58,905 bases of DNA from a virus: positions 1 through 58,905 of the IMG/VR virus record IMGVR_UViG_3300045996_001882; one strand, written 5' to 3'. Below, piece after piece: positions 1-58,905 of this stretch; within the stretch, counting starts at the first letter, position 1, and the number at the start of each line of letters is the position of its first letter. The notes under the pieces were generated by a model. The model was not told where the DNA came from and made no database searches. It saw only the letters and a program-made list of their open reading frames with translations. The translations under genes and the position numbers were made by a program.

Positions 1-127
1 TCCCTGGCGATCTGACCGGCGAGCACGTCGTCGCGCGCTTCGGCGACAGAACGCAGAGCTTCGGCGAGAACCGGGGCGAGACCAGCACGAAGGCCGGCCG
101 TCACTGCCTCGACCTGACGCTTCTCCG
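1..127. repeat. 127-bp exact terminal repeat (left copy)
   Basis: Identical to 58779-58905. The repeat lies inside the endolysin reading frame, and joining the two copies restores that frame. Exactly 127 bases is a common largest k-mer in de Bruijn assemblers, so this is most likely the overlap of a circularly closed contig rather than a physical terminal repeat. Confidence 0.95.
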
Positions 128-1019
128 AGGCTTCGAGCAGAGCGCGCAGCGCCTCCTCGTCCAGGTCGGGATCGCTGATCAGACTCGCCACGAGCTGGAT
201 GAGCTTGTCGACCTTCGAGTTGGTCTCGTAGGCCACGTCCTTGGCCTCACGAATCATCTCGTTTGCGTAGCGGAGCAGCTGTCCCGTCGGCGCGGTCGTA
301 CGCTTGTCGATCTCGTCCGGGGTACGCGGGATCTCGTGGTTCCAGACATCCTGTGCGCTCACGTCATCATCTCCCTGCAAGTAGCTGAGTGGAACGTAGG
401 ATTCCAGCAGGTCGGTGGCAGTCCCGAGGAGCACCGGCTGGAAGTTGTTCTGCTGCCAGAGCTGCACTCCATCGATCAGCGCAGACTTCGCACCGCACTG
501 CATGAAGTACTTGACCCGTCCACGACGCACGACTTCAGCCATGCTGTCGTAGAACCCGTAGAAGCCCGCCATCTCGCCGACGACAGACACGAACCCCCGA
601 AGGTACTCGTCGATGTCGTTGTCCGACAGCGTGGCGTAACCGGCCTTGACCTTGAACCGATCGAGACACGCGAGAATCGGCGACTCGCCGTCCCAGCCCA
701 CACGACTGCTTCGCGCGTCAGCAAGAGCGGTCTGACCGTGCAGACGACCCTTCGCGTATCCGCCCTCGAAGTCGTTGTAAGCGATCTGGTGGAACAGGCC
801 GACGAACTTGCCGGCATTCCTGAACCGCTGGTATGCACCCGGGTAGTAAGAGATGCACTTGCGGTTCGCCGGGTAGCCGATGTAACGCCACACGAACGAG
901 ATCGGGTACTTGATGCCGTTGTGCCACACCTCGTTGATCTCGCCGGGCGAGAACTCACGAGCTGAGTAATCGGACCCGTAAGCCTCGATCACACGTGTGG
1001 TCTTAGTCAATCCTCCCAT
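1..1019 (-). CDS. Endolysin (lysin A), 5' 94% of gene, split by contig ends
   Basis: ATG at 1019 begins MGGLTKTTRVIEAYGSDYSA. The frame is open to base 1 and, after closing the circle, continues to a TGA at 58717-58715, giving 360 aa. Residues about 10-210 resemble the Rv2525c-like glycoside-hydrolase-like family (DUF1906): an early Y-G-x-D-Y segment, FVWRYIGYP, and a late LWQQNNF segment. The last 130 residues are a charged helical tail. Expected role is peptidoglycan cleavage at lysis, with the membrane protein immediately downstream (58455-58715) as holin. An RBS-like GGAAAGGAGG lies upstream of the start. The family assignment is from recognised motifs only; catalytic activity is inferred. 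Confidence 0.75.
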   Translation of the reverse strand, partial: MGGLTKTTRVIEAYGSDYSAREFSPGEINEVWHNGIKYPISFVWRYIGYPANRKCISYYPGAYQRFRNAGKFVGLFHQIAYNDFEGGYAKGRLHGQTALADARSSRVGWDGESPILACLDRFKVKAGYATLSDNDIDEYLRGFVSVVGEMAGFYGFYDSMAEVVRRGRVKYFMQCGAKSALIDGVQLWQQNNFQPVLLGTATDLLESYVPLSYLQGDDDVSAQDVWNHEIPRTPDEIDKRTTAPTGQLLRYANEMIREAKDVAYETNSKVDKLIQLVASLISDPDLDEEALRALLEASEKRQVEAVTAGLRAGLAPVLAEALRSVAEARDDVLAGQIAR

Positions 1020-1037
1020 GTCGTCCGTCCTCCTTTC

Positions 1038-1925
1038 CTATGCCGGGTGAACGTGGGCTTCGAACATAGCGCCGATCGTGGAAGTGATCGCCTGCATGTT
1101 GCCCGTACCGTACGCACGTTCGAGCATCATGTAGAGCGTCGTCGCACCCGTCAAACTGCCCGTCTTGGGAACGAACCCGAACGGCGTGACAGCGTGTCGG
1201 TATTGACCATCCACACCCATGACTTCAGCAGCGATCGTGCCCGTTGCAGTGCCCTGACGAACGACCAACTTGGGCTGCGTGTTGCTCGCCGCCTGAATTT
1301 CGATCGCCGCCGACACGTTGATGAAGTACGGGAAGCCAGGGTCGGGAATCGCCAGTGTGGAAATCTGGAACGTTGCAGCAGTCGTCCCGCCCGTGGTGGT
1401 GAACGAGGTAGTTCGATACCTCAGAGGCGGATCCTGGCGGCGTCCACTCGCGCCGACGATCGCCGAGCCCTGGAGGATCTGGTCGCTGCGCAGAGTCGTA
1501 GCACTGTCACGGTACAGGTTGACGTCCGCCGCGGCAGTACCGTCGCCCCACTTGAGACGACCATCGAAGTCGATCGAGAACCGCTGGTTCACGTCCGTGG
1601 ACCGTCGAAGATCAAGCGCGCGGTTTCCCGCCGGCGCAGGAATGCTTCTCCACACGTGTGGAGCGTTGGCTCCTGAAGTGCCGTACGTCTCCGTTCCCTG
1701 GCCCATGTAGAGCCACGTCGCGCCGGCCCAGTGGATCTTGGCGCCAGTGTCACTCTCGTAAGCGATCTGACCCGACCAAGGCGATGCTGGGCGAGCACCT
1801 GACGTAGTTGAAGCGAGACCGATCTGAGTGTCGATCTGTGAGAGCCAGCCGTTGATCTTGGTGAAGTCCACCAGCTCGTTCTCATCGGCGATCAACTCAA
1901 GGGCGATCTTCGGCGTAGTCGGCAC
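1038..1925 (-). CDS. Minor tail protein / tip protein
   Basis: 295 aa, GTG start at 1925 with GGAGGG 6 nt upstream. A short N-terminal helical segment (ELIADENELVDFTKINGWLS) is followed by a repetitive beta-type region rich in Thr, Gly and Ala with WxY and GATTLY-like turns, ending AHVHPA. This layout is typical of small tail-tip or receptor-binding proteins of actinobacteriophages, and the gene lies just upstream of the endolysin. It starts inside the preceding membrane-protein gene (29-bp overlap). Receptor binding is inferred. Confidence 0.55.
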   Translation of the reverse strand: MPTTPKIALELIADENELVDFTKINGWLSQIDTQIGLASTTSGARPASPWSGQIAYESDTGAKIHWAGATWLYMGQGTETYGTSGANAPHVWRSIPAPAGNRALDLRRSTDVNQRFSIDFDGRLKWGDGTAAADVNLYRDSATTLRSDQILQGSAIVGASGRRQDPPLRYRTTSFTTTGGTTAATFQISTLAIPDPGFPYFINVSAAIEIQAASNTQPKLVVRQGTATGTIAAEVMGVDGQYRHAVTPFGFVPKTGSLTGATTLYMMLERAYGTGNMQAITSTIGAMFEAHVHPA

Positions 1926-2226
1926 TCTTGTCCCTCCTTCGTCCCCGTGTACGAACCCGGTGGAACACGATCAGCGTGCGCATCGTGAACGTCACCGCGA
2001 GAGCGAGTAGAATCGTCCTCAGAACGTCCTCAGCGACCTGATTCGTCACGTAACGTGCGACGATACCGGACGCGAACAAAGACGCTACTGTGAACCCCAT
2101 GAACATCATGTGACGCCCGACGTCTGAACGCTCCCAGGGCGATGTGATCCAGTAGTAGATGATGAAGGACAACGCGAGTCCGAAGCCGGTCAGTATCAAG
2201 ACCGCTCGAACCGTGTCAAATGACAT
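1897..2226 (-). CDS. Membrane protein (paralogue of next upstream gene)
   Basis: 109 aa with three predicted membrane segments (about 8-26, 40-60, 68-86) and a basic tail. It carries the element PWERSDVGRHMMFMGFTV, which aligns with PWRTTEVGRHLFWFSFVV in the gene at 2216-2560. The two genes overlap by 11 bp and probably arose by tandem duplication. Similar GRxLM-type membrane proteins lie near the lysis genes of many actinophages; a holin-accessory role is possible but unproven. Confidence 0.7.
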   Translation of the reverse strand: MSFDTVRAVLILTGFGLALSFIIYYWITSPWERSDVGRHMMFMGFTVASLFASGIVARYVTNQVAEDVLRTILLALAVTFTMRTLIVFHRVRTRGRRRDKSADYAEDRP

Positions 2227-2560
2227 AGCCCGACCTACCAGTCTTCTTGGCCCGAACCTGAGTCCGAACGAACAGTGATACCCTCCACCACACGACGATC
2301 ACTAGGGCGATGATCGATGAGTAAGACACGAGAGCACGTCCTGGGTACTCGGCCCAGATGAACCGGGGCAAGTACGTCGATATCGCGTAGGCCACCACGA
2401 AACTGAACCAGAACAGGTGTCGCCCGACTTCCGTCGTCCGCCACGGTGCGAAGATCACGTAGAGGATCGGAAACAACCACGCCCCCACAAACGCTGCGAT
2501 GACGAAGAAGAAGTACAGGTACAACCAGAACCCGTTCAACTGCTCGACGATCGTGCTCAT
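2216..2560 (-). CDS. Membrane protein (paralogue of next downstream gene)
   Basis: 114 aa, three hydrophobic segments (about 12-36, 47-66, 78-96), with the shared PWR-x-TEVGRH loop after the first and a basic RAKKTGRSG tail. ATG overlaps the TGA of the gene at 2557-2772 (ATGA), so translation is coupled. Function unknown; the lysis-region context suggests the cell envelope. Confidence 0.7.
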   Translation of the reverse strand: MSTIVEQLNGFWLYLYFFFVIAAFVGAWLFPILYVIFAPWRTTEVGRHLFWFSFVVAYAISTYLPRFIWAEYPGRALVSYSSIIALVIVVWWRVSLFVRTQVRAKKTGRSGYVI

Positions 2561-2772
2561 TGCGTCCGCCCCCTTCTCGCTGCCATGACCTTCTCGATGT
2601 TCTCCGCGAAGTGGTTCTCATGCTGGTATCGCCGGAGCCGGTCGATCATAGCCTGCGCTTCTTCGTCAGAAGCCGTCCCCCGTCGCAAATCGTACGCTTC
2701 GGCTAGCGTCTGTTCGGCTTCAGTTCCATCTACGTCCCCCACCTTCCTGAAAATGTTTCGCCAGAAAGTCAT
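2557..2772 (-). CDS. Small conserved helical protein (NHFAE type)
   Basis: 71 aa, highly charged and helical. The C-terminal YQHENHFAENIEKVM resembles the R-x-N-HFAE ending of small actinophage proteins that I recall lying beside tail-proximal membrane genes. ATGA overlaps at both ends show it belongs to the membrane-gene cluster. No function is recognised. Confidence 0.6.
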   Translation of the reverse strand: MTFWRNIFRKVGDVDGTEAEQTLAEAYDLRRGTASDEEAQAMIDRLRRYQHENHFAENIEKVMAARRGRTQ

Positions 2773-3029
2773 TCCTGGTCCTCCACCTGTTGGCGTATTC
2801 CCAGGATCATCCGCTCTAGCGTCTTCGCCGATTCGAGCTGAACCTGGGTGAGTAGTTGATCCTTGCGTTCCGCCGTTGCACGGTTGAACTCCGCCGCTTC
2901 CTTGTACTGCTCAATACGCTCTTCCATGACACTACGCGGAACAAGACGTCCCGTGTAGATCATCCACGCGACCGCTGTCAATACCGAGACTGCCCCGCCA
3001 GTCGGCACGTAGGAGAGCCACTCTTCCAC
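2769..3029 (-). CDS. Membrane protein with coiled coil, holin-like
   Basis: 86 aa, GTG start at 3029 behind GAGGTG. An N-terminal transmembrane segment (about 12-28, GGAVSVLTAVAWMIYTGRL) is followed by a charged coiled coil. This single-helix plus coiled-coil layout with GRLVPRSVMEERI is frequent in actinophage holins and lysis-cassette proteins. The genome therefore has several holin candidates; which one acts as the lysis timer cannot be told from sequence. Confidence 0.6.
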   Translation of the reverse strand: MEEWLSYVPTGGAVSVLTAVAWMIYTGRLVPRSVMEERIEQYKEAAEFNRATAERKDQLLTQVQLESAKTLERMILGIRQQVEDQE

Positions 3030-3032
3030 CTA

Positions 3033-3206
3033 TCACCTCATTGACTTGAGTCTTTCGATTTCCCGATCGCGGTTTGCGATCTTGCCTGCGGCCAGTGCCA
3101 GCTCGTTCACGAGCTGCTGGATGCGGTCGAGGTAGAACTCCTGAAGGTCGGTGAACAACACCGCTTCCCCCGTTGACACTTCAGGGGTCGTCGTGGACTC
3201 AGGCAT
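3033..3206 (-). CDS. Small hypothetical protein
   Basis: 57 aa, starting MPESTTTPEVSTGEAVLFTD, then a helical stretch ending EIERLKSMR. ATG at 3206 overlaps the end of the upstream gene by 8 bp and has GGAG 5 nt before it; TGA is at 3035-3033, just upstream of the next gene. Probably a short helical tail-region protein; function unknown. Confidence 0.6.
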   Translation of the reverse strand: MPESTTTPEVSTGEAVLFTDLQEFYLDRIQQLVNELALAAGKIANRDREIERLKSMR

Positions 3207-3786
3207 TGTTCTCCAACTCCTCTCGAGCTGCCTTCTGAATCACTTCGCCGATCGCCCGTTCCAGGAACACGAGCGGCCGCAGCAGGTCTGGGTCCATCTC
3301 CTGCACTCCGCTTCGGTGACGCTCGAGAATCACCGGCAACGACTTGATCACGAGATCCTGCGGGGGCGGGTTCGCGACAATTCGACGCATCTCATCAAGA
3401 ACCCCTCCCTTCGCACGTGTGGAGATCCTGAACTTCAGCTTGATGTTCGTGATCTCAGCCAGGTAGACTTCTCGTGCTTCGGCGATGGTAGCCGCCGTGA
3501 AAAGAGTCTTCTGACCCGCCCAGAATTCCGGTGAGACGTAGTCTTCGCAGATGACGATGTCTACCAGCGTGTTCACGTTGCCCGGGTCGAACCCGTACTC
3601 TGCTGCACGCCAGACCGGAGTGTCGTGTGGCATCACCAGCCGAACATCTCCGTGGTTGCCTTCACCGTCGTACTCTCGCTTGTCGATCTGCCAGAACTTC
3701 TTCCCCTCACGAGTAACGGTAGAAAGGTCGAGGATTTCCACCTTGACCAATTTGTCCCTATCGATGATCACGGCTTGATCCTCCAC
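3199..3786 (-). CDS. Hypothetical protein of the tail-tip cluster
   Basis: 195 aa, GTG start at 3786 inside the end of the 957-aa tail gene (19-bp overlap). The N-terminal half is beta-rich (LVKVEILDLSTVTREGK, DVRLVMPHDTP); the C-terminal half is helical. There are no signal peptide, membrane segments or recognised catalytic motifs. Its position between the Tal-like gene and the lysis cluster suggests a virion-associated role, by context only. Confidence 0.6.
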   Translation of the reverse strand: MEDQAVIIDRDKLVKVEILDLSTVTREGKKFWQIDKREYDGEGNHGDVRLVMPHDTPVWRAAEYGFDPGNVNTLVDIVICEDYVSPEFWAGQKTLFTAATIAEAREVYLAEITNIKLKFRISTRAKGGVLDEMRRIVANPPPQDLVIKSLPVILERHRSGVQEMDPDLLRPLVFLERAIGEVIQKAAREELENNA

Positions 3787-6641
3787 ACCTGGGCCGAGTA
3801 GAACCCATTTCTTCCTGCCGTACCGTTGCCCACCATGAAGCTCGTGTTGGTAGAGTTGAACACGACCACACCCACGTTCAAGTAGCCAGTGAAGTCAGTC
3901 CAGCTCGCATTGATACAGACATCACCGATCATCGTAGCGCCGTAGCCGAAGCTGACCGAGCCGCCCGCCCAACCGATGTTGTCCAACCACAGAGCTGCTC
4001 GACCGCCGTTCGCGAAACCCCGCGCTCCATATCCCTTGAAGTACAGAACTTCGTCGTCGTAGATGCTGAGGTTCGCATCTCGTCCGTCGGGGTGTCGCCA
4101 TCCCAGCGTGGCGAACGTGCGACTCAAGTGCACCACACCCGCGCTGAGCGTTCCAGCCGTGTCGTAAATCTCCATCCACACGTTGTCGGCGTTGATCCTC
4201 ACACTCCCGCCGCGTGTGGAGCCGGTGCCGACCTGCGTGTATGACAGGCGAGCATCGTTGTCGAACAACCACAGGGTGGTCTGATACCCGCCCGAACCGC
4301 CCGAGTTCATGCCGAGGCTGGCATTTCCAGTAGACGGGGCGTTGATGTACGAGTAGGTCGAGCCCGTCGAAGGGTAGAATCTCATCTCTGGGAAGAACGT
4401 CCCGCCGACTTCCTCGTTCATCACGATGCGAGTTCCGACCGTTCCGGACTGTACCTGACCAGTGAAGTACCCCTTGCCGGTTGACGCGTCGAGGAACACC
4501 GTTCGGGTGTTACCCGAGTTGAACAGCTCAACGCCAGCCGTGTTCAGTTCAGCGCGAGCACCTGTGTTTCCGGTCTTGATCCGAGCGCCGACGAACCAGT
4601 CTGCACTGATCGTGCCGGCAGTCACCTTCGTGACCGTCAGGTTCTGCACGTGCTGATCGTCAATCAACGTTGCCGTTGCTGCGACAGACACACTGGGCTG
4701 TGATGCGTTGCCCGCCTCGTCCACCGCGACCACACGGTACCAACGAGCGCCGATCGCATCGGTCTTGAACCCGCCGACTGCGGGAATCAGACCGGTGATC
4801 ATCCCCGCGGTGACGGGCAACTTGCCAATCAGAGTGGCGTTCGACACCTCGAACGTGTTCGTCGTCCCCTGGTGAATCTCTAGGTGATTCATGTCAAGCT
4901 CGAGATTGTACGTGCCACCGCCAGCAACGCCGAGCGTGTGCGTGATCTGCACCCCGATCAGCGAAGCAGCGACCGTCGGAGGAGCAGGTGTGGAAGGTGC
5001 GATCGTGTCACCCGTGGTCTGCCACACCGCGAGTGTCGACCATGCGCCGGCGTTAGGCGGTGACCCGGTGTCGACTGCTCGAACCTGAGCTTCATAGGGC
5101 ATGTTCGGCGTGAGCTCTTGCAGCATGAACCGCAGCTCATCGGCTGTGACAGTCAAGTACTGCCAGTCAACGTTCTCGTACTTGAGCGGATTACCCCACG
5201 TACCGCCAGTAGCCTGAATCTCACCCCAGGTCTGGGTACCGAGTTGACCCCACGTCACCGGGAAGATCGGTGTGGTCGAGGTGCGATACCTGATCTCGTA
5301 GTAGGCTGCGTCGTTCATCGCAGAGCCGTCGGTGTTCAGTGGCCTCGTCCACACGAGTACAACCTGCGAGCGTGTGAGTCCTGACACAGGTGACTGGTAG
5401 ACTCCGAGGGCGAATGGCTGAACCCAGGTGGGAGCGGCCGGAATCGTGGTGTTCGCCGTAGGAGGACGCGTTCCAGGAGTCTCGGTGGATGACCCCGTGA
5501 GCGACCTGTTGTAGCCGCCCACAACCAGCGTGGTGTCGCCCTGTTCCCACTCGACGTACTTCGTCAGGTCGATCCAGATAGGCTCGCCGCCAGGCGTCGT
5601 CGGGTTCTTGCGGTACGCAACCGACATACCCTGAATGACAGGCCACGTCATCTCGGTGATCTGTAGCTTCACCGGATTGATGCGTCGACCCCGAAAGATG
5701 ACTTCCTTCGTGTAGTCGACCAGCTGAAGATCCTCGTCGTGAACCCACGCGTAGTCACCGACCTGAGCAACACCCTTGATGTCGTACTCGGTCGTGCTCA
5801 TCGTGAGAGCGGAACGCGGCTTCGTGAACCGGTTGAGTTGAAGCTGTGCTCGTGCCTCGGCGTTGGTGGTATCAGTCTGTGACTCCGACACGAGGCGAGT
5901 CAACTTGACGGGATTGCCGTAGAGGTCGCGGTACACATTCTTCACCGGGTCGATGTCAGCATCGGCCGTGACGATGGAATCTTCTGTACCTTCAGCGAGC
6001 AAGAGCACACGTGTGGTGAAGTCACGAACGTCATCAGACGTCTTGAGGTTACCGAGCAGTCCTCGCAGCCTCATGTCCACACCCGCGTCACGACGAATCA
6101 CTGCGCATCGCAGTTCATCGTCCGCGGTGAGGAACAGATCTTCCTCTAGCCCGGCGTCGAGCGTGCCATCACCGTTGACTCGCCAGGTCGCGCCGTAGGT
6201 CTCGGTGATGTACTTGATCACCTGACGCGGAGTCTGGTACCGAAACGTACCGGTCACGGGTGAGGCAATTCCGTACAGCGTCCCGGGCACAATCGCCCCG
6301 CTCGGTGGGAGAGCAGCTGTGATCGCGTCCTGGAACGTCGCCCCCGTGAAGGTCAACGGGTTCTCGAAGATCTCACCCTTGGCCTCCTCATCACCGAGCC
6401 AGTACGAGATGTCTGATCCCGACAACGAACGCGAGTCACCCTCGAAGTCACGCTGACGCACCACACCCACGTACCGCGCTTCGGACAGCAGTCCGTCCTG
6501 AGTGAGCGCGGGGTTGATCTGACCCACCGACACGGCGATGTGACCGAAGTACTGGATCTCGTCGAGAATCGATCGCGGAGTGTTCTCCCGAAGCTTCAAC
6601 GACCAAGAACCGAGCCCGCGAAGAATCTCCGTAATTGCCAT
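3768..6641 (-). CDS. Tail protein, Tal/hub-like with fibronectin III domains
   Basis: 957 aa. The N-terminal 330 residues (QYFGHIAVSVGQINPALT, YWLGDEEAKGEIF, and a protease-site-poor beta region) fit the hub/Tal part that follows Dit in siphoviruses. The middle (about 395-560) contains two fibronectin-III-like repeats (APTWVQPFALGVYQ, YEIRYRTST, PYEAQVRAVDTGSPPNAGAWS, then a second TIAPSTPAPPTV). The C-terminal third (after TVTKVTAGTISADWFVGARI) is a repetitive fibre-like region ending in a small Gly-rich tip. The gene overlaps the upstream stop (TAATG). Likely role is the tail tip and host attachment. Confidence 0.8.
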   Translation of the reverse strand: MAITEILRGLGSWSLKLRENTPRSILDEIQYFGHIAVSVGQINPALTQDGLLSEARYVGVVRQRDFEGDSRSLSGSDISYWLGDEEAKGEIFENPLTFTGATFQDAITAALPPSGAIVPGTLYGIASPVTGTFRYQTPRQVIKYITETYGATWRVNGDGTLDAGLEEDLFLTADDELRCAVIRRDAGVDMRLRGLLGNLKTSDDVRDFTTRVLLLAEGTEDSIVTADADIDPVKNVYRDLYGNPVKLTRLVSESQTDTTNAEARAQLQLNRFTKPRSALTMSTTEYDIKGVAQVGDYAWVHDEDLQLVDYTKEVIFRGRRINPVKLQITEMTWPVIQGMSVAYRKNPTTPGGEPIWIDLTKYVEWEQGDTTLVVGGYNRSLTGSSTETPGTRPPTANTTIPAAPTWVQPFALGVYQSPVSGLTRSQVVLVWTRPLNTDGSAMNDAAYYEIRYRTSTTPIFPVTWGQLGTQTWGEIQATGGTWGNPLKYENVDWQYLTVTADELRFMLQELTPNMPYEAQVRAVDTGSPPNAGAWSTLAVWQTTGDTIAPSTPAPPTVAASLIGVQITHTLGVAGGGTYNLELDMNHLEIHQGTTNTFEVSNATLIGKLPVTAGMITGLIPAVGGFKTDAIGARWYRVVAVDEAGNASQPSVSVAATATLIDDQHVQNLTVTKVTAGTISADWFVGARIKTGNTGARAELNTAGVELFNSGNTRTVFLDASTGKGYFTGQVQSGTVGTRIVMNEEVGGTFFPEMRFYPSTGSTYSYINAPSTGNASLGMNSGGSGGYQTTLWLFDNDARLSYTQVGTGSTRGGSVRINADNVWMEIYDTAGTLSAGVVHLSRTFATLGWRHPDGRDANLSIYDDEVLYFKGYGARGFANGGRAALWLDNIGWAGGSVSFGYGATMIGDVCINASWTDFTGYLNVGVVVFNSTNTSFMVGNGTAGRNGFYSAQVWRIKP

Positions 6642-7840
6642 TACCGTGTCACCCCGCTCACAAGCTCCGAAGGACTGCCGATGTACTGCGCGTACAGAGA
6701 AGTCGCCGAGTCACCTGTTGCCGGCGTAGTTCCGTTGAGCACCACACCGACCATCGCGTCGAAACGCACTGCAGAGGCGAGCGAGATCCCGCCATTCGCC
6801 AGGTCAGTCGTGAATGTGCGAGTAGACCCGACAATGTAGCGATTCCCGTTCGCGTCGTTCGCCGTAGCTGAAACGAAGCCGTTGCCCGACGTACCGGTCT
6901 GAGCTGTAGACAACACCAGAGCGAACGTGCCGGCAGTTGCGCTCTGAGCGTAAATCTCAGCGAACCGAGCGCCTCGCCGGAGTGTGATGTCACACGTGAC
7001 GCGAACGGACGCCAGCGTGCGAATCAGACGCACTGTGACGACTTCGTACTCGTTGTGAATCACGCTCACCGCGTCGGGCACTCCGAGCGTTGTGCCGGCG
7101 TAGGTCATGTTCCAGTTCTTCGCGCGCCAGGCAGTACCATCCCAGACGCTGACCTCGAGCACACCACCCGACAACAGTGGACGAATGCGCATGATGCTGT
7201 TCGACACCTCCCACGACCCGGGTGTGGTCGCGAACGAGGTCCCCACACGCTCGAACCCGTTGGCGTCGAGAAATCGAGCCCGACCGAGCCCGTAGTTCTC
7301 CTCGTAACTCGTCCACCGCGGGGTCGTGCCGGCGAGCGTTCGGTAGACGCGAATCGTCCCGTCCGTTGAGACTCGATCGGTGAACGGCGGGATGGTGGAA
7401 CTGACGAAGTACCCGTTGTGACCCCCGGCAGGTGCGTGCCATCGATCACCTGTGACCGTGAAGTTGTTCTGGCGAGTGAGAGCGCCGCCGAGCTTGGATT
7501 CCAGGTCAATCTCGAAGGATGAACCGACGCGGAGCAGATCGATCGTCCAGGGCAGCGCGCCCATCGCGTGATCTTCCCACTTGAGCCAGTTCGCCGTTGA
7601 TGCCGACACCTGGTAGTAACCGTTGAGCTCGGGCTTCTGGCTGAACACGACGGGGACGAACGAACCTCGAAGATTCAAGATGTCCTCACGCCGCCTACTC
7701 ATGTCAGGCAACTTCACGTGTGGGGATGACTCTTGACCAGCGAGCCTCAGCGTTCGCACGCCATCAGTATTCTCTTCGTTCACCGACAGATTCTCGCGTA
7801 GAGACACACGCCCAACCTTGACTACTCCGTATCTACTCAC
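6641..7840 (-). CDS. Minor tail protein, distal-tail (Dit)-like
   Basis: 399 aa, beta-rich, immediately downstream of the tape measure gene (4-bp overlap) and upstream of the Tal-like gene, the conserved siphovirus Dit position. The N-terminal ~120 residues (VKVGRVSLRENLSVN, DILNLRGSFVPVVF) resemble the Dit ring domain; residues about 130-380 look like a carbohydrate-binding-type beta sandwich insertion. Assignment rests on gene order and general fold features. Confidence 0.7.
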   Translation of the reverse strand: MSRYGVVKVGRVSLRENLSVNEENTDGVRTLRLAGQESSPHVKLPDMSRRREDILNLRGSFVPVVFSQKPELNGYYQVSASTANWLKWEDHAMGALPWTIDLLRVGSSFEIDLESKLGGALTRQNNFTVTGDRWHAPAGGHNGYFVSSTIPPFTDRVSTDGTIRVYRTLAGTTPRWTSYEENYGLGRARFLDANGFERVGTSFATTPGSWEVSNSIMRIRPLLSGGVLEVSVWDGTAWRAKNWNMTYAGTTLGVPDAVSVIHNEYEVVTVRLIRTLASVRVTCDITLRRGARFAEIYAQSATAGTFALVLSTAQTGTSGNGFVSATANDANGNRYIVGSTRTFTTDLANGGISLASAVRFDAMVGVVLNGTTPATGDSATSLYAQYIGSPSELVSGVTR

Positions 7841-10626
7841 ACGTACTCCTCGTCCAGTGTGCGAATCGCATCCTTCAGGTTGACGATCGTCTGACGGAAT
7901 GCAACGGGGTTGGTCGGGTCGAGATTGCCGTCTACCTTCAGGGTCAAGTTCTCGATGTTCGTAGTACGTGTATTAGTGCTCGTATTGGATACACCAGCAG
8001 ACGTACTAGATACACCGACGTTACGAGCGAGTACGCTTGCCGGCATCGTCATCGGGTCGAGTTGTCCGGCAGCCACAATGTTCGTGGCGACACGGGCAAC
8101 CGTGTTCACGACCTGATCCTTGAGGTTATCCACACCGACGACGTAGCCCTGCATCGTGTACTCACCGAAGGCTCGGAACACTGTCGACGGTGAGGCGATT
8201 CCCAGGGCAGACTTCGCACCGTTGATGACCGCGCTAGCTGCATCCTTGACCCGTCGAACAGCTTCGGTCACCATCGACGCAATACCATTGATCAGGCCAA
8301 TGATGACATTCTTGCCGGCAGACACTAGCCAGTTGGCGGCGTCACCCAGAGCGCCGATGATTCGACCGGGCAGAGAACCCACCAGGTTCATGACGTTGTT
8401 GACACCATCTCTGACTGAACCGCTGACCGAATCCCACACCCCTCGGAACCAGCTGATGATCGGGTCGAACACCGAGTGGAAGATCTGCGAGACACGGTTC
8501 CACGCGTTGGACACCGCACCAGTCACCATCTCGACGGCGGCTGACGCAACACGCTGAAGATCAGCCCACAAAGCCGAGAACCACTCAGCCAAAGGATCGA
8601 AGACCGCGTGGAAGATCGTGACCAACTGGTTCCACTTCTCAGACACGAAGTTCACCGTGTTCGAGATGATCGTGGAAATCGTCTCGTAGAGGTAGTTCCA
8701 GATACCCGTGAACCATTCAGCCAGTGGATCCCAAATCGCGTGGAACAATTCGACGGTCTGTTGGAACCACGACTGAATCAAGATCCAGATCAACTCCACG
8801 ACCGTAGAAATCACGGTGTGGATAATGGTGAAGATTCCTGTGATGATCGTGATGATGGGAGTGAGTACCGTCGTAGCAGCCGAGACGATGTTACTCCACA
8901 CCGTGTTGAGGAAGTCACGGATAGCCGTCACCGGCACCATGATCGCGTTGCTCACCCGCGTGAACACGTCTGTGAAGAACGTGACAATGCTGTTCCACAC
9001 GCTGGTGATCGTGTCCGTGATCGAGGACCAGACCGACGAGAAGTACAGGACGATCCCGTCCCAAAGTCCCGTGAAGAAGTCAACGATCCCGTTCCAAATT
9101 GTGGCTGACGTGGAAGCGATCCACTCCCATGTTGCACTCAAGAACTCGACAATCTTGTCCCAGTTCATGATGATGATGGCTACCAGTGCGATCACCGCGG
9201 CAGCGATGGCCACATAGGGGTTCATCAACATCACCAGGTTGAGCGCTGCTTGGGCAACAGCTACAGCCTTCAGAACTCCGACCAGAATCGCCCCCACGAT
9301 GAGAAGCTGACTGATCGCATCGGCGTTCGCCGTGATGTACAGCGCCAAGCCCGCGATGATCGGGGCAAGGAATTCGATCACCGGCACCAAGTTGTCAGCC
9401 AAGGCCGCAGCCAAAGCCGCAACAGCGCTGACGATGATGGGCAAATACGGCCCGAGCGCATCGAGACCGCCTGTGATCAGGGTGCCGATCGCATCGCCAA
9501 CAGCGATCAACGCCCGTCCCAAGTTCGCCATGAACGTGGCGAATTCCTCAGTTGCTGTGAACTCGCGCAGTCGATCGAGCACCGAACCGAGGCCACCAGC
9601 AGCCGTCTCAGAGCCCGTGACAAGTGGCCCGAACACGTTGCCGACAATCGCCGCGATGTCGACGAGCAAGCCGCCCAGCTGACGCAAAGCATTGAGTCCG
9701 CCCAGGAGAACTTCCTCGAGTCGACCCGACTCGATGAACGACGCAGTCCATTCGCGGAAAGCATTCGCTGCTTCGAACGCCCCGCCCGTCAAACGCGCGA
9801 ATACCTCAGCGCCGGCATTTGCCAGATCGAGGAACGCCGCAGCGAGCGGGCCCAATGCGTTGCCGAGGTTGAACACGATAAGACGTGTGGCACGAAACAG
9901 GCCATTCACAGCCTCGACGTTTCGTCCCTCCGTCATCACGATGGCAAACCTGCGAGCGACGATGTTGACGGCTTCTGCCACACCGACGAGCCCGTCCCTC
10001 AGGACTGGGATGTAAGTCTCTGTCAAGCGCTGAAGAGCGGGGCCCAACCCGTTGAAGAAAGCTTCCTGCACAGCCTGCTGAACGGGCTTGAACGCCTTGG
10101 CCGACTCACGAACTGCCAGCGCGAATTCGCGAGCTGCCGGCGACAACTTCTTCAGGGCTTCTTCGACCGCAGCAGCGTCGGCCTCCAGGTCGACCATGAC
10201 CTCGAGAGCATCGCTGACTCCGCTGAGCGCCACCTTGAATGCAGCCATCGCCACACCCATCGCGGCGAATGCGCCCGGGAGAATGAGGGCAGCACCGGAT
10301 GCAGTAGTGAGCGCACTCCCCAGCGCAACAACTGCGGGAAGAGCACTACCGACCAGACCGAGAACACCGGCCATCTTGCCGAACGACGTGAGCAAACTCA
10401 GCAGACTCGAGCCGACCTTCTGCAGTGCTTCGCGCGACTGATTCGCCGATCGCGTGGCGGTCTTGCCCATCCTGTCGTGCTCATCGGCATTCTTGCGCAG
10501 ACCATCATCAAGATCCCTCAACTCTTCCTTGAAGGTGTTGATGTTGCCCCTGGCGCGCATGACGCCGTTCTCGTCATAGTCGATGATGATCTCGCCGTGA
10601 ACACTACCGATCCGGTGCTCAGCCAC
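7837..10626 (-). CDS. Tape measure protein
   Basis: 929 aa from the GTG at 10626; the frame stays open upstream, but this GTG overlaps the TAG of the T frame (TAGTG) and has AGAAGGGGGA before it. Residues about 10-80 are charged helix; 90-190 and 390-490 hold long hydrophobic stretches (LTSFGKMAGVLGLVGSALPA, IAGLALYITANADAI). Then comes a repeated W-containing module (AIWDPLAEWFTGIWN, AVFDPLAEWFSALWA, SVFDPIISWFRGVWD), about three near-copies in the C-terminal third. It sets tail length and is expelled on infection. Confidence 0.95.
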   Translation of the reverse strand: MAEHRIGSVHGEIIIDYDENGVMRARGNINTFKEELRDLDDGLRKNADEHDRMGKTATRSANQSREALQKVGSSLLSLLTSFGKMAGVLGLVGSALPAVVALGSALTTASGAALILPGAFAAMGVAMAAFKVALSGVSDALEVMVDLEADAAAVEEALKKLSPAAREFALAVRESAKAFKPVQQAVQEAFFNGLGPALQRLTETYIPVLRDGLVGVAEAVNIVARRFAIVMTEGRNVEAVNGLFRATRLIVFNLGNALGPLAAAFLDLANAGAEVFARLTGGAFEAANAFREWTASFIESGRLEEVLLGGLNALRQLGGLLVDIAAIVGNVFGPLVTGSETAAGGLGSVLDRLREFTATEEFATFMANLGRALIAVGDAIGTLITGGLDALGPYLPIIVSAVAALAAALADNLVPVIEFLAPIIAGLALYITANADAISQLLIVGAILVGVLKAVAVAQAALNLVMLMNPYVAIAAAVIALVAIIIMNWDKIVEFLSATWEWIASTSATIWNGIVDFFTGLWDGIVLYFSSVWSSITDTITSVWNSIVTFFTDVFTRVSNAIMVPVTAIRDFLNTVWSNIVSAATTVLTPIITIITGIFTIIHTVISTVVELIWILIQSWFQQTVELFHAIWDPLAEWFTGIWNYLYETISTIISNTVNFVSEKWNQLVTIFHAVFDPLAEWFSALWADLQRVASAAVEMVTGAVSNAWNRVSQIFHSVFDPIISWFRGVWDSVSGSVRDGVNNVMNLVGSLPGRIIGALGDAANWLVSAGKNVIIGLINGIASMVTEAVRRVKDAASAVINGAKSALGIASPSTVFRAFGEYTMQGYVVGVDNLKDQVVNTVARVATNIVAAGQLDPMTMPASVLARNVGVSSTSAGVSNTSTNTRTTNIENLTLKVDGNLDPTNPVAFRQTIVNLKDAIRTLDEEYV

Positions 10627-10923
10627 TACTTGTTCCCCCTTCTGCGCGTTGGTGCGGCGGGACTTGCGAATCTCCCAGGCATGGAGCCATCTTCGTCGAG
10701 CCACACCATGATGCGACGCTGCTCGGCTTCTTCCTTGCGCTTCTTGACATTCTTGGTGTGGTCAGAGACATCCGCCTCAAGCGAAGAACCGAACAAGAAC
10801 ACGGCTCGATCGAACAAAAAGGCTTCAACTGGATGCTCTAGTCCATACAAGTTGGAAGGGGGGAGGTGGTATGCCTGTGACATCCGCCACGCAGAGAAGA
10901 GATCAGTTGCTTTGCTCGCGAAA
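10626..10923 (-). CDS. Tail assembly chaperone T extension (expressed by frameshift as GT)
   Basis: The T frame is closed upstream by a TGA within ATCTGAGC, so the switch must occur between that point and the G stop. T is in +1 (or -2) relative to G. The UUU-C at 10923-10920 is a good +1 slip site, since tRNA-Phe can move from UUU to its better match UUC. The joined product would read LERF-ASKATDLFSAWRMSQ. DLFSAWRMSQAYHLPPSNLY is the characteristic T core. The TAG at 10628-10626 overlaps the tape measure GTG. Confidence 0.75.
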
Positions 10924-11430
10924 TCGCTCGAGCTTGCTCAGATCTCCCACCGCGTACGAGAGGATGTGGGCACGGTCCTCGAACGGGATGGTGTCGGTGT
11001 AGATCACACCGGCCACACGATCCTCGTAGTCGAGCGGAGTCTCCGTGCCGTCCTCGTGGCGAGTGACAGGTCGCTGAACGACCGGATCGAGGAGCATCGC
11101 TTCCGTCACTCGATCCATCAGGTTGTTCAGCTGCGTCATGGCCCCAGGCTTCTTCAGCAGGCTGTTCACGTCGATCTCGGCGTTCGCCGCCACCGGCTTG
11201 TCCTGCTGCACCTTCTTGCCCTTGACGCGCTTGATGTGCTTCTCCTCGACGAGGGCAGACAGGGTATCGACACTGTCGATTGCGCCCGCCTCGAGCAGCT
11301 TGTCGACCCCGGGAGCCTTCACCAGGATGGTCGAACCGCTGGGCACAGTGATCTCCCGCTGAGCGGGACCACCCCACGTGTGTCCACGCGAGATGTTGGA
11401 AAGCTTCTCAGAATCGTTGATGGGTGGCAT
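10903..11430 (-). CDS. Tail assembly chaperone G
   Basis: 175 aa, starting MPPINDSEKLSNISRGHTWG. It sits between the major tail gene and the tape measure gene, where the G/GT chaperones always lie. The last codons (ERFREQSN, TGA at 10905-10903) overlap an open +1 frame that encodes a typical T extension, so a fraction of product should be a GT fusion. The chaperone coats the tape measure protein during tail assembly and is absent from the virion in known systems. Confidence 0.85.
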   Translation of the reverse strand: MPPINDSEKLSNISRGHTWGGPAQREITVPSGSTILVKAPGVDKLLEAGAIDSVDTLSALVEEKHIKRVKGKKVQQDKPVAANAEIDVNSLLKKPGAMTQLNNLMDRVTEAMLLDPVVQRPVTRHEDGTETPLDYEDRVAGVIYTDTIPFEDRAHILSYAVGDLSKLERFREQSN

Positions 11431-11470
11431 CCCAGTGCTCCTAATACCCGTTGACTGATGTTGGTGTGGA

Positions 11471-12316
11471 TCAGGCCGTCGTGGTCTTGCTGACCTTGCT
11501 CGACCAAGCGCCGGGCATGCCCGACTTCTTCGCGCGAACCCGGTAGTCGTACGCGGTTGCCGCCGTGAGGCCGGTCTGCGTGACCGTCTCGGTACCGGTC
11601 GGGACCGTTGCCGGCGTACCCGCGGCGAATGCCGAATCCGGGGCGGACGTCAGCTTGCGCTGGATGTCGTAGCCCTCGTTCTCGCCTACGACCTCGTCCC
11701 AGGTGAGAACCTGCGTGTTCGCCGTCGTCGCCCCAGCCGTGAGGTTGGACACCATGGTCGGCGGCATCGGGATTGCCGTCACCTCGTCGTTCGAGACGAA
11801 GTCGTACACGACACCGTAGAGGTTCTCCGGATCCTCGGGCGTGTTCTCGTCGCCCATGAGGCAGCCGTAGCCCGTACCCGAGCAGCTCGTCAGGAAGAAC
11901 TGCTGGTCGCCGAACTCGCCGCCGATCGTGTCGGTGCACTTCGCTCGGTAGATGATCGCGTGCAGATCGCCGCCCGCGTCGTCGATGACCTGACCCTCGA
12001 TCATGAAGTACGGCCGACGGTTCGTGACCTTCTTGCGAAGACGACGAGACGCCACGAGTTCGGTGACAGAAGCACCGCTGAGAACCGCGTACGCGGGGAA
12101 GTCGATGCCGCCCGCCTCGATCTCCCAGGAAACCGTCGGCGCAGCCTCGTGCGAGGCCACTTCCTCGTCGTCGCCTCGAAGCGATTCCGAATCGCCGTTC
12201 TCCTCGAACGACAGAGTACGACCCACCGGCAGTCGAACGGGGACACCCAGCTCGGTGCAGGTCTGATCGGTGTACGGCGTCAGCACGAGCCGACGCAAGC
12301 CAAAGGGAAGCGCCAT
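11471..12316 (-). CDS. Major tail (tube) protein with C-terminal FN3/Ig-like domain
   Basis: 281 aa. The N-terminal ~185 residues (VRLPVGRTLSFEENGDSESL, WEIEAGGIDFPAYAVLSG, and a Cys-containing KCTDTIGGEFGDQQFFLTSC loop) fit a tail tube subunit. The C-terminal ~90 residues (LTWDEVVGENEGYDIQRKL, GLTAATAYDYRVRAKKSG) form one fibronectin-III-like domain that probably decorates the tail surface. Located just upstream of G/GT. Confidence 0.85.
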   Translation of the reverse strand: MALPFGLRRLVLTPYTDQTCTELGVPVRLPVGRTLSFEENGDSESLRGDDEEVASHEAAPTVSWEIEAGGIDFPAYAVLSGASVTELVASRRLRKKVTNRRPYFMIEGQVIDDAGGDLHAIIYRAKCTDTIGGEFGDQQFFLTSCSGTGYGCLMGDENTPEDPENLYGVVYDFVSNDEVTAIPMPPTMVSNLTAGATTANTQVLTWDEVVGENEGYDIQRKLTSAPDSAFAAGTPATVPTGTETVTQTGLTAATAYDYRVRAKKSGMPGAWSSKVSKTTTA

Positions 12317-12498
12317 CAGTTCCTCTTCTCTACTTTCGCGAACCTTCGCGTGGTGAATTCACCGGTCTTGAGATTGAACCGATGAACGACGACCTCGCCG
12401 GGATTGTGCAGACAGAAACGGGAATTGCAAGCGATCTCAACGCAGTCTTCATCGATCACCACACCGTGCAGCTTCGCTTCACATCGCAGCTCGGTCAT
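12316..12498 (-). CDS. Small cysteine-containing protein
   Basis: 60 aa with four Cys in the first 35 residues (LRCEAKL, DEDCVEIACNSRFCLHN), a possible zinc site, and a basic tail RRFAKVEKRN. It shares a base with the major tail start downstream and overlaps the tail terminator end upstream, so it is translated within the head-tail operon. Function unknown. Confidence 0.65.
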   Translation of the reverse strand: MTELRCEAKLHGVVIDEDCVEIACNSRFCLHNPGEVVVHRFNLKTGEFTTRRFAKVEKRN

Positions 12499-12899
12499 GA
12501 CACCCCCGAGCCAGTCAGAACGAAGGAGGCGTACCTCGTGAACGTGTTCGCTTCGTCATCACTCAGGTCCTCCGAATAGCCCTCCCAGTTGACCTGTGAG
12601 AGCCAACCGCTCGTTTCCGGTGTTGCGATACCGGCGAGGTCGATCAGGGCGTCACGGACGTGTTTGAGGCACCGGTTGATCCGACTGTAGTCACCCTTCT
12701 TGTCGTGAACCCACACCTGAAGTGATCGTCGGTTGATCGGGCCGAGGCCCGGGTCGGTGTTACCCCACCGAAGGACGATGAACGGCTTTGCGCCAGGAGT
12801 GTCCACATCGTGCGTGATGTAGATCCGGTTCAAGGTGATGCCCTCAGCGTTCAAGCCCGGGTCAGTGCCCAGCAGAGTGCGAATCAAGGTCGTCGCCAT
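12495..12899 (-). CDS. Tail terminator protein
   Basis: 134 aa from ATG at 12899 (MATTLIRTLLGTDPGLNAEG), which overlaps the TGA of the upstream gene (TGATG). Position directly before the tail tube region, and the sequence RRSLQVWVHDKKGDYSRINRCLKHVRDAL, fit the lambda gpU / SPP1 gp17 class that caps the tail tube and joins it to the head. Confidence 0.7.
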   Translation of the reverse strand: MATTLIRTLLGTDPGLNAEGITLNRIYITHDVDTPGAKPFIVLRWGNTDPGLGPINRRSLQVWVHDKKGDYSRINRCLKHVRDALIDLAGIATPETSGWLSQVNWEGYSEDLSDDEANTFTRYASFVLTGSGVS

Positions 12900-13252
12900 C
12901 AGTCGAACACCTCCTCGAGCATTTGCCTCAGTCGGGGAACCACAGAGTTCATCACGGGGCCGATGATCGCGTACTTTCCTGACCATCGAACTTCAAGCCA
13001 AATGTTGTACGGCATCGACCCGAAGAACACCAGTGAAGTTGAAGACGCACTCTGGTAAACCCGGAACCGGAGACCTTGACGAGCGTTGCCCGTACGGTCA
13101 GTCCATCTCGCACCAGATTGCATCTCAGACTTCCCCTGAAGTCCCCAATATTGCAGGATATCCCTGATAGTCTCCCGGTGACGTTCATCGAGGTCACTCA
13201 ATCCCACGCTGAGGGAATCGGATTTCACTACCGCTCTAGCTCTGGAAGCCAC
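12899..13252 (-). CDS. Head-tail connector / neck protein (HK97 gp10-like)
   Basis: 117 aa. SGARWTDRTGNARQGL and the later WLEVRWSGKYAIIGPVMNSV match the usual pattern of HK97 gp10-like neck proteins (W-x-x-x-T-G-x-x-R, then Y-x-x-x-LE). It sits between stopper and terminator genes. A role in joining the connector to the tail is inferred from gene order. Confidence 0.65.
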   Translation of the reverse strand: MASRARAVVKSDSLSVGLSDLDERHRETIRDILQYWGLQGKSEMQSGARWTDRTGNARQGLRFRVYQSASSTSLVFFGSMPYNIWLEVRWSGKYAIIGPVMNSVVPRLRQMLEEVFD

Positions 13253-13622
13253 GGCGAGTCACCAAGCCTTTGACCTCGTAGCCGTTGTGCGGGACGATCT
13301 CGATGATCTCGTACCGCGCACCGTTCGAGTCGAGCCAGTAGTCGTAGATCTGCATCTCACAGTCCCACTCACCGAGGAGCGTGAAATCCACGATGCGCTC
13401 CACACCGTCCGCCGAACGCACCGGCCGAGTGCTGTCAGACATCGTGATCAGTTTGAAGACCTGCGGCTCACGCGGTTCTCCGTCGATCCAGTCAGTACCG
13501 CCCGATCCGGTGCGTTCACGCACTTGAGGTATGAGGACGATCGTGCTGGGATCCCAGGCGATGAACTCTTTCGTGAGCCGCCTTTGAAGCTGAAGTTCAA
13601 GCGTGATCGCGGGAGTCGTCAT
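13236..13622 (-). CDS. Head-to-tail stopper
   Basis: 128 aa from ATG at 13622 (MTTPAITLELQLQRRLTKEF), with AGGGGG 5 nt upstream; the longer open frame has no better start. Beta-rich, with EREVIDF-like and ARYEIIEIVPHNGYEVKGLV segments as in SPP1 gp16-type stoppers. It ends inside the next gene (17-bp overlap). Closes the portal channel in known systems. Confidence 0.6.
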   Translation of the reverse strand: MTTPAITLELQLQRRLTKEFIAWDPSTIVLIPQVRERTGSGGTDWIDGEPREPQVFKLITMSDSTRPVRSADGVERIVDFTLLGEWDCEMQIYDYWLDSNGARYEIIEIVPHNGYEVKGLVTRRGFQS

Positions 13623-13630
13623 GCTACCCC

Positions 13631-13945
13631 CTAAGCCTGCGGGCGAGTGATCCGCCGAATGGTCGTTCTGCGCGCGGTCAATGCTGCTTCTTCGCTGGCA
13701 GCCTGATTGCGGTAGTATTCGGCCAACTTGAGCGAGTTGTCGAAGATGGTGCCGAGTGATCGCGACGAACCTGCCTCGCTCACGTTCACCAGCGTGTGGG
13801 ATCGAGCCGCAACTGATTCCCACGTGAACTGCACGGCCTCGTTCATCGAGTCCGCTCGATCGATGATCTCGCCCAACTGCTCATCGGTCAAACCCACATC
13901 GCCGATGATGCCCCTGAGCTCGTCGATTTCCTCCTGGCTAGCCAC
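13631..13945 (-). CDS. Head-to-tail adaptor candidate
   Basis: 104 aa, helical and acidic at the N-terminus (EEIDELRGIIGDVGLTDEQLG), then SLKLAEYYRNQAASEEA, ending in a basic tail. The D-x-x-LG-x-I-ID pattern and position after the capsid genes fit the HK97 gp6-like adaptor. Upstream is a 110-nt gap holding a long inverted repeat (13973-14047). Confidence 0.6.
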   Translation of the reverse strand: MASQEEIDELRGIIGDVGLTDEQLGEIIDRADSMNEAVQFTWESVAARSHTLVNVSEAGSSRSLGTIFDNSLKLAEYYRNQAASEEAALTARRTTIRRITRPQA

Positions 13946-13972
13946 CGAGCCTCCCGACGTGCGTAGTCCGAA

Positions 13973-14047
13973 TCAACACAGCGGCGTCATCACATGCACG
14001 AGCACGTTTGGGGCGCTCACAGACACGCTCAGACGCCGCTGTGTTGA
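13973..14047. other. 16-bp perfect inverted repeat between head genes
   Basis: TCAACACAGCGGCGTC at 13973-13988 is the exact reverse complement of 14032-14047, around a 43-nt loop. It fills the only sizeable gap (13946-14055) in the head-tail operon. There is no U-tract, so it is not a classical terminator; an RNA stabiliser, processing site or attenuator is possible. Confidence 0.9.
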
Positions 14048-14055
14048 CCTGGGAA

Positions 14056-14442
14056 TCACGCGACGTTGTCGTCCTCGCCGAACTCGGCATCGTCCGCCTC
14101 GAGTCGAGCCACGAGCTCACTCTTCTTGCCCGAGGTGGAGTACCGCGTGGCAGCCTCGTCGGCTGGCATCCCGTCGTCGCCGGCGACCATCGCCTCGTGC
14201 CGCTTGGTGAGCTCCGTCTTCAGCATGTCGACGGTCCACTCACTGTACGGGGGGACCTCTTCGTTCTCTTCGAAGAACTCCTCCTCGTCCTCGTCGCCGA
14301 GCAGGAAGCGCCGGTGCTCGATCGCCTTCTGTTCGTCCTCGAGCTGCTGGACCACGCGGTCACGACCGATGGAGATCAGGAAATCCCGATCCTCGTCGGA
14401 GAGAGGAGCACTGTACTCCTTGCCCTTCACCAGAACAGACAT
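14056..14442 (-). CDS. SAP-like domain protein of head operon
   Basis: 128 aa and very acidic. N-terminal MSVLVKGKEYSAPLSDEDRD, then an EDEEEFFEENEE run, then a SAP/Rho-N-like helix-extension-helix (EWTVDMLKTELTKRHEA ... GKKSELVARLEADD). Such proteins lie directly after the major capsid gene in many actinophages and are often called head-tail connector or head protein. Possible DNA or capsid contact is inferred. Confidence 0.6.
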   Translation of the reverse strand: MSVLVKGKEYSAPLSDEDRDFLISIGRDRVVQQLEDEQKAIEHRRFLLGDEDEEEFFEENEEVPPYSEWTVDMLKTELTKRHEAMVAGDDGMPADEAATRYSTSGKKSELVARLEADDAEFGEDDNVA

Positions 14443-14455
14443 GAAGCTACTCCCC

Positions 14456-15595
14456 TCACAGGTAGTCGAAGTTGGCCGGCGGGGTGTAGGTGGTACCGGT
14501 CACGACCTGCATGACCGCCCCTGCACCGCGATGACGAACACCGAGGCCGAAGCCGCGGATGTACGCCGAGTCGATCAGCGGGTAGTCAGGGTTCGGGCCC
14601 TTCACCAGCCGCATCCCCTGAAGATCCGGGTTCACGTGCTGGCGCATGCCGATCGGGTTGCCGAGGTTCGCGACTCCGCCGGTGGCGAAGCAGAACAGGT
14701 ACCCGACCGGAATGTAGTCCTCCTCGATGATCAGCGCGTCACCGTAGGAACCGATGACGTTGAACCCCTCGAGGGTCGCCGCCGGCTGAGCACCGAGCAG
14801 CAGCTGGTTCTGCGGCAGCAGCATCGCGTTCGTGCCGACCGACGGGATGAAGTCCCAATCGGCGTGCGTGGCGTCGACGGTGCCCGGGCTATCGGTACGA
14901 CCCGAGGCCGAACGGAAGGACCGGATGCGCGGCGACTGCGCCTTGTTCACCATCACGACGATGCGGTAACCGAGCGCCTTGGTGTAGCCGTGCTCGGTGA
15001 CCTGCTCGATCAGGAAGTCGAGATCCTCGGCGTCGAGCGTCGCGCCGTTCGTGGTGGTGTAGTGCGTGTGATTCGACGTGAACGTGTTCTGCCTCCACTT
15101 CGGCGGCGCCTCGCCCACACCGTTGTAGAAGGTGTAGACGTTGTACGGGTTCTTGTTGATGTTCGCGGTGGTGTTCGTGTTGTCGAAGATCCGCTTCATC
15201 ACCGCGTTGAACACCAGCTCGTTGTCCGCCTCGATCGCGGCGTTCTGGATCGAGTCGACCTGCTGAGCGGTCGCGTCGGCCAGGAACATCCACGTGAACC
15301 GAGCGGCGAGGTCGTACCAGTCGAACGGGTAACCGATCGAGTACGAACCCAGCCCGGTGCGAACACCCTTCGGACGACCGAACTCGGACGCCTTCTCGAA
15401 CTTCGTGCCCTGACCGAGGATCGGGACCTCTTCGATCGGATCCACGACGCCGAACGTCAGGAAGTTCACGAGAGCCGAACGCTCAGCGTTGTACGACTCC
15501 AGAACAGCCTGGTAGTCGACCCACAGCCCGTTGAGATCGCGGCCATCCTTCGTCGTGGTGACGAGATCGGCCTTCTGGTTGTAACCCTGAGGCAT
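14456..15595 (-). CDS. Major capsid protein
   Basis: 379 aa, starting MPQGYNQKADLVTTTKDG. Preceded (upstream in transcription) by decoration and scaffold genes and followed by connector genes, the usual capsid location. Features fit the HK97 fold: an N-terminal arm, a long central helix (DSIQNAAIEADNELVFNAVM), a beta-rich P-domain-like region, and a C-terminal GFGLGVRHRGAGAVMQV. No N-terminal prohead delta domain is evident, consistent with a separate scaffold gene. A hairpin (15613-15635) sits just before its ribosome site. Confidence 0.9.
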   Translation of the reverse strand: MPQGYNQKADLVTTTKDGRDLNGLWVDYQAVLESYNAERSALVNFLTFGVVDPIEEVPILGQGTKFEKASEFGRPKGVRTGLGSYSIGYPFDWYDLAARFTWMFLADATAQQVDSIQNAAIEADNELVFNAVMKRIFDNTNTTANINKNPYNVYTFYNGVGEAPPKWRQNTFTSNHTHYTTTNGATLDAEDLDFLIEQVTEHGYTKALGYRIVVMVNKAQSPRIRSFRSASGRTDSPGTVDATHADWDFIPSVGTNAMLLPQNQLLLGAQPAATLEGFNVIGSYGDALIIEEDYIPVGYLFCFATGGVANLGNPIGMRQHVNPDLQGMRLVKGPNPDYPLIDSAYIRGFGLGVRHRGAGAVMQVVTGTTYTPPANFDYL

Positions 15596-15612
15596 GTTGA
15601 GAACCTCTTTCC

Positions 15613-15635
15613 CACACGTCCGTTAGGACTGTGTG
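15613..15635. other. Hairpin before the major capsid gene
   Basis: CACACGTCC / GGACTGTGTG pair around a 4-nt loop with one bulge, in the 41-nt gap before the capsid start. It may set the stoichiometry of capsid against decoration protein by stabilising or attenuating the message. Confidence 0.5.
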
Positions 15636-15636
15636 A

Positions 15637-16080
15637 TCAGGCCGCTGCTTCCGCACCGGGGACGACGCGGACGATGAGCCGGGTGGCTTCCACCGTGTGG
15701 CCGATGCGACCGTTGGCCGCGCCGGGAGCGGTCGTGCCGTACGTGCCGTCCGCGTTGGAGGTGTAGACGGTGCCGGCGGTGGCAGCCGTTCCGTTCGCCG
15801 CGGTGAACTCCACGATCTCACCGGCGGTCATGACGTCCACGATCTCGCCGACCTTCGTCGGCTCCTGCAGGCAGATGATGCCCACCAGACCGCCGATCGC
15901 GGTCCCAGCGTTGAGCGGGGTGCCGATCACCACACGGCCGTTCGCGTCGAGCGACACAGCCTTGATCTTGCCGAGATCAGCGTGCGAGTAGTCCGGCGCG
16001 TTGGACGTGTAGCCGTAGTTCGCGAGCAGAGGTGCGCGGAAACCGCCCACCATCGGGTCGTACTTGTCGATGCGAGGCAT
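15637..16080 (-). CDS. Capsid decoration-like protein
   Basis: 147 aa, starting MPRIDKYDPMVGGFRAPLLA. The body is a small beta-barrel type with GIICLQEPTKVGEIVDVMTAGEI, A/T/G-rich repeats (AANGTAATAGTVYTS) and IGHTVEATRLIVRVVPG. Genes of this type directly before the major capsid gene are usually capsid decoration or stabilisation proteins. Function is inferred from position and composition. Confidence 0.6.
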   Translation of the reverse strand: MPRIDKYDPMVGGFRAPLLANYGYTSNAPDYSHADLGKIKAVSLDANGRVVIGTPLNAGTAIGGLVGIICLQEPTKVGEIVDVMTAGEIVEFTAANGTAATAGTVYTSNADGTYGTTAPGAANGRIGHTVEATRLIVRVVPGAEAAA

Positions 16081-16124
16081 CTGTCGTTGTCCTTCCTGAG
16101 ACGACGTGTGGAACGAGGTGTTGC

Positions 16125-16763
16125 TCAGCCGACCTTCTGACCGCGGAATGCCGCCGGGAATCGACGGCGCCTCTCGGCATCCGCGGCAGCCTGGTCGGGG
16201 TTGGCACCCTTGCGAGTGCTCGATCCGGACCCAGTCGCCTCAGGCGCGGGCTGGACGATACCGGTCTTCACCAGGTACGACTTCTTCTTGGCGAGCGCGG
16301 CGACGGCTTCCTTCATGCCGGTGACCTTGCCGTCCTCGGCGATCTCCACACCCTCCATGAAGTCGCGGAGCAGGATCGCGTACGCGTCGCTCGGGTCCTG
16401 CCACTGGATGTTGCCCTCAGCCGCCAGGAAAGCGTTGCGCAGCCTTTCCGAGCGGAGAGCGATCGCCGTCTCCTCGCGAGCCTTGAGAGCTTCCTCGGCA
16501 TCGCGCTTGGCCTTCTCGATGTCGGTGAGCGTGGCCTTCTCGGCTTCGGCGATCTTCGCGGCCAACTCTTCCTTGGCCTTCTGCTCTGCAGCGGCCCGTC
16601 GATCGGCAGCCTTCATCCGCTCGAGCAGCTGGTCGTACTCCGCCTTCGACACCGACAGGTTGGCCTGATCACCCGTCTTGCCAGCGTTCGAATCACTACC
16701 CGTCTGCGGGTTGGTGTTCTCGGTGCTGGTCGACGGATCGGTGTTCGGGTCGGGCTGCGTCAT
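16125..16763 (-). CDS. Capsid scaffolding protein
   Basis: 212 aa. An N-terminal low-complexity S/T/N/P/D tail is followed by a long coiled coil (about 40-125; SKAEYDQLLERMKAADRRAA ... AIALRSERLRN), then WQDPSDAYAILLRDF and a basic C-terminus (RRRRFPAAF). This is the standard layout of actinophage scaffolds, where the C-terminal basic part contacts the capsid protein. It lies between MuF and capsid genes. Confidence 0.85.
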   Translation of the reverse strand: MTQPDPNTDPSTSTENTNPQTGSDSNAGKTGDQANLSVSKAEYDQLLERMKAADRRAAAEQKAKEELAAKIAEAEKATLTDIEKAKRDAEEALKAREETAIALRSERLRNAFLAAEGNIQWQDPSDAYAILLRDFMEGVEIAEDGKVTGMKEAVAALAKKKSYLVKTGIVQPAPEATGSGSSTRKGANPDQAAADAERRRRFPAAFRGQKVG

Positions 16764-16793
16764 GACGATCTCTCTTCCTGGGGCCTCTGACCC

Positions 16794-16955
16794 CTACTTG
16801 CGCTTCTTCACACCAGAGTGCTTGCTGGCGGGCAGTCGTCGGTAACGAGTGACCTTACCGCCCTTGGTTTTGTGGGCCTTCTCGCGTGCCCACGGCTGCT
16901 TCGTGGCGAATGCCCACCGCCACTGCTTCTTGGATTTGAAGCCCTTGTAGCCCAT
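16794..16955 (-). CDS. Small basic KSKKQWRW-type protein
   Basis: 53 aa, MGYKGFKSKKQWRWAFATKQ, ending KHSGVKKRK. Small MPFKSxxQRRW-type proteins are common near head genes or as separate tiny genes in phages. ATG at 16955 lies 3 nt after the MuF stop with AAGGCGG upstream. Very basic, so nucleic-acid binding is plausible; function is not established. Confidence 0.65.
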   Translation of the reverse strand: MGYKGFKSKKQWRWAFATKQPWAREKAHKTKGGKVTRYRRLPASKHSGVKKRK

Positions 16956-16958
16956 CGA

Positions 16959-17807
16959 TCACGCCGCCTTACCTAGTTTCTTTCTCATCAGAGCGACCAT
17001 ATCGCTTGGGGAGATCAGATCGTAGGTCATGTAACACAGGCAATGCGGATGAGGTTTGTCGGGAACCTCGTCAGGCTTGAATCGCTTCTTCTCCGCGTAC
17101 TGATCACACAGGTGTTTGGGGTTGGGTGGATGTCGCGAAGACAGATTCCAGATCACAGCCTTGACTTCTTCTCGACCCTTGACGAGTTCTTGCTGCTCAT
17201 CGTGGAACGAGTTGTTAATCTCGGTACGGGCGAGGCGCATAGCGGCGTAAGAAACACCGCCAGGTGTGGCAGGATCGATGAACTTCCGAACTGATCGCGC
17301 AAGTTCCTTCGCGGACAAACCTTGAACGATACCTGCTTTGATCATGTCCTGAACACGACCCGAGGCAAGGTCAGCGTTGCGATACACGCGCCGTGAGAGG
17401 TCTCGTTCGCGTCGCGTACGCAACAACTCGATTGCGGCGTCAGCAGACGCCTGAATGCCTTCTAGGTACGCGTTCGCACGCCTCTCGCCGACAGCGGCGC
17501 GCAATGCGCGATCGATCGACGCTGAAGCGCGTATTGCAGCCTTCCCGACGATCGGAATGTACTTCAAGATGGTGCTCAAAACACCTGATCGCCACATCTT
17601 TTGCTGGTCGGCGTCGATCGCATTGAGCACAGCCTGAAGCTGTACCTGACGCATCGCAGCCCCCACACCGCCGCTTGACTCGAGTGCCTCGATGCGCCGA
17701 GCTGACTGCTTTGCAGCGAGTCGAAGGATGCGACGCATCTCGACATCCATCTTCGTCTGCACAGTCAGATAACGCATGAGCGGTTCACGGTTCGGTGTGG
17801 GAGCCAC
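16959..17807 (-). CDS. MuF-like minor capsid protein
   Basis: 282 aa. The C-terminal third carries the MuF signature: AMRLARTEINNSFHDEQQEL, then VIWNLSSRHP, CDQYA, and PHPHCLCYMTYD with the conserved Cys/His cluster. The N-terminal part is helical. The SPP1 gp7 / Mu gpF family is attached to the portal inside the head and is needed for full infectivity in known phages. No extra toxin domain is fused. Confidence 0.85.
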   Translation of the reverse strand: MAPTPNREPLMRYLTVQTKMDVEMRRILRLAAKQSARRIEALESSGGVGAAMRQVQLQAVLNAIDADQQKMWRSGVLSTILKYIPIVGKAAIRASASIDRALRAAVGERRANAYLEGIQASADAAIELLRTRRERDLSRRVYRNADLASGRVQDMIKAGIVQGLSAKELARSVRKFIDPATPGGVSYAAMRLARTEINNSFHDEQQELVKGREEVKAVIWNLSSRHPPNPKHLCDQYAEKKRFKPDEVPDKPHPHCLCYMTYDLISPSDMVALMRKKLGKAA

Positions 17808-17821
17808 GATTCACCTCCGAC

Positions 17822-19267
17822 CTACTCGTCGTACTCGACCTTCTCGGCTACGAACAGGGAGTAACGCTTGCTGTTACCCAGCTCGCGACTGCGGATGTAC
17901 GCTCGGCGTTGAGCGTTACCCAAACCCTCGTACTCCGGCTCACTGGAGAACCTCGACTCCGCGGTCGGTCGCTTGGGAGTCCGCTTCTTCGGCACGGCGC
18001 GAGGCGCTGCAGTACGCTGGGTCGCCGATTCCTGCTGTTCGCGAGCAGCGTCAGCGAGAAGGTTCCCGCCGTTCCCCGAGATCTTCTTGATCGCCGGCGA
18101 GTTGCGACTCTGACCTGTGGAAGCGTCGTAAGCGCGACTCGACATCGAACGGTCGCTGGGCTTGCGCGGTTCGTTCGCCCTCGCCGCTGCCGCGATAGAA
18201 GCCTCACGAATGCGACGCTGGTAAGCAACCCTCGCTTCTTGATCACGCCTCTGCTGCTCGTGCTTGGCCTGTGCAGCCTTGCGACGAGCCACACTCGCTT
18301 CGCGTTCTGCCCGAGTGGGCTCGTTGCGATTGCGAGCAGCAGCCGTAGAAGAGGCACGAGCAGCACGAGTCGACATCGGCGCGCGATTCGGGTCACCCGC
18401 CGTGGTCGAGCCGTTCTTGCTCCTGCGAACGCGGTCGCGACCCTTCGTGTTCTGCAGCTTCGAGTCCGCGACCATCTGCGCCTCGAACTCGGGGCTGTTG
18501 AGGTACGCCATGAGCGCATCCTCGGTCTTCGTGCGAAGACCCTCGGAATCGAACGTCATGGCCTGCTTCAGAGCCTCGGCGTCGCTCTTCTGCTTCGCCG
18601 TCGCAGGTTCCTGAGCCTCGGCAGCCCGACGCTGCTTCTCCGACCTGTTCCCAGTCCCGAACATGATGTCCGCAGCACTCTCGCGAGAAATGCGGCCACC
18701 TTCGGCCTTGGGGTAAGTCTTCTTCGCCGCGTCGTTGTTGTTCACCACACGTGCTGCCGACGGTTCGTTGGCGCGAGCAGCCTGCTTCTCGAGAAGACTC
18801 GTGAGCTTTGAGTCACCCTTGAGTTTCGCCACCGCGTGAAGACGGCTGTCCTGCTCACTCAGGCCGGGCATCTTGTCGAAAGTGCCGTCCTGAAGCTTCT
18901 TGACCTGCGCCTGCGTGTCGTTGTTCCCTTCGGCGACGGTAGTGAGCTTGCCCTCTCGAGCACGCGCCTGTGCCTTCACCTCGGGTGTGGTGGACTTGGC
19001 AACCGTCGATGCCTGAACACCTTCGTTGCGTCCGCCCTGAGCCTCTTCACGTCGAGCCTGTGCACGAAGACGCTTCGCGACAGCGGATCGACGAGCGATC
19101 TGCTCAGGCGTCAGGTTCATCTTCTTGCTCGACGTGCGAGCGTTGATGTTCGCGACCTTCTCGCGGGCAGTCAGACGCTTCTTGGGACCGCCTCGATAGG
19201 CGTTCTTGTTCCCCTTCAGAGACCGGGAGATGGCAGCCTTCGTCGCGGCACTCAGACTACGTGCCAT
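17822..19267 (-). CDS. Large basic low-complexity protein between portal and MuF
   Basis: 481 aa, dominated by Ala, Arg, Lys, Glu, Ser and Gln, mostly helical and probably largely disordered, with no membrane segment. The first 30 residues (ATKAAISRSLKGNKNAYRGGPKKRL) resemble the short NUMOD3-type DNA-contact motif (K-x-x-IS-x-SLKGN-x-N). Residues around 210-300 (ESAADIMFGTG, DALMAYLNSPEFEAQM) may form a small folded core. Its position suggests an internal head or ejection protein, or a second scaffold. No catalytic motif is recognised. Confidence 0.6.
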   Translation of the reverse strand: MARSLSAATKAAISRSLKGNKNAYRGGPKKRLTAREKVANINARTSSKKMNLTPEQIARRSAVAKRLRAQARREEAQGGRNEGVQASTVAKSTTPEVKAQARAREGKLTTVAEGNNDTQAQVKKLQDGTFDKMPGLSEQDSRLHAVAKLKGDSKLTSLLEKQAARANEPSAARVVNNNDAAKKTYPKAEGGRISRESAADIMFGTGNRSEKQRRAAEAQEPATAKQKSDAEALKQAMTFDSEGLRTKTEDALMAYLNSPEFEAQMVADSKLQNTKGRDRVRRSKNGSTTAGDPNRAPMSTRAARASSTAAARNRNEPTRAEREASVARRKAAQAKHEQQRRDQEARVAYQRRIREASIAAAARANEPRKPSDRSMSSRAYDASTGQSRNSPAIKKISGNGGNLLADAAREQQESATQRTAAPRAVPKKRTPKRPTAESRFSSEPEYEGLGNAQRRAYIRSRELGNSKRYSLFVAEKVEYDE

Positions 19268-19268
19268 C

Positions 19269-19349
19269 CTACTTCACCTTCTTCCCGGATCCCTTGTTGC
19301 GCTTGAGCCGCTTGTCCTTCCGGGTTCCCGGATTGGGCTTTCCTCCCAT
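19269..19349 (-). CDS. Very short basic peptide
   Basis: 26 aa, starting MGGKPNPGTRKDKRLKRNKG. ATG at 19349 lies just after the portal stop with GAGGTG upstream; TAG is just before the next gene, so it fits tightly into the operon. It may be a real micro-gene or only a translational-coupling leader for the 481-aa protein. Confidence 0.45.
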   Translation of the reverse strand: MGGKPNPGTRKDKRLKRNKGSGKKVK

Positions 19350-19350
19350 G

Positions 19351-20883
19351 TCACGTCACCTCGATGTCGAGTCCTTCGTTGGCCAGTTCATCATCGACTC
19401 GAGCACCGAACGGATCCGCCGCCCGAGCGATGCGATCTTGGTCGGCCTGGATGTCCGCTTCCATGTTGGCCGGGAACTGAATCCCGAAGAGGCGTGTCAT
19501 CTCAGCTCGATAGAACGCCGTGCTGATGACCTGGCGATCCAGCATCGCATCGAGTTCAGCACGGGTGGCAGCGCGGTCGGTCGGCATCTTGTCCCCGAAC
19601 GTCATGGTTGGAGCCATGCCGTCGAATCGAACTTGCTCGTAGGTCGGGAACCACTGCGTCGCGAGGTCGTAGAGCATCTGATCGTGAGTACCCAGGATGA
19701 GTTCTTCCTTGGCCTCAGCCTTGGACAACATGGGAGCGAACTGAAGAGCACGCGCCACACCCGATTCAGCGACCGACACGTCAACCGAGCCGATAGCGAT
19801 GTCAGGCGTGTTCGAGCCCTCCTTAATGTTCTTCATCAGCAAAGCGATGTGTTCCTGAAACGGGCCGACTGAACCCACACCGCTGACGCGTTGGAACGAC
19901 TTGCCGCCTTCGTACCCGACGACAGATCCCGGCCCGAGTTCCCACGGGAGTTCGTTGCCTTCGTCATCCGTCGGGTTCGGAGCATCCGTCGCGTACACGC
20001 CGAGGCCTTCCAGAGCGAGTGCGAGGTCTTCGTCCGAAATCGACTGATTGACAGCGGCGATGATTCGCTCGAACCCGCGAAGATCACTAGATCCGAACGG
20101 GTTCTGGGGCTCCTCGAAGTTCTTGGTGTGGTACAGGGGGATCGAGGTGATCCCGGGCAACTCCATCACGGGGGTGAGCACCTGCTTGGGACGCGTCTTC
20201 GTGCCGGCAACGCCCCACTCGGGATCGACCTCCCAGAGCGTCACTTCGTACGACACCCATTGACCCGGATTCTCCGCGGTCAGAGGACGTCGATACGTCG
20301 AACGCTTCAGGAGGATTTCCTCCGAGTTTTTCGGATCGGCGTACATGTCCACGACATGAACACCCACGATCTTGTCGAGATCGTTCTCGTCGAAGATCGG
20401 GAAGTACGTCCCCGGGTCGACCGCACGAATCGACACGCGAGAGCCGGGCGGCTTGAGGGGGTCAGCGTAGAGCTGCCACACCCAATCGCCGCGCATGAGG
20501 CCGTAGAGCTTGTTGCTCGTGAACTTCGACCAGAATCGTTCACGCTTGAAGAAGTTGTTCCAGAAGTCATTGGCAGCCGAGATGGTCTCAGCCGTCGCCG
20601 GGTTGATGAACGACGGCACGAGCGCGAGGCTCGGCTTGGGTGCTGTGAATCGAGCTGTGGTGTTGATGATGGTCATACCGCTCGGCAGGTAGATGGGCTT
20701 GTCCTCGACCGCTCGAGCTACCAGCTTGAACGTCTGAGGAACCCCCCAGTAAATCTGCTCGTAAAGCCCGTACGACGTCACACGCTCCTGATCCAACCTG
20801 TCAGCAATCCATGACGGACCGCCGCTGGCGGGCATGAATCCTGACAGTGTGGAGTAAGGCGTGAAGTCGGTTGGAGAAGTCAT
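19351..20883 (-). CDS. Portal protein
   Basis: 510 aa. Located between large terminase (ATGA overlap) and MuF. Portal-type features include an N-terminal RLDQERVTSYGLYEQIYWG, a clip/stem region (NAEVIAA-like INQSISDEDLALALEG), the LYHTKNFEEPQNPFGSSDLR loop, and a C-terminal acidic tail. It forms the dodecameric DNA gateway of the head. Confidence 0.9.
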   Translation of the reverse strand: MTSPTDFTPYSTLSGFMPASGGPSWIADRLDQERVTSYGLYEQIYWGVPQTFKLVARAVEDKPIYLPSGMTIINTTARFTAPKPSLALVPSFINPATAETISAANDFWNNFFKRERFWSKFTSNKLYGLMRGDWVWQLYADPLKPPGSRVSIRAVDPGTYFPIFDENDLDKIVGVHVVDMYADPKNSEEILLKRSTYRRPLTAENPGQWVSYEVTLWEVDPEWGVAGTKTRPKQVLTPVMELPGITSIPLYHTKNFEEPQNPFGSSDLRGFERIIAAVNQSISDEDLALALEGLGVYATDAPNPTDDEGNELPWELGPGSVVGYEGGKSFQRVSGVGSVGPFQEHIALLMKNIKEGSNTPDIAIGSVDVSVAESGVARALQFAPMLSKAEAKEELILGTHDQMLYDLATQWFPTYEQVRFDGMAPTMTFGDKMPTDRAATRAELDAMLDRQVISTAFYRAEMTRLFGIQFPANMEADIQADQDRIARAADPFGARVDDELANEGLDIEVT

Positions 20884-22259
20884 CGGCCCATCCTTGCCTT
20901 GGTGACACTAGACCGTCTCTGTGTCAATGTCTCACCAGGGATTCCGTAGTAGCCGCGCATGAATCGACCCAGCGCTTCAGGGCCGTGGTTGTCCTTGTCG
21001 ATCGGGTGCTCGCTTTGGGACTTGACCTCAGATCGATGTTCCGGCCAGCGATAGCCCTCTCGCATCTCCCAGGAAAGCTGCTTGCACGATCGATCCACAA
21101 ACAGCTTCGGTTGACGATCACGATGACCGTATGGAAGATGTGTGTTGCGCTCCTTCAGCGCGCCGCGAATCAACGAGTCACGGATACGCCTTTCGCCGCC
21201 TGTGTTGTTCCTGGGCGGGATCTTGAGTGCATTCTGCAACGTCAACGTGTCGTCAGGCTCAGCAGGATCCGGGTAGAAAGCCACAGTCTTTCTCACCAGA
21301 TCCCCGTGATGGAGCAGAAGTTCCTGCGCCACCTCAGGCGTGTCGCGCTGAGTCCAGTAGAATTCCTTGATGACGTAGATGTTATCCCACTCATCAACCT
21401 GGAGCCACAACCACACGAACGGGTTCGTGTAGCCGTAGTCAATCGCAGCATACAGCGGCCACGACGGGTTGTACTCCAAGTTCTTCAGGTGAATGTCGTC
21501 ATCCCATTCCTGCATGACGGCACCGACCTTATCCACGAACTGAGCACCGTACTGACGGTTGAATTCATCAGCCGTCAGATCAGCCTCTGCTTCGAGGATT
21601 TCCGGGTCATTACGTCCACCCGGGAAGATCCAGGTATTAGCCCAACTCGGGAATCGCCAGGACTCCCAGTTGGGGAAGTTTGTGTCTGATCCACGCTGCC
21701 ACAGGGCGTAGAGCAACGAATGCTCCGACTTGCCCTCGGGCACACCCGTGAACGCAGCCCAGCCCTTCTTGTCGGACAGCGTGGGGCGAATGTACTCACC
21801 CCAGGTGCGGCGCTTGTGCCGGCCCGCTTCGACCATCAACACGAAGTCGAGACCGTCGCCGACGAGCGTCTCTGGGTGCTTGGCGCTCTTGGCGAGCAGC
21901 TCAAAGCCCCAGTTAGTCTTGATGTGCATTGACCCGTTATCGGGGTTGTTCTGGAACTTGATCGACTCCCGATCGATGCCGAGCCGTCGGAAGTCATCGT
22001 AGACGATCTTGAATTCCTTCTCAGCATCAGAGTACTGGGGACCACACACCCAGCCGAGTTGAGGGCCGCCCGTGATGTGTCGCGACACGACGAATGCCTG
22101 CGGCTGAATCTCGTAGGCACCCATCTTCGTCTTGCCGAAACGACGCCCGTTCGGAGCAACGCGAAAACGCGCTCGCGAATTGTGAAACGCCATCTGACCG
22201 GGGTGCGGCTCGTACCCGAGCTTCTCGAAGTACTTCGCTTTGTCAAAGATCTTGGGCAC
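20880..22259 (-). CDS. terL: Terminase large subunit
   Basis: 459 aa, GTG start at 22259 with GGGAGG upstream. The ATPase domain shows an adenine-site Q (PHPGQMAFHNS), an atypical Walker A APNGRRFGKTKMG, Walker B LDFVLMVEAG with catalytic Glu, and a coupling motif near GWAAFTGVPEG. The nuclease domain begins at LYAAIDYGYTNPFVW (D of the RNase-H fold), with HPIDKDNHGPEAL (D-H-x-x-EAL) as the last metal-binding acid. It cuts and pumps DNA into the prohead. Confidence 0.95.
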   Translation of the reverse strand: MPKIFDKAKYFEKLGYEPHPGQMAFHNSRARFRVAPNGRRFGKTKMGAYEIQPQAFVVSRHITGGPQLGWVCGPQYSDAEKEFKIVYDDFRRLGIDRESIKFQNNPDNGSMHIKTNWGFELLAKSAKHPETLVGDGLDFVLMVEAGRHKRRTWGEYIRPTLSDKKGWAAFTGVPEGKSEHSLLYALWQRGSDTNFPNWESWRFPSWANTWIFPGGRNDPEILEAEADLTADEFNRQYGAQFVDKVGAVMQEWDDDIHLKNLEYNPSWPLYAAIDYGYTNPFVWLWLQVDEWDNIYVIKEFYWTQRDTPEVAQELLLHHGDLVRKTVAFYPDPAEPDDTLTLQNALKIPPRNNTGGERRIRDSLIRGALKERNTHLPYGHRDRQPKLFVDRSCKQLSWEMREGYRWPEHRSEVKSQSEHPIDKDNHGPEALGRFMRGYYGIPGETLTQRRSSVTKARMGR

Positions 22260-22276
22260 GAGCCACCTCCCTTCGA

Positions 22277-22510
22277 TCAGACCAGCTCGATGATCCAGCG
22301 CGCGTCCGGGTCGCTGTTGCTGACACCCGAACCATCACTGAACTGGATGTTCCGCAGATCCGCGCTCACGCCGACGATCGTGCGATTCTCCACGAGGTCC
22401 TGCACGGGCGGCTGGATCGACACATTGCACATCTCGCCGAGGTACTGCTTGTACTCCTCGGGCGTCGACTCGGCATCCGGCAGTCCGGGCCGACCAGAAG
22501 GAACGGTCAT
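22277..22510 (-). CDS. Small hypothetical protein
   Basis: 77 aa, starting MTVPSGRPGLPDAESTPEEY, with GGAG upstream of the ATG. Soluble, no motif recognised. It lies between the terminase subunits, as small genes of unknown function often do. Confidence 0.6.
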   Translation of the reverse strand: MTVPSGRPGLPDAESTPEEYKQYLGEMCNVSIQPPVQDLVENRTIVGVSADLRNIQFSDGSGVSNSDPDARWIIELV

Positions 22511-22518
22511 AAACTCTC

Positions 22519-22731
22519 CTACTTCGAGATCTGCTTGGTAGCAGGTGGGGCTGGCTCCGTCTCAGCATTTCTGCCGTTCGGGAACCCCGCAGCCGGGTTG
22601 GTTGCGGTGATCATGTAATGCGTCTCCTTGACGGAGTTCGCAGGACTGTGGGGCGGCGGCTGGATCAGATTACCCACACCACCGAACTCAGTTCCCCGAT
22701 TGATCGGGCGGCGAGAAATGTGGCGGCTCAT
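22519..22731 (-). CDS. Small hypothetical protein, start uncertain
   Basis: 70 aa from ATG at 22731 (MSRHISRRPINRGTEFGGVG), overlapping the upstream gene by 44 bp; an internal Met (MITATNPAAGFPNG) would give a 31-aa product. Pro/Asn-rich, probably disordered. Function unknown. Confidence 0.5.
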   Translation of the reverse strand: MSRHISRRPINRGTEFGGVGNLIQPPPHSPANSVKETHYMITATNPAAGFPNGRNAETEPAPPATKQISK

Positions 22732-23029
22732 ACGACTGACCTCCCATCGAACTGACGGTCCTGAGCAGCTTCGCGGCTTCCTCGATCTGCTCGGGGGTGA
22801 TCACACCTGCGTTGATGAGCGCCATGCGCAGCGCCGGGTCGAAAGGCACCATCGCCGGCATGACTTGCAACGGGGGCGGTGTGGGATCGTCAGCAACGAG
22901 CTGGTCTTTCTCGTTGAGGTACCTGGACGGGGCGTTGAACGGGTGTCGGGGTGAATTGGCGACGTGCCAGCTCAACGTTTTACCGCACATCGAACACGTC
23001 TCGTCAGAATCGTGATCACTGCCCTTCAT
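22688..23029 (-). CDS. Hypothetical protein with Cys pair
   Basis: 113 aa from ATG at 23029 (MKGSDHDSDETCSMCGKTLS), which has GGAGGTGGAAG upstream. CSMC plus a nearby His suggests a half zinc site; the C-terminal half is helical (ALINAGVITPEQIEEAAKLL). It overlaps the end of the small terminase by 14 bp. Confidence 0.6.
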   Translation of the reverse strand: MKGSDHDSDETCSMCGKTLSWHVANSPRHPFNAPSRYLNEKDQLVADDPTPPPLQVMPAMVPFDPALRMALINAGVITPEQIEEAAKLLRTVSSMGGQSYEPPHFSPPDQSGN

Positions 23030-23552
23030 CGCCTTCCACCTCCTCCCATTCGCTTTCGTCCAGGTCGATCGCGTCATCGTGCACCATCTCACCGTCAGCG
23101 TTCACGATGACATCTGCGAGCATGTCCGTGAACTTGACGTTGTTCTGGACCTCCACACGCTGCGTCGCCATGCCCATCGTCTGGTCGAGGATGTACTTCG
23201 CAGCCTGGAACCGAACTGAATCCGATTCACCCTGCATCATCAACTCATGCATGACGCCGATCGCAGCGCCCGAGTGAACACTCAGCTCAGTGAGTGCTGA
23301 ACTCTTGAGCCGACGTGATGCTTCCTCGAGCACGATCGTGGTGACCCACGACGGACGCTTCTTGCGGAAGTTGCCTTCTTCGTCTCGGGGTTGCCCCCGG
23401 CGCAACTCCTCGAAGTCCCATTCTTCGACGGGCTTTCGATAGATGATTGCGAGATCGGCCTTGGCACGAGTCACATCCCGCTTGACTCGATTTTCCGTTC
23501 TCTTCAAGCGAGCACGTGCCGCTGCGGGCCGCTCGCTGTATTCACGAGCCAT
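23016..23552 (-). CDS. terS: Terminase small subunit
   Basis: 178 aa from ATG at 23552 with GGAGG 7 nt upstream; the longer frame lacks a ribosome site. The N-terminus is basic and helical (RARLKRTENRVKRDVTRAKA), the core RRLKSSALTELSVHSGAAIG and RFQAAKYILDQTMGMATQRV resembles phage small terminases, and the tail is acidic. It recognises packaging sites and recruits the large subunit. First gene after promoter 23642-23671. Confidence 0.75.
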   Translation of the reverse strand: MAREYSERPAAARARLKRTENRVKRDVTRAKADLAIIYRKPVEEWDFEELRRGQPRDEEGNFRKKRPSWVTTIVLEEASRRLKSSALTELSVHSGAAIGVMHELMMQGESDSVRFQAAKYILDQTMGMATQRVEVQNNVKFTDMLADVIVNADGEMVHDDAIDLDESEWEEVEGDEGQ

Positions 23553-23580
23553 GACGAGCCTCCACCCTCTGTGTGGATGA

Positions 23581-23630
23581 CCCTCATGGCAGAATACGAC
23601 GTCGGGGTAGTCGCGTAACTGCCATGAGGG
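23581..23630. promoter_or_regulatory. 12-bp inverted repeat in terminase leader
   Basis: CCCTCATGGCAG at 23581-23592 is exactly inverted at 23619-23630 with a 26-nt loop. Given the promoter at 23642-23671, the hairpin would lie at the 5' end of the terminase mRNA and end 28 nt before the start codon. It may be an operator, an mRNA stabiliser, or part of a cos/pac region. Confidence 0.85.
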
Positions 23631-23641
23631 CCATGCTACGC

Positions 23642-23671
23642 ACATTACGCACCCAAAATCCCTCTTGTCAA
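23642..23671 (-). promoter_or_regulatory. Promoter of the terminase/virion operon
   Basis: On the minus strand: TTGACA (23671-23666), 18-bp spacer, TAATGT (23647-23642). Close to the actinobacterial housekeeping consensus. The stretch 23553-23764 holds no gene, only this promoter and the leader hairpin. Confidence 0.8.
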
Positions 23672-23764
23672 ACGTCGCACCGGCCGGTCACATTTTTCTC
23701 AGATACTCTGACGAAATCGGCCGACCGTCAGGTAGCAACGATCAGCCGATTCGCGTCGACACGG

Positions 23765-24079
23765 TTACTCGATCGAATCGTCGTCCGGGTCACACGTGCA
23801 GTTGGCCTCCGAGCTGCGATAACGCAGGATGTCAGAAGCCTGGGTCAACAGGCCTAGTGCGACGGTCGCTCGAACCTGACCCTGGCGGAACAGCAGGCCC
23901 ACATCGCCATGCGGCGCGCCGTCGGCGTCGGTCATGTCCATCTTCATCAGCTCGATTGCCACGATGAAGTCCACCATGAAGAAGCCCGGCGCCGGCACGT
24001 TGTACGCCTTCATGGCCGCCTTGATGGCCTCCTCGAGTGCGTAGTCCGCATCCTTCTGCTCTGACGTCTTGTTACCCAC
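23765..24079 (-). CDS. Small hypothetical protein
   Basis: 104 aa from GTG at 24079 with GGGAG upstream, next to the TAG of the preceding gene. Central hydrophobic helix (GFFMVDFIVAIELMKMD) and a short Cys pair near the end (ANCTCDPDDDS). No family recognised. Confidence 0.6.
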   Translation of the reverse strand: MGNKTSEQKDADYALEEAIKAAMKAYNVPAPGFFMVDFIVAIELMKMDMTDADGAPHGDVGLLFRQGQVRATVALGLLTQASDILRYRSSEANCTCDPDDDSIE

Positions 24080-24081
24080 AA

Positions 24082-24276
24082 CTACTCCCGTCCCAAATCC
24101 ACGACGATGAACCAACTAATCCACGCCACCACAACCGTGATCAGAAACGCGAAGAACCACGAGATGTCGTAGTGAATGAACCGCGCCAGGAGTTTCACTC
24201 CCACCGTGATCGGCACACACATGCTCAGCTTGATCAGGAATTCCTGAACCGGCGTGAACATCCTATCCCCTGTCAT
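24082..24276 (-). CDS. Small two-helix membrane protein
   Basis: 64 aa with two hydrophobic stretches (about 10-30 and 38-60; ISWFFAFLITVVVAWISWFI). Overlaps its upstream neighbour by 14 bp. Function unknown; could affect the host membrane. Confidence 0.6.
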   Translation of the reverse strand: MTGDRMFTPVQEFLIKLSMCVPITVGVKLLARFIHYDISWFFAFLITVVVAWISWFIVVDLGRE

Positions 24277-24484
24277 CGAAATCGAGCACTCGACCTTGGC
24301 CCTGCATTCGATGTGGTACAGGGGGCGGCCAGTTCACCTTGGTGTGTGCCGCCCGGGTGTACTGAGCACGCGTGACACGACTACGTGACGCACGAGCTCC
24401 CAGAACACCGTCCAGGTTCGTCTGTGAGCGCCTGAAACGCATTCGACGAGTGAATGCGCGTCGCACACGCTCCAGGAGCGTCAC
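24263..24484 (-). CDS. Small basic hypothetical protein
   Basis: 73 aa, strongly basic N-terminal half (RRAFTRRMRFRRSQ), GTG start overlapping the previous TGA (GTGA). Possible nucleic-acid binder; no family recognised. Confidence 0.55.
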   Translation of the reverse strand: MTLLERVRRAFTRRMRFRRSQTNLDGVLGARASRSRVTRAQYTRAAHTKVNWPPPVPHRMQGQGRVLDFDDRG

Positions 24485-24822
24485 GAGACCTCCTGGCGTC
24501 GTTCGTCATCGACCATGACCTGCTCCGTGATGTTGAACAGCAGCTGAACGGCCCGATTGAACTCGGGCGAGATCTGCTTGATGTTTGCGCGCTGATCGTC
24601 GGTCAGGCTCATCCACACCGATCGGAGGTCGATCGCGTGCGGGTGGTCGAAGTGCGGCGTGGTGTAGGTCAGAACCGACAGCGCCACACCGAACTCGTCT
24701 TCGATCGCCTTCTGTACTCTCGAAGACATGACCGATGACGGGATGCGCTCCTCGGCCTTGTAGACACCGGTGACGAGGAAGTTCACTCGACGATCGGCCC
24801 GCGGCGTGTGGGCATTAGTCAT
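24481..24822 (-). CDS. Hypothetical protein
   Basis: 113 aa, starting MTNAHTPRADRRVNFLVTGV, soluble, alternating beta/alpha (FGVALSVLTYTTPHFDHPHA, then helices to the end). ATGA overlap with the upstream gene. No motif recognised. Confidence 0.6.
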   Translation of the reverse strand: MTNAHTPRADRRVNFLVTGVYKAEERIPSSVMSSRVQKAIEDEFGVALSVLTYTTPHFDHPHAIDLRSVWMSLTDDQRANIKQISPEFNRAVQLLFNITEQVMVDDERRQEVS

Positions 24823-25178
24823 GACTGCTTTCCCATCTGGTCGATGACGCGCTGGACATTCTCGAAGGTGTCGTGGTTGTACTCGCCGAGAAGCTTCCCG
24901 TATCCCATCTCGGGAAGCGCTCGCTCGACGGTCTTGGCCTTCGCCTCCACACGAGCCTGACGAGCCCTGTGATCACTGATGGCCCGACGCCAGCGATCCG
25001 GTTCGTTGCGCATCGCGGAAGTGACAGCCTCGAACGCCGACACCTCGTCCTTCAACCACACCTGCTGACGCGCACTCTCGCCGAATGCCTCGGGGAGTGG
25101 GCCGAAGAAACGAACTCCCCCGGGAGACACCTTGAGTTCGCGAACTTCGCCAATCTGGTCTTCGGTCTTGCGGTTCAC
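24819..25178 (-). CDS. Hypothetical protein
   Basis: 119 aa, GTG start overlapping the upstream TGA. Begins with beta (VRELKVSPGGVRFFGPLP), then basic helices. Translationally coupled to its neighbours; function unknown. Confidence 0.6.
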   Translation of the reverse strand: MNRKTEDQIGEVRELKVSPGGVRFFGPLPEAFGESARQQVWLKDEVSAFEAVTSAMRNEPDRWRRAISDHRARQARVEAKAKTVERALPEMGYGKLLGEYNHDTFENVQRVIDQMGKQS

Positions 25179-25426
25179 ATCAGTTCCAATCTTGCGTCGA
25201 GCAGCAAGTCCATGTCGGGGTGTGGGTAGTGCTTAGAACGTTTCACGATGTCACGCAGATGATCGTCCACCGAATCGACGATGGACTTACCCTCCTCATC
25301 GGCCTGGATGATGTAGCGATACCCATAGGCCCCAGTCACGTACATGTACTTCTCGGCCCAATTGACCTGGACCGTGTCGAACTGCTGAACGGTTCTGCGA
25401 CGATTACTCCTGAGTACCTTCGCCAT
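25175..25426 (-). CDS. Hypothetical protein
   Basis: 83 aa from ATG at 25426 (MAKVLRSNRRRTVQQFDTVQ), with GAGGGG upstream; overlaps the previous gene by 23 bp. Small alpha/beta protein with a TGAYGYRYIIQADEEG segment. Not recognised. Confidence 0.6.
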   Translation of the reverse strand: MAKVLRSNRRRTVQQFDTVQVNWAEKYMYVTGAYGYRYIIQADEEGKSIVDSVDDHLRDIVKRSKHYPHPDMDLLLDARLELM

Positions 25427-25790
25427 CGTCAGACCCCTCATTCTTGTTCTGTGTTGCTTCGATCTTCGCACGCCTCAGGGCGTCTCGCATCAGTTGCTTC
25501 ACATCTTGTGAGAAATACGGCTCAGCACACCTCATGCGCGTGCGTGCGATAGCACGGGCGTAACCCTGAAGCATCGCCTTGTACTTGACGACCTCCAGTT
25601 CCGGATCCATCTGATCGATGTACACGCCCGAATCAGACTGTGCCGCGACGACCTTGCGCGCAATCGCCAAGAGGTCATCATCCACAGTTTCTACCAACGT
25701 GCGCCCAGCCGTGGAGTGACCAAGACTGAGCGCATCGTTGACCTTCTTCGCCAGCTTCCTGTCGATACCAGCCTGTGTGCGTCGCGTCAT
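25404..25790 (-). CDS. Hypothetical helical protein
   Basis: 128 aa, nearly all helix, basic N-terminus (MTRRTQAGIDRKLAKKVNDA) and acidic end (GSDDGEGTQE). No domain recognised. Confidence 0.6.
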   Translation of the reverse strand: MTRRTQAGIDRKLAKKVNDALSLGHSTAGRTLVETVDDDLLAIARKVVAAQSDSGVYIDQMDPELEVVKYKAMLQGYARAIARTRMRCAEPYFSQDVKQLMRDALRRAKIEATQNKNEGSDDGEGTQE

Positions 25791-25829
25791 GCGTCGAACG
25801 TACGCGCAGAGATCACCACGGACAACTCA

Positions 25830-26021
25830 TCAGGCAAAGCGATCGTTGCCCCCGGGAACAACGCTCCCGGGCGGCGGCCAATCACCTTGCTGAGCGTAGC
25901 CCATCACCGACCGGACTTGGGGCGTATCAGATCCGCATTCACACAGCCCACACGCCCAGCACCCGCCGCAGTCCTCACAGCGGTCGTGATGGACGTCCTC
26001 AGCGTCCTCGTCGACACTCAT
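25830..26021 (-). CDS. Small cysteine-rich, zinc-binding-type protein
   Basis: 63 aa. Six Cys in 17 residues (CEDCGGCWACGLCECG) after an acidic start with two His. ATG at 26021 overlaps the exoribonuclease TGA (ATGA). A metal cluster is very likely; the function is unknown. Confidence 0.65.
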   Translation of the reverse strand: MSVDEDAEDVHHDRCEDCGGCWACGLCECGSDTPQVRSVMGYAQQGDWPPPGSVVPGGNDRFA

Positions 26022-26605
26022 CTCGCGCCACCACCCGCCGCGATGCTGCGCAGGTACGCCCGCTTCACAGCGTTGTGGCGGGCGTCGTCGAGGGCGTTGT
26101 GGAGGCCGGTCTGCTGCTTCGGCAGCTCGTCCCACGGCACGCCGAGCCGCAGCGCTTCCTGCTGGATGTCGCACGTGAACATCGGCAGCCCGTCGGGGTG
26201 GTCGATCATGGCGCCCCAGAGCTGGCAGAGGGCGACGTGGTCGTACGCCCCGTAGTCCGCCCACAGCACCGGTCGCCCGGCGGCGAGCAGGAACGCCTCG
26301 ACCTCGGCGGCGATCTGCTTGCGCGACTTCACCAGGGGACTGTGGTAGTCGAACAGCCACGATTTCGGCATGTGGTTGTTCCAGTCCCCATAAGGCTTCG
26401 GGAGGCTGGGCACGACGTTGTCCATGAGCCACTGGTTCTTGCGGATGCGGCGCTCCAGGCTGCCTCTGGTGGTGTCGCTGCTGACGGCGTAGTACTCGCG
26501 GCCATCGGCAGCGACGATCCCGATGGAGATCAGCTCGATGGTGCAGCCGTCCTCCAGGAACTCCAGGTCGTAGTCGTAGTCGGTGGTCGGAGTGTCAGCC
26601 GTCAT
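26018..26605 (-). CDS. 3'-5' exoribonuclease, Rv2179c-like (DEDD)
   Basis: 195 aa from ATG at 26605. LEFLEDGCTIELISIGIVAA, DGREYYAVS, WADYGAYDHVALCQLWG and HNALDDARHNAVKR give the D/E, D and D-x3-D metal ligands and match the Rv2179c-like 3' exoribonuclease family. In mycobacteria this enzyme trims RNA 3' overhangs. In the phage it may degrade host RNA or process its own transcripts. The only clear enzyme in the small-gene part of the leftward arm. Confidence 0.8.
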   Translation of the reverse strand: MTADTPTTDYDYDLEFLEDGCTIELISIGIVAADGREYYAVSSDTTRGSLERRIRKNQWLMDNVVPSLPKPYGDWNNHMPKSWLFDYHSPLVKSRKQIAAEVEAFLLAAGRPVLWADYGAYDHVALCQLWGAMIDHPDGLPMFTCDIQQEALRLGVPWDELPKQQTGLHNALDDARHNAVKRAYLRSIAAGGGAR

Positions 26606-27165
26606 CGCGTCGACCCCGAGTTCTGGCTCATGTACTGACGGCATTGGTCGAGCCACAGCCATACAGCCTCACGCCACTGTTTGTTGGCCAACGCCCAATT
26701 CATCTGGGCATCGAGGATGATGTCGAACGCGTCGCTCAACATCTGCGTCTCGTCCAACAACGCCGGACCCGGGCTTGAACTCTCACCGTTCATCACTGCG
26801 GTACCCGCGTTGTGGACTGTCGAGGTGACCACCCCGTCTACGTCGATAACGCGCACGTAGCGCCACATGTGCTCCTTGAAGTACCCGATCTCGTACTTGA
26901 GCACCAGTTCGCCGGGGTTCTCGACGGAGTACATGGGCTCGAACGGCCTCGAGAAGATCTTGAGGTCGCCGTTGTTCGGGTTGATCTCCCACGAGACTCC
27001 TCGAGCGAAGTCCTCGTAGCTGAGTTCTCCGCTCACCGAGTCGACAACCTGCACCCGAACTCCGCCGTGACGAAGCTCACGCTCGCCCTCGTCCGCACCC
27101 TGCTGCATTCCCACGTCCTTCTTCCTCGGCCAATCCCTCGGATTGATGTGCACGTTCACGGCCAT
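26602..27165 (-). CDS. Hypothetical protein
   Basis: 187 aa from ATG at 27165 (MAVNVHINPRDWPRKKDVGM) with GAGGA 6 nt upstream. Mixed alpha/beta; the middle (LVLKYEIGYFKEHMWRYVRV) is beta and the end helical with Trp residues (WREAVWLWLDQCRQYM). No family recognised. Confidence 0.6.
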   Translation of the reverse strand: MAVNVHINPRDWPRKKDVGMQQGADEGERELRHGGVRVQVVDSVSGELSYEDFARGVSWEINPNNGDLKIFSRPFEPMYSVENPGELVLKYEIGYFKEHMWRYVRVIDVDGVVTSTVHNAGTAVMNGESSSPGPALLDETQMLSDAFDIILDAQMNWALANKQWREAVWLWLDQCRQYMSQNSGSTR

Positions 27166-27599
27166 AGAAATCCTCGTTTCCTCATGAATTTTTGTGTTTG
27201 GGCCCACGTCACAATCGTGCGTGGTACAAGAGGCATCTGCCCTCTTCGATGTTTCCACACCAGCGAGAGAATCCCATAGACCTCCTGATAAGTCCAGTTG
27301 TTCTCAGCCATCATCCACAGAGACCAATTGATCAGCTCGTATTGGTACTCCGTGTACATCATCTCTACGATGTAGTGATCTCGCTTGTCTTTGAGTCGCT
27401 TGATCCGCTGAGTTCTCGGTTTCAAGTGACCCGAAACAGTCAAGCTCATCTCGTACCAGAGCCCAGTTTGCTTGTCGTACAGCCGGACGTACTTGGGCTC
27501 AGGCCGGCCAGTCACCCGAGAGAACTCTTCCTGCGTGACGTACTGCCGCTTGGGGTTGTCACGCCACCAGATCAGGCCTTCTTCGTCAGATTTCGGCAT
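27156..27599 (-). CDS. Hypothetical protein
   Basis: 147 aa, basic, rich in Trp, Tyr and Arg (WWRDNPKRQYVTQEEFSRVT, ELINWSLWMMAENNWTYQEV). The VTQEEFSRVTGRPEPKYVRL stretch could be a small DNA-contact domain, but this is weak. Overlaps neighbours by 10 and 14 bp. Confidence 0.6.
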   Translation of the reverse strand: MPKSDEEGLIWWRDNPKRQYVTQEEFSRVTGRPEPKYVRLYDKQTGLWYEMSLTVSGHLKPRTQRIKRLKDKRDHYIVEMMYTEYQYELINWSLWMMAENNWTYQEVYGILSLVWKHRRGQMPLVPRTIVTWAQTQKFMRKRGFLWP

Positions 27600-27936
27600 C
27601 GTCGAGACGAGCCTGAACCAGGGCCATCTTGCGGTGCACGAGCTGCAGCTCCGAGATCGGCTTCAGAGTCTCCACAGCCTGAAGCTGCTCGAACATCGGC
27701 AGGTCACGCTCACGCAGAGTGCGACGACGCTTGAGCCAGCTGTGCCGCGAACGCTGCTCGGTCTGTGTGGGCAGGCCGTACCACGTCAGCTCGAGGAGGG
27801 GTGTCCCGTTCTCGTCCAGGGGAACGCACTTGCGGTCGTCACGAACCCACCACAGAATGTCGTCGGAGTCCGTGTACATCTCGCGGCCCTGCAGTTCGCG
27901 CACCGTGTTGAGCAAGCTCTCTGTGATCGCGTCCAC
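27586..27936 (-). CDS. Hypothetical protein
   Basis: 116 aa from GTG at 27936 preceded by AAGGAGG. Contains DDILWWVRDDRKCVPLDENG and a basic WLKRRRTLRERD helix. No function recognised. Confidence 0.6.
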   Translation of the reverse strand: MDAITESLLNTVRELQGREMYTDSDDILWWVRDDRKCVPLDENGTPLLELTWYGLPTQTEQRSRHSWLKRRRTLRERDLPMFEQLQAVETLKPISELQLVHRKMALVQARLDDAEI

Positions 27937-28048
27937 GATTCCTCCTTCTGCTCGTCGGGAGTACAAGCACAAAGTATCTCACCAGGAACCGGACCGACAA
28001 ATGCAAGGAGAGTACCCACACCAACACCAGTGCCCCGGTGAGCGTCAT
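27839..28048 (-). CDS. Possible small membrane protein, overlapping
   Basis: 69 aa. ATG at 28048 has an unusually good ribosome site (GGGGGTAGAAGAA) and follows the upstream TAG by 5 nt. An N-terminal hydrophobic helix (LTGALVLVWVLSLHLSVRFL) is followed by a basic tail. It overlaps the next gene by 98 bp in another frame, so the C-terminal half is doubtful. Confidence 0.4.
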   Translation of the reverse strand: MTLTGALVLVWVLSLHLSVRFLVRYFVLVLPTSRRRNRGRDHRELAQHGARTAGPRDVHGLRRHSVVGS

Positions 28049-28053
28049 TTCTT

Positions 28054-28299
28054 CTACCCCCTGACCTTAGAGGCCATCTCAGCGACTACAGAGCACGTCA
28101 CGCACGCACGTCGCATGTGACGGTCAATCACGATGCTCTTCGAGCGCGTCAGCGGGTCCGTGAGGAGTGCTGCGTGATAATCACGCACGATCGATGCACG
28201 CAATGCGTGCAGAACACCAGCGAGCGCAGGGGCGGTAGACAACACCAAGCCCACACCGAGCTCGAGCATCAGGGATGACGTGAAGGCGAAGCCCAGCAT
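28054..28299 (-). CDS. Small membrane-type hypothetical protein
   Basis: 81 aa from ATG at 28299, overlapping the TGA of the gene before it (TGATG). Hydrophobic N-terminal half (MLGFAFTSSLMLELGVGLVL) then basic. Function unknown. Confidence 0.55.
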   Translation of the reverse strand: MLGFAFTSSLMLELGVGLVLSTAPALAGVLHALRASIVRDYHAALLTDPLTRSKSIVIDRHMRRACVTCSVVAEMASKVRG

Positions 28300-28418
28300 C
28301 ACGTCACCAGCCCAGAAATGATGCCCCACATGATGGCGAGGCCCGGCGAGGTGAGGCCCAGGACAACTCCGGCGAGAGCGGACAGGACGAGTGCAGAAGC
28401 GATACGACGTGTGGTCAT
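28299..28418 (-). CDS. Short membrane or secreted peptide
   Basis: 39 aa, MTTRRIASALVLSALAGVVL then GLTSPGLAIMWGIISGLVT. Arg pair plus a long hydrophobic stretch, like an uncleaved signal or membrane peptide. It has its own leaderless promoter (28426-28431). Confidence 0.6.
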   Translation of the reverse strand: MTTRRIASALVLSALAGVVLGLTSPGLAIMWGIISGLVT

Positions 28419-28425
28419 GCCGCGT

Positions 28426-28431
28426 ACTGTA
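28426..28431 (-). promoter_or_regulatory. Leaderless-type -10 box
   Basis: TACAGT on the minus strand, 7 nt before the ATG at 28418; no ribosome site. Confidence 0.5.
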
Positions 28432-28464
28432 CGGTCCTGCCCGCTCAGCCGTCAAACTGTCGCT

Positions 28465-28650
28465 CTAGGTCTGAGGAGGCACTGGCTTCTTGATCTTGTT
28501 GAGGCTCCTCGACAGCATCTCCGCCACGTCAGCGGGTGTGGGCGCTCGACCCGTCACAGGATCGCCGTATTCCCGGACCATCGCGTCGTAGATCGGGGTC
28601 ACCTCGAAGTCATCCACGATCGTGCCCGAGATCACATGATGTTCGCTCAC
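28465..28650 (-). CDS. Small hypothetical protein
   Basis: 61 aa from GTG at 28650 with AGGAGG upstream, overlapping the TGA of the gene before it. Soluble; RAPTPADVAEMLSRSLNKIK helix. Function unknown. Confidence 0.6.
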   Translation of the reverse strand: MSEHHVISGTIVDDFEVTPIYDAMVREYGDPVTGRAPTPADVAEMLSRSLNKIKKPVPPQT

Positions 28651-28760
28651 AACCCGCCTCCTTGGCTCTTGCCGACCTGGTACCCGATGAAGATTCCGAT
28701 CCCAAGCAGGACCGCGCCGAACACGACCCCGAACATGAGCGCACCGAAGCTGAGATCCAT
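28647..28760 (-). CDS. Single-helix membrane peptide
   Basis: 37 aa, MDLSFGALMFGVVFGAVLLG then IGIFIGYQVGKSQGGGL. One glycine-zipper membrane helix. Start and stop are coupled to both neighbours (TGATG and GTGA). Too short for most gene callers. Confidence 0.65.
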   Translation of the reverse strand: MDLSFGALMFGVVFGAVLLGIGIFIGYQVGKSQGGGL

Positions 28761-29083
28761 CACTTGGATGCCCCACCGTTGGTGATCTGACTCGTGCAGT
28801 TCGTACACGCCACACGCATGTCCGTCAAGTCGAGCGTACCCACTTCGCGCACGTACGAGATCACATCGCCTTCGTGAATGCGGTGCTCGTCATTCAGGGC
28901 ACAAGGCCCGTTGAACTTCGCATCCCACGACGTGATCTTCTCGAACTCCTCGAACTTCACCTCACCGCCGGCGTCGATGTTGCGATGCCATTTGCAGGCA
29001 CACTCACGCGGCCACAACTCGGTGAGGAGGCAACGACCGTCCTCGTCGACTAATGCCACGGGATCACCAACCCCCACCCTCAC
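28760..29083 (-). CDS. Hypothetical zinc-site protein
   Basis: 107 aa, GTG start at 29083. CLLTELWPRECACKWH and a later VACTNCTSQ give two Cys pairs that could bind one zinc. The N-terminal 19 bp overlap the preceding gene. Function unknown. Confidence 0.6.
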   Translation of the reverse strand: MRVGVGDPVALVDEDGRCLLTELWPRECACKWHRNIDAGGEVKFEEFEKITSWDAKFNGPCALNDEHRIHEGDVISYVREVGTLDLTDMRVACTNCTSQITNGGASK

Positions 29084-29234
29084 CGCGGCCCAGCACGTAC
29101 TTGAACACGCCCCACGCCTTCTTGGCCTTGCCCTGACGCGGCGTCTTCGTGTAGTTCCCCTTCTTCATCAGGCCCATCTCGCGAGCCTCCTTCGGAGACA
29201 CGAAGATGTATTCCTGCGGCTTGTCCTTACCCAC
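29064..29234 (-). CDS. Small basic hypothetical protein
   Basis: 56 aa from GTG at 29234 (GKDKPQEYIFVSPKEAREMG after the start), ending in a Gly-rich stretch GRGEGGGW. Upstream GAAAGG serves as ribosome site. No family recognised. Confidence 0.55.
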   Translation of the reverse strand: MGKDKPQEYIFVSPKEAREMGLMKKGNYTKTPRQGKAKKAWGVFKYVLGRGEGGGW

Positions 29235-29275
29235 ACCAACACCTGGCCTTTCGTTAGCGCGTCATCATCTCATCA

Positions 29276-29578
29276 TCAGTGCACAACGACACTATCAGAT
29301 TTCTCTTGTGCCGGCACAGTCGCGCTGAGAGACGACGTAACGCCTCCACCGACGTGTTGAGGTGCAGGAACCCGATCGTCGCTCGTACGGCGCTTCTGAG
29401 CAGCTACAGCGTACCCGACGAGGATGAACGACGCGTGTACTCCTGCAGCACCGAACAGACCGTACTTCTGAAGCAACTTCGTGCTCGGCATTCCTGAGCC
29501 GAGGATCATCCACAACGCGGGGACTGAGAACTCCTTTGCTATCTTGAGGATCTTGTGCGACGTGTTGAGCAAGCTCAC
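29276..29578 (-). CDS. Hypothetical protein with hydrophobic segments
   Basis: 100 aa, GTG start overlapping the upstream TGA. Two moderately hydrophobic stretches (FSVPALWMILGSGMP; GAAGVHASFILVGYAVAA) then a basic and polar tail. Possibly membrane associated. Confidence 0.55.
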   Translation of the reverse strand: MSLLNTSHKILKIAKEFSVPALWMILGSGMPSTKLLQKYGLFGAAGVHASFILVGYAVAAQKRRTSDDRVPAPQHVGGGVTSSLSATVPAQEKSDSVVVH

Positions 29579-29760
29579 GAGCCGTCCTCGGTATTGTAGT
29601 CAATTCGGGGAATGAATGCCACTCCGTCCCACACCCGCGCGAGTCGGTGGATGCGACACGTCAGGCGAGCGCCTACGTGAATCATCGGCCGAGCGAACGG
29701 CTGCAGGACGAAACGGCAGCGACAGCCTTCGGGAATCGGCGTCGCCGGCGGAACGGGCAC
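29575..29760 (-). CDS. Small hypothetical protein
   Basis: 61 aa from GTG at 29760, using the GGAGG that also ends the LuxR-like gene. Beta-rich with Cys residues (CRCRFVLQPFARP, LTCRIHRLARVWDG). Unknown function. Confidence 0.55.
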   Translation of the reverse strand: MPVPPATPIPEGCRCRFVLQPFARPMIHVGARLTCRIHRLARVWDGVAFIPRIDYNTEDGS

Positions 29761-29765
29761 AGTGA

Positions 29766-30233
29766 TTACCTCCAGGCCGCGAGCATGTCGGCGTACGACT
29801 GCCCCTGATGGGTCACGATCTCGTGAGGTGTGGCCTTCGTCGGTCCCGTGATCTTGCCGGGGTCGGGCACGACCAGCCCGCGATGCACGCACTGGATCAC
29901 CAACGCGACACGGTTCTCGACGTTCCAGGCGCGGTAGATCCGCTGGAGGTACGTCTTGATGGTGTCCTCCGTCATGAACAGCTGGCGCCCGATCTGACCG
30001 TTCGTCAGACCCTGGCACACGAGCGCAGCGATCTCGGCCTCGCGCTTGTTCAGGAACAGCCGCTGCGCGCGCCAGTCGGGCTTCTCCTTCGAGTACCGCT
30101 TCGACATCACCCGCTCCTGCTGAAGGGGCGTCATCGGTTGATCCTGAACCTGCACCAGTTCAGCCTTGCTCCCCACACCCATCTCGTGCTCCTCGGCTCC
30201 GGCGTTGCTCGGGTTCGGCTCCGGCGTCGACAT
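29766..30233 (-). CDS. LuxR-family (GerE-type HTH) regulator
   Basis: 155 aa, GGAGGACTGA before ATG 30233. Residues about 60-125 form a LuxR C-terminal helix-turn-helix: LNKREAEIAALVCQGLTNGQ, IGRQLFMTEDTIKTYLQRIY, then RAWNVENRVALV. The N-terminus has no receiver or autoinducer domain. The T-x-x-T-V-K of typical members reads TEDTIKTYL here. It likely binds DNA and times transcription of phage or host genes. Confidence 0.8.
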   Translation of the reverse strand: MSTPEPNPSNAGAEEHEMGVGSKAELVQVQDQPMTPLQQERVMSKRYSKEKPDWRAQRLFLNKREAEIAALVCQGLTNGQIGRQLFMTEDTIKTYLQRIYRAWNVENRVALVIQCVHRGLVVPDPGKITGPTKATPHEIVTHQGQSYADMLAAWR

Positions 30234-30264
30234 TCAGTCCTCCACTCTCACGTCACGGTCAGAG

Positions 30265-30348
30265 TCAGTAGTTGCCGGCGATGATCAGCAGCGTTCCCAT
30301 GACGTACAGAACTACGATGATCACACAAGCCCAGAAAATAGCCCTCAC
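30265..30348 (-). CDS. Very short membrane peptide
   Basis: 27 aa from GTG at 30348 (after the start: RAIFWACVIIVVLYVMGTLL). GTG overlaps the upstream TGA and has GGAGG 9 nt before it. A single membrane helix; real but minimal. Confidence 0.5.
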   Translation of the reverse strand: MRAIFWACVIIVVLYVMGTLLIIAGNY

Positions 30349-30755
30349 CTGATCAAGCCTCCCTCGTTCTCCCACGAATCGATACCCGACGAAATGCGCA
30401 CGCGATCGATCGATGCGTTCACCATGTCACGAAACGTCGAGCCCGGCACCCCGTACATGAAGCCGAAGACCTCCCGCTTGAGCGCACGGCGTTCGGGGCC
30501 GTTGGGCATCGTGCGGAGCGCGTCGATCGCTTCACCCACAGCTGCCGGCACACGCGTCTGGTAGTTCGAGTACTGAGCCCGACGCTGATCGGCCAACTTC
30601 TTGACGTCATCCCAGGGATTGACGAGAGTTCCGTCCTCGGCCAGCCGCATGGCGACCTTGATCTCGCTCGGAACGTAGGCCGCGTCGATGAAGACCCGAT
30701 CCCCACCATCGGAAAACCCGAGTCCGAGTTCGTCGTTCAGGTTGTGCTTGCCCAC
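30345..30755 (-). CDS. Hypothetical protein
   Basis: 136 aa from GTG at 30755 with GGAGG upstream. AAYVPSEIKVAMRLAEDGTL, then Arg-rich helices. Soluble; no recognised domain. Confidence 0.6.
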   Translation of the reverse strand: MGKHNLNDELGLGFSDGGDRVFIDAAYVPSEIKVAMRLAEDGTLVNPWDDVKKLADQRRAQYSNYQTRVPAAVGEAIDALRTMPNGPERRALKREVFGFMYGVPGSTFRDMVNASIDRVRISSGIDSWENEGGLIR

Positions 30756-30766
30756 AGTTCCTCCGG

Positions 30767-30988
30767 TCACCTTTCTTTGGCACGCAACAGGTTCAGGTAC
30801 ATTCGGGCACGTTCACGCCCGGTGTCAGTGTCAGGGTATCGGATCACCGGACCAACTCCAATACCGTTCGGGTCGACCTCGTTGCCGTGACGCAACCGGA
30901 TCTTCGAAGCATCACCGGCCCCCGTAGGCCACGTGATGATCTCCACACACCCGCGTGAAGCTATGAGCACGAGACGATAGCTTTGCAT
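30767..30988 (-). CDS. Small hypothetical protein
   Basis: 73 aa from ATG at 30988 (MQSYRLVLIASRGCVEIITW) with GAAAGAAGTGAG upstream. Small alpha/beta protein. Function unknown. Confidence 0.55.
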   Translation of the reverse strand: MQSYRLVLIASRGCVEIITWPTGAGDASKIRLRHGNEVDPNGIGVGPVIRYPDTDTGRERARMYLNLLRAKER

Positions 30989-30989
30989 C

Positions 30990-31193
30990 TCACTTCTTTC
31001 GCTTTCCGAAGAGCACGAATCGCAAGATGATGATCCCCGCCAACACGAGCAGAAGCAAATCGGTCGAGAACCCGAACAGGTTGGGAAGATCCGTGAAGTC
31101 GATGTCCTCGAGCCAGCCCAAGTCGATCTCGGGCAGCTCGAGGTCACCGAACAACACGTCTTCTTCAGTATCGATGACAGTCACAGTCGTCAT
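30990..31193 (-). CDS. Single-pass membrane protein with acidic head
   Basis: 67 aa. Very acidic N-terminal 40 residues (EEDVLFGDLELPEIDLGWLE), then one helix (STDLLLLVLAGIIILRFVLF) and GKRKK. Expected orientation is acidic domain outside, basic end inside. Driven by its own leaderless promoter (31201-31206). Confidence 0.65.
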   Translation of the reverse strand: MTTVTVIDTEEDVLFGDLELPEIDLGWLEDIDFTDLPNLFGFSTDLLLLVLAGIIILRFVLFGKRKK

Positions 31194-31200
31194 GTCCTGG

Positions 31201-31206
31201 ACAGTA
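31201..31206 (-). promoter_or_regulatory. Leaderless-type -10 box
   Basis: TACTGT on the minus strand, 7 nt before ATG 31193. Confidence 0.5.
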
Positions 31207-31214
31207 CATCACTG

Positions 31215-31685
31215 TCAGTCCTTCTCCGCACGAGACACGGCTTCACTGACAAGAGCAGCCTTCTCGTTGATCAGCTGATCTATACGCAGCGTCAGATCCC
31301 TGATCAACTGACGAATCCCTGCAGCCAGAGATTCCTCCTTCTTCAGGTCCTCGTTCCACCACATCAGGGCCTGCCAGGCGTCGACGATCTCCTGACGATG
31401 AACCCCCGTGAAGTGCGCATCCACGCGCTCGATCAAGGCCGGCCCGACACTCCCAGCGTTCTTCCACACCGGCGTGATCCGGATGATCTCGTCGAGATTG
31501 AGGACGTCGATCAAGCTCTCGTTGATCAGGTACCCGCTCTCGTAGGCGGGCTTGTCGTACAGGTACACCATGAACTCGCCCTCAGGCTTGAGCCAGCTCG
31601 TGGCCTCGATCGGCTCGGTGCTTCCCTTCAGGAACACCTTCCAGCCCTTGAGCTTCTTGTCACCGAACTTCTCGTCGCCATTCAT
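31215..31685 (-). CDS. Hypothetical protein
   Basis: 156 aa from ATG at 31685 (MNGDEKFGDKKLKGWKVFLK). N-terminal beta region (EGEFMVYLYDKPAYESGYLI), C-terminal long helix/coiled coil (GIRQLIRDLTLRIDQLINEK). No ribosome site is clear, so the start may lie further upstream (frame open to 31766). Confidence 0.55.
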   Translation of the reverse strand: MNGDEKFGDKKLKGWKVFLKGSTEPIEATSWLKPEGEFMVYLYDKPAYESGYLINESLIDVLNLDEIIRITPVWKNAGSVGPALIERVDAHFTGVHRQEIVDAWQALMWWNEDLKKEESLAAGIRQLIRDLTLRIDQLINEKAALVSEAVSRAEKD

Positions 31686-31972
31686 CGGGTTGTGCTCGCC
31701 GACCTTCCCGGAATCAGGTGAACGGACGTCAATGGAGCCGGCATCATGCTCACACGAACGAGGCACTCCTGTCGACTCGAACTACCGAATGACCCCACAC
31801 CCGAACACCGCATGTCCTCGACGGTCGTTCCGGGCACCCGCACGCGTTCGGTACCACCCTCACCACCCGCCGTCGACGCGAACACCGCACCGATCATGGC
31901 GCACGCAGTCAAACCAGCGCCGATCATAGCTCCCATGATGCGACGACGCGCACTCATGCGTTTCACAGGCAC
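31682..31972 (-). CDS. Secreted or membrane-anchored small protein
   Basis: 96 aa, GTG at 31972 with TAGGAGG upstream. A basic n-region (KRMSARRR), hydrophobic core (IMGAMIGAGLTACAMIGAVF) and AST end look like a signal sequence, with LTAC as a possible lipobox. The mature part holds two Cys (MRCSGVG, RQECLV). Probably exported to the envelope. Confidence 0.6.
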   Translation of the reverse strand: MPVKRMSARRRIMGAMIGAGLTACAMIGAVFASTAGGEGGTERVRVPGTTVEDMRCSGVGSFGSSSRQECLVRVSMMPAPLTSVHLIPGRSASTTR

Positions 31973-32042
31973 AATTGCAACCTCCTAGCAGACACGTACA
32001 CGGCTTCAAACCGGCATCACATCGAATCACGCACGAGGCGTG

Positions 32043-32195
32043 TCAAGCATCGCTCACAGGCGTTCTGAGCGCGTCGCCCGTCACGAGATCGCTCAGAGGC
32101 ACCGCCGGCAAGTCCAACTCTCGGCGGATGTCCTGAACCTCAACGGCGGCCTTGACGCGGGCCAAGTACAGGGCGTGCCACGAGAGAAGAGTCAT
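32043..32195 (-). CDS. Small hypothetical protein, start uncertain
   Basis: 50 aa from ATG at 32195 (MTLLSWHALYLARVKAAVEV); GTG codons at 32252 and 32249 would give about 69 aa but overlap the upstream gene. Helical N-terminus, acidic end. No family. Confidence 0.45.
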   Translation of the reverse strand: MTLLSWHALYLARVKAAVEVQDIRRELDLPAVPLSDLVTGDALRTPVSDA

Positions 32196-32206
32196 CACGC
32201 GGCCGA

Positions 32207-32383
32207 TCAGCGCCAGTCGCGGCGGTGCGAGGCCTTGAGCCAGATCCACCACTTCTCGAGCACGGCCCAGCCGGACCAGGCGTCGATCTTGCCCCAGATG
32301 TTGGACAAGAAGACCATCGCCGAATCCCAGGCGGAGAACAGCGCGGAGAACAGAACAGCGAAGTTGCGAAGGAAAGTTTTCAT
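32207..32383 (-). CDS. Small Trp-rich protein
   Basis: 58 aa, MKTFLRNFAVLFSALFSAWD start, with an amphipathic, Trp-rich C-terminus (WSGWAVLEKWWIWLKASHRR). GGAGG lies 12 nt upstream. Likely membrane-interacting. Confidence 0.6.
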   Translation of the reverse strand: MKTFLRNFAVLFSALFSAWDSAMVFLSNIWGKIDAWSGWAVLEKWWIWLKASHRRDWR

Positions 32384-32387
32384 GCTC

Positions 32388-33185
32388 TCAGTTTACCTCC
32401 GACATCGGACCTCCGCAACGAGCGCAGTAGATCCACTCACTTTCCCCGATCTTTCCGCATCGCCCTGCGCACTTGCGGACGGGCTCAGTCTTGGCCTCGT
32501 CGCCGTCGAGGAACGCAGCAAGTTGGCGGGCTATCACTCGCAATTTCTTGTCAGTTTTTCGGCGCAGCGCAACAGCGTTTGCATCTCGAACAAAACCAGC
32601 CCCACCATTTTTTTTGCCTGATGCAGCCAACCGTAGGCCAGAATCGAGCGACCCGTAAGAGCTTTTTCCCTTCCCCGTCGCCCTGCCCTGTTCGTCTGAA
32701 GCTCCACGACCAGAGCCCAAATTCGTCTCCCCGAAGCACCGATCGATCAGAGCTTCATACCGAAAGACGAAGTCCCCCGGCAAGAACCGCAGAATGAGCC
32801 CGATCTCCGCATCATCCAACGACACCCGGCGAAGAGACCGACCCCCGCCACGACGGCCCGATCCCACACCCCCGTCCAGCACCGGGTGCGGCTTGTACCC
32901 GTCTGGCAGAGAGAGACTACGAGAGTCAGAGCTACCAGAATCAGAACCAGGGATCGTCACAGGCCGATACCCGTGATCCGGACATCCCACACCTGGCCTG
33001 TACAGCTTCTTGCACCGACCCTTGCCGTGAGCGCCCGTCGATTCCGAACAGACGATCGGCACAATCGAGTCCATGAGCTGCAACAACTTCTTCTGCTCAT
33101 CCTCGGGCAACTTCTTCCACCAATCACCCGAACCAACACCGCCGCTGCTGCTGCCGCCGCTCGAACCGCCGCTCATTTCCGTCAC
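32388..33185 (-). CDS. First gene of leftward arm; C-terminal zinc ribbon
   Basis: 265 aa from GTG at 33185 (an ATG at 33176 is alternative). Gly/Ser-rich N-terminus, Cys-containing middle (VCSEST, RCKKLY, GCPDHG), a helical core (DDAEIGLILRFLPGDFVFRY) that may be a DNA-contact domain, and a C-terminal zinc ribbon (RKCAGRCGKIGES, YCARCGG). Its promoter (33192-33197) is leaderless and faces the primase/helicase gene across the AT-rich region. Regulator or replication accessory role is inferred. An A8 run (32608-32615) lies in the coding strand. Confidence 0.6.
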   Translation of the reverse strand: MTEMSGGSSGGSSSGGVGSGDWWKKLPEDEQKKLLQLMDSIVPIVCSESTGAHGKGRCKKLYRPGVGCPDHGYRPVTIPGSDSGSSDSRSLSLPDGYKPHPVLDGGVGSGRRGGGRSLRRVSLDDAEIGLILRFLPGDFVFRYEALIDRCFGETNLGSGRGASDEQGRATGKGKSSYGSLDSGLRLAASGKKNGGAGFVRDANAVALRRKTDKKLRVIARQLAAFLDGDEAKTEPVRKCAGRCGKIGESEWIYCARCGGPMSEVN

Positions 33186-33191
33186 GCCGAG

Positions 33192-33197
33192 AATCTA
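33192..33197 (-). promoter_or_regulatory. Leaderless-type promoter of leftward arm
   Basis: -10 TAGATT exactly 6 nt before GTG 33185, with TTGGTG 18 bp further upstream as -35. Confidence 0.6.
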
Positions 33198-33324
33198 TCA
33201 TCTCCACACCCGTCCCACCAAAAACCAAACCAAAAGCCCGATGAATCAACTCACCGGCATGATGTTCTGGCGGCGTATCTGTTCTTTTTCTTCGCGCCAC
33301 ATACGTCGCGCATGTGTATGTATT

Positions 33325-33342
33325 GCGTGTTTATAAACACGC
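33325..33342. repeat. 18-bp perfect palindrome
   Basis: GCGTGTTTATAAACACGC reads the same on both strands. A dimeric-protein binding site is likely. Confidence 0.9.
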
Positions 33343-33493
33343 TAATACATGAATACGCATTGACGTAGGCGTATAAAAGTACACCGATACATACCCCCAT
33401 CAGATTAAAGAGTTCTAATGGGTACAAGAAATACACCAGCATGATCAAAAAATACATACCCCCTCAGATCGAGTTGGTGTATGTATTTCTGAC

Positions 33494-33519
33494 GGTGTAT
33501 CATACGTATCCAATACACC
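33494..33519. promoter_or_regulatory. Inverted GGTGTAT pair before the primase gene
   Basis: GGTGTAT (33494-33500) and ATACACC (33513-33519), centres 19 bp apart, 25 bp before the ATG at 33544. Suits an operator for the rightward replication operon. Confidence 0.6.
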
Positions 33520-33543
33520 ATCAGGTCAGGGGATTGACAGAAT

Positions 33544-35856
33544 ATGGAAGACAGGTTCGACCAGGATCAGGCCGCAATATTCCTTCACAGGTTGTTCGGC
33601 GATCGTAAAGGGTACATCTCGCTGGTCTTCGGTCACAACCCGAGGATGCAGAAGCCGAGGTTCGCGCCCGATGACTTTCGGCCGGCATTCTACCTTTGGC
33701 CTGAACAGTCAGACGACTTGTTCGAGGCAGTGGACGACTCGCTCAATCACCCGGACATGCGCGGCGACAACGTCGAGGTGTTCATCTGCCCGAGCCTGAG
33801 GAAGATCCCGTCGCGGAGCAGGGGCACGCACGCGCCGCTCATGTGGGTGTGGGCAGATCTCGACGTTGACCCGACACAGGATCAGATCGATCGCATGAAC
33901 CGGCTCGGCGCTATGACGGTGCTGTCAGGATCAGAAGGTCACAGGCACGTCTACATTCCTCTGGACAGGGCTGTCAAGGCGGTCGACCACAAGGCGCTGT
34001 GTCTTTCGCTGAAGGACGCTATCAAGGCCAAGGACTCGAAGATCGCAGAGAATGACTTGCTGCGGCTTCCCGGCACCTTGAACTGGAAGAGCCTCGAGCC
34101 CAAGCAGGTGTTCCTGAAGTCGATCGGTCGCAAGCCGAAAGACCCCAAGGAACTGATTCGCCTGCTCAACATGATGCACGGCAATCCTTGGTCTCACTAC
34201 AAGGAATACGCCGAGGCAACGACACCCAAGCAGCTCGAAGACGTGCGAGACGTCCCGCGGCCGAAGCTCACGGGCGACAGTCTCAAGGCGTACAGGTACT
34301 CGCCCGATTCGGACGGGCAGCGTCACGACGCGATCTACAAGCTCGTCAAGACGATGAAGGAACAAGGATACACGCGTGATCAGACCCACGCGACGCTCCA
34401 CACGTACCCGCCGGCGTTGAGCAAGTTCAAGACGCCGTGGGCTATCTCGAACGACGTCGACAGGATCTGGCAGAAGTCCAAGCTGTCATCACCTCTGAGT
34501 GCTGACAAGAAGACGGCAGCACCGGCAGCAGCGGACATCTCTGAGGAAGACGACGGCTCAGAGCAGCCTGAGCTCGAGTTTCACGTGTGGGGCGACGTCG
34601 TCAAGCGTGTGGACGAGGCACCGCCCCCGCAGTACTTGTTCCAAGGAATTTGGGTCGAGGGCGATTACGGCGTTGTGTCAGCGCCTGACAAGTCGGGCAA
34701 GTCGTGGACCATGGCAGATGCAGCGATATCGTGTGCGAGCGGTACGCCGTGGATGAATCGATGGGAAACGCCCCTCGGGCCGTCGCCTGTCGTGATCTGC
34801 TTCGGCGAAGGATCTGAGCGCAAGCAGATTCGACGCGCACGCGCTATCGCCCGTCACAAGGGAATCTCAGACGAAGACTTCCGTGCGCTGCCGATTCACC
34901 CGATGTTCTCTGTTCCTCAGATCAGCGACGATCAGCACCTCACAGAACTCGAGGCGAAGATCCGCACAGTGCGGCCCGCGCTCGTGATCATCGACCCGTT
35001 CTATCTCGCGGCGTCGGGCGCTGACTCGTCAAACCTGATCCAGATGGGAACGATGCTGCGTCGCATTCAGCTCGTGTGTCAGCGACACGGGGCTGCCCTG
35101 ATGATCAGTCATCACTTCAACAAGTCGTCATCAGCGGGCGGTAACGGCGACGTGCACTCGCGCTCGAGCGGTGTGGGACCGACAGCATGGGGTCGAGTTC
35201 TCGTCGCTATCGAGATCGAGCGGAACTACACTGACCCGATCACCAAGCGATCACAGGTGACCTTGAAATGGGATGTCAAGGGCGATGAGATCGCCAACGA
35301 GCAATTCCACGTTCAACGCGACGTGTGGGAGACTACACCCGGTGATCTGTCGAGCGACATGAACTACTCCCTGCAGTTCCAGGATCAGGAGGCTGTCGCT
35401 CAGGCTAAGCCCCTCGTGAACGCGCCGTCGATGCAGCGAGTCTCACAGATCTTGGAAGATCACAAGGCGGGATACGGCATTCGCGCGATCATGCGTGTGG
35501 CCAAGGAATCGGGAAAGGCAATCAGTCAGAAGACTGTTGAGAACTGCCTCGACCAGTTGATGTTGCACGGGTTCGTGCAAGAGGGGCCGAAGGTCGGGCT
35601 GACCAAACCTTACTTGTCGGTGAACCCATTCAGAGCCGACATGCTCAATGGCGACATGACATTGCAAGTGGCAAGCCACAATGGTGTACGCAAGCCATAC
35701 CGGCCACCATCATCAGCCACATCTACCACGCCCACACGTCGAGTGAACAACCTGAAGCCACGCATCACGAATCGTGCACCGCGTACGTCAGCCACACCGG
35801 CAGCCACTTTGATCCTCGACTTCTCACAAGTTTCGCGACCGCGACGACGTTACTAG
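33544..35856 (+). CDS. Bifunctional primase / RepA-like helicase
   Basis: 770 aa. The N-terminal ~250 residues resemble a primase-polymerase-type domain (MWVWADLDVDPT acidic pair, LSGSEGHRHVYIPL, LLRLPGTLNWKS). Residues about 360-600 form a RecA-like AAA_25/RepA ATPase: YGVVSAPDKSGKSWTMAD Walker A, PALVIIDPFYLAASG Walker B, ALMISHHFNKS sensor. A winged-helix-like end (IRAIMRVAKESGKAISQKTV) and a basic tail follow. First gene of the replication arm, directly after the candidate origin. Confidence 0.8.
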   Translation: MEDRFDQDQAAIFLHRLFGDRKGYISLVFGHNPRMQKPRFAPDDFRPAFYLWPEQSDDLFEAVDDSLNHPDMRGDNVEVFICPSLRKIPSRSRGTHAPLMWVWADLDVDPTQDQIDRMNRLGAMTVLSGSEGHRHVYIPLDRAVKAVDHKALCLSLKDAIKAKDSKIAENDLLRLPGTLNWKSLEPKQVFLKSIGRKPKDPKELIRLLNMMHGNPWSHYKEYAEATTPKQLEDVRDVPRPKLTGDSLKAYRYSPDSDGQRHDAIYKLVKTMKEQGYTRDQTHATLHTYPPALSKFKTPWAISNDVDRIWQKSKLSSPLSADKKTAAPAAADISEEDDGSEQPELEFHVWGDVVKRVDEAPPPQYLFQGIWVEGDYGVVSAPDKSGKSWTMADAAISCASGTPWMNRWETPLGPSPVVICFGEGSERKQIRRARAIARHKGISDEDFRALPIHPMFSVPQISDDQHLTELEAKIRTVRPALVIIDPFYLAASGADSSNLIQMGTMLRRIQLVCQRHGAALMISHHFNKSSSAGGNGDVHSRSSGVGPTAWGRVLVAIEIERNYTDPITKRSQVTLKWDVKGDEIANEQFHVQRDVWETTPGDLSSDMNYSLQFQDQEAVAQAKPLVNAPSMQRVSQILEDHKAGYGIRAIMRVAKESGKAISQKTVENCLDQLMLHGFVQEGPKVGLTKPYLSVNPFRADMLNGDMTLQVASHNGVRKPYRPPSSATSTTPTRRVNNLKPRITNRAPRTSATPAATLILDFSQVSRPRRRY

Positions 35857-35859
35857 GAT
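35854..35859 (+). promoter_or_regulatory. Leaderless-type -10 box
   Basis: TAGGAT 6 nt before ATG 35866, overlapping the end of the primase gene. Confidence 0.5.
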
Positions 35860-35865
35860 GTGCAC

Positions 35866-36351
35866 ATGAGCCTGAACCTGACCACACTGCCGACGATGAG
35901 AGACCTGCTCGCGGACGAGGTGTACGCCGAGTACTTCGAGAAGACGCCCAAGCTGACGAATCGAGGCGGGCAGCCCTGGCGCGTCCTGGCGAAGCGTCAC
36001 AACGCCGGGCCTGACAAGGTGCGCAAGCCGTACAAGTACGGCATGGCGGACTTCGAGCGGTACCGTGACGCCCGTGACAAGGTCGTGTCACTGCTGCTCG
36101 AACCGCGCAACATCGACGTGGCGCTGATCTCGAAGCGTCGACTGATGATGCCGCCCGTCGGGTTCGAATGGGACAGCGCGTGGCACTGGTGCACCAGGTG
36201 CCGTCGACCGAGCGAGTTCAGGCTCACGTGGTCACGACCGCCCGCTCTCAAGGACGCGCCGGCGATCACGTTCGATGAGCCGGTTCGATGCGTGTTCTGC
36301 GGTGTGCGTGCCTCGTTCGCCAAGCCGATCACTAAGCCGAGGATGTCATGA
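35866..36351 (+). CDS. Hypothetical zinc-ribbon protein
   Basis: 161 aa, MSLNLTTLPTMRDLLADEVY start. Helical N-terminal half with basic patches, and a C-terminal zinc ribbon (WCTRCRRPSEFRL ... RCVFCGVRA). Possible nucleic-acid partner of the replication proteins. Confidence 0.6.
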   Translation: MSLNLTTLPTMRDLLADEVYAEYFEKTPKLTNRGGQPWRVLAKRHNAGPDKVRKPYKYGMADFERYRDARDKVVSLLLEPRNIDVALISKRRLMMPPVGFEWDSAWHWCTRCRRPSEFRLTWSRPPALKDAPAITFDEPVRCVFCGVRASFAKPITKPRMS

Positions 36352-36533
36352 TGAGCGACGAGGAAATCGATCGGACCACGACCATGATGCAGGATCAACT
36401 CCGGCACATGGACGCGCTCTACGAGATCGTGAATTCGAGCGACGAGGCGGAGGTAGTTCGTCTGGCTATCTCTGCGCTCACGGGCACGCCCAGCGGCCTC
36501 GCGTACCTGCAAGCACACCCGATCATTCTGTAG
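36348..36533 (+). CDS. Small helical protein
   Basis: 61 aa, acidic and Met-rich (TTTMMQDQLRHMDALYEIVN). ATGATG overlaps the previous TGA. No function recognised. Confidence 0.6.
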   Translation: MMSDEEIDRTTTMMQDQLRHMDALYEIVNSSDEAEVVRLAISALTGTPSGLAYLQAHPIIL

Positions 36534-36548
36534 GAAGGACCCCCGTTC

Positions 36549-36815
36549 ATGTCTGGAGCATCGACCCGCAAGGGTAACTTCGACGCGCGCAAAGCCCGTG
36601 AGATCCTGGCGCGTCGTCAGGCCAATCACCGCTGCGACCAGTCATTTCTCCAACGTGCTCCGCGCTTCGACATCGTGCTGATGGTCGAGGGCGAGGAGTA
36701 CAAGAAGCACGGCTACCACTGCCCCACGTGTGGAGCAAGGTGGTTGAAGATCTTCGTTCGTCGGTCGGGTACCCTGTACATCAACTGGGAGAAGCAGGAG
36801 GTCACACCGCTGTGA
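36549..36815 (+). CDS. Small zinc-ribbon protein
   Basis: 88 aa, basic N-terminus (RKGNFDARKAREILARRQAN), then HGYHCPTCGARWLKIFVRRS; the CPTC pair plus upstream Cys/His may bind zinc. GGAAGGA lies before the ATG. Function unknown. Confidence 0.6.
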   Translation: MSGASTRKGNFDARKAREILARRQANHRCDQSFLQRAPRFDIVLMVEGEEYKKHGYHCPTCGARWLKIFVRRSGTLYINWEKQEVTPL

Positions 36816-37123
36816 GTCCTAGCTGGAAAACCAACAAAGAGGGCCCAGCCCCGTTGAGGGACTACGACAGGCTCGGTGTCGCCGAGGTGACGGTGGTGAG
36901 ACTCACCGGCAATGCGCGCGCGTCGTTGCTCGCTTATCAGGGCACGATTACGAGCGCTGAGTGTCTCTGTAAGCCGGCTTTGGGCATGACCGCACGTGAT
37001 GCACGTGCACGAGCGTTCAAGGCGCACAAGCGTGCTTTCTGGGCCGGAGCGTGTGACTTCGCGCCATACGAGAACGTCAACGACCTCGACCGGCGACTGC
37101 TCACGCGAGAGGAAGAGGAATAG
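36812..37123 (+). CDS. Hypothetical protein
   Basis: 103 aa from GTG at 36812, overlapping the previous TGA, with AGGAGG upstream. VAEVTVVRLTGNARASLLAY and two Cys (SAECLCKPA). No recognised domain. Confidence 0.6.
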   Translation: MSPSWKTNKEGPAPLRDYDRLGVAEVTVVRLTGNARASLLAYQGTITSAECLCKPALGMTARDARARAFKAHKRAFWAGACDFAPYENVNDLDRRLLTREEEE

Positions 37124-37126
37124 CCG

Positions 37127-38662
37127 GTGGGATACAAGTGGAAGACCACACCGTACCTGCATCAAGTGAAGGGAGTGAAGCGGCTCCTTAAGCAAGGGTA
37201 CGGTGGCGCCCTGTTGATGGAACCGCGGACGGGGAAAACCAAGACGACGATCGACTGGCTGTCGATCTTGAACCAACAGGGCAAGCTCAAGAAGGTTTTG
37301 ATCATCTGCCCCGCACGCGTCATGGACGTGTGGGTCGCGGAGTTGCTGACTCATTCACCGCGTCGGGTCAACATCGTCGTGTGGGATAGAAAGGCACGCA
37401 AGGACGGTCCACTGCCCGAGCACAACCCGGTGTTCGACATGACTGTGGTGATCGTGAACTACAACGCGTTCGCCACACCCGGGAAGAAGTTGGCGAGCGG
37501 GCGACGCTCGAAAGCAACCGGGCGGTTCAAGTTCAGGTCGTTGATCTTCAAGTGGATTCAGGGTGAAGACGCGGCGTGCGTGCTCGACGAGAGTCACAAG
37601 ATCAAGAGTCCCAGCGGCAAGACGTCGAACATGGTGGTCAGTCTCGGCAGCAAGTTCACCTACCGCGTGATCCTCACCGGAACACCGGTCACGAAGGCGA
37701 AGCGACTTCACGACCTGTACATGCAGTGGCAGTTCTTGAACCCGAGCACGCTCGAACAAATCGGCATCTACACTGTAGCCGATATGAAGGATCGAATGGG
37801 ACGGTGGACTGAGCGCAACGGGTTCCCGCAGTTCCTGCGCGCGAATGACCAGGGTGTGGAAGAGATCCGTCACGCGATCCACACCGATGCCTACGCGGTG
37901 AAGCGCGAGGAGTGCTTCGACCTGCCGCCGAGTGAGAACCGCATCATCCACGTACCGCTCACGACGTCAGCACGTGTGTACGACGAGATGGCTGAGCGCC
38001 TCGTGGCGACACTGAAGGACAAGCTGCGGGAGGAACACACGGTCGAGGCCGGTATCCCACTCACGCTCGCCCTGAGGCTTGCTCAGATCACAGGAGGATG
38101 CGCCACGACGGACGAGGGCAAGATCCTGCGCGTCGGGCGTGAGAAGATCAACGTCTTGACCGAACTCGTGCAAGACGAAGCGGTCGAGAAAGAACAGAAG
38201 ATGGTGATCGCGGCGAGGTTCAAGCCCGACCTGGCCGCAGCTGCTCGCATCGGCACTCAACTCGGTCTCCCCGTGTACCGCCTTCAGGGCGGCATTAGTC
38301 GTCAAGAAGCCACCGACAGCATTCGCAAGTTCAAGGAATTGGAGGGTCCTGCTCTGTTCGTGATGCAGCCTTCCGCAGGATCGCTGGGCATCGACCTGTC
38401 AGCTGCTCATCATTTGGTGTGGTACAGCCAAACACCGAACTGGACTGACTACACGCAGTCGAACGACCGAATCGCCTTGGCGTCAGGCATCAAGACCTAC
38501 ACGTACCTGATCGCTCCCGACACGGTGGATCAGATCTTGTACGACAGCTTGCAACTGGACGGCGAGGTCGCTCGACACATCACCACACGTCCTGAGGGGT
38601 TGTTGCGCTCTCAGGCTTCGATCAAGCGCATGAATTCGATGCTGGATATCAACGCCAGCTAG
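37127..38662 (+). CDS. SNF2/DEAD-type superfamily II helicase
   Basis: 511 aa, GTG start at 37127. HQVKGVKRLLKQGYGGALLM then EPRTGKTKTTI (Walker A), CVLDESHKIKSPSG (DESH box), YRVILTGTPVTK (motif III), and C-terminal VMQPSAGSLGIDLSAAHHLV with QSNDRIA (motifs V and VI). Translocase or helicase in replication or recombination; such enzymes accompany the primase in many actinophages. Confidence 0.9.
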   Translation: MGYKWKTTPYLHQVKGVKRLLKQGYGGALLMEPRTGKTKTTIDWLSILNQQGKLKKVLIICPARVMDVWVAELLTHSPRRVNIVVWDRKARKDGPLPEHNPVFDMTVVIVNYNAFATPGKKLASGRRSKATGRFKFRSLIFKWIQGEDAACVLDESHKIKSPSGKTSNMVVSLGSKFTYRVILTGTPVTKAKRLHDLYMQWQFLNPSTLEQIGIYTVADMKDRMGRWTERNGFPQFLRANDQGVEEIRHAIHTDAYAVKREECFDLPPSENRIIHVPLTTSARVYDEMAERLVATLKDKLREEHTVEAGIPLTLALRLAQITGGCATTDEGKILRVGREKINVLTELVQDEAVEKEQKMVIAARFKPDLAAAARIGTQLGLPVYRLQGGISRQEATDSIRKFKELEGPALFVMQPSAGSLGIDLSAAHHLVWYSQTPNWTDYTQSNDRIALASGIKTYTYLIAPDTVDQILYDSLQLDGEVARHITTRPEGLLRSQASIKRMNSMLDINAS

Positions 38663-38702
38663 CGTCCCGTCTTACAAGTTTACAAGGCATTTCTCCACAT
38701 AC

Positions 38703-38708
38703 TAGGAT
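38703..38708 (+). promoter_or_regulatory. Leaderless-type promoter
   Basis: TTTACA, 18-bp spacer, TAGGAT, 7 nt, ATG 38716. AGGATAGGA could also serve as a ribosome site. Confidence 0.55.
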
Positions 38709-38715
38709 AGGACGC

Positions 38716-39267
38716 ATGATCATAGTAGAGGGATGTGATGGGAGCGGGAAAGACACCCTGATCCAATCACTGGCGTCGTACTTCCAGCTGCCCGTGCACG
38801 AGCGAGCCTGTACCAGTGAAGGGGGACCGATCGACGATCTCTACTCGTGGGTTCAGCGCGACGTTCTGCGCTTGCAGGAGCAGCCCCTGTCGATCTACAA
38901 CCGGCATCCTCTCGTGTCCGAGTACATCTACGGTCCGATCGTTCGTCAGTTCCTCCCGCAGGAATTCACCACGACGAACGCGCACCTCCTGATCAGGATG
39001 CTCGCCCAGCGGTCGTTCTTGATCGTGTGCGAGCCCCCCATGCACGAGGTCGCGCACAACCTGTCCGCTCAGCCGCACAACGCGCAGATGCCGGGAGTGT
39101 TCGATCACTTCCCGCAGATCTACAGTGCGTATCAGACGATGCGTCAGTTCTGGCCCGGCCAGGTCATGACGTACAACTACACCTACGGACAAGATCACTT
39201 CAACGGTCTTCTGTCCGCACTTCGCATCCACGTCGCCACTGAGAGGAACTACCGCCATGCCGCGTGA
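38716..39267 (+). CDS. Deoxynucleoside monophosphate kinase (thymidylate kinase-like)
   Basis: 183 aa. Begins MIIVEGCDGSGKDTLIQSLA (P-loop with D/G-S-GK), then LSIYNRHPLVSEYIYGP (DRY/H-like substrate motif) and a LIVCEPPMHEV LID region. It converts dNMP, most likely dTMP or a modified dNMP, to the diphosphate. Start of a nucleotide-metabolism operon running to ThyX. Confidence 0.8.
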   Translation: MIIVEGCDGSGKDTLIQSLASYFQLPVHERACTSEGGPIDDLYSWVQRDVLRLQEQPLSIYNRHPLVSEYIYGPIVRQFLPQEFTTTNAHLLIRMLAQRSFLIVCEPPMHEVAHNLSAQPHNAQMPGVFDHFPQIYSAYQTMRQFWPGQVMTYNYTYGQDHFNGLLSALRIHVATERNYRHAA

Positions 39268-39862
39268 ATTCGTCAAGTCCGCCGAGATCATCTCTCTCTA
39301 CGACATCCAGGAGGACTCGAACGAGTGGCGCACCCAGGCCTACCCCGACACGTGCGGCCCGATGTACCAGTTCATGGGGGTGGCCGAGGAGGTCGGTGAA
39401 CTGTCGCACGCGCTCCTCAAGTACCTTCAGGGCATCCGCGGTTACGACAAGGACCGCATGCTCGCCGAGGTCGGCGACGCCGGGGGCGACATCGTCATCT
39501 TCCTGTGTGGGCTGTTCTCGTCGCTCGGCCTCGATCTCGAGCAGGAAGTGAACCAGGCGTGGGCTCACGTCAAGAACCGCAACCTGCGACAGGGTTCCGA
39601 CAACGGCTCGACCTCCGGCACCTACACGGCTCCCGCGGATGTCGACGTGCCGGCGCAGAATAACTCCCAGCAGCGCGGTGATCAGCCCAAGCCCGTGTGC
39701 GCCACGAACTGCGGGTGCTCGATGTCGGACGATGTCAAGGTCGTCAGCGTCGATGACACCCCCATCAACCAGCTCAACCCCGAGCAGCGTGAACGTCTCC
39801 TGGGCATGCCGCCCGTCAAGCCGTCCTACGACGCTGCTGCGCACGCGAACAGGATCCCCTGA
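39257..39862 (+). CDS. MazG-like nucleotide pyrophosphohydrolase
   Basis: 201 aa. Residues about 35-100 carry the all-alpha NTP-PPase signature: MGVAEEVGELSHALLKYL (E-x-x-E) and MLAEVGDAGGDIVIFLCGLF (E-x2-D with G-D-I). The C-terminal half is a disordered linker plus CATNCGCSMSDD and a short helix. It hydrolyses dNTPs or altered nucleotides; overlaps the kinase gene by 11 bp. Confidence 0.8.
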   Translation: MPREFVKSAEIISLYDIQEDSNEWRTQAYPDTCGPMYQFMGVAEEVGELSHALLKYLQGIRGYDKDRMLAEVGDAGGDIVIFLCGLFSSLGLDLEQEVNQAWAHVKNRNLRQGSDNGSTSGTYTAPADVDVPAQNNSQQRGDQPKPVCATNCGCSMSDDVKVVSVDDTPINQLNPEQRERLLGMPPVKPSYDAAAHANRIP

Positions 39863-40752
39863 TGGTTCATCTGATCAAGGCTCCGACCGCGACGCTGCTT
39901 CACGACAAGCTGGCGAATTCGCTCCTGTTCGGTTCTCGAACCGAGCTCGATGACGCCAACTCGGTCGACGTGCAGCTTCACAACGTCGTGGCCGAGGCCG
40001 ACTCGTTCGAGTGGCTCAACAGCGCCGAGAGGTTCTGGACGACTCGTTCGAGGTGGAACACGATGGTGCGGCAGTACATCGATCCCGTGGCTCTTCAGGA
40101 ATGGCTCAACATCATCGAGGGCCGATTCCCGTCGAGCAAGCGCGGCGTCGCCGTTCTGCGCACCAACACGGTGGCCTCACGCAACACCGGCCGGGGTGTG
40201 ACCCGTCGATGGGGTTCGTGCATGTTGAGCCTGTCGTACCGCGTCAAGCCGTGGCCTCAGATCACCCTGCACTCGCGCACGTGCTACCTGGGCTACTTGA
40301 GTGTTCTCGACATGACGGTGGCCCACGTGTGTGCACGTCTCGCCGGCGCACGATCGGGTGTGGACCCAACAAGCATGAGGTTCGTGTGGAATCTCGAGAT
40401 GGCCCAGTTCCACGGCTTCAGGTGCCTCGCGTACCCGGTCGGGGGATCGGACGATTTCTTCGAAGAGTTCACCGCGCACGACGCGAGACGCGAGACTTAC
40501 CCGGGCGTGTACCTCGCACGCAAGGAGTACGACAAGATCGAGGCGCTCGACAACGCGCTGGTGCCGTACGGCGATCAGTCGTTCTCATCCAGCCGTCGGG
40601 TTCGCCGTCGGTTCCACACCCAGGTTCACGGGTACGACTACGCACTTCAGTTCGAGGGGGGTAAGGACCCCAAGAATTCGAGGGCGTACCGACCGATTCC
40701 CCACACGTCGACCGACGATCTGGACTTCACACCGATTGGGATTATCGCATGA
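39862..40752 (+). CDS. ThyA-fold-like protein (divergent paralogue of next gene)
   Basis: 296 aa. Not obviously named alone, but RRWGSCMLSLSYRVK aligns with GERVPCSLGYHFVRN of the next gene (Cys120 against its catalytic Cys191), followed by LHSRTCYLGYLSVLDMTVAH against YSLRSCDFFRHFRDDVYLAC, and WNLEMAQFHGFRCL against VLNISNLHCFRGD. So it looks like a tandem thymidylate-synthase-fold paralogue that keeps the Cys but has lost the Pro and the RSxD. Role may be an altered substrate or a partner subunit. Other identities cannot be excluded. Confidence 0.55.
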   Translation: MVHLIKAPTATLLHDKLANSLLFGSRTELDDANSVDVQLHNVVAEADSFEWLNSAERFWTTRSRWNTMVRQYIDPVALQEWLNIIEGRFPSSKRGVAVLRTNTVASRNTGRGVTRRWGSCMLSLSYRVKPWPQITLHSRTCYLGYLSVLDMTVAHVCARLAGARSGVDPTSMRFVWNLEMAQFHGFRCLAYPVGGSDDFFEEFTAHDARRETYPGVYLARKEYDKIEALDNALVPYGDQSFSSSRRVRRRFHTQVHGYDYALQFEGGKDPKNSRAYRPIPHTSTDDLDFTPIGIIA

Positions 40753-41561
40753 GAACCACCGGCCGCACTGTGTTCACCGATGTGCATTCGACTGAGTTCA
40801 GTCGTCTGTTCTCGATCCTTCGTCACAACCTCAACGAATCGTCGGTGTACGACCGCGGTCGGTGGCAATCCCAAGACGTCTCGACGCGCCCTGAGATGAA
40901 CACACGCGAACTCTGGAACGTGCACATCGAGTACGACATGCCGACGACGAACAAGGCGCTTGTGGACGCTGTGAGGCCTAACCGGCCGTGGGCCGACGAC
41001 CACTTCCTCGAGCGCGTGTCTGGTCAACCGCTCAACCCGCCGCCGTCGTCATCTTGGTGGCCTTTCAACCAACGGGACAATGCTCAGCACAAGTCGGCCG
41101 ACAAGTTCTCCCACACGTACCCCGAGCGATTCTGGCCCAAGTGGGCCAACGGCAAGGACGTCGAACGAAACCCCAAGAAGCACCGAGGTATTCGATTTGG
41201 TTATGGTGATCTCGCCGACGTCGTCAAGCAACTGCGAGCTGACCCTTTCACCCGCCAAGCATACCTCCCTGTCTGGTTCCCCGAGGACACCGGCGCGGTG
41301 CACGGCGAGCGAGTCCCGTGCTCGTTGGGTTACCATTTTGTCCGCAATGGCAGTAGGCTTGATTGCGTTTATAGCCTTCGCTCTTGTGACTTTTTCCGTC
41401 ATTTCCGTGATGATGTATATCTCGCTTGCCGGCTCACCGATTGGATCCAAGATCAGCTCCTGGATGTGGATGGTTATCCCTGGCTAGGCAAGCTCGTGCT
41501 CAACATCTCGAACCTGCACTGTTTCCGTGGAGACCAATGGCTGCTTGACAAGGAGGACTGA
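40749..41561 (+). CDS. Thymidylate synthase / nucleotide hydroxymethylase-like (ThyA superfamily)
   Basis: 270 aa. RQAYLPVWFPEDTG, then HGERVPCSLGYHFVR with R188-V-P-C191 (catalytic nucleophile), YSLRSCDFFRHFRDD (RSxD phosphate/substrate motif) and VLNISNLHCFRGD. These are ThyA-superfamily landmarks, which also cover dUMP and dCMP hydroxymethylases. Because ThyX is also encoded (45995-46786), this enzyme may do something other than plain dTMP synthesis. Residues about 200-246 are coded with strongly atypical codons (see nested ORF 41347-41487). Confidence 0.7.
   Translation: MRTTGRTVFTDVHSTEFSRLFSILRHNLNESSVYDRGRWQSQDVSTRPEMNTRELWNVHIEYDMPTTNKALVDAVRPNRPWADDHFLERVSGQPLNPPPSSSWWPFNQRDNAQHKSADKFSHTYPERFWPKWANGKDVERNPKKHRGIRFGYGDLADVVKQLRADPFTRQAYLPVWFPEDTGAVHGERVPCSLGYHFVRNGSRLDCVYSLRSCDFFRHFRDDVYLACRLTDWIQDQLLDVDGYPWLGKLVLNISNLHCFRGDQWLLDKED
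41347..41487 (+). CDS. Possible nested transmembrane ORF inside ThyA-like gene
   Basis: 46 aa in the +1 frame, MAVGLIAFIAFALVTFSVIS then VMMYISLAGSPIGSKISSWM. Hydrophobic enough for a membrane helix. The enclosing gene uses TTT, CAT, AAT, AGT, CTT, GTT, TAT and TGT codons here, unlike its flanks, and returns to GC-rich third positions just after this ORF's TAG. No ribosome site or promoter is clear. Confidence 0.35.
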   Translation: MAVGLIAFIAFALVTFSVISVMMYISLAGSPIGSKISSWMWMVIPG

Positions 41562-41566
41562 CCAAC

Positions 41567-41713
41567 ATGGATCGCAAAGCTCGCATATCGGTGTGGTGGG
41601 ATCGAGTAGGCTTACCCTCATTCCTCGGCTTTCTGATCGTGTGCTTCGTGATGTCTCTGGCGTTCGGCGTGTTCTTCGTTCTTCGTGGTCTGGGGTGGCT
41701 CCCGTGCCCGTGA
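41567..41713 (+). CDS. Single-pass membrane peptide
   Basis: 48 aa, MDRKARISVWWDRVGLPSFL then GFLIVCFVMSLAFGVFFVLR. AAGGAGG sits before ATG 41567, and the TGA overlaps the dCMP deaminase start region. Function unknown. Confidence 0.65.
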   Translation: MDRKARISVWWDRVGLPSFLGFLIVCFVMSLAFGVFFVLRGLGWLPCP

Positions 41714-42144
41714 CGCCTCGTCCCACACGCCATGACATGCTGATGCAGATTGCTCATGTGGTGGCCTCTCGTTCGACGTGCGATCGACTCAACGTCGGTG
41801 CAGTTCTGTCTCGCGAGGGTCGCGTTCTGTCCATGGGCTACAACGGCCCGGCGAGCGGTCTGCCCCACTGTGCACACGAGAACGGGGAGCCGTGCGACGC
41901 TGCGATCCATGCAGAGGCCAACGCGATCACGTGGGCTGCTCGTGACGGAATACGGATCGTCGCGTCTGATCTGTACGTCACGCACATGCCGTGCCTGGGG
42001 TGCGCGAAGTTGATCGCCCAGGCAGGAATTCGCCGAGTCATTTTCCAGAGTTCGTATCGCGACCGGGCAGGACTTGACTTACTCACACGTGCTCGCGTAG
42101 GTTTCGTCAGTTACGATCCGACATTGTCGGGAGGAGGACTGTAA
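41704..42144 (+). CDS. dCMP deaminase
   Basis: 146 aa from GTG at 41704 (second GTG 41710 possible). LMQIAHVVASRSTCDRLNVG, then MGYNGPASGLPHC, IHAEANAITWAARDG (HAE zinc/proton site) and THMPCLGCAKLIAQAGIRRV (PCxxC zinc ligands). It converts dCMP to dUMP, feeding the ThyX/ThyA-like enzymes. The stop overlaps the polymerase ATG. Confidence 0.9.
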   Translation: MPVTPRPTRHDMLMQIAHVVASRSTCDRLNVGAVLSREGRVLSMGYNGPASGLPHCAHENGEPCDAAIHAEANAITWAARDGIRIVASDLYVTHMPCLGCAKLIAQAGIRRVIFQSSYRDRAGLDLLTRARVGFVSYDPTLSGGGL

Positions 42145-44696
42145 TGGGTGTGGGGAATCCACGCATTGAGCTGGCGGTTCGTAATGCCGACTGCACTGCT
42201 TGCAAGCTTCACGTCCAGGCTGACGGCGACGACCGCTGTGTGACCGCGAGGGGTTCCCACGCGTCCGACGTTCTCATTCTGACCAAGCATCCACTCGGGC
42301 CCCGTGCGCTCAAGGAGCTGAAGACGTACCTCGAGCGCGCGGGTTTCGACCCCGAGCAGTTGTTGTACACGGGCGCAAGCAAGTGCTTGACCTGGGATCT
42401 CGAACCGACGAAGACGACGATGAAGGCGTGCAAGCCTTACCTTGAGGCTGAGGTCGAAACGTCGAAGGTCAAGTGGATTCTTGCGATCGGCAACGAGGCT
42501 CTGTATTCCGCCGCCGGCAAGTCCGGGATCATGAAGCACCGCGGGATCACCTACGACGGTGTGGGTGGTTCTCGAGTCGTCGCGACGATCTCGCCGGCGA
42601 TGGTGTACCGCAATCCCGGCCAGAAGAGCGGGTTCGAGGCTGACTTGCGTTACTTCTACAACCTCGTGACCAAGAATCCGACAATCGCCGCTGCCGAGCC
42701 CGATGAAATCCACACCGTTGACACGAAGGAAAAGCTGCACGCATTCCTGGAAACACTCGCCAACGGTGAAGCAGCGGCCTACGACCTCGAGACGACCGGG
42801 TTCGAAGAGTACGTCTCAGACGCTGCTATCGTGTCAATGGCGGTGACAGTACGAACGCGTGACGCGAAGACGTCAGCGACGACTACAGAGTGCTTTGCGG
42901 TGCCCCTCTGGCATCCCGATTCGCCGTGGCGTACCGCGTGGCGTCGCATCATGGAACTCATCGGCAAGTACCTCGCTCGAGTTCCCAAGCGCATCGCTCA
43001 CAACGGGAAGTTCGACAACAGGTGGTGTCGTCAGTTCAACGCTCGCGTCAAGCTGACATTCGACACGATGCTGGCGGCACACCTCCTCGACGAGAATCGA
43101 CCCAAGGGGCTCAAGCCTCTCGCACGTACGCTCCTCGGTGCGCCGCCGTGGGACATCCAGATTCACAACGTCAAGGGCAAGCCGTGGTGGGAAGTTCACG
43201 GGCTCGACAACATCCTGAAGTACAACGGGCTCGACACCTGGCACACCCTTCGCCTTTACGACCTGTTCGTCGAGGAGTTGAAGAAGAACCCGCGGTTGGC
43301 CAAGATCATGCAGTACCTGATGATGCCCGCCAACGAGGTGTTCACCGACGCCGAGATGCACGGGGTGTGGGTCGACCTCAAGCGTTTGACGGCCAACTAC
43401 CAGATCGTCCTCGAGCGCCTCGCCGATGTCGAACAACGCCTCTCGAAGTGGATTCCTGAGGACCACGGATTTGGCGAGGTCAACTTCAACCCCTCGAACT
43501 TCGCACGGTGGTGGTTGTTCACCCATCTCAAGCTGCCCGTCCTCGCCCGTGGCAAGCAGAAGGAAGATGGTTCACCTGGAGCGCCGTCGATGTCTGAGGC
43601 TGTGATGCTCGAGCTTCAGGAGATCCACGAAGTTCCACGTATGTTGCTCGAACGCGCGGGCTATGAGAAGAATCGACAGTTCTTCGCTGCGTACTCGAAC
43701 CTGGTTGACAGTCGCGGTCGTATCCACACGTCGTTCAAGCTGACTGGGACCGTGACAGGGCGACTTTCTTCGGGCAAGGAAGAAGCCGACAAGGTGTCAG
43801 GCCGCGTACCGCAGCGAGGTGTGAACCTTCAACAAGTTCCCCGTGATTCGTTCGTGCGCGGTGTGTTCGGCGCCGCACCCGGGAACTACTTCGTTGAGTG
43901 CGACTACTCCCAGGTTGAACTTCGAGTTGCTGCCTTCCTCGCCCAAGAGCGTACGATGTTGCACCTGTACGCAACGGGTCAGGACATTCACATGGCGATG
44001 GCTATGAGGATGACCGGCAAGGCTGCGAAGGACGTCACCAAGGAGGAGCGCAAGAAGGCCAAGGCCGTGAACTTCGGGTTCTTGTACGGCATGGGCTGGA
44101 ACAAATTCATCTCCACTGCATGGCTCAACTACGGCGTTCGAGTGACCGAGGAGGAAGCACAGGCATTCCGACGGGCATTCTTCGATCAGTTCCCGATGCT
44201 GCTCAAGTGGCACGCTTCGTGCAAGGCGTTCGCGCGCAAGCACGGGTATGTCATCAGCCCGCTGGGTCGCAAGCGCAACCTTCCCGACATCTACTCCCAG
44301 GTTCAGTCAGTGGCGAACGAAGCTGGACGTCAGGCGATCAACTCGCCCGTTCAATCGTTCGCATCTGACATGGCATTGTGGTCGATGGTGCTCGTCAATC
44401 AGCAGTTCAAGAAGCGCGGGATGAAGGCCACACCGATCGGGACCGTTCACGATGCTGTGAACTACGAAGTGCCCGCCGACGAGGTACACATCGCTGTTCC
44501 GATCATCAAGCACACGATGGAGAACTTGCCCCTCCAGAAGTACTTCGGCATCGACCTGAACGTTCCGATCATCGGTGACGTCAAGCTGGGAACTCACTGG
44601 GGTGACTCGCTCGAGATGGACAACGAGGTGTCTGTCAACGGTGAGCGCATCCTTGAGTGGATGAATGAGAAGGGGTTTGTGACCAATGCCAGTTGA
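42144..44696 (+). CDS. DNA polymerase I fused to N-terminal UDG-like domain
   Basis: 850 aa. Residues 1-175 resemble a family-4-type uracil-DNA glycosylase domain: C17-x2-C20, C81-x14-C96 spaced as in Fe-S UDGs, and LAIGNEALYSAAG. The catalytic GEAPG-type motif is replaced by LTKHPLGPRALKEL, and the late HP(A) by SPA. Then a 3'-5' exonuclease (AYDLETTGF, RIAHNGKFDN, YNGLDTWHTL) and a family A polymerase (CDYSQVELRVAAF, AKAVNFGFLYGMG, IGTVHDAVNYEV). No 5'-3' exonuclease. Main replicative polymerase. Confidence 0.9.
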   Translation: MGVGNPRIELAVRNADCTACKLHVQADGDDRCVTARGSHASDVLILTKHPLGPRALKELKTYLERAGFDPEQLLYTGASKCLTWDLEPTKTTMKACKPYLEAEVETSKVKWILAIGNEALYSAAGKSGIMKHRGITYDGVGGSRVVATISPAMVYRNPGQKSGFEADLRYFYNLVTKNPTIAAAEPDEIHTVDTKEKLHAFLETLANGEAAAYDLETTGFEEYVSDAAIVSMAVTVRTRDAKTSATTTECFAVPLWHPDSPWRTAWRRIMELIGKYLARVPKRIAHNGKFDNRWCRQFNARVKLTFDTMLAAHLLDENRPKGLKPLARTLLGAPPWDIQIHNVKGKPWWEVHGLDNILKYNGLDTWHTLRLYDLFVEELKKNPRLAKIMQYLMMPANEVFTDAEMHGVWVDLKRLTANYQIVLERLADVEQRLSKWIPEDHGFGEVNFNPSNFARWWLFTHLKLPVLARGKQKEDGSPGAPSMSEAVMLELQEIHEVPRMLLERAGYEKNRQFFAAYSNLVDSRGRIHTSFKLTGTVTGRLSSGKEEADKVSGRVPQRGVNLQQVPRDSFVRGVFGAAPGNYFVECDYSQVELRVAAFLAQERTMLHLYATGQDIHMAMAMRMTGKAAKDVTKEERKKAKAVNFGFLYGMGWNKFISTAWLNYGVRVTEEEAQAFRRAFFDQFPMLLKWHASCKAFARKHGYVISPLGRKRNLPDIYSQVQSVANEAGRQAINSPVQSFASDMALWSMVLVNQQFKKRGMKATPIGTVHDAVNYEVPADEVHIAVPIIKHTMENLPLQKYFGIDLNVPIIGDVKLGTHWGDSLEMDNEVSVNGERILEWMNEKGFVTNAS

Positions 44697-45747
44697 GCTG
44701 TACGTCGATCCTGACACCGGGATGAACATCGTCACGCACTCGATGGTGAAGGCGTTTCGACGGTGCCCGCGTCAGGCCATGTACAAGTACGTGGACCGAC
44801 TCAAGCCCAAGGCGCTGTCGAAGCCCCTGAAGCGCGGAACGTGGATCCACGCACTACTCGAGACGCATTACAAGGGCGGTGACTGGCGGGACACGCACAA
44901 GAAGCTCAGCGAGCAATTCTACCGGCTGTTCGTGGAAGAACAGGAGGCCCTCGGCGATCTCCCGCGCGAGATCCGTCGACTGATGCAGTCGTACTTCTGG
45001 CACTACCGCGACGACGCTGACTGGAAGGTACTCGAGACCGAGTTCACCATCGAGACCGAACTCTTCCCGGGCACGATCTACCGCGGACGTGTGGACAATC
45101 TCGTCGAGACCCCTTACGGTCTTTACGTGGTCGACCACAAGAGCCATCGCACGTTGCCCGACCTGTCAGACCAATTGCTCGACCCGCAGTCCGTTCTGTA
45201 CGTGTGGGCTGCACGTCGACTCGGCATGCCTGTGAAGGGATTCATCTGGAACTACATCAAGACGGATCCCCCCAAGCAGCTTCGATTCAAGAAGGACGGC
45301 AACCTGTACGCGAAGCAGGGTGCAACAGACTACCCGACCGCGTACCGTAGCCTGATGGCACGCGGCATCGACCCGCGCGACGAGGAGAACGAGAAGTGGG
45401 TGGCGTATCTGAAGCCCCTTCAGAACCAGCGTTACCGACCGGACTCTACGCTGCAGTTGTCCCCCTTCTTCCGTCGCGATACGTTGGAAAAGGATGACGC
45501 GATGATCGAACGAGCAGTCAAGGAGGTGATCCACACCGTCAAGCGAATGCAGAAGTACCCCTTCGACAAGCGCGATTACGTCGAGCGTGTGGTCAACCGT
45601 GACTGCAAGTACTTCTGCTCATACCGTTCGATCTGCACGTCTGACCTGATGGGCGGCAATTCCGAACTGATCGCTCGACAGCAGTTCCGCGTCGGCGACC
45701 CGATGGACTACTACCGCGACGACAAGCTGGAGGAAACAACGTCATGA
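44686..45747 (+). CDS. Cas4/RecB-like PD-(D/E)XK exonuclease
   Basis: 353 aa. Early HSMVKAFRRCPRQAMYKYVD (first Cys), then RGTWIHALLETHY, YRGRVDNLVETPYGLYVVDHKSHR (D plus D-x-K nuclease core), LYVWAARRLG, and a C-terminal DCKYFCSYRSIC cluster that together with the first Cys can hold a 4Fe-4S centre. Matches the phage Cas4/AddB-type exonuclease family. Probably end processing with the Sak4-like ATPase. Confidence 0.85.
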   Translation: MPVELYVDPDTGMNIVTHSMVKAFRRCPRQAMYKYVDRLKPKALSKPLKRGTWIHALLETHYKGGDWRDTHKKLSEQFYRLFVEEQEALGDLPREIRRLMQSYFWHYRDDADWKVLETEFTIETELFPGTIYRGRVDNLVETPYGLYVVDHKSHRTLPDLSDQLLDPQSVLYVWAARRLGMPVKGFIWNYIKTDPPKQLRFKKDGNLYAKQGATDYPTAYRSLMARGIDPRDEENEKWVAYLKPLQNQRYRPDSTLQLSPFFRRDTLEKDDAMIERAVKEVIHTVKRMQKYPFDKRDYVERVVNRDCKYFCSYRSICTSDLMGGNSELIARQQFRVGDPMDYYRDDKLEETTS

Positions 45748-45995
45748 GTAATGACCCGCACTACGTCCTGCGTTACACGATCGAGCGTGTGGATCACATC
45801 AAGCCCGAGGCCCGTAGTTCGTACCGAACGGATTCGTTGCCCGAGCCGAAGGAGACGCGTGTCGTGACGGAACTCGCCTCCCACACGCTGAAGCGCGGTG
45901 ACCTGACTAGTCTGATCGCGACGGCGATCAAGCACCTCGATCTGGTGGAGGACGACAACATCCACGACCCGAAGCCGAAGGGTAATGTTCGCTGA
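45744..45995 (+). CDS. Small hypothetical protein
   Basis: 83 aa, MSNDPHYVLRYTIERVDHIK start; ATGA and TGATG overlaps at both ends show coupling to the Cas4-like and ThyX genes. No motif recognised. Confidence 0.65.
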   Translation: MSNDPHYVLRYTIERVDHIKPEARSSYRTDSLPEPKETRVVTELASHTLKRGDLTSLIATAIKHLDLVEDDNIHDPKPKGNVR

Positions 45996-46786
45996 TGAAG
46001 ATCACTCTGATCTCGAGCAGTACCCTGGTGCCGGCGCGGGGCGCGATCGAAGGTCCACCGTGGGCGATCAACAAGTGGCTCCCCGAGGACGGCCGTCGAG
46101 GCGACGACGAGTGGAGTCCCGACTTCGCTGACGACGCTGACATGATCACCGAGTTCGCGGGCCGTGCGTGTTACGAGTCGTGGGACAGGCCGAACCCCAA
46201 CACGGCTCACAACGCGGACTACGTGCGCAACATCCTGGGGCAGCAGCACGAGTCTGTGCTGGAACACTCATCCCTGACGTTCTACGTCGAGGAGGTGTCG
46301 CGTTCGATGACGCTCGAGTTGGTGCGTCACAGGCACCTGAGTTACTCGCAGCGGTCTCAACGTTACGTCAACGAGTCGTTGTCCGATTTCGTGATTCCGG
46401 GCGATCTCAGCGACCGTCAGCGCGATCCGTACATCGCCCGGCTGATCGAGGAACTCAAGGATCATCACAAGTCGGCCGCGAACCTCTACGGTGAGATCGT
46501 CGAGGCCCTGATGGACACCTGCGTAGACGAGCGGGGCGAGCTGTACCCCAAGCTGGGAATCAAGCAGGCGCGAGGTGCTGCTCGGGCGGCGCTGCTCGAG
46601 TCGACCCACACCAACATCGTCGTCACGGGCAACTTGCGCGCCTGGCGTGACATGCTCAAGAAGCGGTGGCACGTCGCTGCGGAGAGGGAAATCCGCGAGT
46701 TTGCCGGCTTGATCCTCGCCGACATACGATCAATCGCACCTAACAGCGTTCAGGACATTCCGTCCGAACCCTACGGAACGGAGTGA
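45995..46786 (+). CDS. thyX: Flavin-dependent thymidylate synthase ThyX
   Basis: 263 aa. The ThyX motif is complete: ELVRHRHLSYSQRSQRYVNE (RHR-x5-S-x2-SQR-Y pattern). Earlier FAGRACYESWDRPN and GQQHESVLEHSSLTFYVEEV (H for FAD/dUMP), later EREIREFAGLILADIRSIAP. It makes dTMP from dUMP with FAD. It coexists with a ThyA-like protein in the same operon. Confidence 0.93.
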   Translation: MKITLISSSTLVPARGAIEGPPWAINKWLPEDGRRGDDEWSPDFADDADMITEFAGRACYESWDRPNPNTAHNADYVRNILGQQHESVLEHSSLTFYVEEVSRSMTLELVRHRHLSYSQRSQRYVNESLSDFVIPGDLSDRQRDPYIARLIEELKDHHKSAANLYGEIVEALMDTCVDERGELYPKLGIKQARGAARAALLESTHTNIVVTGNLRAWRDMLKKRWHVAAEREIREFAGLILADIRSIAPNSVQDIPSEPYGTE

Positions 46787-46787
46787 C

Positions 46788-47618
46788 GTGGCGACCACCA
46801 CCGCGCGCAAGGTCGCAGCACGCAAGGACTACGACGCGATTGCTGCGAGCAAGATCACGAGCCCCACGGCTCAGGGTCTGTTCCGCCCGCGCATTCTCGT
46901 CTACGGCAAGAATAAGAAGGGCAAGACCCGTTTCTGCACCACGCCCGGCAAGGGCAAAGTGCTGATCGTCGACCCCGAAGAGGGCACGAAGGCGATGAAG
47001 CGGCTCGACCCGGACGTCTGGCCGATCTCGAAGTGGGAAGACATCGATGATGTCTACAACTTCCTGAAGGGGGGCAATCACAACTACGAGTACGTCGCCC
47101 TCGACGGGATGACGCGCATTCACGACTTCGCCATTCGGTGGGTCATGAACGTGGCAGCTGAAGCCCGCCTCGACTCGAAGCCTGTTCTGGTGCAGAAGCA
47201 GCACTACGGCCAGGCAGGTCGACTGACGTCGGACCTGATCACGAACTTCCACAACCTCCCCATGGGTGTCATCTACACCGCTCAGGAGCGCATGGAGGCC
47301 AGTGCGGGGTTCGACGAGGAGGACGACGACGTCGAGCAGGCTGCTGCTCAGATCGTTCCCGCACTTCCGAAGGGTGCACGCGCCGCGCTCAACCAGATCG
47401 TGGACGTGATCGGCCGAATCTACATCGTGAAGGTCGAGAACCCGAAGGACCCGGAGAAGGTCATTCTCCAACGACGGCTGTTCGTGGAACCGAGCGAGCG
47501 ATTCGACACGGGTTACCGTTCGGACTTCCAGCTGCCGCCATTCATCAAGAACCCGACAGTTCCGCGTCTCATGGATCTGATCAACACGGGTAAGAGCGAA
47601 AGGGTTACCGCCAAGTGA
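46788..47618 (+). CDS. Sak4-like RecA-fold ATPase (recombinase)
   Basis: 276 aa, GTG start. ILVYGKNKKGKTRFCTTPGK (Walker A), VLIVDPEEGTKAMK, YEYVALDGMTRIHDF (Walker B) and a long acidic loop (DEEDDDVEQAAAQ). Phage Sak4/AAA_24-type single-strand annealing or strand-exchange protein; next to an SSB-like gene as is usual. Confidence 0.8.
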   Translation: MATTTARKVAARKDYDAIAASKITSPTAQGLFRPRILVYGKNKKGKTRFCTTPGKGKVLIVDPEEGTKAMKRLDPDVWPISKWEDIDDVYNFLKGGNHNYEYVALDGMTRIHDFAIRWVMNVAAEARLDSKPVLVQKQHYGQAGRLTSDLITNFHNLPMGVIYTAQERMEASAGFDEEDDDVEQAAAQIVPALPKGARAALNQIVDVIGRIYIVKVENPKDPEKVILQRRLFVEPSERFDTGYRSDFQLPPFIKNPTVPRLMDLINTGKSERVTAK

Positions 47619-48262
47619 GCAACAAGGCTACCACCACGATTCTCGACTTCTCCCAGGCGAAGGAGCGCGGGGCATACAACCCCAAGCACATCGAGGAGGG
47701 GGACTACGTCGGCAAGATCGTGCACATCGTGGACTCGCCCACGAAGGAGAAGGACGACGGCACGGGCAACAAGCCGCAGTGGATCGTCGGGATCGTCCTG
47801 GACGACGTCCGCGGTGCCTCGTACCCGTACCGCTGCCAGCTCGAGCCGGACCAGCTGTGGAAGCTGCGCAACGTGTTCGAGGCCGTCGGCATGAAGGTCG
47901 GTCAGCGTCGGATCAAGGTCGACCCGCAGAAGGCGGTCGGCAAGAAGATCGGCGTGACCATCATCGACAACGAGTACAACGGCAAGGTCTCCTCCCAGAT
48001 CGACCAGGTGTTCCCCGCGTCCGACCTGATCGCTGGTGACGAGGACGACGTCGATCCGGAGGACGTCGACACCGACGAGGAAGAGACCGAGGAGGAGCCC
48101 GCTCCCCCGGCTCGTCGCACCAAGGCTGCTGTCGCCACGACCGCGAAGAAGACGACGGCGAAGCGTGCGACGAAGCCCGCCCCGGCCCCCGAGCCGGAGG
48201 ACGAGGAGGAAGAGGAGATCACCGACGAGGACCTCGAAGAGCTGGACGTCGACGAGCTGTAG
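47615..48262 (+). CDS. SSB-like protein (DUF669-type) with acidic tail
   Basis: 215 aa, GTG start overlapping the upstream stop. The N-terminal ~140 residues form a beta-rich OB-like domain (EEGDYVGKIVHIVDSPTKEK, WKLRNVFEAVGMKVGQRRIK, VTIIDNEYNGKVSSQIDQVF). The tail alternates acidic and Ala/Lys blocks and ends DEDLEELDVDEL, an SSB-type acidic tip. Expected partner of the Sak4-like ATPase. Confidence 0.75.
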   Translation: MSNKATTTILDFSQAKERGAYNPKHIEEGDYVGKIVHIVDSPTKEKDDGTGNKPQWIVGIVLDDVRGASYPYRCQLEPDQLWKLRNVFEAVGMKVGQRRIKVDPQKAVGKKIGVTIIDNEYNGKVSSQIDQVFPASDLIAGDEDDVDPEDVDTDEEETEEEPAPPARRTKAAVATTAKKTTAKRATKPAPAPEPEDEEEEEITDEDLEELDVDEL

Positions 48263-48294
48263 TTCCTCTCCCCACACCGCCGCCAACAATTAGT

Positions 48295-48323
48295 TTGACA
48301 TCGGGGACGCGATACGTCATACT
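48295..48323 (+). promoter_or_regulatory. Promoter before VRR-NUC gene
   Basis: TTGACA (48295-48300), 17 bp, CATACT (48318-48323). A small palindrome CACTCGTCGAGTG (48346-48358) lies in the leader. Confidence 0.65.
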
Positions 48324-48373
48324 GATTGCGCGGTGATCCGAACAACACTCGTCGAGTGCGTTCGTCATACCAG

Positions 48374-48409
48374 GAGCCGGGCTGTGTTAATCCCCTTGCA
48401 GCCCGGCTC
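48374..48409 (+). promoter_or_regulatory. 11-bp leader hairpin (attenuator-like)
   Basis: GAGCCGGGCTG and CAGCCCGGCTC pair around a 14-nt loop, 32 nt before ATG 48441. GC-rich with no U-run, only TTCGG after it. It could terminate part of the transcript or protect the message. The 178-nt gap 48263-48440 contains only this and the promoter. Confidence 0.7.
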
Positions 48410-48440
48410 TTCGGTAGGCAACTGAGAAAGGCTAACGAAC

Positions 48441-48743
48441 ATGTCCGGACCCGAGACTCGAATTCAGCGCGCCATTCAGAAGATGGTGAAATCCCGCGGT
48501 GGGTTCGTCTTCAAAGTACACGGCTCTGAGACGATGATGGCAGGATTGCCCGACCTCGTCGTGTGCTACAAGGGTTACTTCATCGCGTTCGAGGTCAAGA
48601 CACCCGTCGGCAAGTTGTCAGAGCGTCAGCGGTACGTGCATCGCATGATGTCACGCGCTGAAGCGATCGTAGCCGTGCCTACAAGCGTCGCTGAAGCCTC
48701 CGCAGTGCTCGATGACGTGGACACATGGTGCGACGCAAACTAG
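48441..48743 (+). CDS. VRR-NUC domain nuclease
   Basis: 100 aa. TRIQRAIQKMVKSRGGFVFK, then GSETMMAGLPDLVVCYKGYF and AFEVKTPVGKLSERQR give the G-x-PD...E-x-K nuclease core of the VRR-NUC family. AGAAAGG precedes the ATG. Structure-specific nuclease of replication or recombination; ends the rightward arm. Confidence 0.88.
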   Translation: MSGPETRIQRAIQKMVKSRGGFVFKVHGSETMMAGLPDLVVCYKGYFIAFEVKTPVGKLSERQRYVHRMMSRAEAIVAVPTSVAEASAVLDDVDTWCDAN

Positions 48744-48767
48744 ACGCTCACAGACGATTTGAGCGCC

Positions 48768-48781
48768 GGTGCAAATGCAAA
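48768..48781. promoter_or_regulatory. TTTGC-N4-GCAAA-type site (half conserved)
   Basis: GGTGC-AAAT-GCAAA in the convergent gap 48744-48821. Right half exact. Confidence 0.4.
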
Positions 48782-48821
48782 TCAGTACGCCCGCCGAAAA
48801 GCCGCCCGGGGGCGGCCTCGG

Positions 48822-49400
48822 TTAGCGAGATGCGCGGCACACACGACGCGCGGCCGGTGTGGAAGGATGCGAGCACGAGGAGTGGGAGGTCGACGTACGG
48901 CGAGCAGGGGGAGCAGCAGCGACCGGCGACTCGTCCTCGAGCCCGGTGACGGTGACATCCTTCATGCCGGCAACACGTCGGACAGCAGCGATGAACACAT
49001 CGCGCTGGTACACGCGGACATCGAACTCAAGGGAAGTGTTAACGACATACTCCCGGTCAGGACGGAGCAGGTAATGACCACTCACCAGAATGCGGTCCTG
49101 AGGCCCGTCGAGAGTCGAAATGGACTCGGTCGGCTCGATGCTGTCAACGATCACCCAGTACTTGTGGTCAACGAAGACGCGGTCGCCGATCTTGACGTTG
49201 GCCCACGTGGTCGTCATGGTGTGGCAGAGATCGTCGTAGATCTTGCGAGCACGCGCGGCAGCGGCGGTGAGCTTGTACCCCTTACCACTGCACCCGAGGC
49301 AACGACCCTCCCAAGCAGGCGAGGGATACGTACCGGTTCCCCCACACCGCGTGCACGGCTCGACATGGAACTTGATGCTGAGCTTCGAGTTCGTCGTCAT
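48822..49400 (-). CDS. DnaJ-type zinc-finger protein with C-terminal HCHC motif
   Basis: 192 aa. N-terminal CTRCGGTGTY and CLGCSGKGY form one DnaJ-type CxxCxGxG pair. The middle is a small beta domain (KIGDRVFVDHKYWVIVDSIE). The C-terminus ends SHSSCSHPSTPAARRVCRAS, the short H-x2-C-x-H-x9-C-R motif found in six other proteins of this genome. Leaderless promoter at 49407-49412. Confidence 0.7.
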   Translation of the reverse strand: MTTNSKLSIKFHVEPCTRCGGTGTYPSPAWEGRCLGCSGKGYKLTAAAARARKIYDDLCHTMTTTWANVKIGDRVFVDHKYWVIVDSIEPTESISTLDGPQDRILVSGHYLLRPDREYVVNTSLEFDVRVYQRDVFIAAVRRVAGMKDVTVTGLEDESPVAAAPPARRTSTSHSSCSHPSTPAARRVCRASR

Positions 49401-49406
49401 GGGGAG

Positions 49407-49412
49407 ATCCTA
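49407..49412 (-). promoter_or_regulatory. Leaderless-type -10 box
   Basis: TAGGAT, 6 nt before ATG 49400. Confidence 0.55.
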
Positions 49413-49432
49413 TCAGAGATGTCAGGTGAACT

Positions 49433-50053
49433 TCAGGCGAAGGAGCGCGACGAGCGGCAGCGACGTCGAGCAGCAGGCGTTGCATCGTGCCCGCAGGTCG
49501 CGTGTGACGACCCGGAGCGCTTCGCCGGCACAACTACCGGGGCGACGTTGTTTGGGGCGTCAGCGACGATCTCAGCGGTGGAATTATCAGCCTCGGTCAG
49601 CTGATTCGTTGCTGTAACGTTACCTTGGGCGAGGTAGATCGGCTTGTCGACCCCCTCAACCCGGATTCCCACCCGCGGACCCCAGTGGCTGTCACCAACC
49701 CACATCACGATGCCCGAAGTGCCGATCTTGACCTTGCGGCCCTTAGTGACGGTGACATGCTGGTCGACAACGATTTGGCCCGAGGCCAGCTCGTGACGGA
49801 TCTTGTCCTGGTACTCGACGACGGCGTCAGGGTCGCATTCGTGCACGTGCCAGCAAGCGGTGCGGCGGGCGCCGGACGCGGCCCGGTACGTCACGTCGAG
49901 CAGCTGGTTTTTCCGGTTGTACCGGGCGACTTCCCGCCCACACGCGTAGCATCGGCCCAAGTCGTGCACGTCCTCAGCCTGGTGGTTCCGCCCGTAGCAC
50001 GTGATGTGCAGCGTATCAGGGTTGCGCACGAAGCGCGGGCGCGTAGTCGTCAT
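49433..50053 (-). CDS. Hypothetical protein with CxxC pair and C-terminal HCHC motif
   Basis: 206 aa. LGRCYACGREVARY zinc knuckle near residue 35, ACWHVHEC further on, a beta domain (VTKGRKVKIGTSGIVMWVGD, similar in spirit to the beta domain of the neighbour at 48822-49400), and SHATCGHDATPAARRRCRSS at the end. Probably a paralogue of that neighbour. Leaderless promoter at 50060-50065. Confidence 0.65.
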   Translation of the reverse strand: MTTTRPRFVRNPDTLHITCYGRNHQAEDVHDLGRCYACGREVARYNRKNQLLDVTYRAASGARRTACWHVHECDPDAVVEYQDKIRHELASGQIVVDQHVTVTKGRKVKIGTSGIVMWVGDSHWGPRVGIRVEGVDKPIYLAQGNVTATNQLTEADNSTAEIVADAPNNVAPVVVPAKRSGSSHATCGHDATPAARRRCRSSRSFA

Positions 50054-50059
50054 GTGACG

Positions 50060-50065
50060 ACCTTA
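50060..50065 (-). promoter_or_regulatory. Leaderless-type promoter
   Basis: TTGGGT, 18 bp, TAAGGT, 6 nt, ATG 50053. Confidence 0.6.
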
Positions 50066-50186
50066 TCAGAAGTCCTGGGAAGAACCCAACAAGAACTTCA
50101 GCTCGCTCGTACGCAGGCGCAAGGGCCGGACGTATCCTAGGTATCTTCAGTCCTTCACCTGACGTCACGCGAGCGCTGAAGCCCAG

Positions 50187-50200
50187 TTTGCACTTGCAAA
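50187..50200. promoter_or_regulatory. TTTGC-N4-GCAAA palindrome
   Basis: TTTGCACTTGCAAA, perfect 5-4-5 palindrome in the gap between two minus-strand genes. Confidence 0.7.
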
Positions 50201-50219
50201 GACCCCTGCCCACCACTGA

Positions 50220-50236
50220 GCCGGCACGAGGCCGGC
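50220..50236 (-). terminator. Hairpin after accessory gene
   Basis: GCCGGC-N5-GCCGGC, just past the stop of the gene at 50247-50609. No U-run. Confidence 0.4.
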
Positions 50237-50246
50237 AGGGTGTGGA

Positions 50247-50609
50247 TCAAGCGGTGCGGCGTGCCTTGCGGCAAGCAGCGCGACCCTTCGACGTGCGAGC
50301 GTGCGTGCAGAAGGCGTGGGAGGAAGACGTGGGGACATGCACCTCGGCGTGCGCAAGGGACATCGCATGGGGCACATGCAGGTGGTAGTACGAGATGAAC
50401 GCGGGGACGAACCCGTAGTCGTCAGTTGCAGGGTCGTACGAGTACGAGTACGCGGGCATCGCGACGGCGACGAACTCGAGGGCCTGACGTGCGGTTTCGA
50501 CCTCGAAGTGCATTTCCTGGTCGGCGGAGGGGCGGACATCCGGTTCGGTCAGGTAGAGCATGTTGTCGTCGGCGTCGAAGGCGGTGATTCGGTACGTCGC
50601 GGTGTTCAT
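50247..50609 (-). CDS. Small accessory protein with C-terminal HCHC motif
   Basis: 120 aa. N-terminal alpha/beta domain (ATYRITAFDADDNMLYLTEP, FEVETARQALEFVAVAMPAY), ending SHAFCTHARTSKGRAACRKA. Leaderless promoter TTGCGA, 18 bp, TAGAGT at 50616-50621. Confidence 0.65.
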   Translation of the reverse strand: MNTATYRITAFDADDNMLYLTEPDVRPSADQEMHFEVETARQALEFVAVAMPAYSYSYDPATDDYGFVPAFISYYHLHVPHAMSLAHAEVHVPTSSSHAFCTHARTSKGRAACRKARRTA

Positions 50610-50615
50610 GCCAGA

Positions 50616-50621
50616 ACTCTA
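50616..50621 (-). promoter_or_regulatory. Leaderless-type promoter
   Basis: TTGCGA, 18 bp ending GGTGTGG, TAGAGT, 6 nt, ATG 50609. Confidence 0.7.
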
Positions 50622-50663
50622 CCACACCCGGCGACAGGGTCGCAACAGGTGTGGCGAAGAGTT

Positions 50664-50993
50664 TCAGGCGGACGCGGCACGTGCCTTGCGGCAGGCAGCA
50701 CGCGCCTTGGGCGTCACCTCGTGGTCACACGCAGCGTGTGACCTGCGCGTCTTGGCAACGGTGTTCGTGTGGCCGGTGCGCAGTTGGGGCTTCGCGTTCA
50801 GGCAGACGAGGCAACCTTCGCGCTCCTCAGCGTCCTCGGGAAGGTTGTCGTGGTTGCCATCCTCGTGGCAGTTTTCCCAGCCCCAGAAATCGTAGCACTT
50901 GTTGCACACGTCGCGGTAGTGGCGGCCCGGGGTGCGGTTTGCGGCGGTGATGCGCGTACCACATTCGGTGCAGGTGATCGTCGTTTTCGTCAT
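50664..50993 (-). CDS. Zinc-ribbon accessory protein with C-terminal HCHC motif
   Basis: 109 aa. ITCTECGTRITAANRT then VCNKCYDFWGWENCHEDGNH forms a zinc ribbon; CLVCLNAKPQLRTGH and finally SHAACDHEVTPKARAACRKA, the shared motif. Leaderless promoter at 51000-51005. Confidence 0.7.
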   Translation of the reverse strand: MTKTTITCTECGTRITAANRTPGRHYRDVCNKCYDFWGWENCHEDGNHDNLPEDAEEREGCLVCLNAKPQLRTGHTNTVAKTRRSHAACDHEVTPKARAACRKARAASA

Positions 50994-50999
50994 GCCAGA

Positions 51000-51005
51000 A
51001 CTTTA
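51000..51005 (-). promoter_or_regulatory. Leaderless-type promoter
   Basis: TTGCAC, 18 bp ending GGTGTGG, TAAAGT, 6 nt, ATG 50993. A TTTGC palindrome lies 12 bp upstream of the -35. Confidence 0.7.
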
Positions 51006-51041
51006 CCACACCTCAGCGCAGACGTGCAAGGGGTATGGTGA

Positions 51042-51055
51042 TTTGCTTGTGCAAA
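51042..51055. promoter_or_regulatory. TTTGC-N4-GCAAA palindrome
   Basis: TTTGCTTGTGCAAA, perfect, upstream of the promoter for the gene at 50664-50993. Confidence 0.7.
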
Positions 51056-51074
51056 CTGTCCTCTCACCGACAAA

Positions 51075-51089
51075 CCCGCACGTGGCGGG
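51075..51089 (-). terminator. Terminator-like hairpin
   Basis: CCCGC-N5-GCGGG followed on the minus strand by TTTGT, 24 nt after the stop of the gene at 51113-51451. Confidence 0.55.
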
Positions 51090-51112
51090 CAGTCGGGGGA
51101 GGGGGTCAGTGA

Positions 51113-51451
51113 TCAGTCAGCGAGCGTGTCGCTGTCCTCGAGCTTCAGGATCGCGTCAACGATCAGGACCTCGAGCGAGTCGTCAGAGAGCTCGGTCAGC
51201 GTCTCGCGGATTTCCAACATCGCACGATCGATCAGGTCGGCGTTCTCGACGTTGGGGGCGACGTTGTTGCGCTCCTCGATCGCGCAGAGGATCCCGTACG
51301 CGGTGACATTGTGGGGATCGGTCGGGGAGAACATCCCGTACGTGTTGAGCTCGCGCGGGGACACCTCGTCGTCGAGCCAGGTCACGAGCGTGCGGATCGC
51401 GGTGTCGACGTCATCGGCGGTGTGCGGGCGGGTGTTCGCGTTGTTCGTCAT
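51113..51451 (-). CDS. Small acidic accessory protein
   Basis: 112 aa, MTNNANTRPHTADDVDTAIR start, all helical and acidic (ELSDDSLEVLIVDAILKLED). No zinc motif. Leaderless promoter at 51458-51463. Function unknown. Confidence 0.65.
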   Translation of the reverse strand: MTNNANTRPHTADDVDTAIRTLVTWLDDEVSPRELNTYGMFSPTDPHNVTAYGILCAIEERNNVAPNVENADLIDRAMLEIRETLTELSDDSLEVLIVDAILKLEDSDTLAD

Positions 51452-51457
51452 GTGAAG

Positions 51458-51463
51458 ACCTTA
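51458..51463 (-). promoter_or_regulatory. Leaderless-type promoter
   Basis: TTGCGC, 18 bp ending CGTGTGG, TAAGGT, 6 nt, ATG 51451. Confidence 0.7.
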
Positions 51464-51500
51464 CCACACGCCTGCGTCGTCGCGCAACAGGTCATCACAG

Positions 51501-51737
51501 TCACTTGCGCGCGTCGCCTGCCTGGGCCCACTCGAAGCGCGGGTACCCTTCAGACGCCCGTTCGCGCCCGATCAGGTCACGAGCGTGGTCCCAGCTCGCG
51601 GTTTCCAGGAGGATCTCGTACGACACCGCGGTCCCACCTGGTGACGTGTAGGGACGCAACTGACGAACTGCCTGGTCAGCGGTGGTGACGTTGATCGAAC
51701 CGACGTAGCCGTCGTTGCGGCGGAAGACGAAAAACAC
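51501..51737 (-). CDS. Small hypothetical protein
   Basis: 78 aa from GTG at 51737 (FFVFRRNDGYVGSINVTTAD after the start), 10 nt after the upstream stop. Small alpha/beta protein, cotranscribed with the gene at 51750-52187. Confidence 0.55.
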   Translation of the reverse strand: MFFVFRRNDGYVGSINVTTADQAVRQLRPYTSPGGTAVSYEILLETASWDHARDLIGRERASEGYPRFEWAQAGDARK

Positions 51738-51749
51738 GAGGAGTACCCT

Positions 51750-52187
51750 TCAGATTTCGATGGTGTGGATGATGTCGTAGGGAAAGACCATCTCGTTGTC
51801 CTCGTGGTCGAGGCCCTCGATCGCGTCGTCGCCGACGCGGGTGAGACGAATGAGGGTGTCAACGGGAACGTCACCGAGACCCGGAACTGCATGGGTAACC
51901 GTGATGAACTTCTCGACTTCCTGGTCAAGCGCACGTGACAGCAGGATCAACGTGTTCGTGAAGCGGTCGCGCGAGCTCTGAGTACGCCGTGAGCGCCTCG
52001 AAGTCGTTCGCCGCGGTGACGTCTCGGTCGGCGTACGATCGGCGCTCACGGACGAACTCAGCGCCTGACCGAACGGCGTGACGAGCAAGTTCGTCGTGTC
52101 CGCGGCGGGGGTGATTCCCGCACGCCGGCACGCGGCACGACCCGCCGGAGTAGCGGGGTGGTCACACAGCTTATGAGACATGGCCAT
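51750..52187 (-). CDS. Accessory protein with N-terminal HCHC motif
   Basis: 145 aa from ATG at 52187. Begins MAMSHKLCDHPATPAGRAAC then RRAG, so the shared motif is at the N-terminus here. The rest includes RSRRTQSSRDRFTNTLILLS and a beta domain near the end (VDTLIRLTRVGDDAIEGLDH). GGAAGG lies upstream; the frame is open to 52250. Confidence 0.6.
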   Translation of the reverse strand: MAMSHKLCDHPATPAGRAACRRAGITPAADTTNLLVTPFGQALSSSVSADRTPTETSPRRTTSRRSRRTQSSRDRFTNTLILLSRALDQEVEKFITVTHAVPGLGDVPVDTLIRLTRVGDDAIEGLDHEDNEMVFPYDIIHTIEI

Positions 52188-52269
52188 GATCAGAACGCCT
52201 TCCAGGGAGAACACGCCAATGCGCGGCCCGCGATTGAGCAAGCAGCGCATTGACGTGCGGCGGGAATGG

Positions 52270-52575
52270 TCAGCGGGCAGCGACGATGTTGCGCTTGATG
52301 CGCCAGGTCATGGCACGCGTGGCGTCGTGCGAGGACCAATCGACCTCGTTCTCGTTCACCTCGATGATCGGCTTGTCGGTGCGGGTACGCACGGAGGTCA
52401 CGATGCGGTACGTCGTGCGACGCCGGCGCAGCTGGGCGGGCGTGGCCGGGATCACGATGTCGCGGTTCGAGGGCGTGAAGTCGACAGTCACATCACCCAC
52501 ACGCAGATCGCGAGCGAACACGAGTTCGAGGTCGGCGGGAGTCACAGTGGCGCGGAAGGCGTCGGTGTTCGTCAT
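52270..52575 (-). CDS. Small accessory protein
   Basis: 101 aa, MTNTDAFRATVTPADLELVF start, beta-rich (GDVTVDFTPSNRDIVIPATP, YRIVTSVRTRTDKPIIEVNE). Leaderless promoter at 52582-52587. Not recognised. Confidence 0.65.
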   Translation of the reverse strand: MTNTDAFRATVTPADLELVFARDLRVGDVTVDFTPSNRDIVIPATPAQLRRRRTTYRIVTSVRTRTDKPIIEVNENEVDWSSHDATRAMTWRIKRNIVAAR

Positions 52576-52581
52576 GCCATA

Positions 52582-52587
52582 ACCTTA
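52582..52587 (-). promoter_or_regulatory. Leaderless-type promoter
   Basis: TTGCAT, 17 bp, TAAGGT, 6 nt, ATG 52575. Confidence 0.7.
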
Positions 52588-52623
52588 CCAGGACTCACGT
52601 CGTCATGCAACAGGAAACCCAAG

Positions 52624-52637
52624 TTTGCTTTAGCAAA
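52624..52637. promoter_or_regulatory. TTTGC-N4-GCAAA palindrome
   Basis: TTTGCTTTAGCAAA, perfect, just upstream of the promoter for the gene at 52270-52575. Confidence 0.7.
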
Positions 52638-52655
52638 TACTGACCGCTCTCCGAA

Positions 52656-52673
52656 GCGCACCCGGAGGTGCGC
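52656..52673 (-). terminator. Hairpin after accessory gene
   Basis: GCGCACC-CGGA-GGTGCGC, 7-bp stem with tetraloop, 18 nt after the stop of the gene at 52691-53002. No U-run. Confidence 0.5.
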
Positions 52674-52690
52674 GCGGAGGAAGGGGCAGG

Positions 52691-53002
52691 TCAGAGGGAC
52701 GTGGGGTCGACGTTCTTGACGCAGTTCTTGCACGTCACACACTCGGCGAGCGCGTCGACACGCTCCGCGGAGTCGAGGATGTTCTTCTTCGTGCAGGCGA
52801 ACGTATCACCGTTGGCGAAGTGAACGACCTTCGACCCCTTCGCGATGACCGCCGGGTACGTGGGGGGCAGAACGACCTTCGTCGCCTTCGGCGTCACGCC
52901 GGCACGGGCCCGGCGGCAGGCGGCACGAGCGACCTTCGTGCGGGGGTGAGTGCAAGCGGTGTGGGCGGTGGTGCGGGGCGCGGTGTTCGTGTTCGTCGTC
53001 AT
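52691..53002 (-). CDS. Accessory protein with HCHC motif and Cys pairs
   Basis: 103 aa. AHTACTHPRTKVARAACRRA near residue 13, then a small beta part (SKVVHFANGDTFACTKKN) and ECVTCKNCVKN. Both Cys groups could bind zinc. Leaderless promoter at 53009-53014. Confidence 0.65.
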   Translation of the reverse strand: MTTNTNTAPRTTAHTACTHPRTKVARAACRRARAGVTPKATKVVLPPTYPAVIAKGSKVVHFANGDTFACTKKNILDSAERVDALAECVTCKNCVKNVDPTSL

Positions 53003-53008
53003 GCCATA

Positions 53009-53014
53009 AACCTA
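53009..53014 (-). promoter_or_regulatory. Leaderless-type promoter
   Basis: TTGACA, 17 bp, TAGGTT, 6 nt, ATG 53002. Confidence 0.75.
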
Positions 53015-53060
53015 ATGCCTGTGTGGCGTGGTGTCAACACGCTTCGCAGAAGTCGGCCTG

Positions 53061-53074
53061 TTTTCTTTTGCAAA
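53061..53074. promoter_or_regulatory. TTTGC-N4-GCAAA-type site (one mismatch)
   Basis: TTTTCTTTTGCAAA, upstream of the promoter for the gene at 52691-53002. Confidence 0.5.
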
Positions 53075-53104
53075 CATGCTCTGACCTGGCCAAACTGCCG
53101 CAAA

Positions 53105-53131
53105 GCCCCGCGACGTCGAAGGTCACGGGGC
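53105..53131 (-). terminator. Rho-independent-type terminator
   Basis: Minus strand: GCCCCGTGAC and GTCGCGGGGC pair (10 bp, one G-T) around a 7-nt loop, then TTTG. Ends the lipoprotein gene. Confidence 0.7.
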
Positions 53132-53148
53132 CCGCGGGGGTCAGATCA

Positions 53149-53382
53149 TCAGGGGTACGTGTCGCCCGGGGCGTACTTGCTCGCCTCGTCCTCGCTCACG
53201 CACACGGTCTTGATCGCCTGGTCGCCAGGCGGGTCGACAGCGATCGACCAGAACTTGTCCTGCCCACACTCCTTCGAGGGGACGTCAGGGCTGTACACGT
53301 TGACGACGGTGCCACTGACGGTGTTGCACGCAGTGAGCGCGAAGGCCATCGCCACGAGCGCGGCGGTGAACTTGGTACGCAT
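53149..53382 (-). CDS. Phage-encoded lipoprotein
   Basis: 77 aa. Signal peptide MRTKFTAALVAMAFALTACN with lipobox LTAC, so Cys19 would be acylated. The mature part has two further Cys (SKECGQDKF, IKTVCVSED) that may form a disulfide. GAAGGA before ATG 53382 and a -10 TACAGT at 53423-53428 give it a leadered transcript, unlike its neighbours. An exported surface lipoprotein from a lytic phage suggests superinfection exclusion, by analogy only. Confidence 0.7.
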   Translation of the reverse strand: MRTKFTAALVAMAFALTACNTVSGTVVNVYSPDVPSKECGQDKFWSIAVDPPGDQAIKTVCVSEDEASKYAPGDTYP

Positions 53383-53422
53383 GTCATTGGTCCTTCAGGT
53401 AGGCGGTGAAGCGAACACAGGA

Positions 53423-53428
53423 ACTGTA
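53423..53428 (-). promoter_or_regulatory. -10 box of lipoprotein gene
   Basis: TACAGT on the minus strand, 40 nt before ATG 53382; directly follows the stop of the upstream gene. Confidence 0.5.
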
Positions 53429-53707
53429 TCAGACCTGACGCTGCGCTCGACACCTTTTCCGGGCAGCAGGAGTGTGTTCGTGATCACACCCAGCATGTGA
53501 CCCCAACTTGCGCGACCCTGGAGGACGAGGAGCGGCCGACTTCTCCCGCGTACACGTGATGCACGACGAGTTGAGACGCTCCTCGTGTTCGCCGTCACGG
53601 TGCTCCCGTGCCAGCTCAGCGACGAGCCAGCACACCGGACACAGCTGATCACGGGCCCGAGATCGCACGCGGTCGCACTTGGGGCACACGAACGCGCTCA
53701 CGGTCAC
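53429..53707 (-). CDS. Zinc-ribbon accessory protein with C-terminal HCHC motif
   Basis: 92 aa, GTG start at 53707. FVCPKCDRVRSRARDQLCPV then C forms a zinc ribbon, followed by SSCITCTREK, and ending SHAGCDHEHTPAARKRCRAQ. GTGA overlap with the upstream gene. Confidence 0.7.
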   Translation of the reverse strand: MTVSAFVCPKCDRVRSRARDQLCPVCWLVAELAREHRDGEHEERLNSSCITCTREKSAAPRPPGSRKLGSHAGCDHEHTPAARKRCRAQRQV

Positions 53708-53898
53708 ATCCGCGATTCGCGACGAACCCGAGGGATGCGGTGCAGCACAGTGGCCCAGTCAGGAGTGGCACCCTCGTGCGCGATCGGACGCAGGCGATGT
53801 TTCCCCGTGTACGCGTACGAAGGGACGGTGCTGTAGATCAGGTTGACGACCCACACGACGAGGGCGGCCCCAACGATCAGGGTCAAGAGCGTGGTCAC
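53704..53898 (-). CDS. Small membrane protein
   Basis: 64 aa, GTG start at 53898 with GGAGG upstream. N-terminal hydrophobic helix (TLLTLIVGAALVVWVVNLIY), then a polar tail. Sits between two DNA-binding or zinc-type genes in one operon. Confidence 0.6.
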   Translation of the reverse strand: MTTLLTLIVGAALVVWVVNLIYSTVPSYAYTGKHRLRPIAHEGATPDWATVLHRIPRVRRESRM

Positions 53899-54293
53899 GC
53901 GGAGACCTCCGAGTCAGTGCGGTTGAAGCGCGTCATCTGCGAGAGGTGCAGGCCGGCAGCGCGGAGGCGTGCCTCCAGGCGGTCGACACGCTCACGCGAC
54001 GCAGCGTCACGGCGCTCACGCTCGCTGCGGGTGAGCCCGCGGTGGAGCTGGTCGGTCGTGAGGATGAAGTCAGTGTCCTTGACCTGGCGGCGAGGGGTGC
54101 GCGCCTTGGCCTCGGCGGCGGGGGCCTTCGCGTTGAACCGCTTCTCCAGGACGACCAGGTCGGCGTCGCTGAAGGCGTACTTGCCGCCCGCGCCGGCGTT
54201 GCGGAACGTGGGGTCGGACCGGAGGAACTGACGGAGCTTCTTCGGCGTGGTCCCGATGCGCTCGGCAGCCGCCTTGGTGTCGTACGAGGTCAT
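53895..54293 (-). CDS. DNA-binding protein (winged/MerR-like HTH)
   Basis: 132 aa from ATG at 54293 with AAGAGGA upstream. Residues 1-55 (YDTKAAAERIGTTPKKLRQF, LRSDPTFRNAGAGGKYAFSD) match a phage excisionase/MerR-type winged HTH fold as seen in Lsr2-like or repressor N-termini. A linker and a basic coiled coil (RSERERRDAASRERVDRLEA) follow. Candidate regulator of the accessory promoters. Own promoter at 54342-54371. Confidence 0.65.
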   Translation of the reverse strand: MTSYDTKAAAERIGTTPKKLRQFLRSDPTFRNAGAGGKYAFSDADLVVLEKRFNAKAPAAEAKARTPRRQVKDTDFILTTDQLHRGLTRSERERRDAASRERVDRLEARLRAAGLHLSQMTRFNRTDSEVSA

Positions 54294-54341
54294 TGCGGTG
54301 ATCCTCTTCTTCGTGGAGTTGTCTTTCGGTCTTGCAACTCG

Positions 54342-54371
54342 AACGTACACGAGGGGCGTGCGACGTGTCAA
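54342..54371 (-). promoter_or_regulatory. Leadered promoter of the DNA-binding gene
   Basis: TTGACA (54371-54366), 18 bp, TACGTT (54347-54342). The leader can form a small hairpin GAGTTG/CAACTC. Confidence 0.7.
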
Positions 54372-54390
54372 ATCACACGCCCCCGTGTCG

Positions 54391-54588
54391 TCACATGTTC
54401 GGCAGGTTCGAGATCCCGTCAGACGCGTTGACGAGCATGTTCCCGATCATGCGCATGTCATCGCACGACCCGGACATCACCTCACGCCCGTTGACGACGA
54501 GGTGCACGATGTTCGTGTCCTCGTTGCGATACACGGCGATCACGTTCGGGTGCGTCGGGGAGGGGAGCGGGTTCGCGTTGTTCGTCAT
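54391..54588 (-). CDS. Small accessory protein
   Basis: 65 aa, MTNNANPLPSPTHPNVIAVY start, small beta domain (NEDTNIVHLVVNGREVMSGS) then a Met-rich helix. Leaderless promoter at 54595-54600. Confidence 0.65.
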   Translation of the reverse strand: MTNNANPLPSPTHPNVIAVYRNEDTNIVHLVVNGREVMSGSCDDMRMIGNMLVNASDGISNLPNM

Positions 54589-54594
54589 GTGAGA

Positions 54595-54600
54595 ACTGTA
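54595..54600 (-). promoter_or_regulatory. Leaderless-type promoter
   Basis: TTGTGT, 18 bp ending GGTGTGG, TACAGT, 6 nt, ATG 54588. Confidence 0.7.
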
Positions 54601-54644
54601 CCACACCCGTCAGAGGCGACACAACAGGTGTGGCACAAGATCTT

Positions 54645-54899
54645 TTAGTCGTGATCCATGTCGCAGTCGTCGTCGCAGTCGTGCTCGTTGACGAGATCCA
54701 TCAGGTCGTTGAGGAGATCGTCGGACACGTGCCCGTAGTGCTTCGTGATGATGTCGCGCACGGCGAGGTTGTAGATCATCGTGATTCCCGTGTTCGCCTG
54801 CGTGTCCTCGAGCAGGATCAACGGGTCGTCATCGACCGCCTCGGCGTAGGCGTACAGCTCGTCGAGGAACGCGGTGTCAGTTTCGGTTTCGTTCGTCAT
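54645..54899 (-). CDS. Small acidic accessory protein
   Basis: 84 aa, very acidic, helical, ending NEHDCDDDCDMDHD (possible metal site). Leaderless promoter at 54906-54911, facing the oppositely oriented gene at 55007. Confidence 0.65.
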   Translation of the reverse strand: MTNETETDTAFLDELYAYAEAVDDDPLILLEDTQANTGITMIYNLAVRDIITKHYGHVSDDLLNDLMDLVNEHDCDDDCDMDHD

Positions 54900-54905
54900 G
54901 CCACA

Positions 54906-54911
54906 ACACTA
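54906..54911 (-). promoter_or_regulatory. Leaderless-type promoter
   Basis: TTGCGC, 18 bp, TAGTGT, 6 nt, ATG 54899. Confidence 0.7.
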
Positions 54912-54971
54912 CCCGCACCTGCAGTCATCGCGCAACCTGAACCTCTGTGACGCAGGTCACACAGTCATGTC

Positions 54972-55000
54972 TTGACAACACCCCTGCGTCAGGTTAGTGT
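54972..55000 (+). promoter_or_regulatory. Leaderless-type promoter, plus strand
   Basis: TTGACA (54972-54977), 17 bp, TAGTGT (54995-55000), 6 nt, ATG 55007. The clearest promoter of the set. From -10 to codon 3 it is identical to the facing promoter at 54906-54911. Confidence 0.85.
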
Positions 55001-55006
55001 TGTGGC

Positions 55007-55315
55007 ATGACGAACAACACGAACAACATCGCCTCGATCATCACCTGCACCGGGCGACGCGGCGCGAAGGCCTGCTCCCACGCTGCGAAGGCGGGTCGCA
55101 CGATTCACGCGATCCCCGCACATCGTGACGACTTCTACCTCGTCCTCCCCACGTATCACTTCACGTCCGCCGAGGAGGCGCTGACGTACGTGTCCAACGC
55201 GTTCGACAACGCGCCCCTCGTCACGTCCGACGCCGATCGCGAGTCGTTCGAGGCTCAGGAGATCGCGTTCAAGATCCCGAGGACGTACGTGCACCCCTCT
55301 CGTCGCAACGTCTGA
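55007..55315 (+). CDS. Small accessory protein (only plus-strand gene in block)
   Basis: 102 aa, MTNNTNNIASIITCTGRRGA then KACSHAAKAG, loosely like the shared Cys/His motif but not matching it. The remainder is alpha/beta (YLVLPTYHFTSAEEALTYVS). Convergent, with no spacer, to the gene at 55316-55549. Confidence 0.7.
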   Translation: MTNNTNNIASIITCTGRRGAKACSHAAKAGRTIHAIPAHRDDFYLVLPTYHFTSAEEALTYVSNAFDNAPLVTSDADRESFEAQEIAFKIPRTYVHPSRRNV

Positions 55316-55549
55316 TCATTCCCCACACGCCCGACGCTCGGGAGGCGCTGATCGCGTCTCTCGGGCGTTTTCGTGAGCGTCGTGCGTGATCGTGCGTTCG
55401 TACGTGTTGCGGACGAGCACGAGCCTGCTAGCAGGCACGAAACGTCTCTCGTCATTCTCGTCAATCACCATGTAATACCCACGCCCGGCATTGTAGAGAA
55501 TCCTCACCAATCCGACAGTGCCACACGTCGCGTACATTGATTCAGACAT
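55316..55549 (-). CDS. Hypothetical protein
   Basis: 77 aa from ATG at 55549 with GAGAGGA upstream; the frame is open further but without a better start. Beta-rich N-terminus (GTVGLVRILYNAGRGYYMVI), basic tail ending in a Cys. Function unknown. Confidence 0.55.
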   Translation of the reverse strand: MSESMYATCGTVGLVRILYNAGRGYYMVIDENDERRFVPASRLVLVRNTYERTITHDAHENARETRSAPPERRACGE

Positions 55550-55710
55550 TCCCATTCCTCTCTGCACAAAGCCCACACCAGGCGAAATACGATTGGTCGC
55601 AGTTGACGATTCTGCATTCGTATTTCTGGGGGAGCTTGGTGTGGGCTTCATGCTCGGATCATCGTTGCCTGGGCCATCGCTTTGTTCGCAACCCAAGAAA
55701 CTACCCGAAG

Positions 55711-55788
55711 TGAGGGGGGCGGGGCTTGAACCCGCCTTCGGTGAAGATCATTCACCTACTCCCATGCGCGACCCGGAATCGCCCCCTC
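55711..55788 (-). tRNA. tRNA-like gene, anticodon position reads GAT (Ile)
   Basis: Seven-pair acceptor GAGGGGG/CCCCCTC, anticodon arm GGTGA-ATGATCT-TCACC (T33 present, anticodon GAT), T arm GCGGG-TTCAAGC-CCCGC, discriminator A, no encoded CCA. The D arm is abnormal: positions 8-9 are CG, the stem is ATTC/GAGT and the loop 14 nt; base 37 is C. Either a degenerate or unusual tRNA. The gene starts 9 nt after the stop of the upstream CDS. Confidence 0.55.
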
Positions 55789-55796
55789 GGCTTGTG

Positions 55797-56507
55797 TCAG
55801 TCGTCGAGATCCTCGACGTCGTCCTCGTCCTCGTCCTCGAACTCGTCCTCGACGGGCGCCGCGGGCTTGGCGGCCTTCTTGCCGGCGGGCTTCGCGGCCT
55901 TCTTGGCCTTGAGCTCGGCGAGCTTCGCCTTCTTCTCCTTCTCGAGGGTGCCCGAACGCACGTGCTCGACCAGGGCGACGACCACCGGGTCGTTCTCACC
56001 CTCGAAGGAGTACCTGCCGCGCTCCTCGCCGATCTCGCGGTCGAGCTGACCGGACCGCGCCATCTTGCGCAGGAGGGCCCGCAGGTCGTACGGCTTGTAG
56101 ACACGCCCGGTCTGGGTGGCGACGTGGTCCGCGAGCCACGAGGAACCGAACTGGATCGCCGGCTGCTTGGGCTTCACGGCCTTCTTCGCCGGCTTCGCGG
56201 GCTCCTCCGCCGCGGCAGCAGCCTTGCGACGACGCTTCGCCGCAGGCTTGACCTCCTCGGGCTCCTCCTCCTCGGCGAGCTCCTCGTCGTCCTCGTCGTC
56301 GTCCGAGTCCTGCTCTTCGTCCTCGACGGGCTCGGGTTCGGGCGCGGCGGCCTTGCGACGACGCTTGGTCGGTGCCGGCGCGGGGGTCTCCTCGTCCTCG
56401 GACTCGTCGTCCAGCTCGATGTCGTCCAGCTCGTCGGGGTCGACAGTGGCGGGCACAGCGGGCTTCACAGGAGTGGTGGCGCGGCGACGTCGAGTGGTGG
56501 GCGGCAT
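55797..56507 (-). CDS. Histone-like/winged-helix DNA-binding protein with long charged tails
   Basis: 236 aa. Central domain about residues 115-185 (QFGSSWLADHVATQTGRVYK, PYDLRALLRKMARSGQLDRE, GRYSFEGENDPVVVALVEHV) looks like a small winged helix similar to nucleoid-associated proteins. It is flanked by acidic and AAKPAKKA-type basic repeats. Could compact phage DNA or silence genes. Strong promoter at 56565-56593. Confidence 0.65.
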   Translation of the reverse strand: MPPTTRRRRATTPVKPAVPATVDPDELDDIELDDESEDEETPAPAPTKRRRKAAAPEPEPVEDEEQDSDDDEDDEELAEEEEPEEVKPAAKRRRKAAAAAEEPAKPAKKAVKPKQPAIQFGSSWLADHVATQTGRVYKPYDLRALLRKMARSGQLDREIGEERGRYSFEGENDPVVVALVEHVRSGTLEKEKKAKLAELKAKKAAKPAGKKAAKPAAPVEDEFEDEDEDDVEDLDD

Positions 56508-56564
56508 TGCGGTACCTCTTTCGAACTCGGAGAGTGTGCAGTTCAGTTGAAGCGAACAAGAGCC

Positions 56565-56593
56565 AACATAATGTCTATGCCGGCGGATGTCAA
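56565..56593 (-). promoter_or_regulatory. Strong leadered promoter
   Basis: Minus strand: TTGACA (56593-56588), 17 bp, TATGTT (56570-56565); leader with AAAGAGG before ATG 56507. Confidence 0.8.
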
Positions 56594-56594
56594 A

Positions 56595-57011
56595 TCATCG
56601 AGCGGTGCGCGAGTTCGTCGCGCGGTACATCGTGCTGTGCTTGGGGTTGGTGACTGCCTCGACCAGATCCCACTCGACCAGCATCTTGAGGACCCGCGTC
56701 ATGCGGGACAGTTCCACGTCGATGTTCTGCGACAGCGTCTGAGCGGTGACCGGGATGACCAGCTGGCGGAGAATCGCCAACACCTGGTTTCCCAGTGCCT
56801 GATCCTCGCTCGGGTCCAGCGCTTCCACACGTCGCTCGAGATCGCTGATTCGTCCGGCGAGAACGAGGAGCGAATCTCGCAATTCGTTACCTCGGCGAAC
56901 ATTCTCGTCACGCATGTTGCGCACCGTCGCGTCGCAGGTGTCGATGTTGGCGCTCAGATTGTCCACAGCGGCCTGAAGCATCGCTGTTGTCACGTACTCG
57001 TCATCGGTCAT
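56595..57011 (-). CDS. MarR-like winged-helix protein with coiled coil
   Basis: 138 aa from ATG at 57011. N-terminal helix and coiled coil (LQAAVDNLSANIDTCDATVR ... AGRISDLERRVEAL), then a winged HTH (NQVLAILRQLVIPVTAQTLS, QNIDVELSRMTRVLKMLVEW, DLVEAVTNPKHSTMYRAT). Likely transcription regulator. Leaderless promoter at 57019-57024, divergent from the one at 57073. Confidence 0.7.
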   Translation of the reverse strand: MTDDEYVTTAMLQAAVDNLSANIDTCDATVRNMRDENVRRGNELRDSLLVLAGRISDLERRVEALDPSEDQALGNQVLAILRQLVIPVTAQTLSQNIDVELSRMTRVLKMLVEWDLVEAVTNPKHSTMYRATNSRTAR

Positions 57012-57018
57012 GCCAGGA

Positions 57019-57024
57019 ACTGTA
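57019..57024 (-). promoter_or_regulatory. Leaderless-type promoter
   Basis: TTGAGA, 17 bp, TACAGT, 7 nt, ATG 57011. Confidence 0.65.
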
Positions 57025-57072
57025 CGGACAACCTGAGCGCCTCTCAAGTTCAGAGACGAAGACGTCGCTAGG

Positions 57073-57078
57073 TAGAGT
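57073..57078 (+). promoter_or_regulatory. Leaderless-type promoter
   Basis: TTCAGA, 18 bp, TAGAGT, 7 nt, ATG 57086. Confidence 0.6.
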
Positions 57079-57085
57079 TCTCCAC

Positions 57086-57361
57086 ATGCTGATTCTCCCC
57101 GACCCGAACGAAATCCCCGCCTGGATCTTGTTCGTGGAATGGCGCGAACGTCTCGCCGCACTGAACAAGGGTATCCCGAGCTTGCACGACTCGTGCACCT
57201 ACCTGCGTGAGATCGGTCGTAAGAACCTCGTCGAGGCCGCGTTGCTGGTAACTCAGGATATTCGCCGCGAGCGTTGGCGCAACGAGGGCGGTTACAGCGT
57301 GCCGCTGTCGTTCGACTTCTTCGAGTCGGTTGACTCGTTGTGGGAAACGGTGCGAGATTAA
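57086..57361 (+). CDS. Small hypothetical protein
   Basis: 91 aa, MLILPDPNEIPAWILFVEWR start, helical. First of three plus-strand genes near the end of the accessory region. Unknown function. Confidence 0.65.
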   Translation: MLILPDPNEIPAWILFVEWRERLAALNKGIPSLHDSCTYLREIGRKNLVEAALLVTQDIRRERWRNEGGYSVPLSFDFFESVDSLWETVRD

Positions 57362-57365
57362 TCCT

Positions 57366-57650
57366 ATGAAGAACACTAACCCGTTCAGTGAATCTGCCCG
57401 GTGCAAAGTCTTCAAGCACGACTTCGACGGTCACATCTTCCTCGAGACGATCAAGAATTCCACACGCTGGGTCGCTCGACTTCAGTGCACAAGGTGCGGA
57501 ACTCGTCGTGTGGATGTCATGATTCCTCTCACCTGCGAACTCGTGTCTCGTCACTACGAATACCCTGACACCTACGACACGCAGCTCGAGCACTCCGACG
57601 CCAAGCGAGTTCTGTTCAAGTTCATGATTCAGGAAGAAGGCAACAACTGA
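57366..57650 (+). CDS. Small zinc-site protein
   Basis: 94 aa from ATG at 57366 (MKNTNPFSESARCKVFKHDF). QCTRCGTRRVDVMIPLTC offers three Cys of a zinc site with the earlier Cys. Its ATG follows the previous stop by 4 nt. Confidence 0.6.
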   Translation: MKNTNPFSESARCKVFKHDFDGHIFLETIKNSTRWVARLQCTRCGTRRVDVMIPLTCELVSRHYEYPDTYDTQLEHSDAKRVLFKFMIQEEGNN

Positions 57651-58045
57651 TGGCACACCTCATCTGCCTGTCCGATCGCCGACGAGTTCTGCGGTTCGAG
57701 GACAAGGACGGTCACACCGTCGTGATCCACCGCGAGGACGGCACCGACTGTCAGTCCGAGTTCGTGCGCATCGGGCGATTCACCTACGCTCCACACGACG
57801 AGCCCCTCGTCGATCAGGTAGCGCTCGGCGTGTACCACGCGACGGCCGTGCTCGGTCGCCTCGTCGCAGTGACCGACCTCGAAGCTCAGGGCAAGGCACT
57901 GATCAAGATGAACCTGCAGAAGGCCGAGCGTCGCAAGCGTCGCGCTCAGCGGTGGGGTCACGCGATCACCGACCTGGGCGAGTCCATGAAGTCGGCGACC
58001 GCCGCCCTCGAGATCCTGAACGGTCAGCTGAACAAGAAGAACTGA
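57650..58045 (+). CDS. Hypothetical protein
   Basis: 131 aa, TGATG overlap upstream. Beta start (LICLSDRRRVLRFEDKDGHT), helical basic C-terminus (MNLQKAERRKRRAQRWGHAI). Last plus-strand gene; a large hairpin terminator follows. Confidence 0.65.
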   Translation: MAHLICLSDRRRVLRFEDKDGHTVVIHREDGTDCQSEFVRIGRFTYAPHDEPLVDQVALGVYHATAVLGRLVAVTDLEAQGKALIKMNLQKAERRKRRAQRWGHAITDLGESMKSATAALEILNGQLNKKN

Positions 58046-58057
58046 TCGTTCTACTCC

Positions 58058-58114
58058 AAAGCCCGGGACTCAGTTCAGGCGTCGAGAATGTGCCTGTTCC
58101 GAATCCCGGGCTTT
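58058..58114 (+). terminator. Terminator, long hairpin
   Basis: AAAGCCCGGGA and TCCCGGGCTTT form an 11-bp stem with a 35-nt loop containing a second stem (CAGGC/GCCTG). It ends in TTT on either strand, so it may work in both directions. Confidence 0.75.
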
Positions 58115-58328
58115 AGAGTGAGTCTCGCGTGATTCGCGCCTACGTCGTGATCGTATTCGACACACACCTACGGGGGGATGTACTCAACCGTATAAATGTG
58201 TGTATGAATCGGACTGTATTTCGCGGCACGCGAAGCAGCGAATACATCCGATCCTACCCATTATGTGTAAAAAAGCAACTCCTAATACGATACCCGTAGG
58301 CGCTATTTTTCATGATCAAACGAATGAT

Positions 58329-58342
58329 TTTGCATGTGCAAA
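58329..58342. promoter_or_regulatory. TTTGC-N4-GCAAA palindrome
   Basis: TTTGCATGTGCAAA, perfect, 6 bp before a GGTATGTATT motif. Confidence 0.7.
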
Positions 58343-58390
58343 CCTACGGTATGTATTCGTCGCGATTTCGCTGGAAAAATACATACCCCT

Positions 58391-58415
58391 CAGACAGGTA
58401 ACTCACGCCTGTCTG
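58391..58415 (-). terminator. Terminator-like hairpin after holin
   Basis: CAGACAGG-N9-CCTGTCTG perfect stem; on the minus strand it is followed by AGGGGTATGTATTTTT, so the T-run starts 11 nt after the stem. May end the leftward arm. Confidence 0.55.
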
Positions 58416-58429
58416 TGTGCACATGCAAA
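58416..58429. promoter_or_regulatory. TTTGC-N4-GCAAA-type site (imperfect)
   Basis: TGTGCACATGCAAA; right half exact. Confidence 0.4.
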
Positions 58430-58454
58430 CCCGACCAGACCTGTCACAGACCTG

Positions 58455-58715
58455 TCACACAGCGCGCGGCGTCGTGTCGGGGTTCGGCGCACCGAGGTCC
58501 GGGCGGAAGGTGTGCTTCGTGTAGAAGGCCACGATCCAGGTCACAGCGGCGGTGACGAGCGCGGTCAGGATCGCCTCGACGACGTCCGACAGAGAGGCCA
58601 GGAACGGAACCTGCTTCATCAGGAACGTCATCAGAAACGCCACGATCAGAGCCGTCGCCGAGGCGGTGGTGACCTTCTTCTCGACCGGCGCGCTGTTGGT
58701 GTGGGAGGTCGTCAT
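58455..58715 (-). CDS. Holin-like two-helix membrane protein
   Basis: 86 aa. A polar N-terminus is followed by two hydrophobic segments (about residues 20-40 and 48-66) separated by a short linker, and a polar tail ending TPRAV. Size, topology and direct coupling to the endolysin stop (TGATG) fit a class II holin, which forms membrane lesions that release the endolysin. It is the last gene of the leftward arm; a hairpin about 40 nt downstream (58391-58415) may end the transcript. No specific family is recognised from sequence alone. Confidence 0.7.
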   Translation of the reverse strand: MTTSHTNSAPVEKKVTTASATALIVAFLMTFLMKQVPFLASLSDVVEAILTALVTAAVTWIVAFYTKHTFRPDLGAPNPDTTPRAV

Positions 58716-58905
58716 CAGCTGTTCTCCTTCTGAGTGGGGATCTTCGCGGACAGGATCTCGCCCATGCGCTCGAGCGATTCCCTGGCGATCTGACCGGCGA
58801 GCACGTCGTCGCGCGCTTCGGCGACAGAACGCAGAGCTTCGGCGAGAACCGGGGCGAGACCAGCACGAAGGCCGGCCGTCACTGCCTCGACCTGACGCTT
58901 CTCCG
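58715..58905 (-). CDS. Endolysin, 3' end (partial at contig end)
   Basis: Continuation of the gene at 1-1019 across the circle junction; bases 58779-58905 duplicate 1-127. The new C-terminal part encodes ESLERMGEILSAKIPTQKEN before TGA at 58717-58715. That stop overlaps the ATG of the holin (TGATG), so the two lysis genes are translationally coupled. Confidence 0.85.
   Translation of the reverse strand, partial: EKRQVEAVTAGLRAGLAPVLAEALRSVAEARDDVLAGQIARESLERMGEILSAKIPTQKENS
58779..58905. repeat. 127-bp exact terminal repeat (right copy)
   Basis: Same sequence as 1-127. One copy should be removed to obtain the unique circular length of 58,778 bp. Confidence 0.95.

Follow-up and report, generated by a model that had tools for sequence, protein, structure and literature searches.

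Seven otherwise differing small proteins encoded in the window (the whole stretch of 58,905 nt analysed here) carry a short basic tag with the pattern H-x2-C-x-H-x2-T-x2-[AG]-R-x2-C-R, and this tag is a true detachable module. We consider it best explained as a zinc-stabilised, arginine-striped mini-domain that would let a variety of phage proteins bind nucleic acid, a reading to which we assign a probability of about 0.5.

A six-frame scan of the window returned exactly seven matching segments, all on the minus strand and one in each of seven listed open reading frames; these are the genes named in a sequence-only reading, which had reported an H-x2-C-x-H-x9-C-R-type motif in seven small proteins and placed it at their N- or C-termini just as we find it. 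The tag is C-terminal in gene 1 (48822–49400, 192 aa; tag at 48834–48884, HSSCSHPSTPAARRVCR), gene 2 (49433–50053, 206 aa; tag at 49454–49504, HATCGHDATPAARRRCR), gene 3 (50247–50609, 120 aa; tag at 50268–50318, HAFCTHARTSKGRAACR), gene 4 (50664–50993, 109 aa; tag at 50688–50738, HAACDHEVTPKARAACR) and gene 7 (53429–53707, 92 aa from a GTG start; tag at 53447–53497, HAGCDHEHTPAARKRCR); it lies at the N-terminus of the gene 5 product, starting at residue 5 (51750–52187, 145 aa; tag at 52125–52175, HKLCDHPATPAGRAACR), and close to the N-terminus of the gene 6 product, starting at residue 14 (52691–53002, 103 aa; tag at 52913–52963, HTACTHPRTKVARAACR). Gene 5 is taken to start at the in-frame ATG before MAMSHKLC, within a longer reading frame that opens at 52250. 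H1, C4, H6, T9, R13, C16 and R17 are identical in all seven tags.

A chance match, or a DNA-level repeat translated by accident, would be a trivial source of such a pattern, and the DNA of the tags of genes 3 and 4 is indeed up to 83% alike over 35 nt. However, only 2.7e-5 matches are expected by chance in the six frames of the window (analytical estimate), 300 residue shuffles of these frames gave none, and unrelated proteins all read the motif in the same frame. Moreover, T9, R13 and R17 are encoded by several synonymous codons, so the constraint acts on the protein and not on the DNA. The low expectation and the codon variation together refute this explanation, to which we attach practically no probability.

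The proteins that carry the tag have little else in common, as the sequence-only reading had proposed in describing an unnamed module on unlike proteins. In the window, the passenger of gene 1 has a DnaJ-like CxxCxGxG zinc motif, that of gene 2 is a phrog_37790 protein, and that of gene 4 is a phrog_18656 domain with the pattern CxxC...CxxC...ENxHxDxxH...CxxC. Homologues of gene 2 in phages Muddy, FF47 and Vine are without linker and tag; relatives of gene 1 carry the tag N-terminally in some cases and C-terminally in others; tandem tags occur within proteins, and near-standalone tag proteins of 40–59 aa exist. The tag occurs in phages of soil actinobacteria; we gathered ~168 copies from IMG/VR contigs, from named phages of Gordonia, Mycobacterium and Streptomyces, and from actinobacterial mobile elements, and among 168 the tag is N-terminal in 116, C-terminal in 34 and internal in 18. 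Passengers include a SprT-like protease (gp30 in phage Emalyn, and also in phage Lauer), HNH nucleases, DUF2637 proteins, which are multi-pass membrane proteins, DUF6011 proteins and MuF–papain-toxin head proteins. When genomes of all phyla were scanned, the 24 matches of at least 28 bits all fell in Actinomycetota. With at most ~22 candidates scored per genome, which makes these rates lower bounds, the tag was detected at E < 1e-5 in 1 of 396 actinobacterial genomes and, in the Pseudomonas phylum, in 0 of 398; owing to this near absence we rejected the tag as a host domain and regard it as borne by phages or mobile elements.

No known domain accounts for the tag, in agreement with the sequence-only reading, which did not recognise it as a named domain and would have yielded to a profile match to one. 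We compared 107 tags with Pfam, including zf-CCHC, and searched NCBIfam, PADLOC and the sequences of the PDB, in each case with no match to a known domain, and the predicted tag model gave a best Foldseek E-value of 8. The tag is contained in only two PHROG families, both unannotated, whose profiles include the pattern H-x2-[CH]-x-H-x2-T-x2-[AG]-R-x2-C-R and match 100 (phrog_18656) and 76 (phrog_1342) of the 107 tags; these are whole-protein families, however, with which most tagged proteins align over the tag alone. A tblastn search of a phage collection with the 24-residue consensus gave no match because the query is too short, whereas the 109-aa protein works as a query. In the literature we found no account of the motif and no source that sets the tag apart as a domain.

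The pattern of conservation lends strong support to the reading of the H/C/H/C residues as metal ligands. Leave-one-out counts were made over phage loci (n = 119), with the tested position left free to be any residue: position 4 is Cys in 100, His in 19 and nothing else, and H1, H6, R13, C16 and R17 are without exception. The form with His at position 4 is found in 40 matching IMG/VR stretches and in a homologue of gene 1 (L009), and additional degenerate copies in tandem within tagged proteins keep H, C, H and C while mostly losing R13 and R17. Loss of the ligands in relatives had been named as grounds for abandoning the motif; they are instead retained, Cys-to-His swap included. AlphaFold2, which models the polypeptide without zinc, confidently predicts a loop followed by a C-terminal basic helix (pLDDT 89–93 over the tag core, helix at 21–34), and in a model of the whole 109-aa protein the tag is the best predicted part, the rest being poor (pLDDT 63).

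Four conserved Cys/His ligands with a tolerated Cys/His swap are what a zinc mini-domain would have, and the proposal of a 'mini zinc knuckle' stands to this extent. Like mini zinc fingers such as the CCHC zinc knuckle (Pfam zf-CCHC etc.), the tag is short, basic and portable, and it would work alike if it confers nucleic-acid affinity; but its spacing is H-x2-[CH]-x-H-x9-C and not the classical C-x2-C-x4-H-x4-C, its predicted form is loop plus C-terminal helix, and it has no Pfam match. The ligands might instead hold iron–sulphur or copper, or serve as redox cysteines, making the tag a sensor or metal store; Rieske clusters, too, are ligated by two Cys and two His. Against this, the Rieske [2Fe-2S] order C-x-H ... 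C-x2-H is absent, the number of ligands differs, and the variant with three His and one Cys and the size of 20 residues misfit Rieske and other Fe-S motifs; we regard such a role as very improbable.

In the reading that we favour, the tag would be an autonomous mini-domain of ~20 residues in which H1, C4 (or H4), H6 and C16 hold one metal ion, most likely zinc, that would pin the short loop to a helix beginning at T9. This helix would display a stripe of invariant arginines (R13 and R17, often joined by K/R18 and R20), and the tag would have spread among actinobacterial phages and mobile elements by becoming fused to the termini of many proteins. Most probably it would lend its passengers affinity for phage or host DNA, possibly RNA, so that DNA is where nucleases, membrane proteins, small zinc-ribbon proteins and the SprT-like protease would act. 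The module and its detachability, the ligand pattern, the charge and the distribution are results of the analysis, whereas zinc, the fold around it and the nucleic-acid target are inferred.

Indirect support for nucleic acid as the target comes from the charge of the tag, +3.4 per 22 aa as compared to +0.24 in the remainder of the proteins, and from passengers linked to DNA, namely HNH nucleases, SprT-like protease and DUF2637; the last two are known protein types found as passengers of the tag. SpdB2, which we take to be a DUF2637-type protein, belongs with these. It binds dsDNA non-specifically (PMC4170104). The Streptomyces DUF2637 proteins examined end in a different segment of 50 residues where the phage proteins have the tag. 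That the tag has taken the place of a known DNA-binding domain would fit this position; we rejected it as Pfam gave no match for the segment, and the lack of a DNA-binding family match in the segment seemingly replaced counts against the nucleic-acid reading. Two Streptomycetaceae proteins (L117, L143) that consist entirely of tag and a histone-H1-like PAKK tail speak in favour; against it, tagged proteins show no enrichment of such tails (8 of 168, as compared to 4% of background ORFs), which were set aside as a feature of the class. Nor would general DNA binding demand the restriction to Actinobacteria.

This restriction would suit a metal-folded peptide that docks to one actinobacterial host or phage protein (for example a polymerase, a nucleoid or a proteolysis factor) and recruits many phage proteins to it, a possibility that we hold to be rather unlikely. 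The invariant surface arginines and the placement at either protein end suit docking equally well as nucleic-acid binding. The host-type leaderless promoters of tagged genes in the window, as expected of early host-takeover genes, speak for docking: TTGCAC-N18-TAAAGT-6 nt-ATG precedes gene 4 (50994–51029, minus strand), and similar promoter-like sequences precede the tagged genes at 50053 and 50609 and the untagged genes at 51451, 52575, 54588 and 54899. Yet only Ala and basic residues are conserved, leaving no hydrophobic docking surface, tandem and near-standalone copies need a separate reason, and host restriction may merely mirror a shared phage gene pool.

It is less probable still that the tag steers cargo into the procapsid for injection with the DNA. 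T4 capsid targeting sequences, which are N-terminal and proteolysed, likewise place one short common segment on varied cargo; the tag differs in occurring at either end, in being rich in metal ligands and in lying mostly outside head genes. In MuF-fused polymorphic toxins a head protein carries varied cargo, and two loci (L156, L165) have a MuF head protein on one side of the tag and a papain-fold toxin domain on the other; in two others (L158, L179), which L174 resembles, it begins an HExxH-type protein gene in a head-gene cassette. The capsid interior is the destination of MuF-like gp7, and injection has been proposed for MuF toxins (PMC6316719). However, such head context occurs in only about five contigs; the majority of tags belong to small genes away from the head cassette, which in the window have promoters of their own; the DUF2637 passengers are multi-pass membrane proteins; and the MuF part of L156 would already do the loading.

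More broadly, and tentatively, this putative new zinc mini-domain might be a general address label in actinobacteriophages, read by one host or phage target; if so, unrelated proteins, among them membrane proteins, nucleases, proteases and injected toxins, would be co-recruited simply by a label at either end, up to 11 times per genome. Most small actinobacteriophage genes are without known function, and a portable tag marks many of them, including in the therapeutic phage Muddy. The tag offers a handle on this whole class: the binding target of one 20-residue peptide would suggest a role for dozens of families. It also provides a domain model that had been lacking and with which proteins at present listed as hypothetical could be annotated, and perhaps a very small binding tag, folded by metal, for actinobacterial engineering.

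The range of the tag is much wider than the phage of the window, and the highest number per genome was found in Streptomyces phage Zuko, with 11 tags.

Scanning the window in six frames for H..C.H..T..[AG]R..CR revealed exactly seven segments, against a chance expectation of 2.7e-5, and each lies in one of the ORFs to which the sequence-only reading had assigned a copy (genes 1–7, - strand: 48822-49400, 49433-50053, 50247-50609, 50664-50993, 51750-52187, 52691-53002 and 53429-53707). H1, C4, H6, T9, R13, C16 and R17 are common to all seven aligned copies of this ~20-residue tag. In the window, a 58,905-bp virus record of IMG/VR, the - strand encodes siphovirus-like terminase, portal, MuF (assigned by PHROGs) and capsid proteins, and the + strand encodes replication proteins. 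The earlier statement that the motif is not a named domain stands: no matching entry was found in Pfam, NCBIfam or PDB, a literature search returned no description of it, and two PHROG families of unknown function, 18656 and 1342, include it.

To survey its spread, we matched a motif DNA pattern to 70 IMG/VR stretches and 74 stretches in one-per-species genomes; profile scoring split the matches into two groups, strong versus chance. A tag copy above 14 bits occurs in 178 non-redundant proteins (168 without the weak genome matches), and all 49 records searched whole contain tags, 1 to 11 each, with E-values of 2e-5 or lower, two marginal matches excepted. Streptomyces phage Zuko (MN204493) has 11, in one stretch of small genes; Emalyn-group Gordonia phages, Lauer and Mycobacterium phage Muddy (gp3) have it as well. 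All 24 bacterial-genome matches of 28 bits or more are from Actinomycetota. Because so few sampled Actinomycetota genomes carry a tag at E < 1e-5 (at least 1 of 396, that one being the seed genome), the tag resides in phages and mobile elements.

Overall, the tag is real, widespread, unnamed and modular. The first ~150 residues of gene 2 (206 aa) align with Muddy gp36, FF47_35 and Vine gp31, proteins of ~138 aa that end ahead of the linker and tag. Members of the gene 1 family carry the tag at different ends: C-terminally in the window and in locus L009, N-terminally in a Nocardiopsis element (L127). Two SprT-like proteases, Emalyn gp30 and Lauer gp32, have the tag at their N-terminus; it is absent from the PHROG 1006 profile that matches such proteases. 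In the gene 4 family (phrog_18656), collected by BLAST without the motif pattern from the window and Gordonia, Mycobacterium and Streptomyces phages, all 13 aligned proteins keep every key residue, and the Gordonia members add an extra domain behind the tag. By position, 116 tags are N-terminal and 34 C-terminal (no more than 30 residues from the respective end) and 18 are internal, classes that are approximate since start codons were assigned by rule.

The proteins joined to the tag, its passengers, are diverse. They include small unknown proteins, HNH endonucleases (tag ahead in L107, between two HNH units in L118), the SprT-like proteases, a phrog_2319 protein (Zuko gp84), DUF6011 proteins (L018, L022) and membrane proteins of the DUF2637 type, one assigned by Pfam (L010) and two by similarity (L160 and L167). 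Two - strand genes (L156:77-1741 and L165:5165-6262) encode a MuF head protein with the tag in the linker and a C-terminal papain-fold toxin domain (PF15644; Gln_amidase E 1.2e-10 and 6.1e-12), an unusual polymorphic-toxin architecture. Tag, Pro-rich linker and HExxH protein are joined in L158:7820-9064 (-), just ahead of scaffold-like and major-capsid-like genes, in L174:267-2018 (-), and in L179 at 13032 (+), just behind a MuF-ADP-ribosyltransferase-like toxin gene and cut by the contig end. Two Streptomycetaceae proteins (L117:4200-4466 and L143:2623-2910, both -) consist of the tag and a histone-H1/HupB-like PAKK tail, nothing else. The passenger at window 50664-50993 and its relatives in Gordonia, Mycobacterium and Streptomyces phages conserve a second unannotated metal-ligand-rich domain, CxxC...CxxC...ENxHxDxxH...CxxC. 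Streptomyces DUF2637 proteins (L244-L248) have, where phage ones have the tag, a conserved ~50-residue C-terminal segment with no Pfam match.

We next left one key position free at a time in the ORFs of phage loci, each retrieved through one or more full matches so that only further copies within loci escape selection: position 4 held only C (100) or H (19), no substitute occurred in 119 for H1, H6, R13, C16 or R17, position 9 was T or S, and position 12 was A, G, D or M. This supports the earlier reading of H, C, H and C as metal-type ligands. The His form occurs in 40 IMG/VR stretches; the C-terminal sequence is SHAGHDHPNTPSARAACRK in the L009 relative of gene 1 and SHSSCSHPSTPAARRVCR in the window protein. 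H, C, H, C are retained in degenerate extra copies (L099, L127, L129, L046; a small, partly selected sample), in which T, R13 and R17 often differ. Such a pattern would be expected if the metal site is structural and the arginines have a separate function, and the putative metal ligands are well supported by conservation. AlphaFold2 predicted, for 124 tags (mean pLDDT 84; ~89-93 across the tag), a loop and then a single helix beginning after T9. The tag would belong with small metal-folded modules; its use as a portable tag is unusual.

The tag carries a net charge of +3.4 per 22 residues versus +0.24 for the remainder of the same proteins, and one face of the predicted helix holds R13, R17 and often R20. 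SpdB2 is a DUF2637-type protein. It binds dsDNA non-specifically (PMC4170104). Because a basic tag is joined to nucleases, a DNA-protein-crosslink-type protease, DUF2637 proteins and PAKK-tail proteins, we favor, at a probability of about 0.5, a zinc-stabilised mini-domain through which passengers would gain nucleic-acid binding; H1-like tails are not enriched among tagged proteins, which weakens one strand of this argument.

No conserved hydrophobic patch was found in the tag; docking to a single protein partner is a less likely alternative. Loading of proteins into the virion, which the MuF and head-cassette cases favor, is less probable still, given the membrane-protein passengers and the putative promoters of the window genes: within 48.7-56 kb, seven genes on the - strand start with an ATG preceded by TTGnnn, a 17-18 nt spacer, TAnnGT and 6 nt (0.12 expected from shuffling), tagged (50053, 50609, 50993) and untagged genes alike. 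As these resemble leaderless promoters read by host RNA polymerase, the genes are probably expressed early.

A putative leaderless-type promoter of its own precedes each of at least seven small genes, with or without the tag, between 50053 and 54899 on the - strand; such a promoter is also present at the + strand gene 55007 and the - strand start 57011. Within the tagged-gene cassette, 53149-53382 (-) encodes a small predicted lipoprotein (MRTKFTAALVAMAFALTAC...), possibly of the superinfection-exclusion type.
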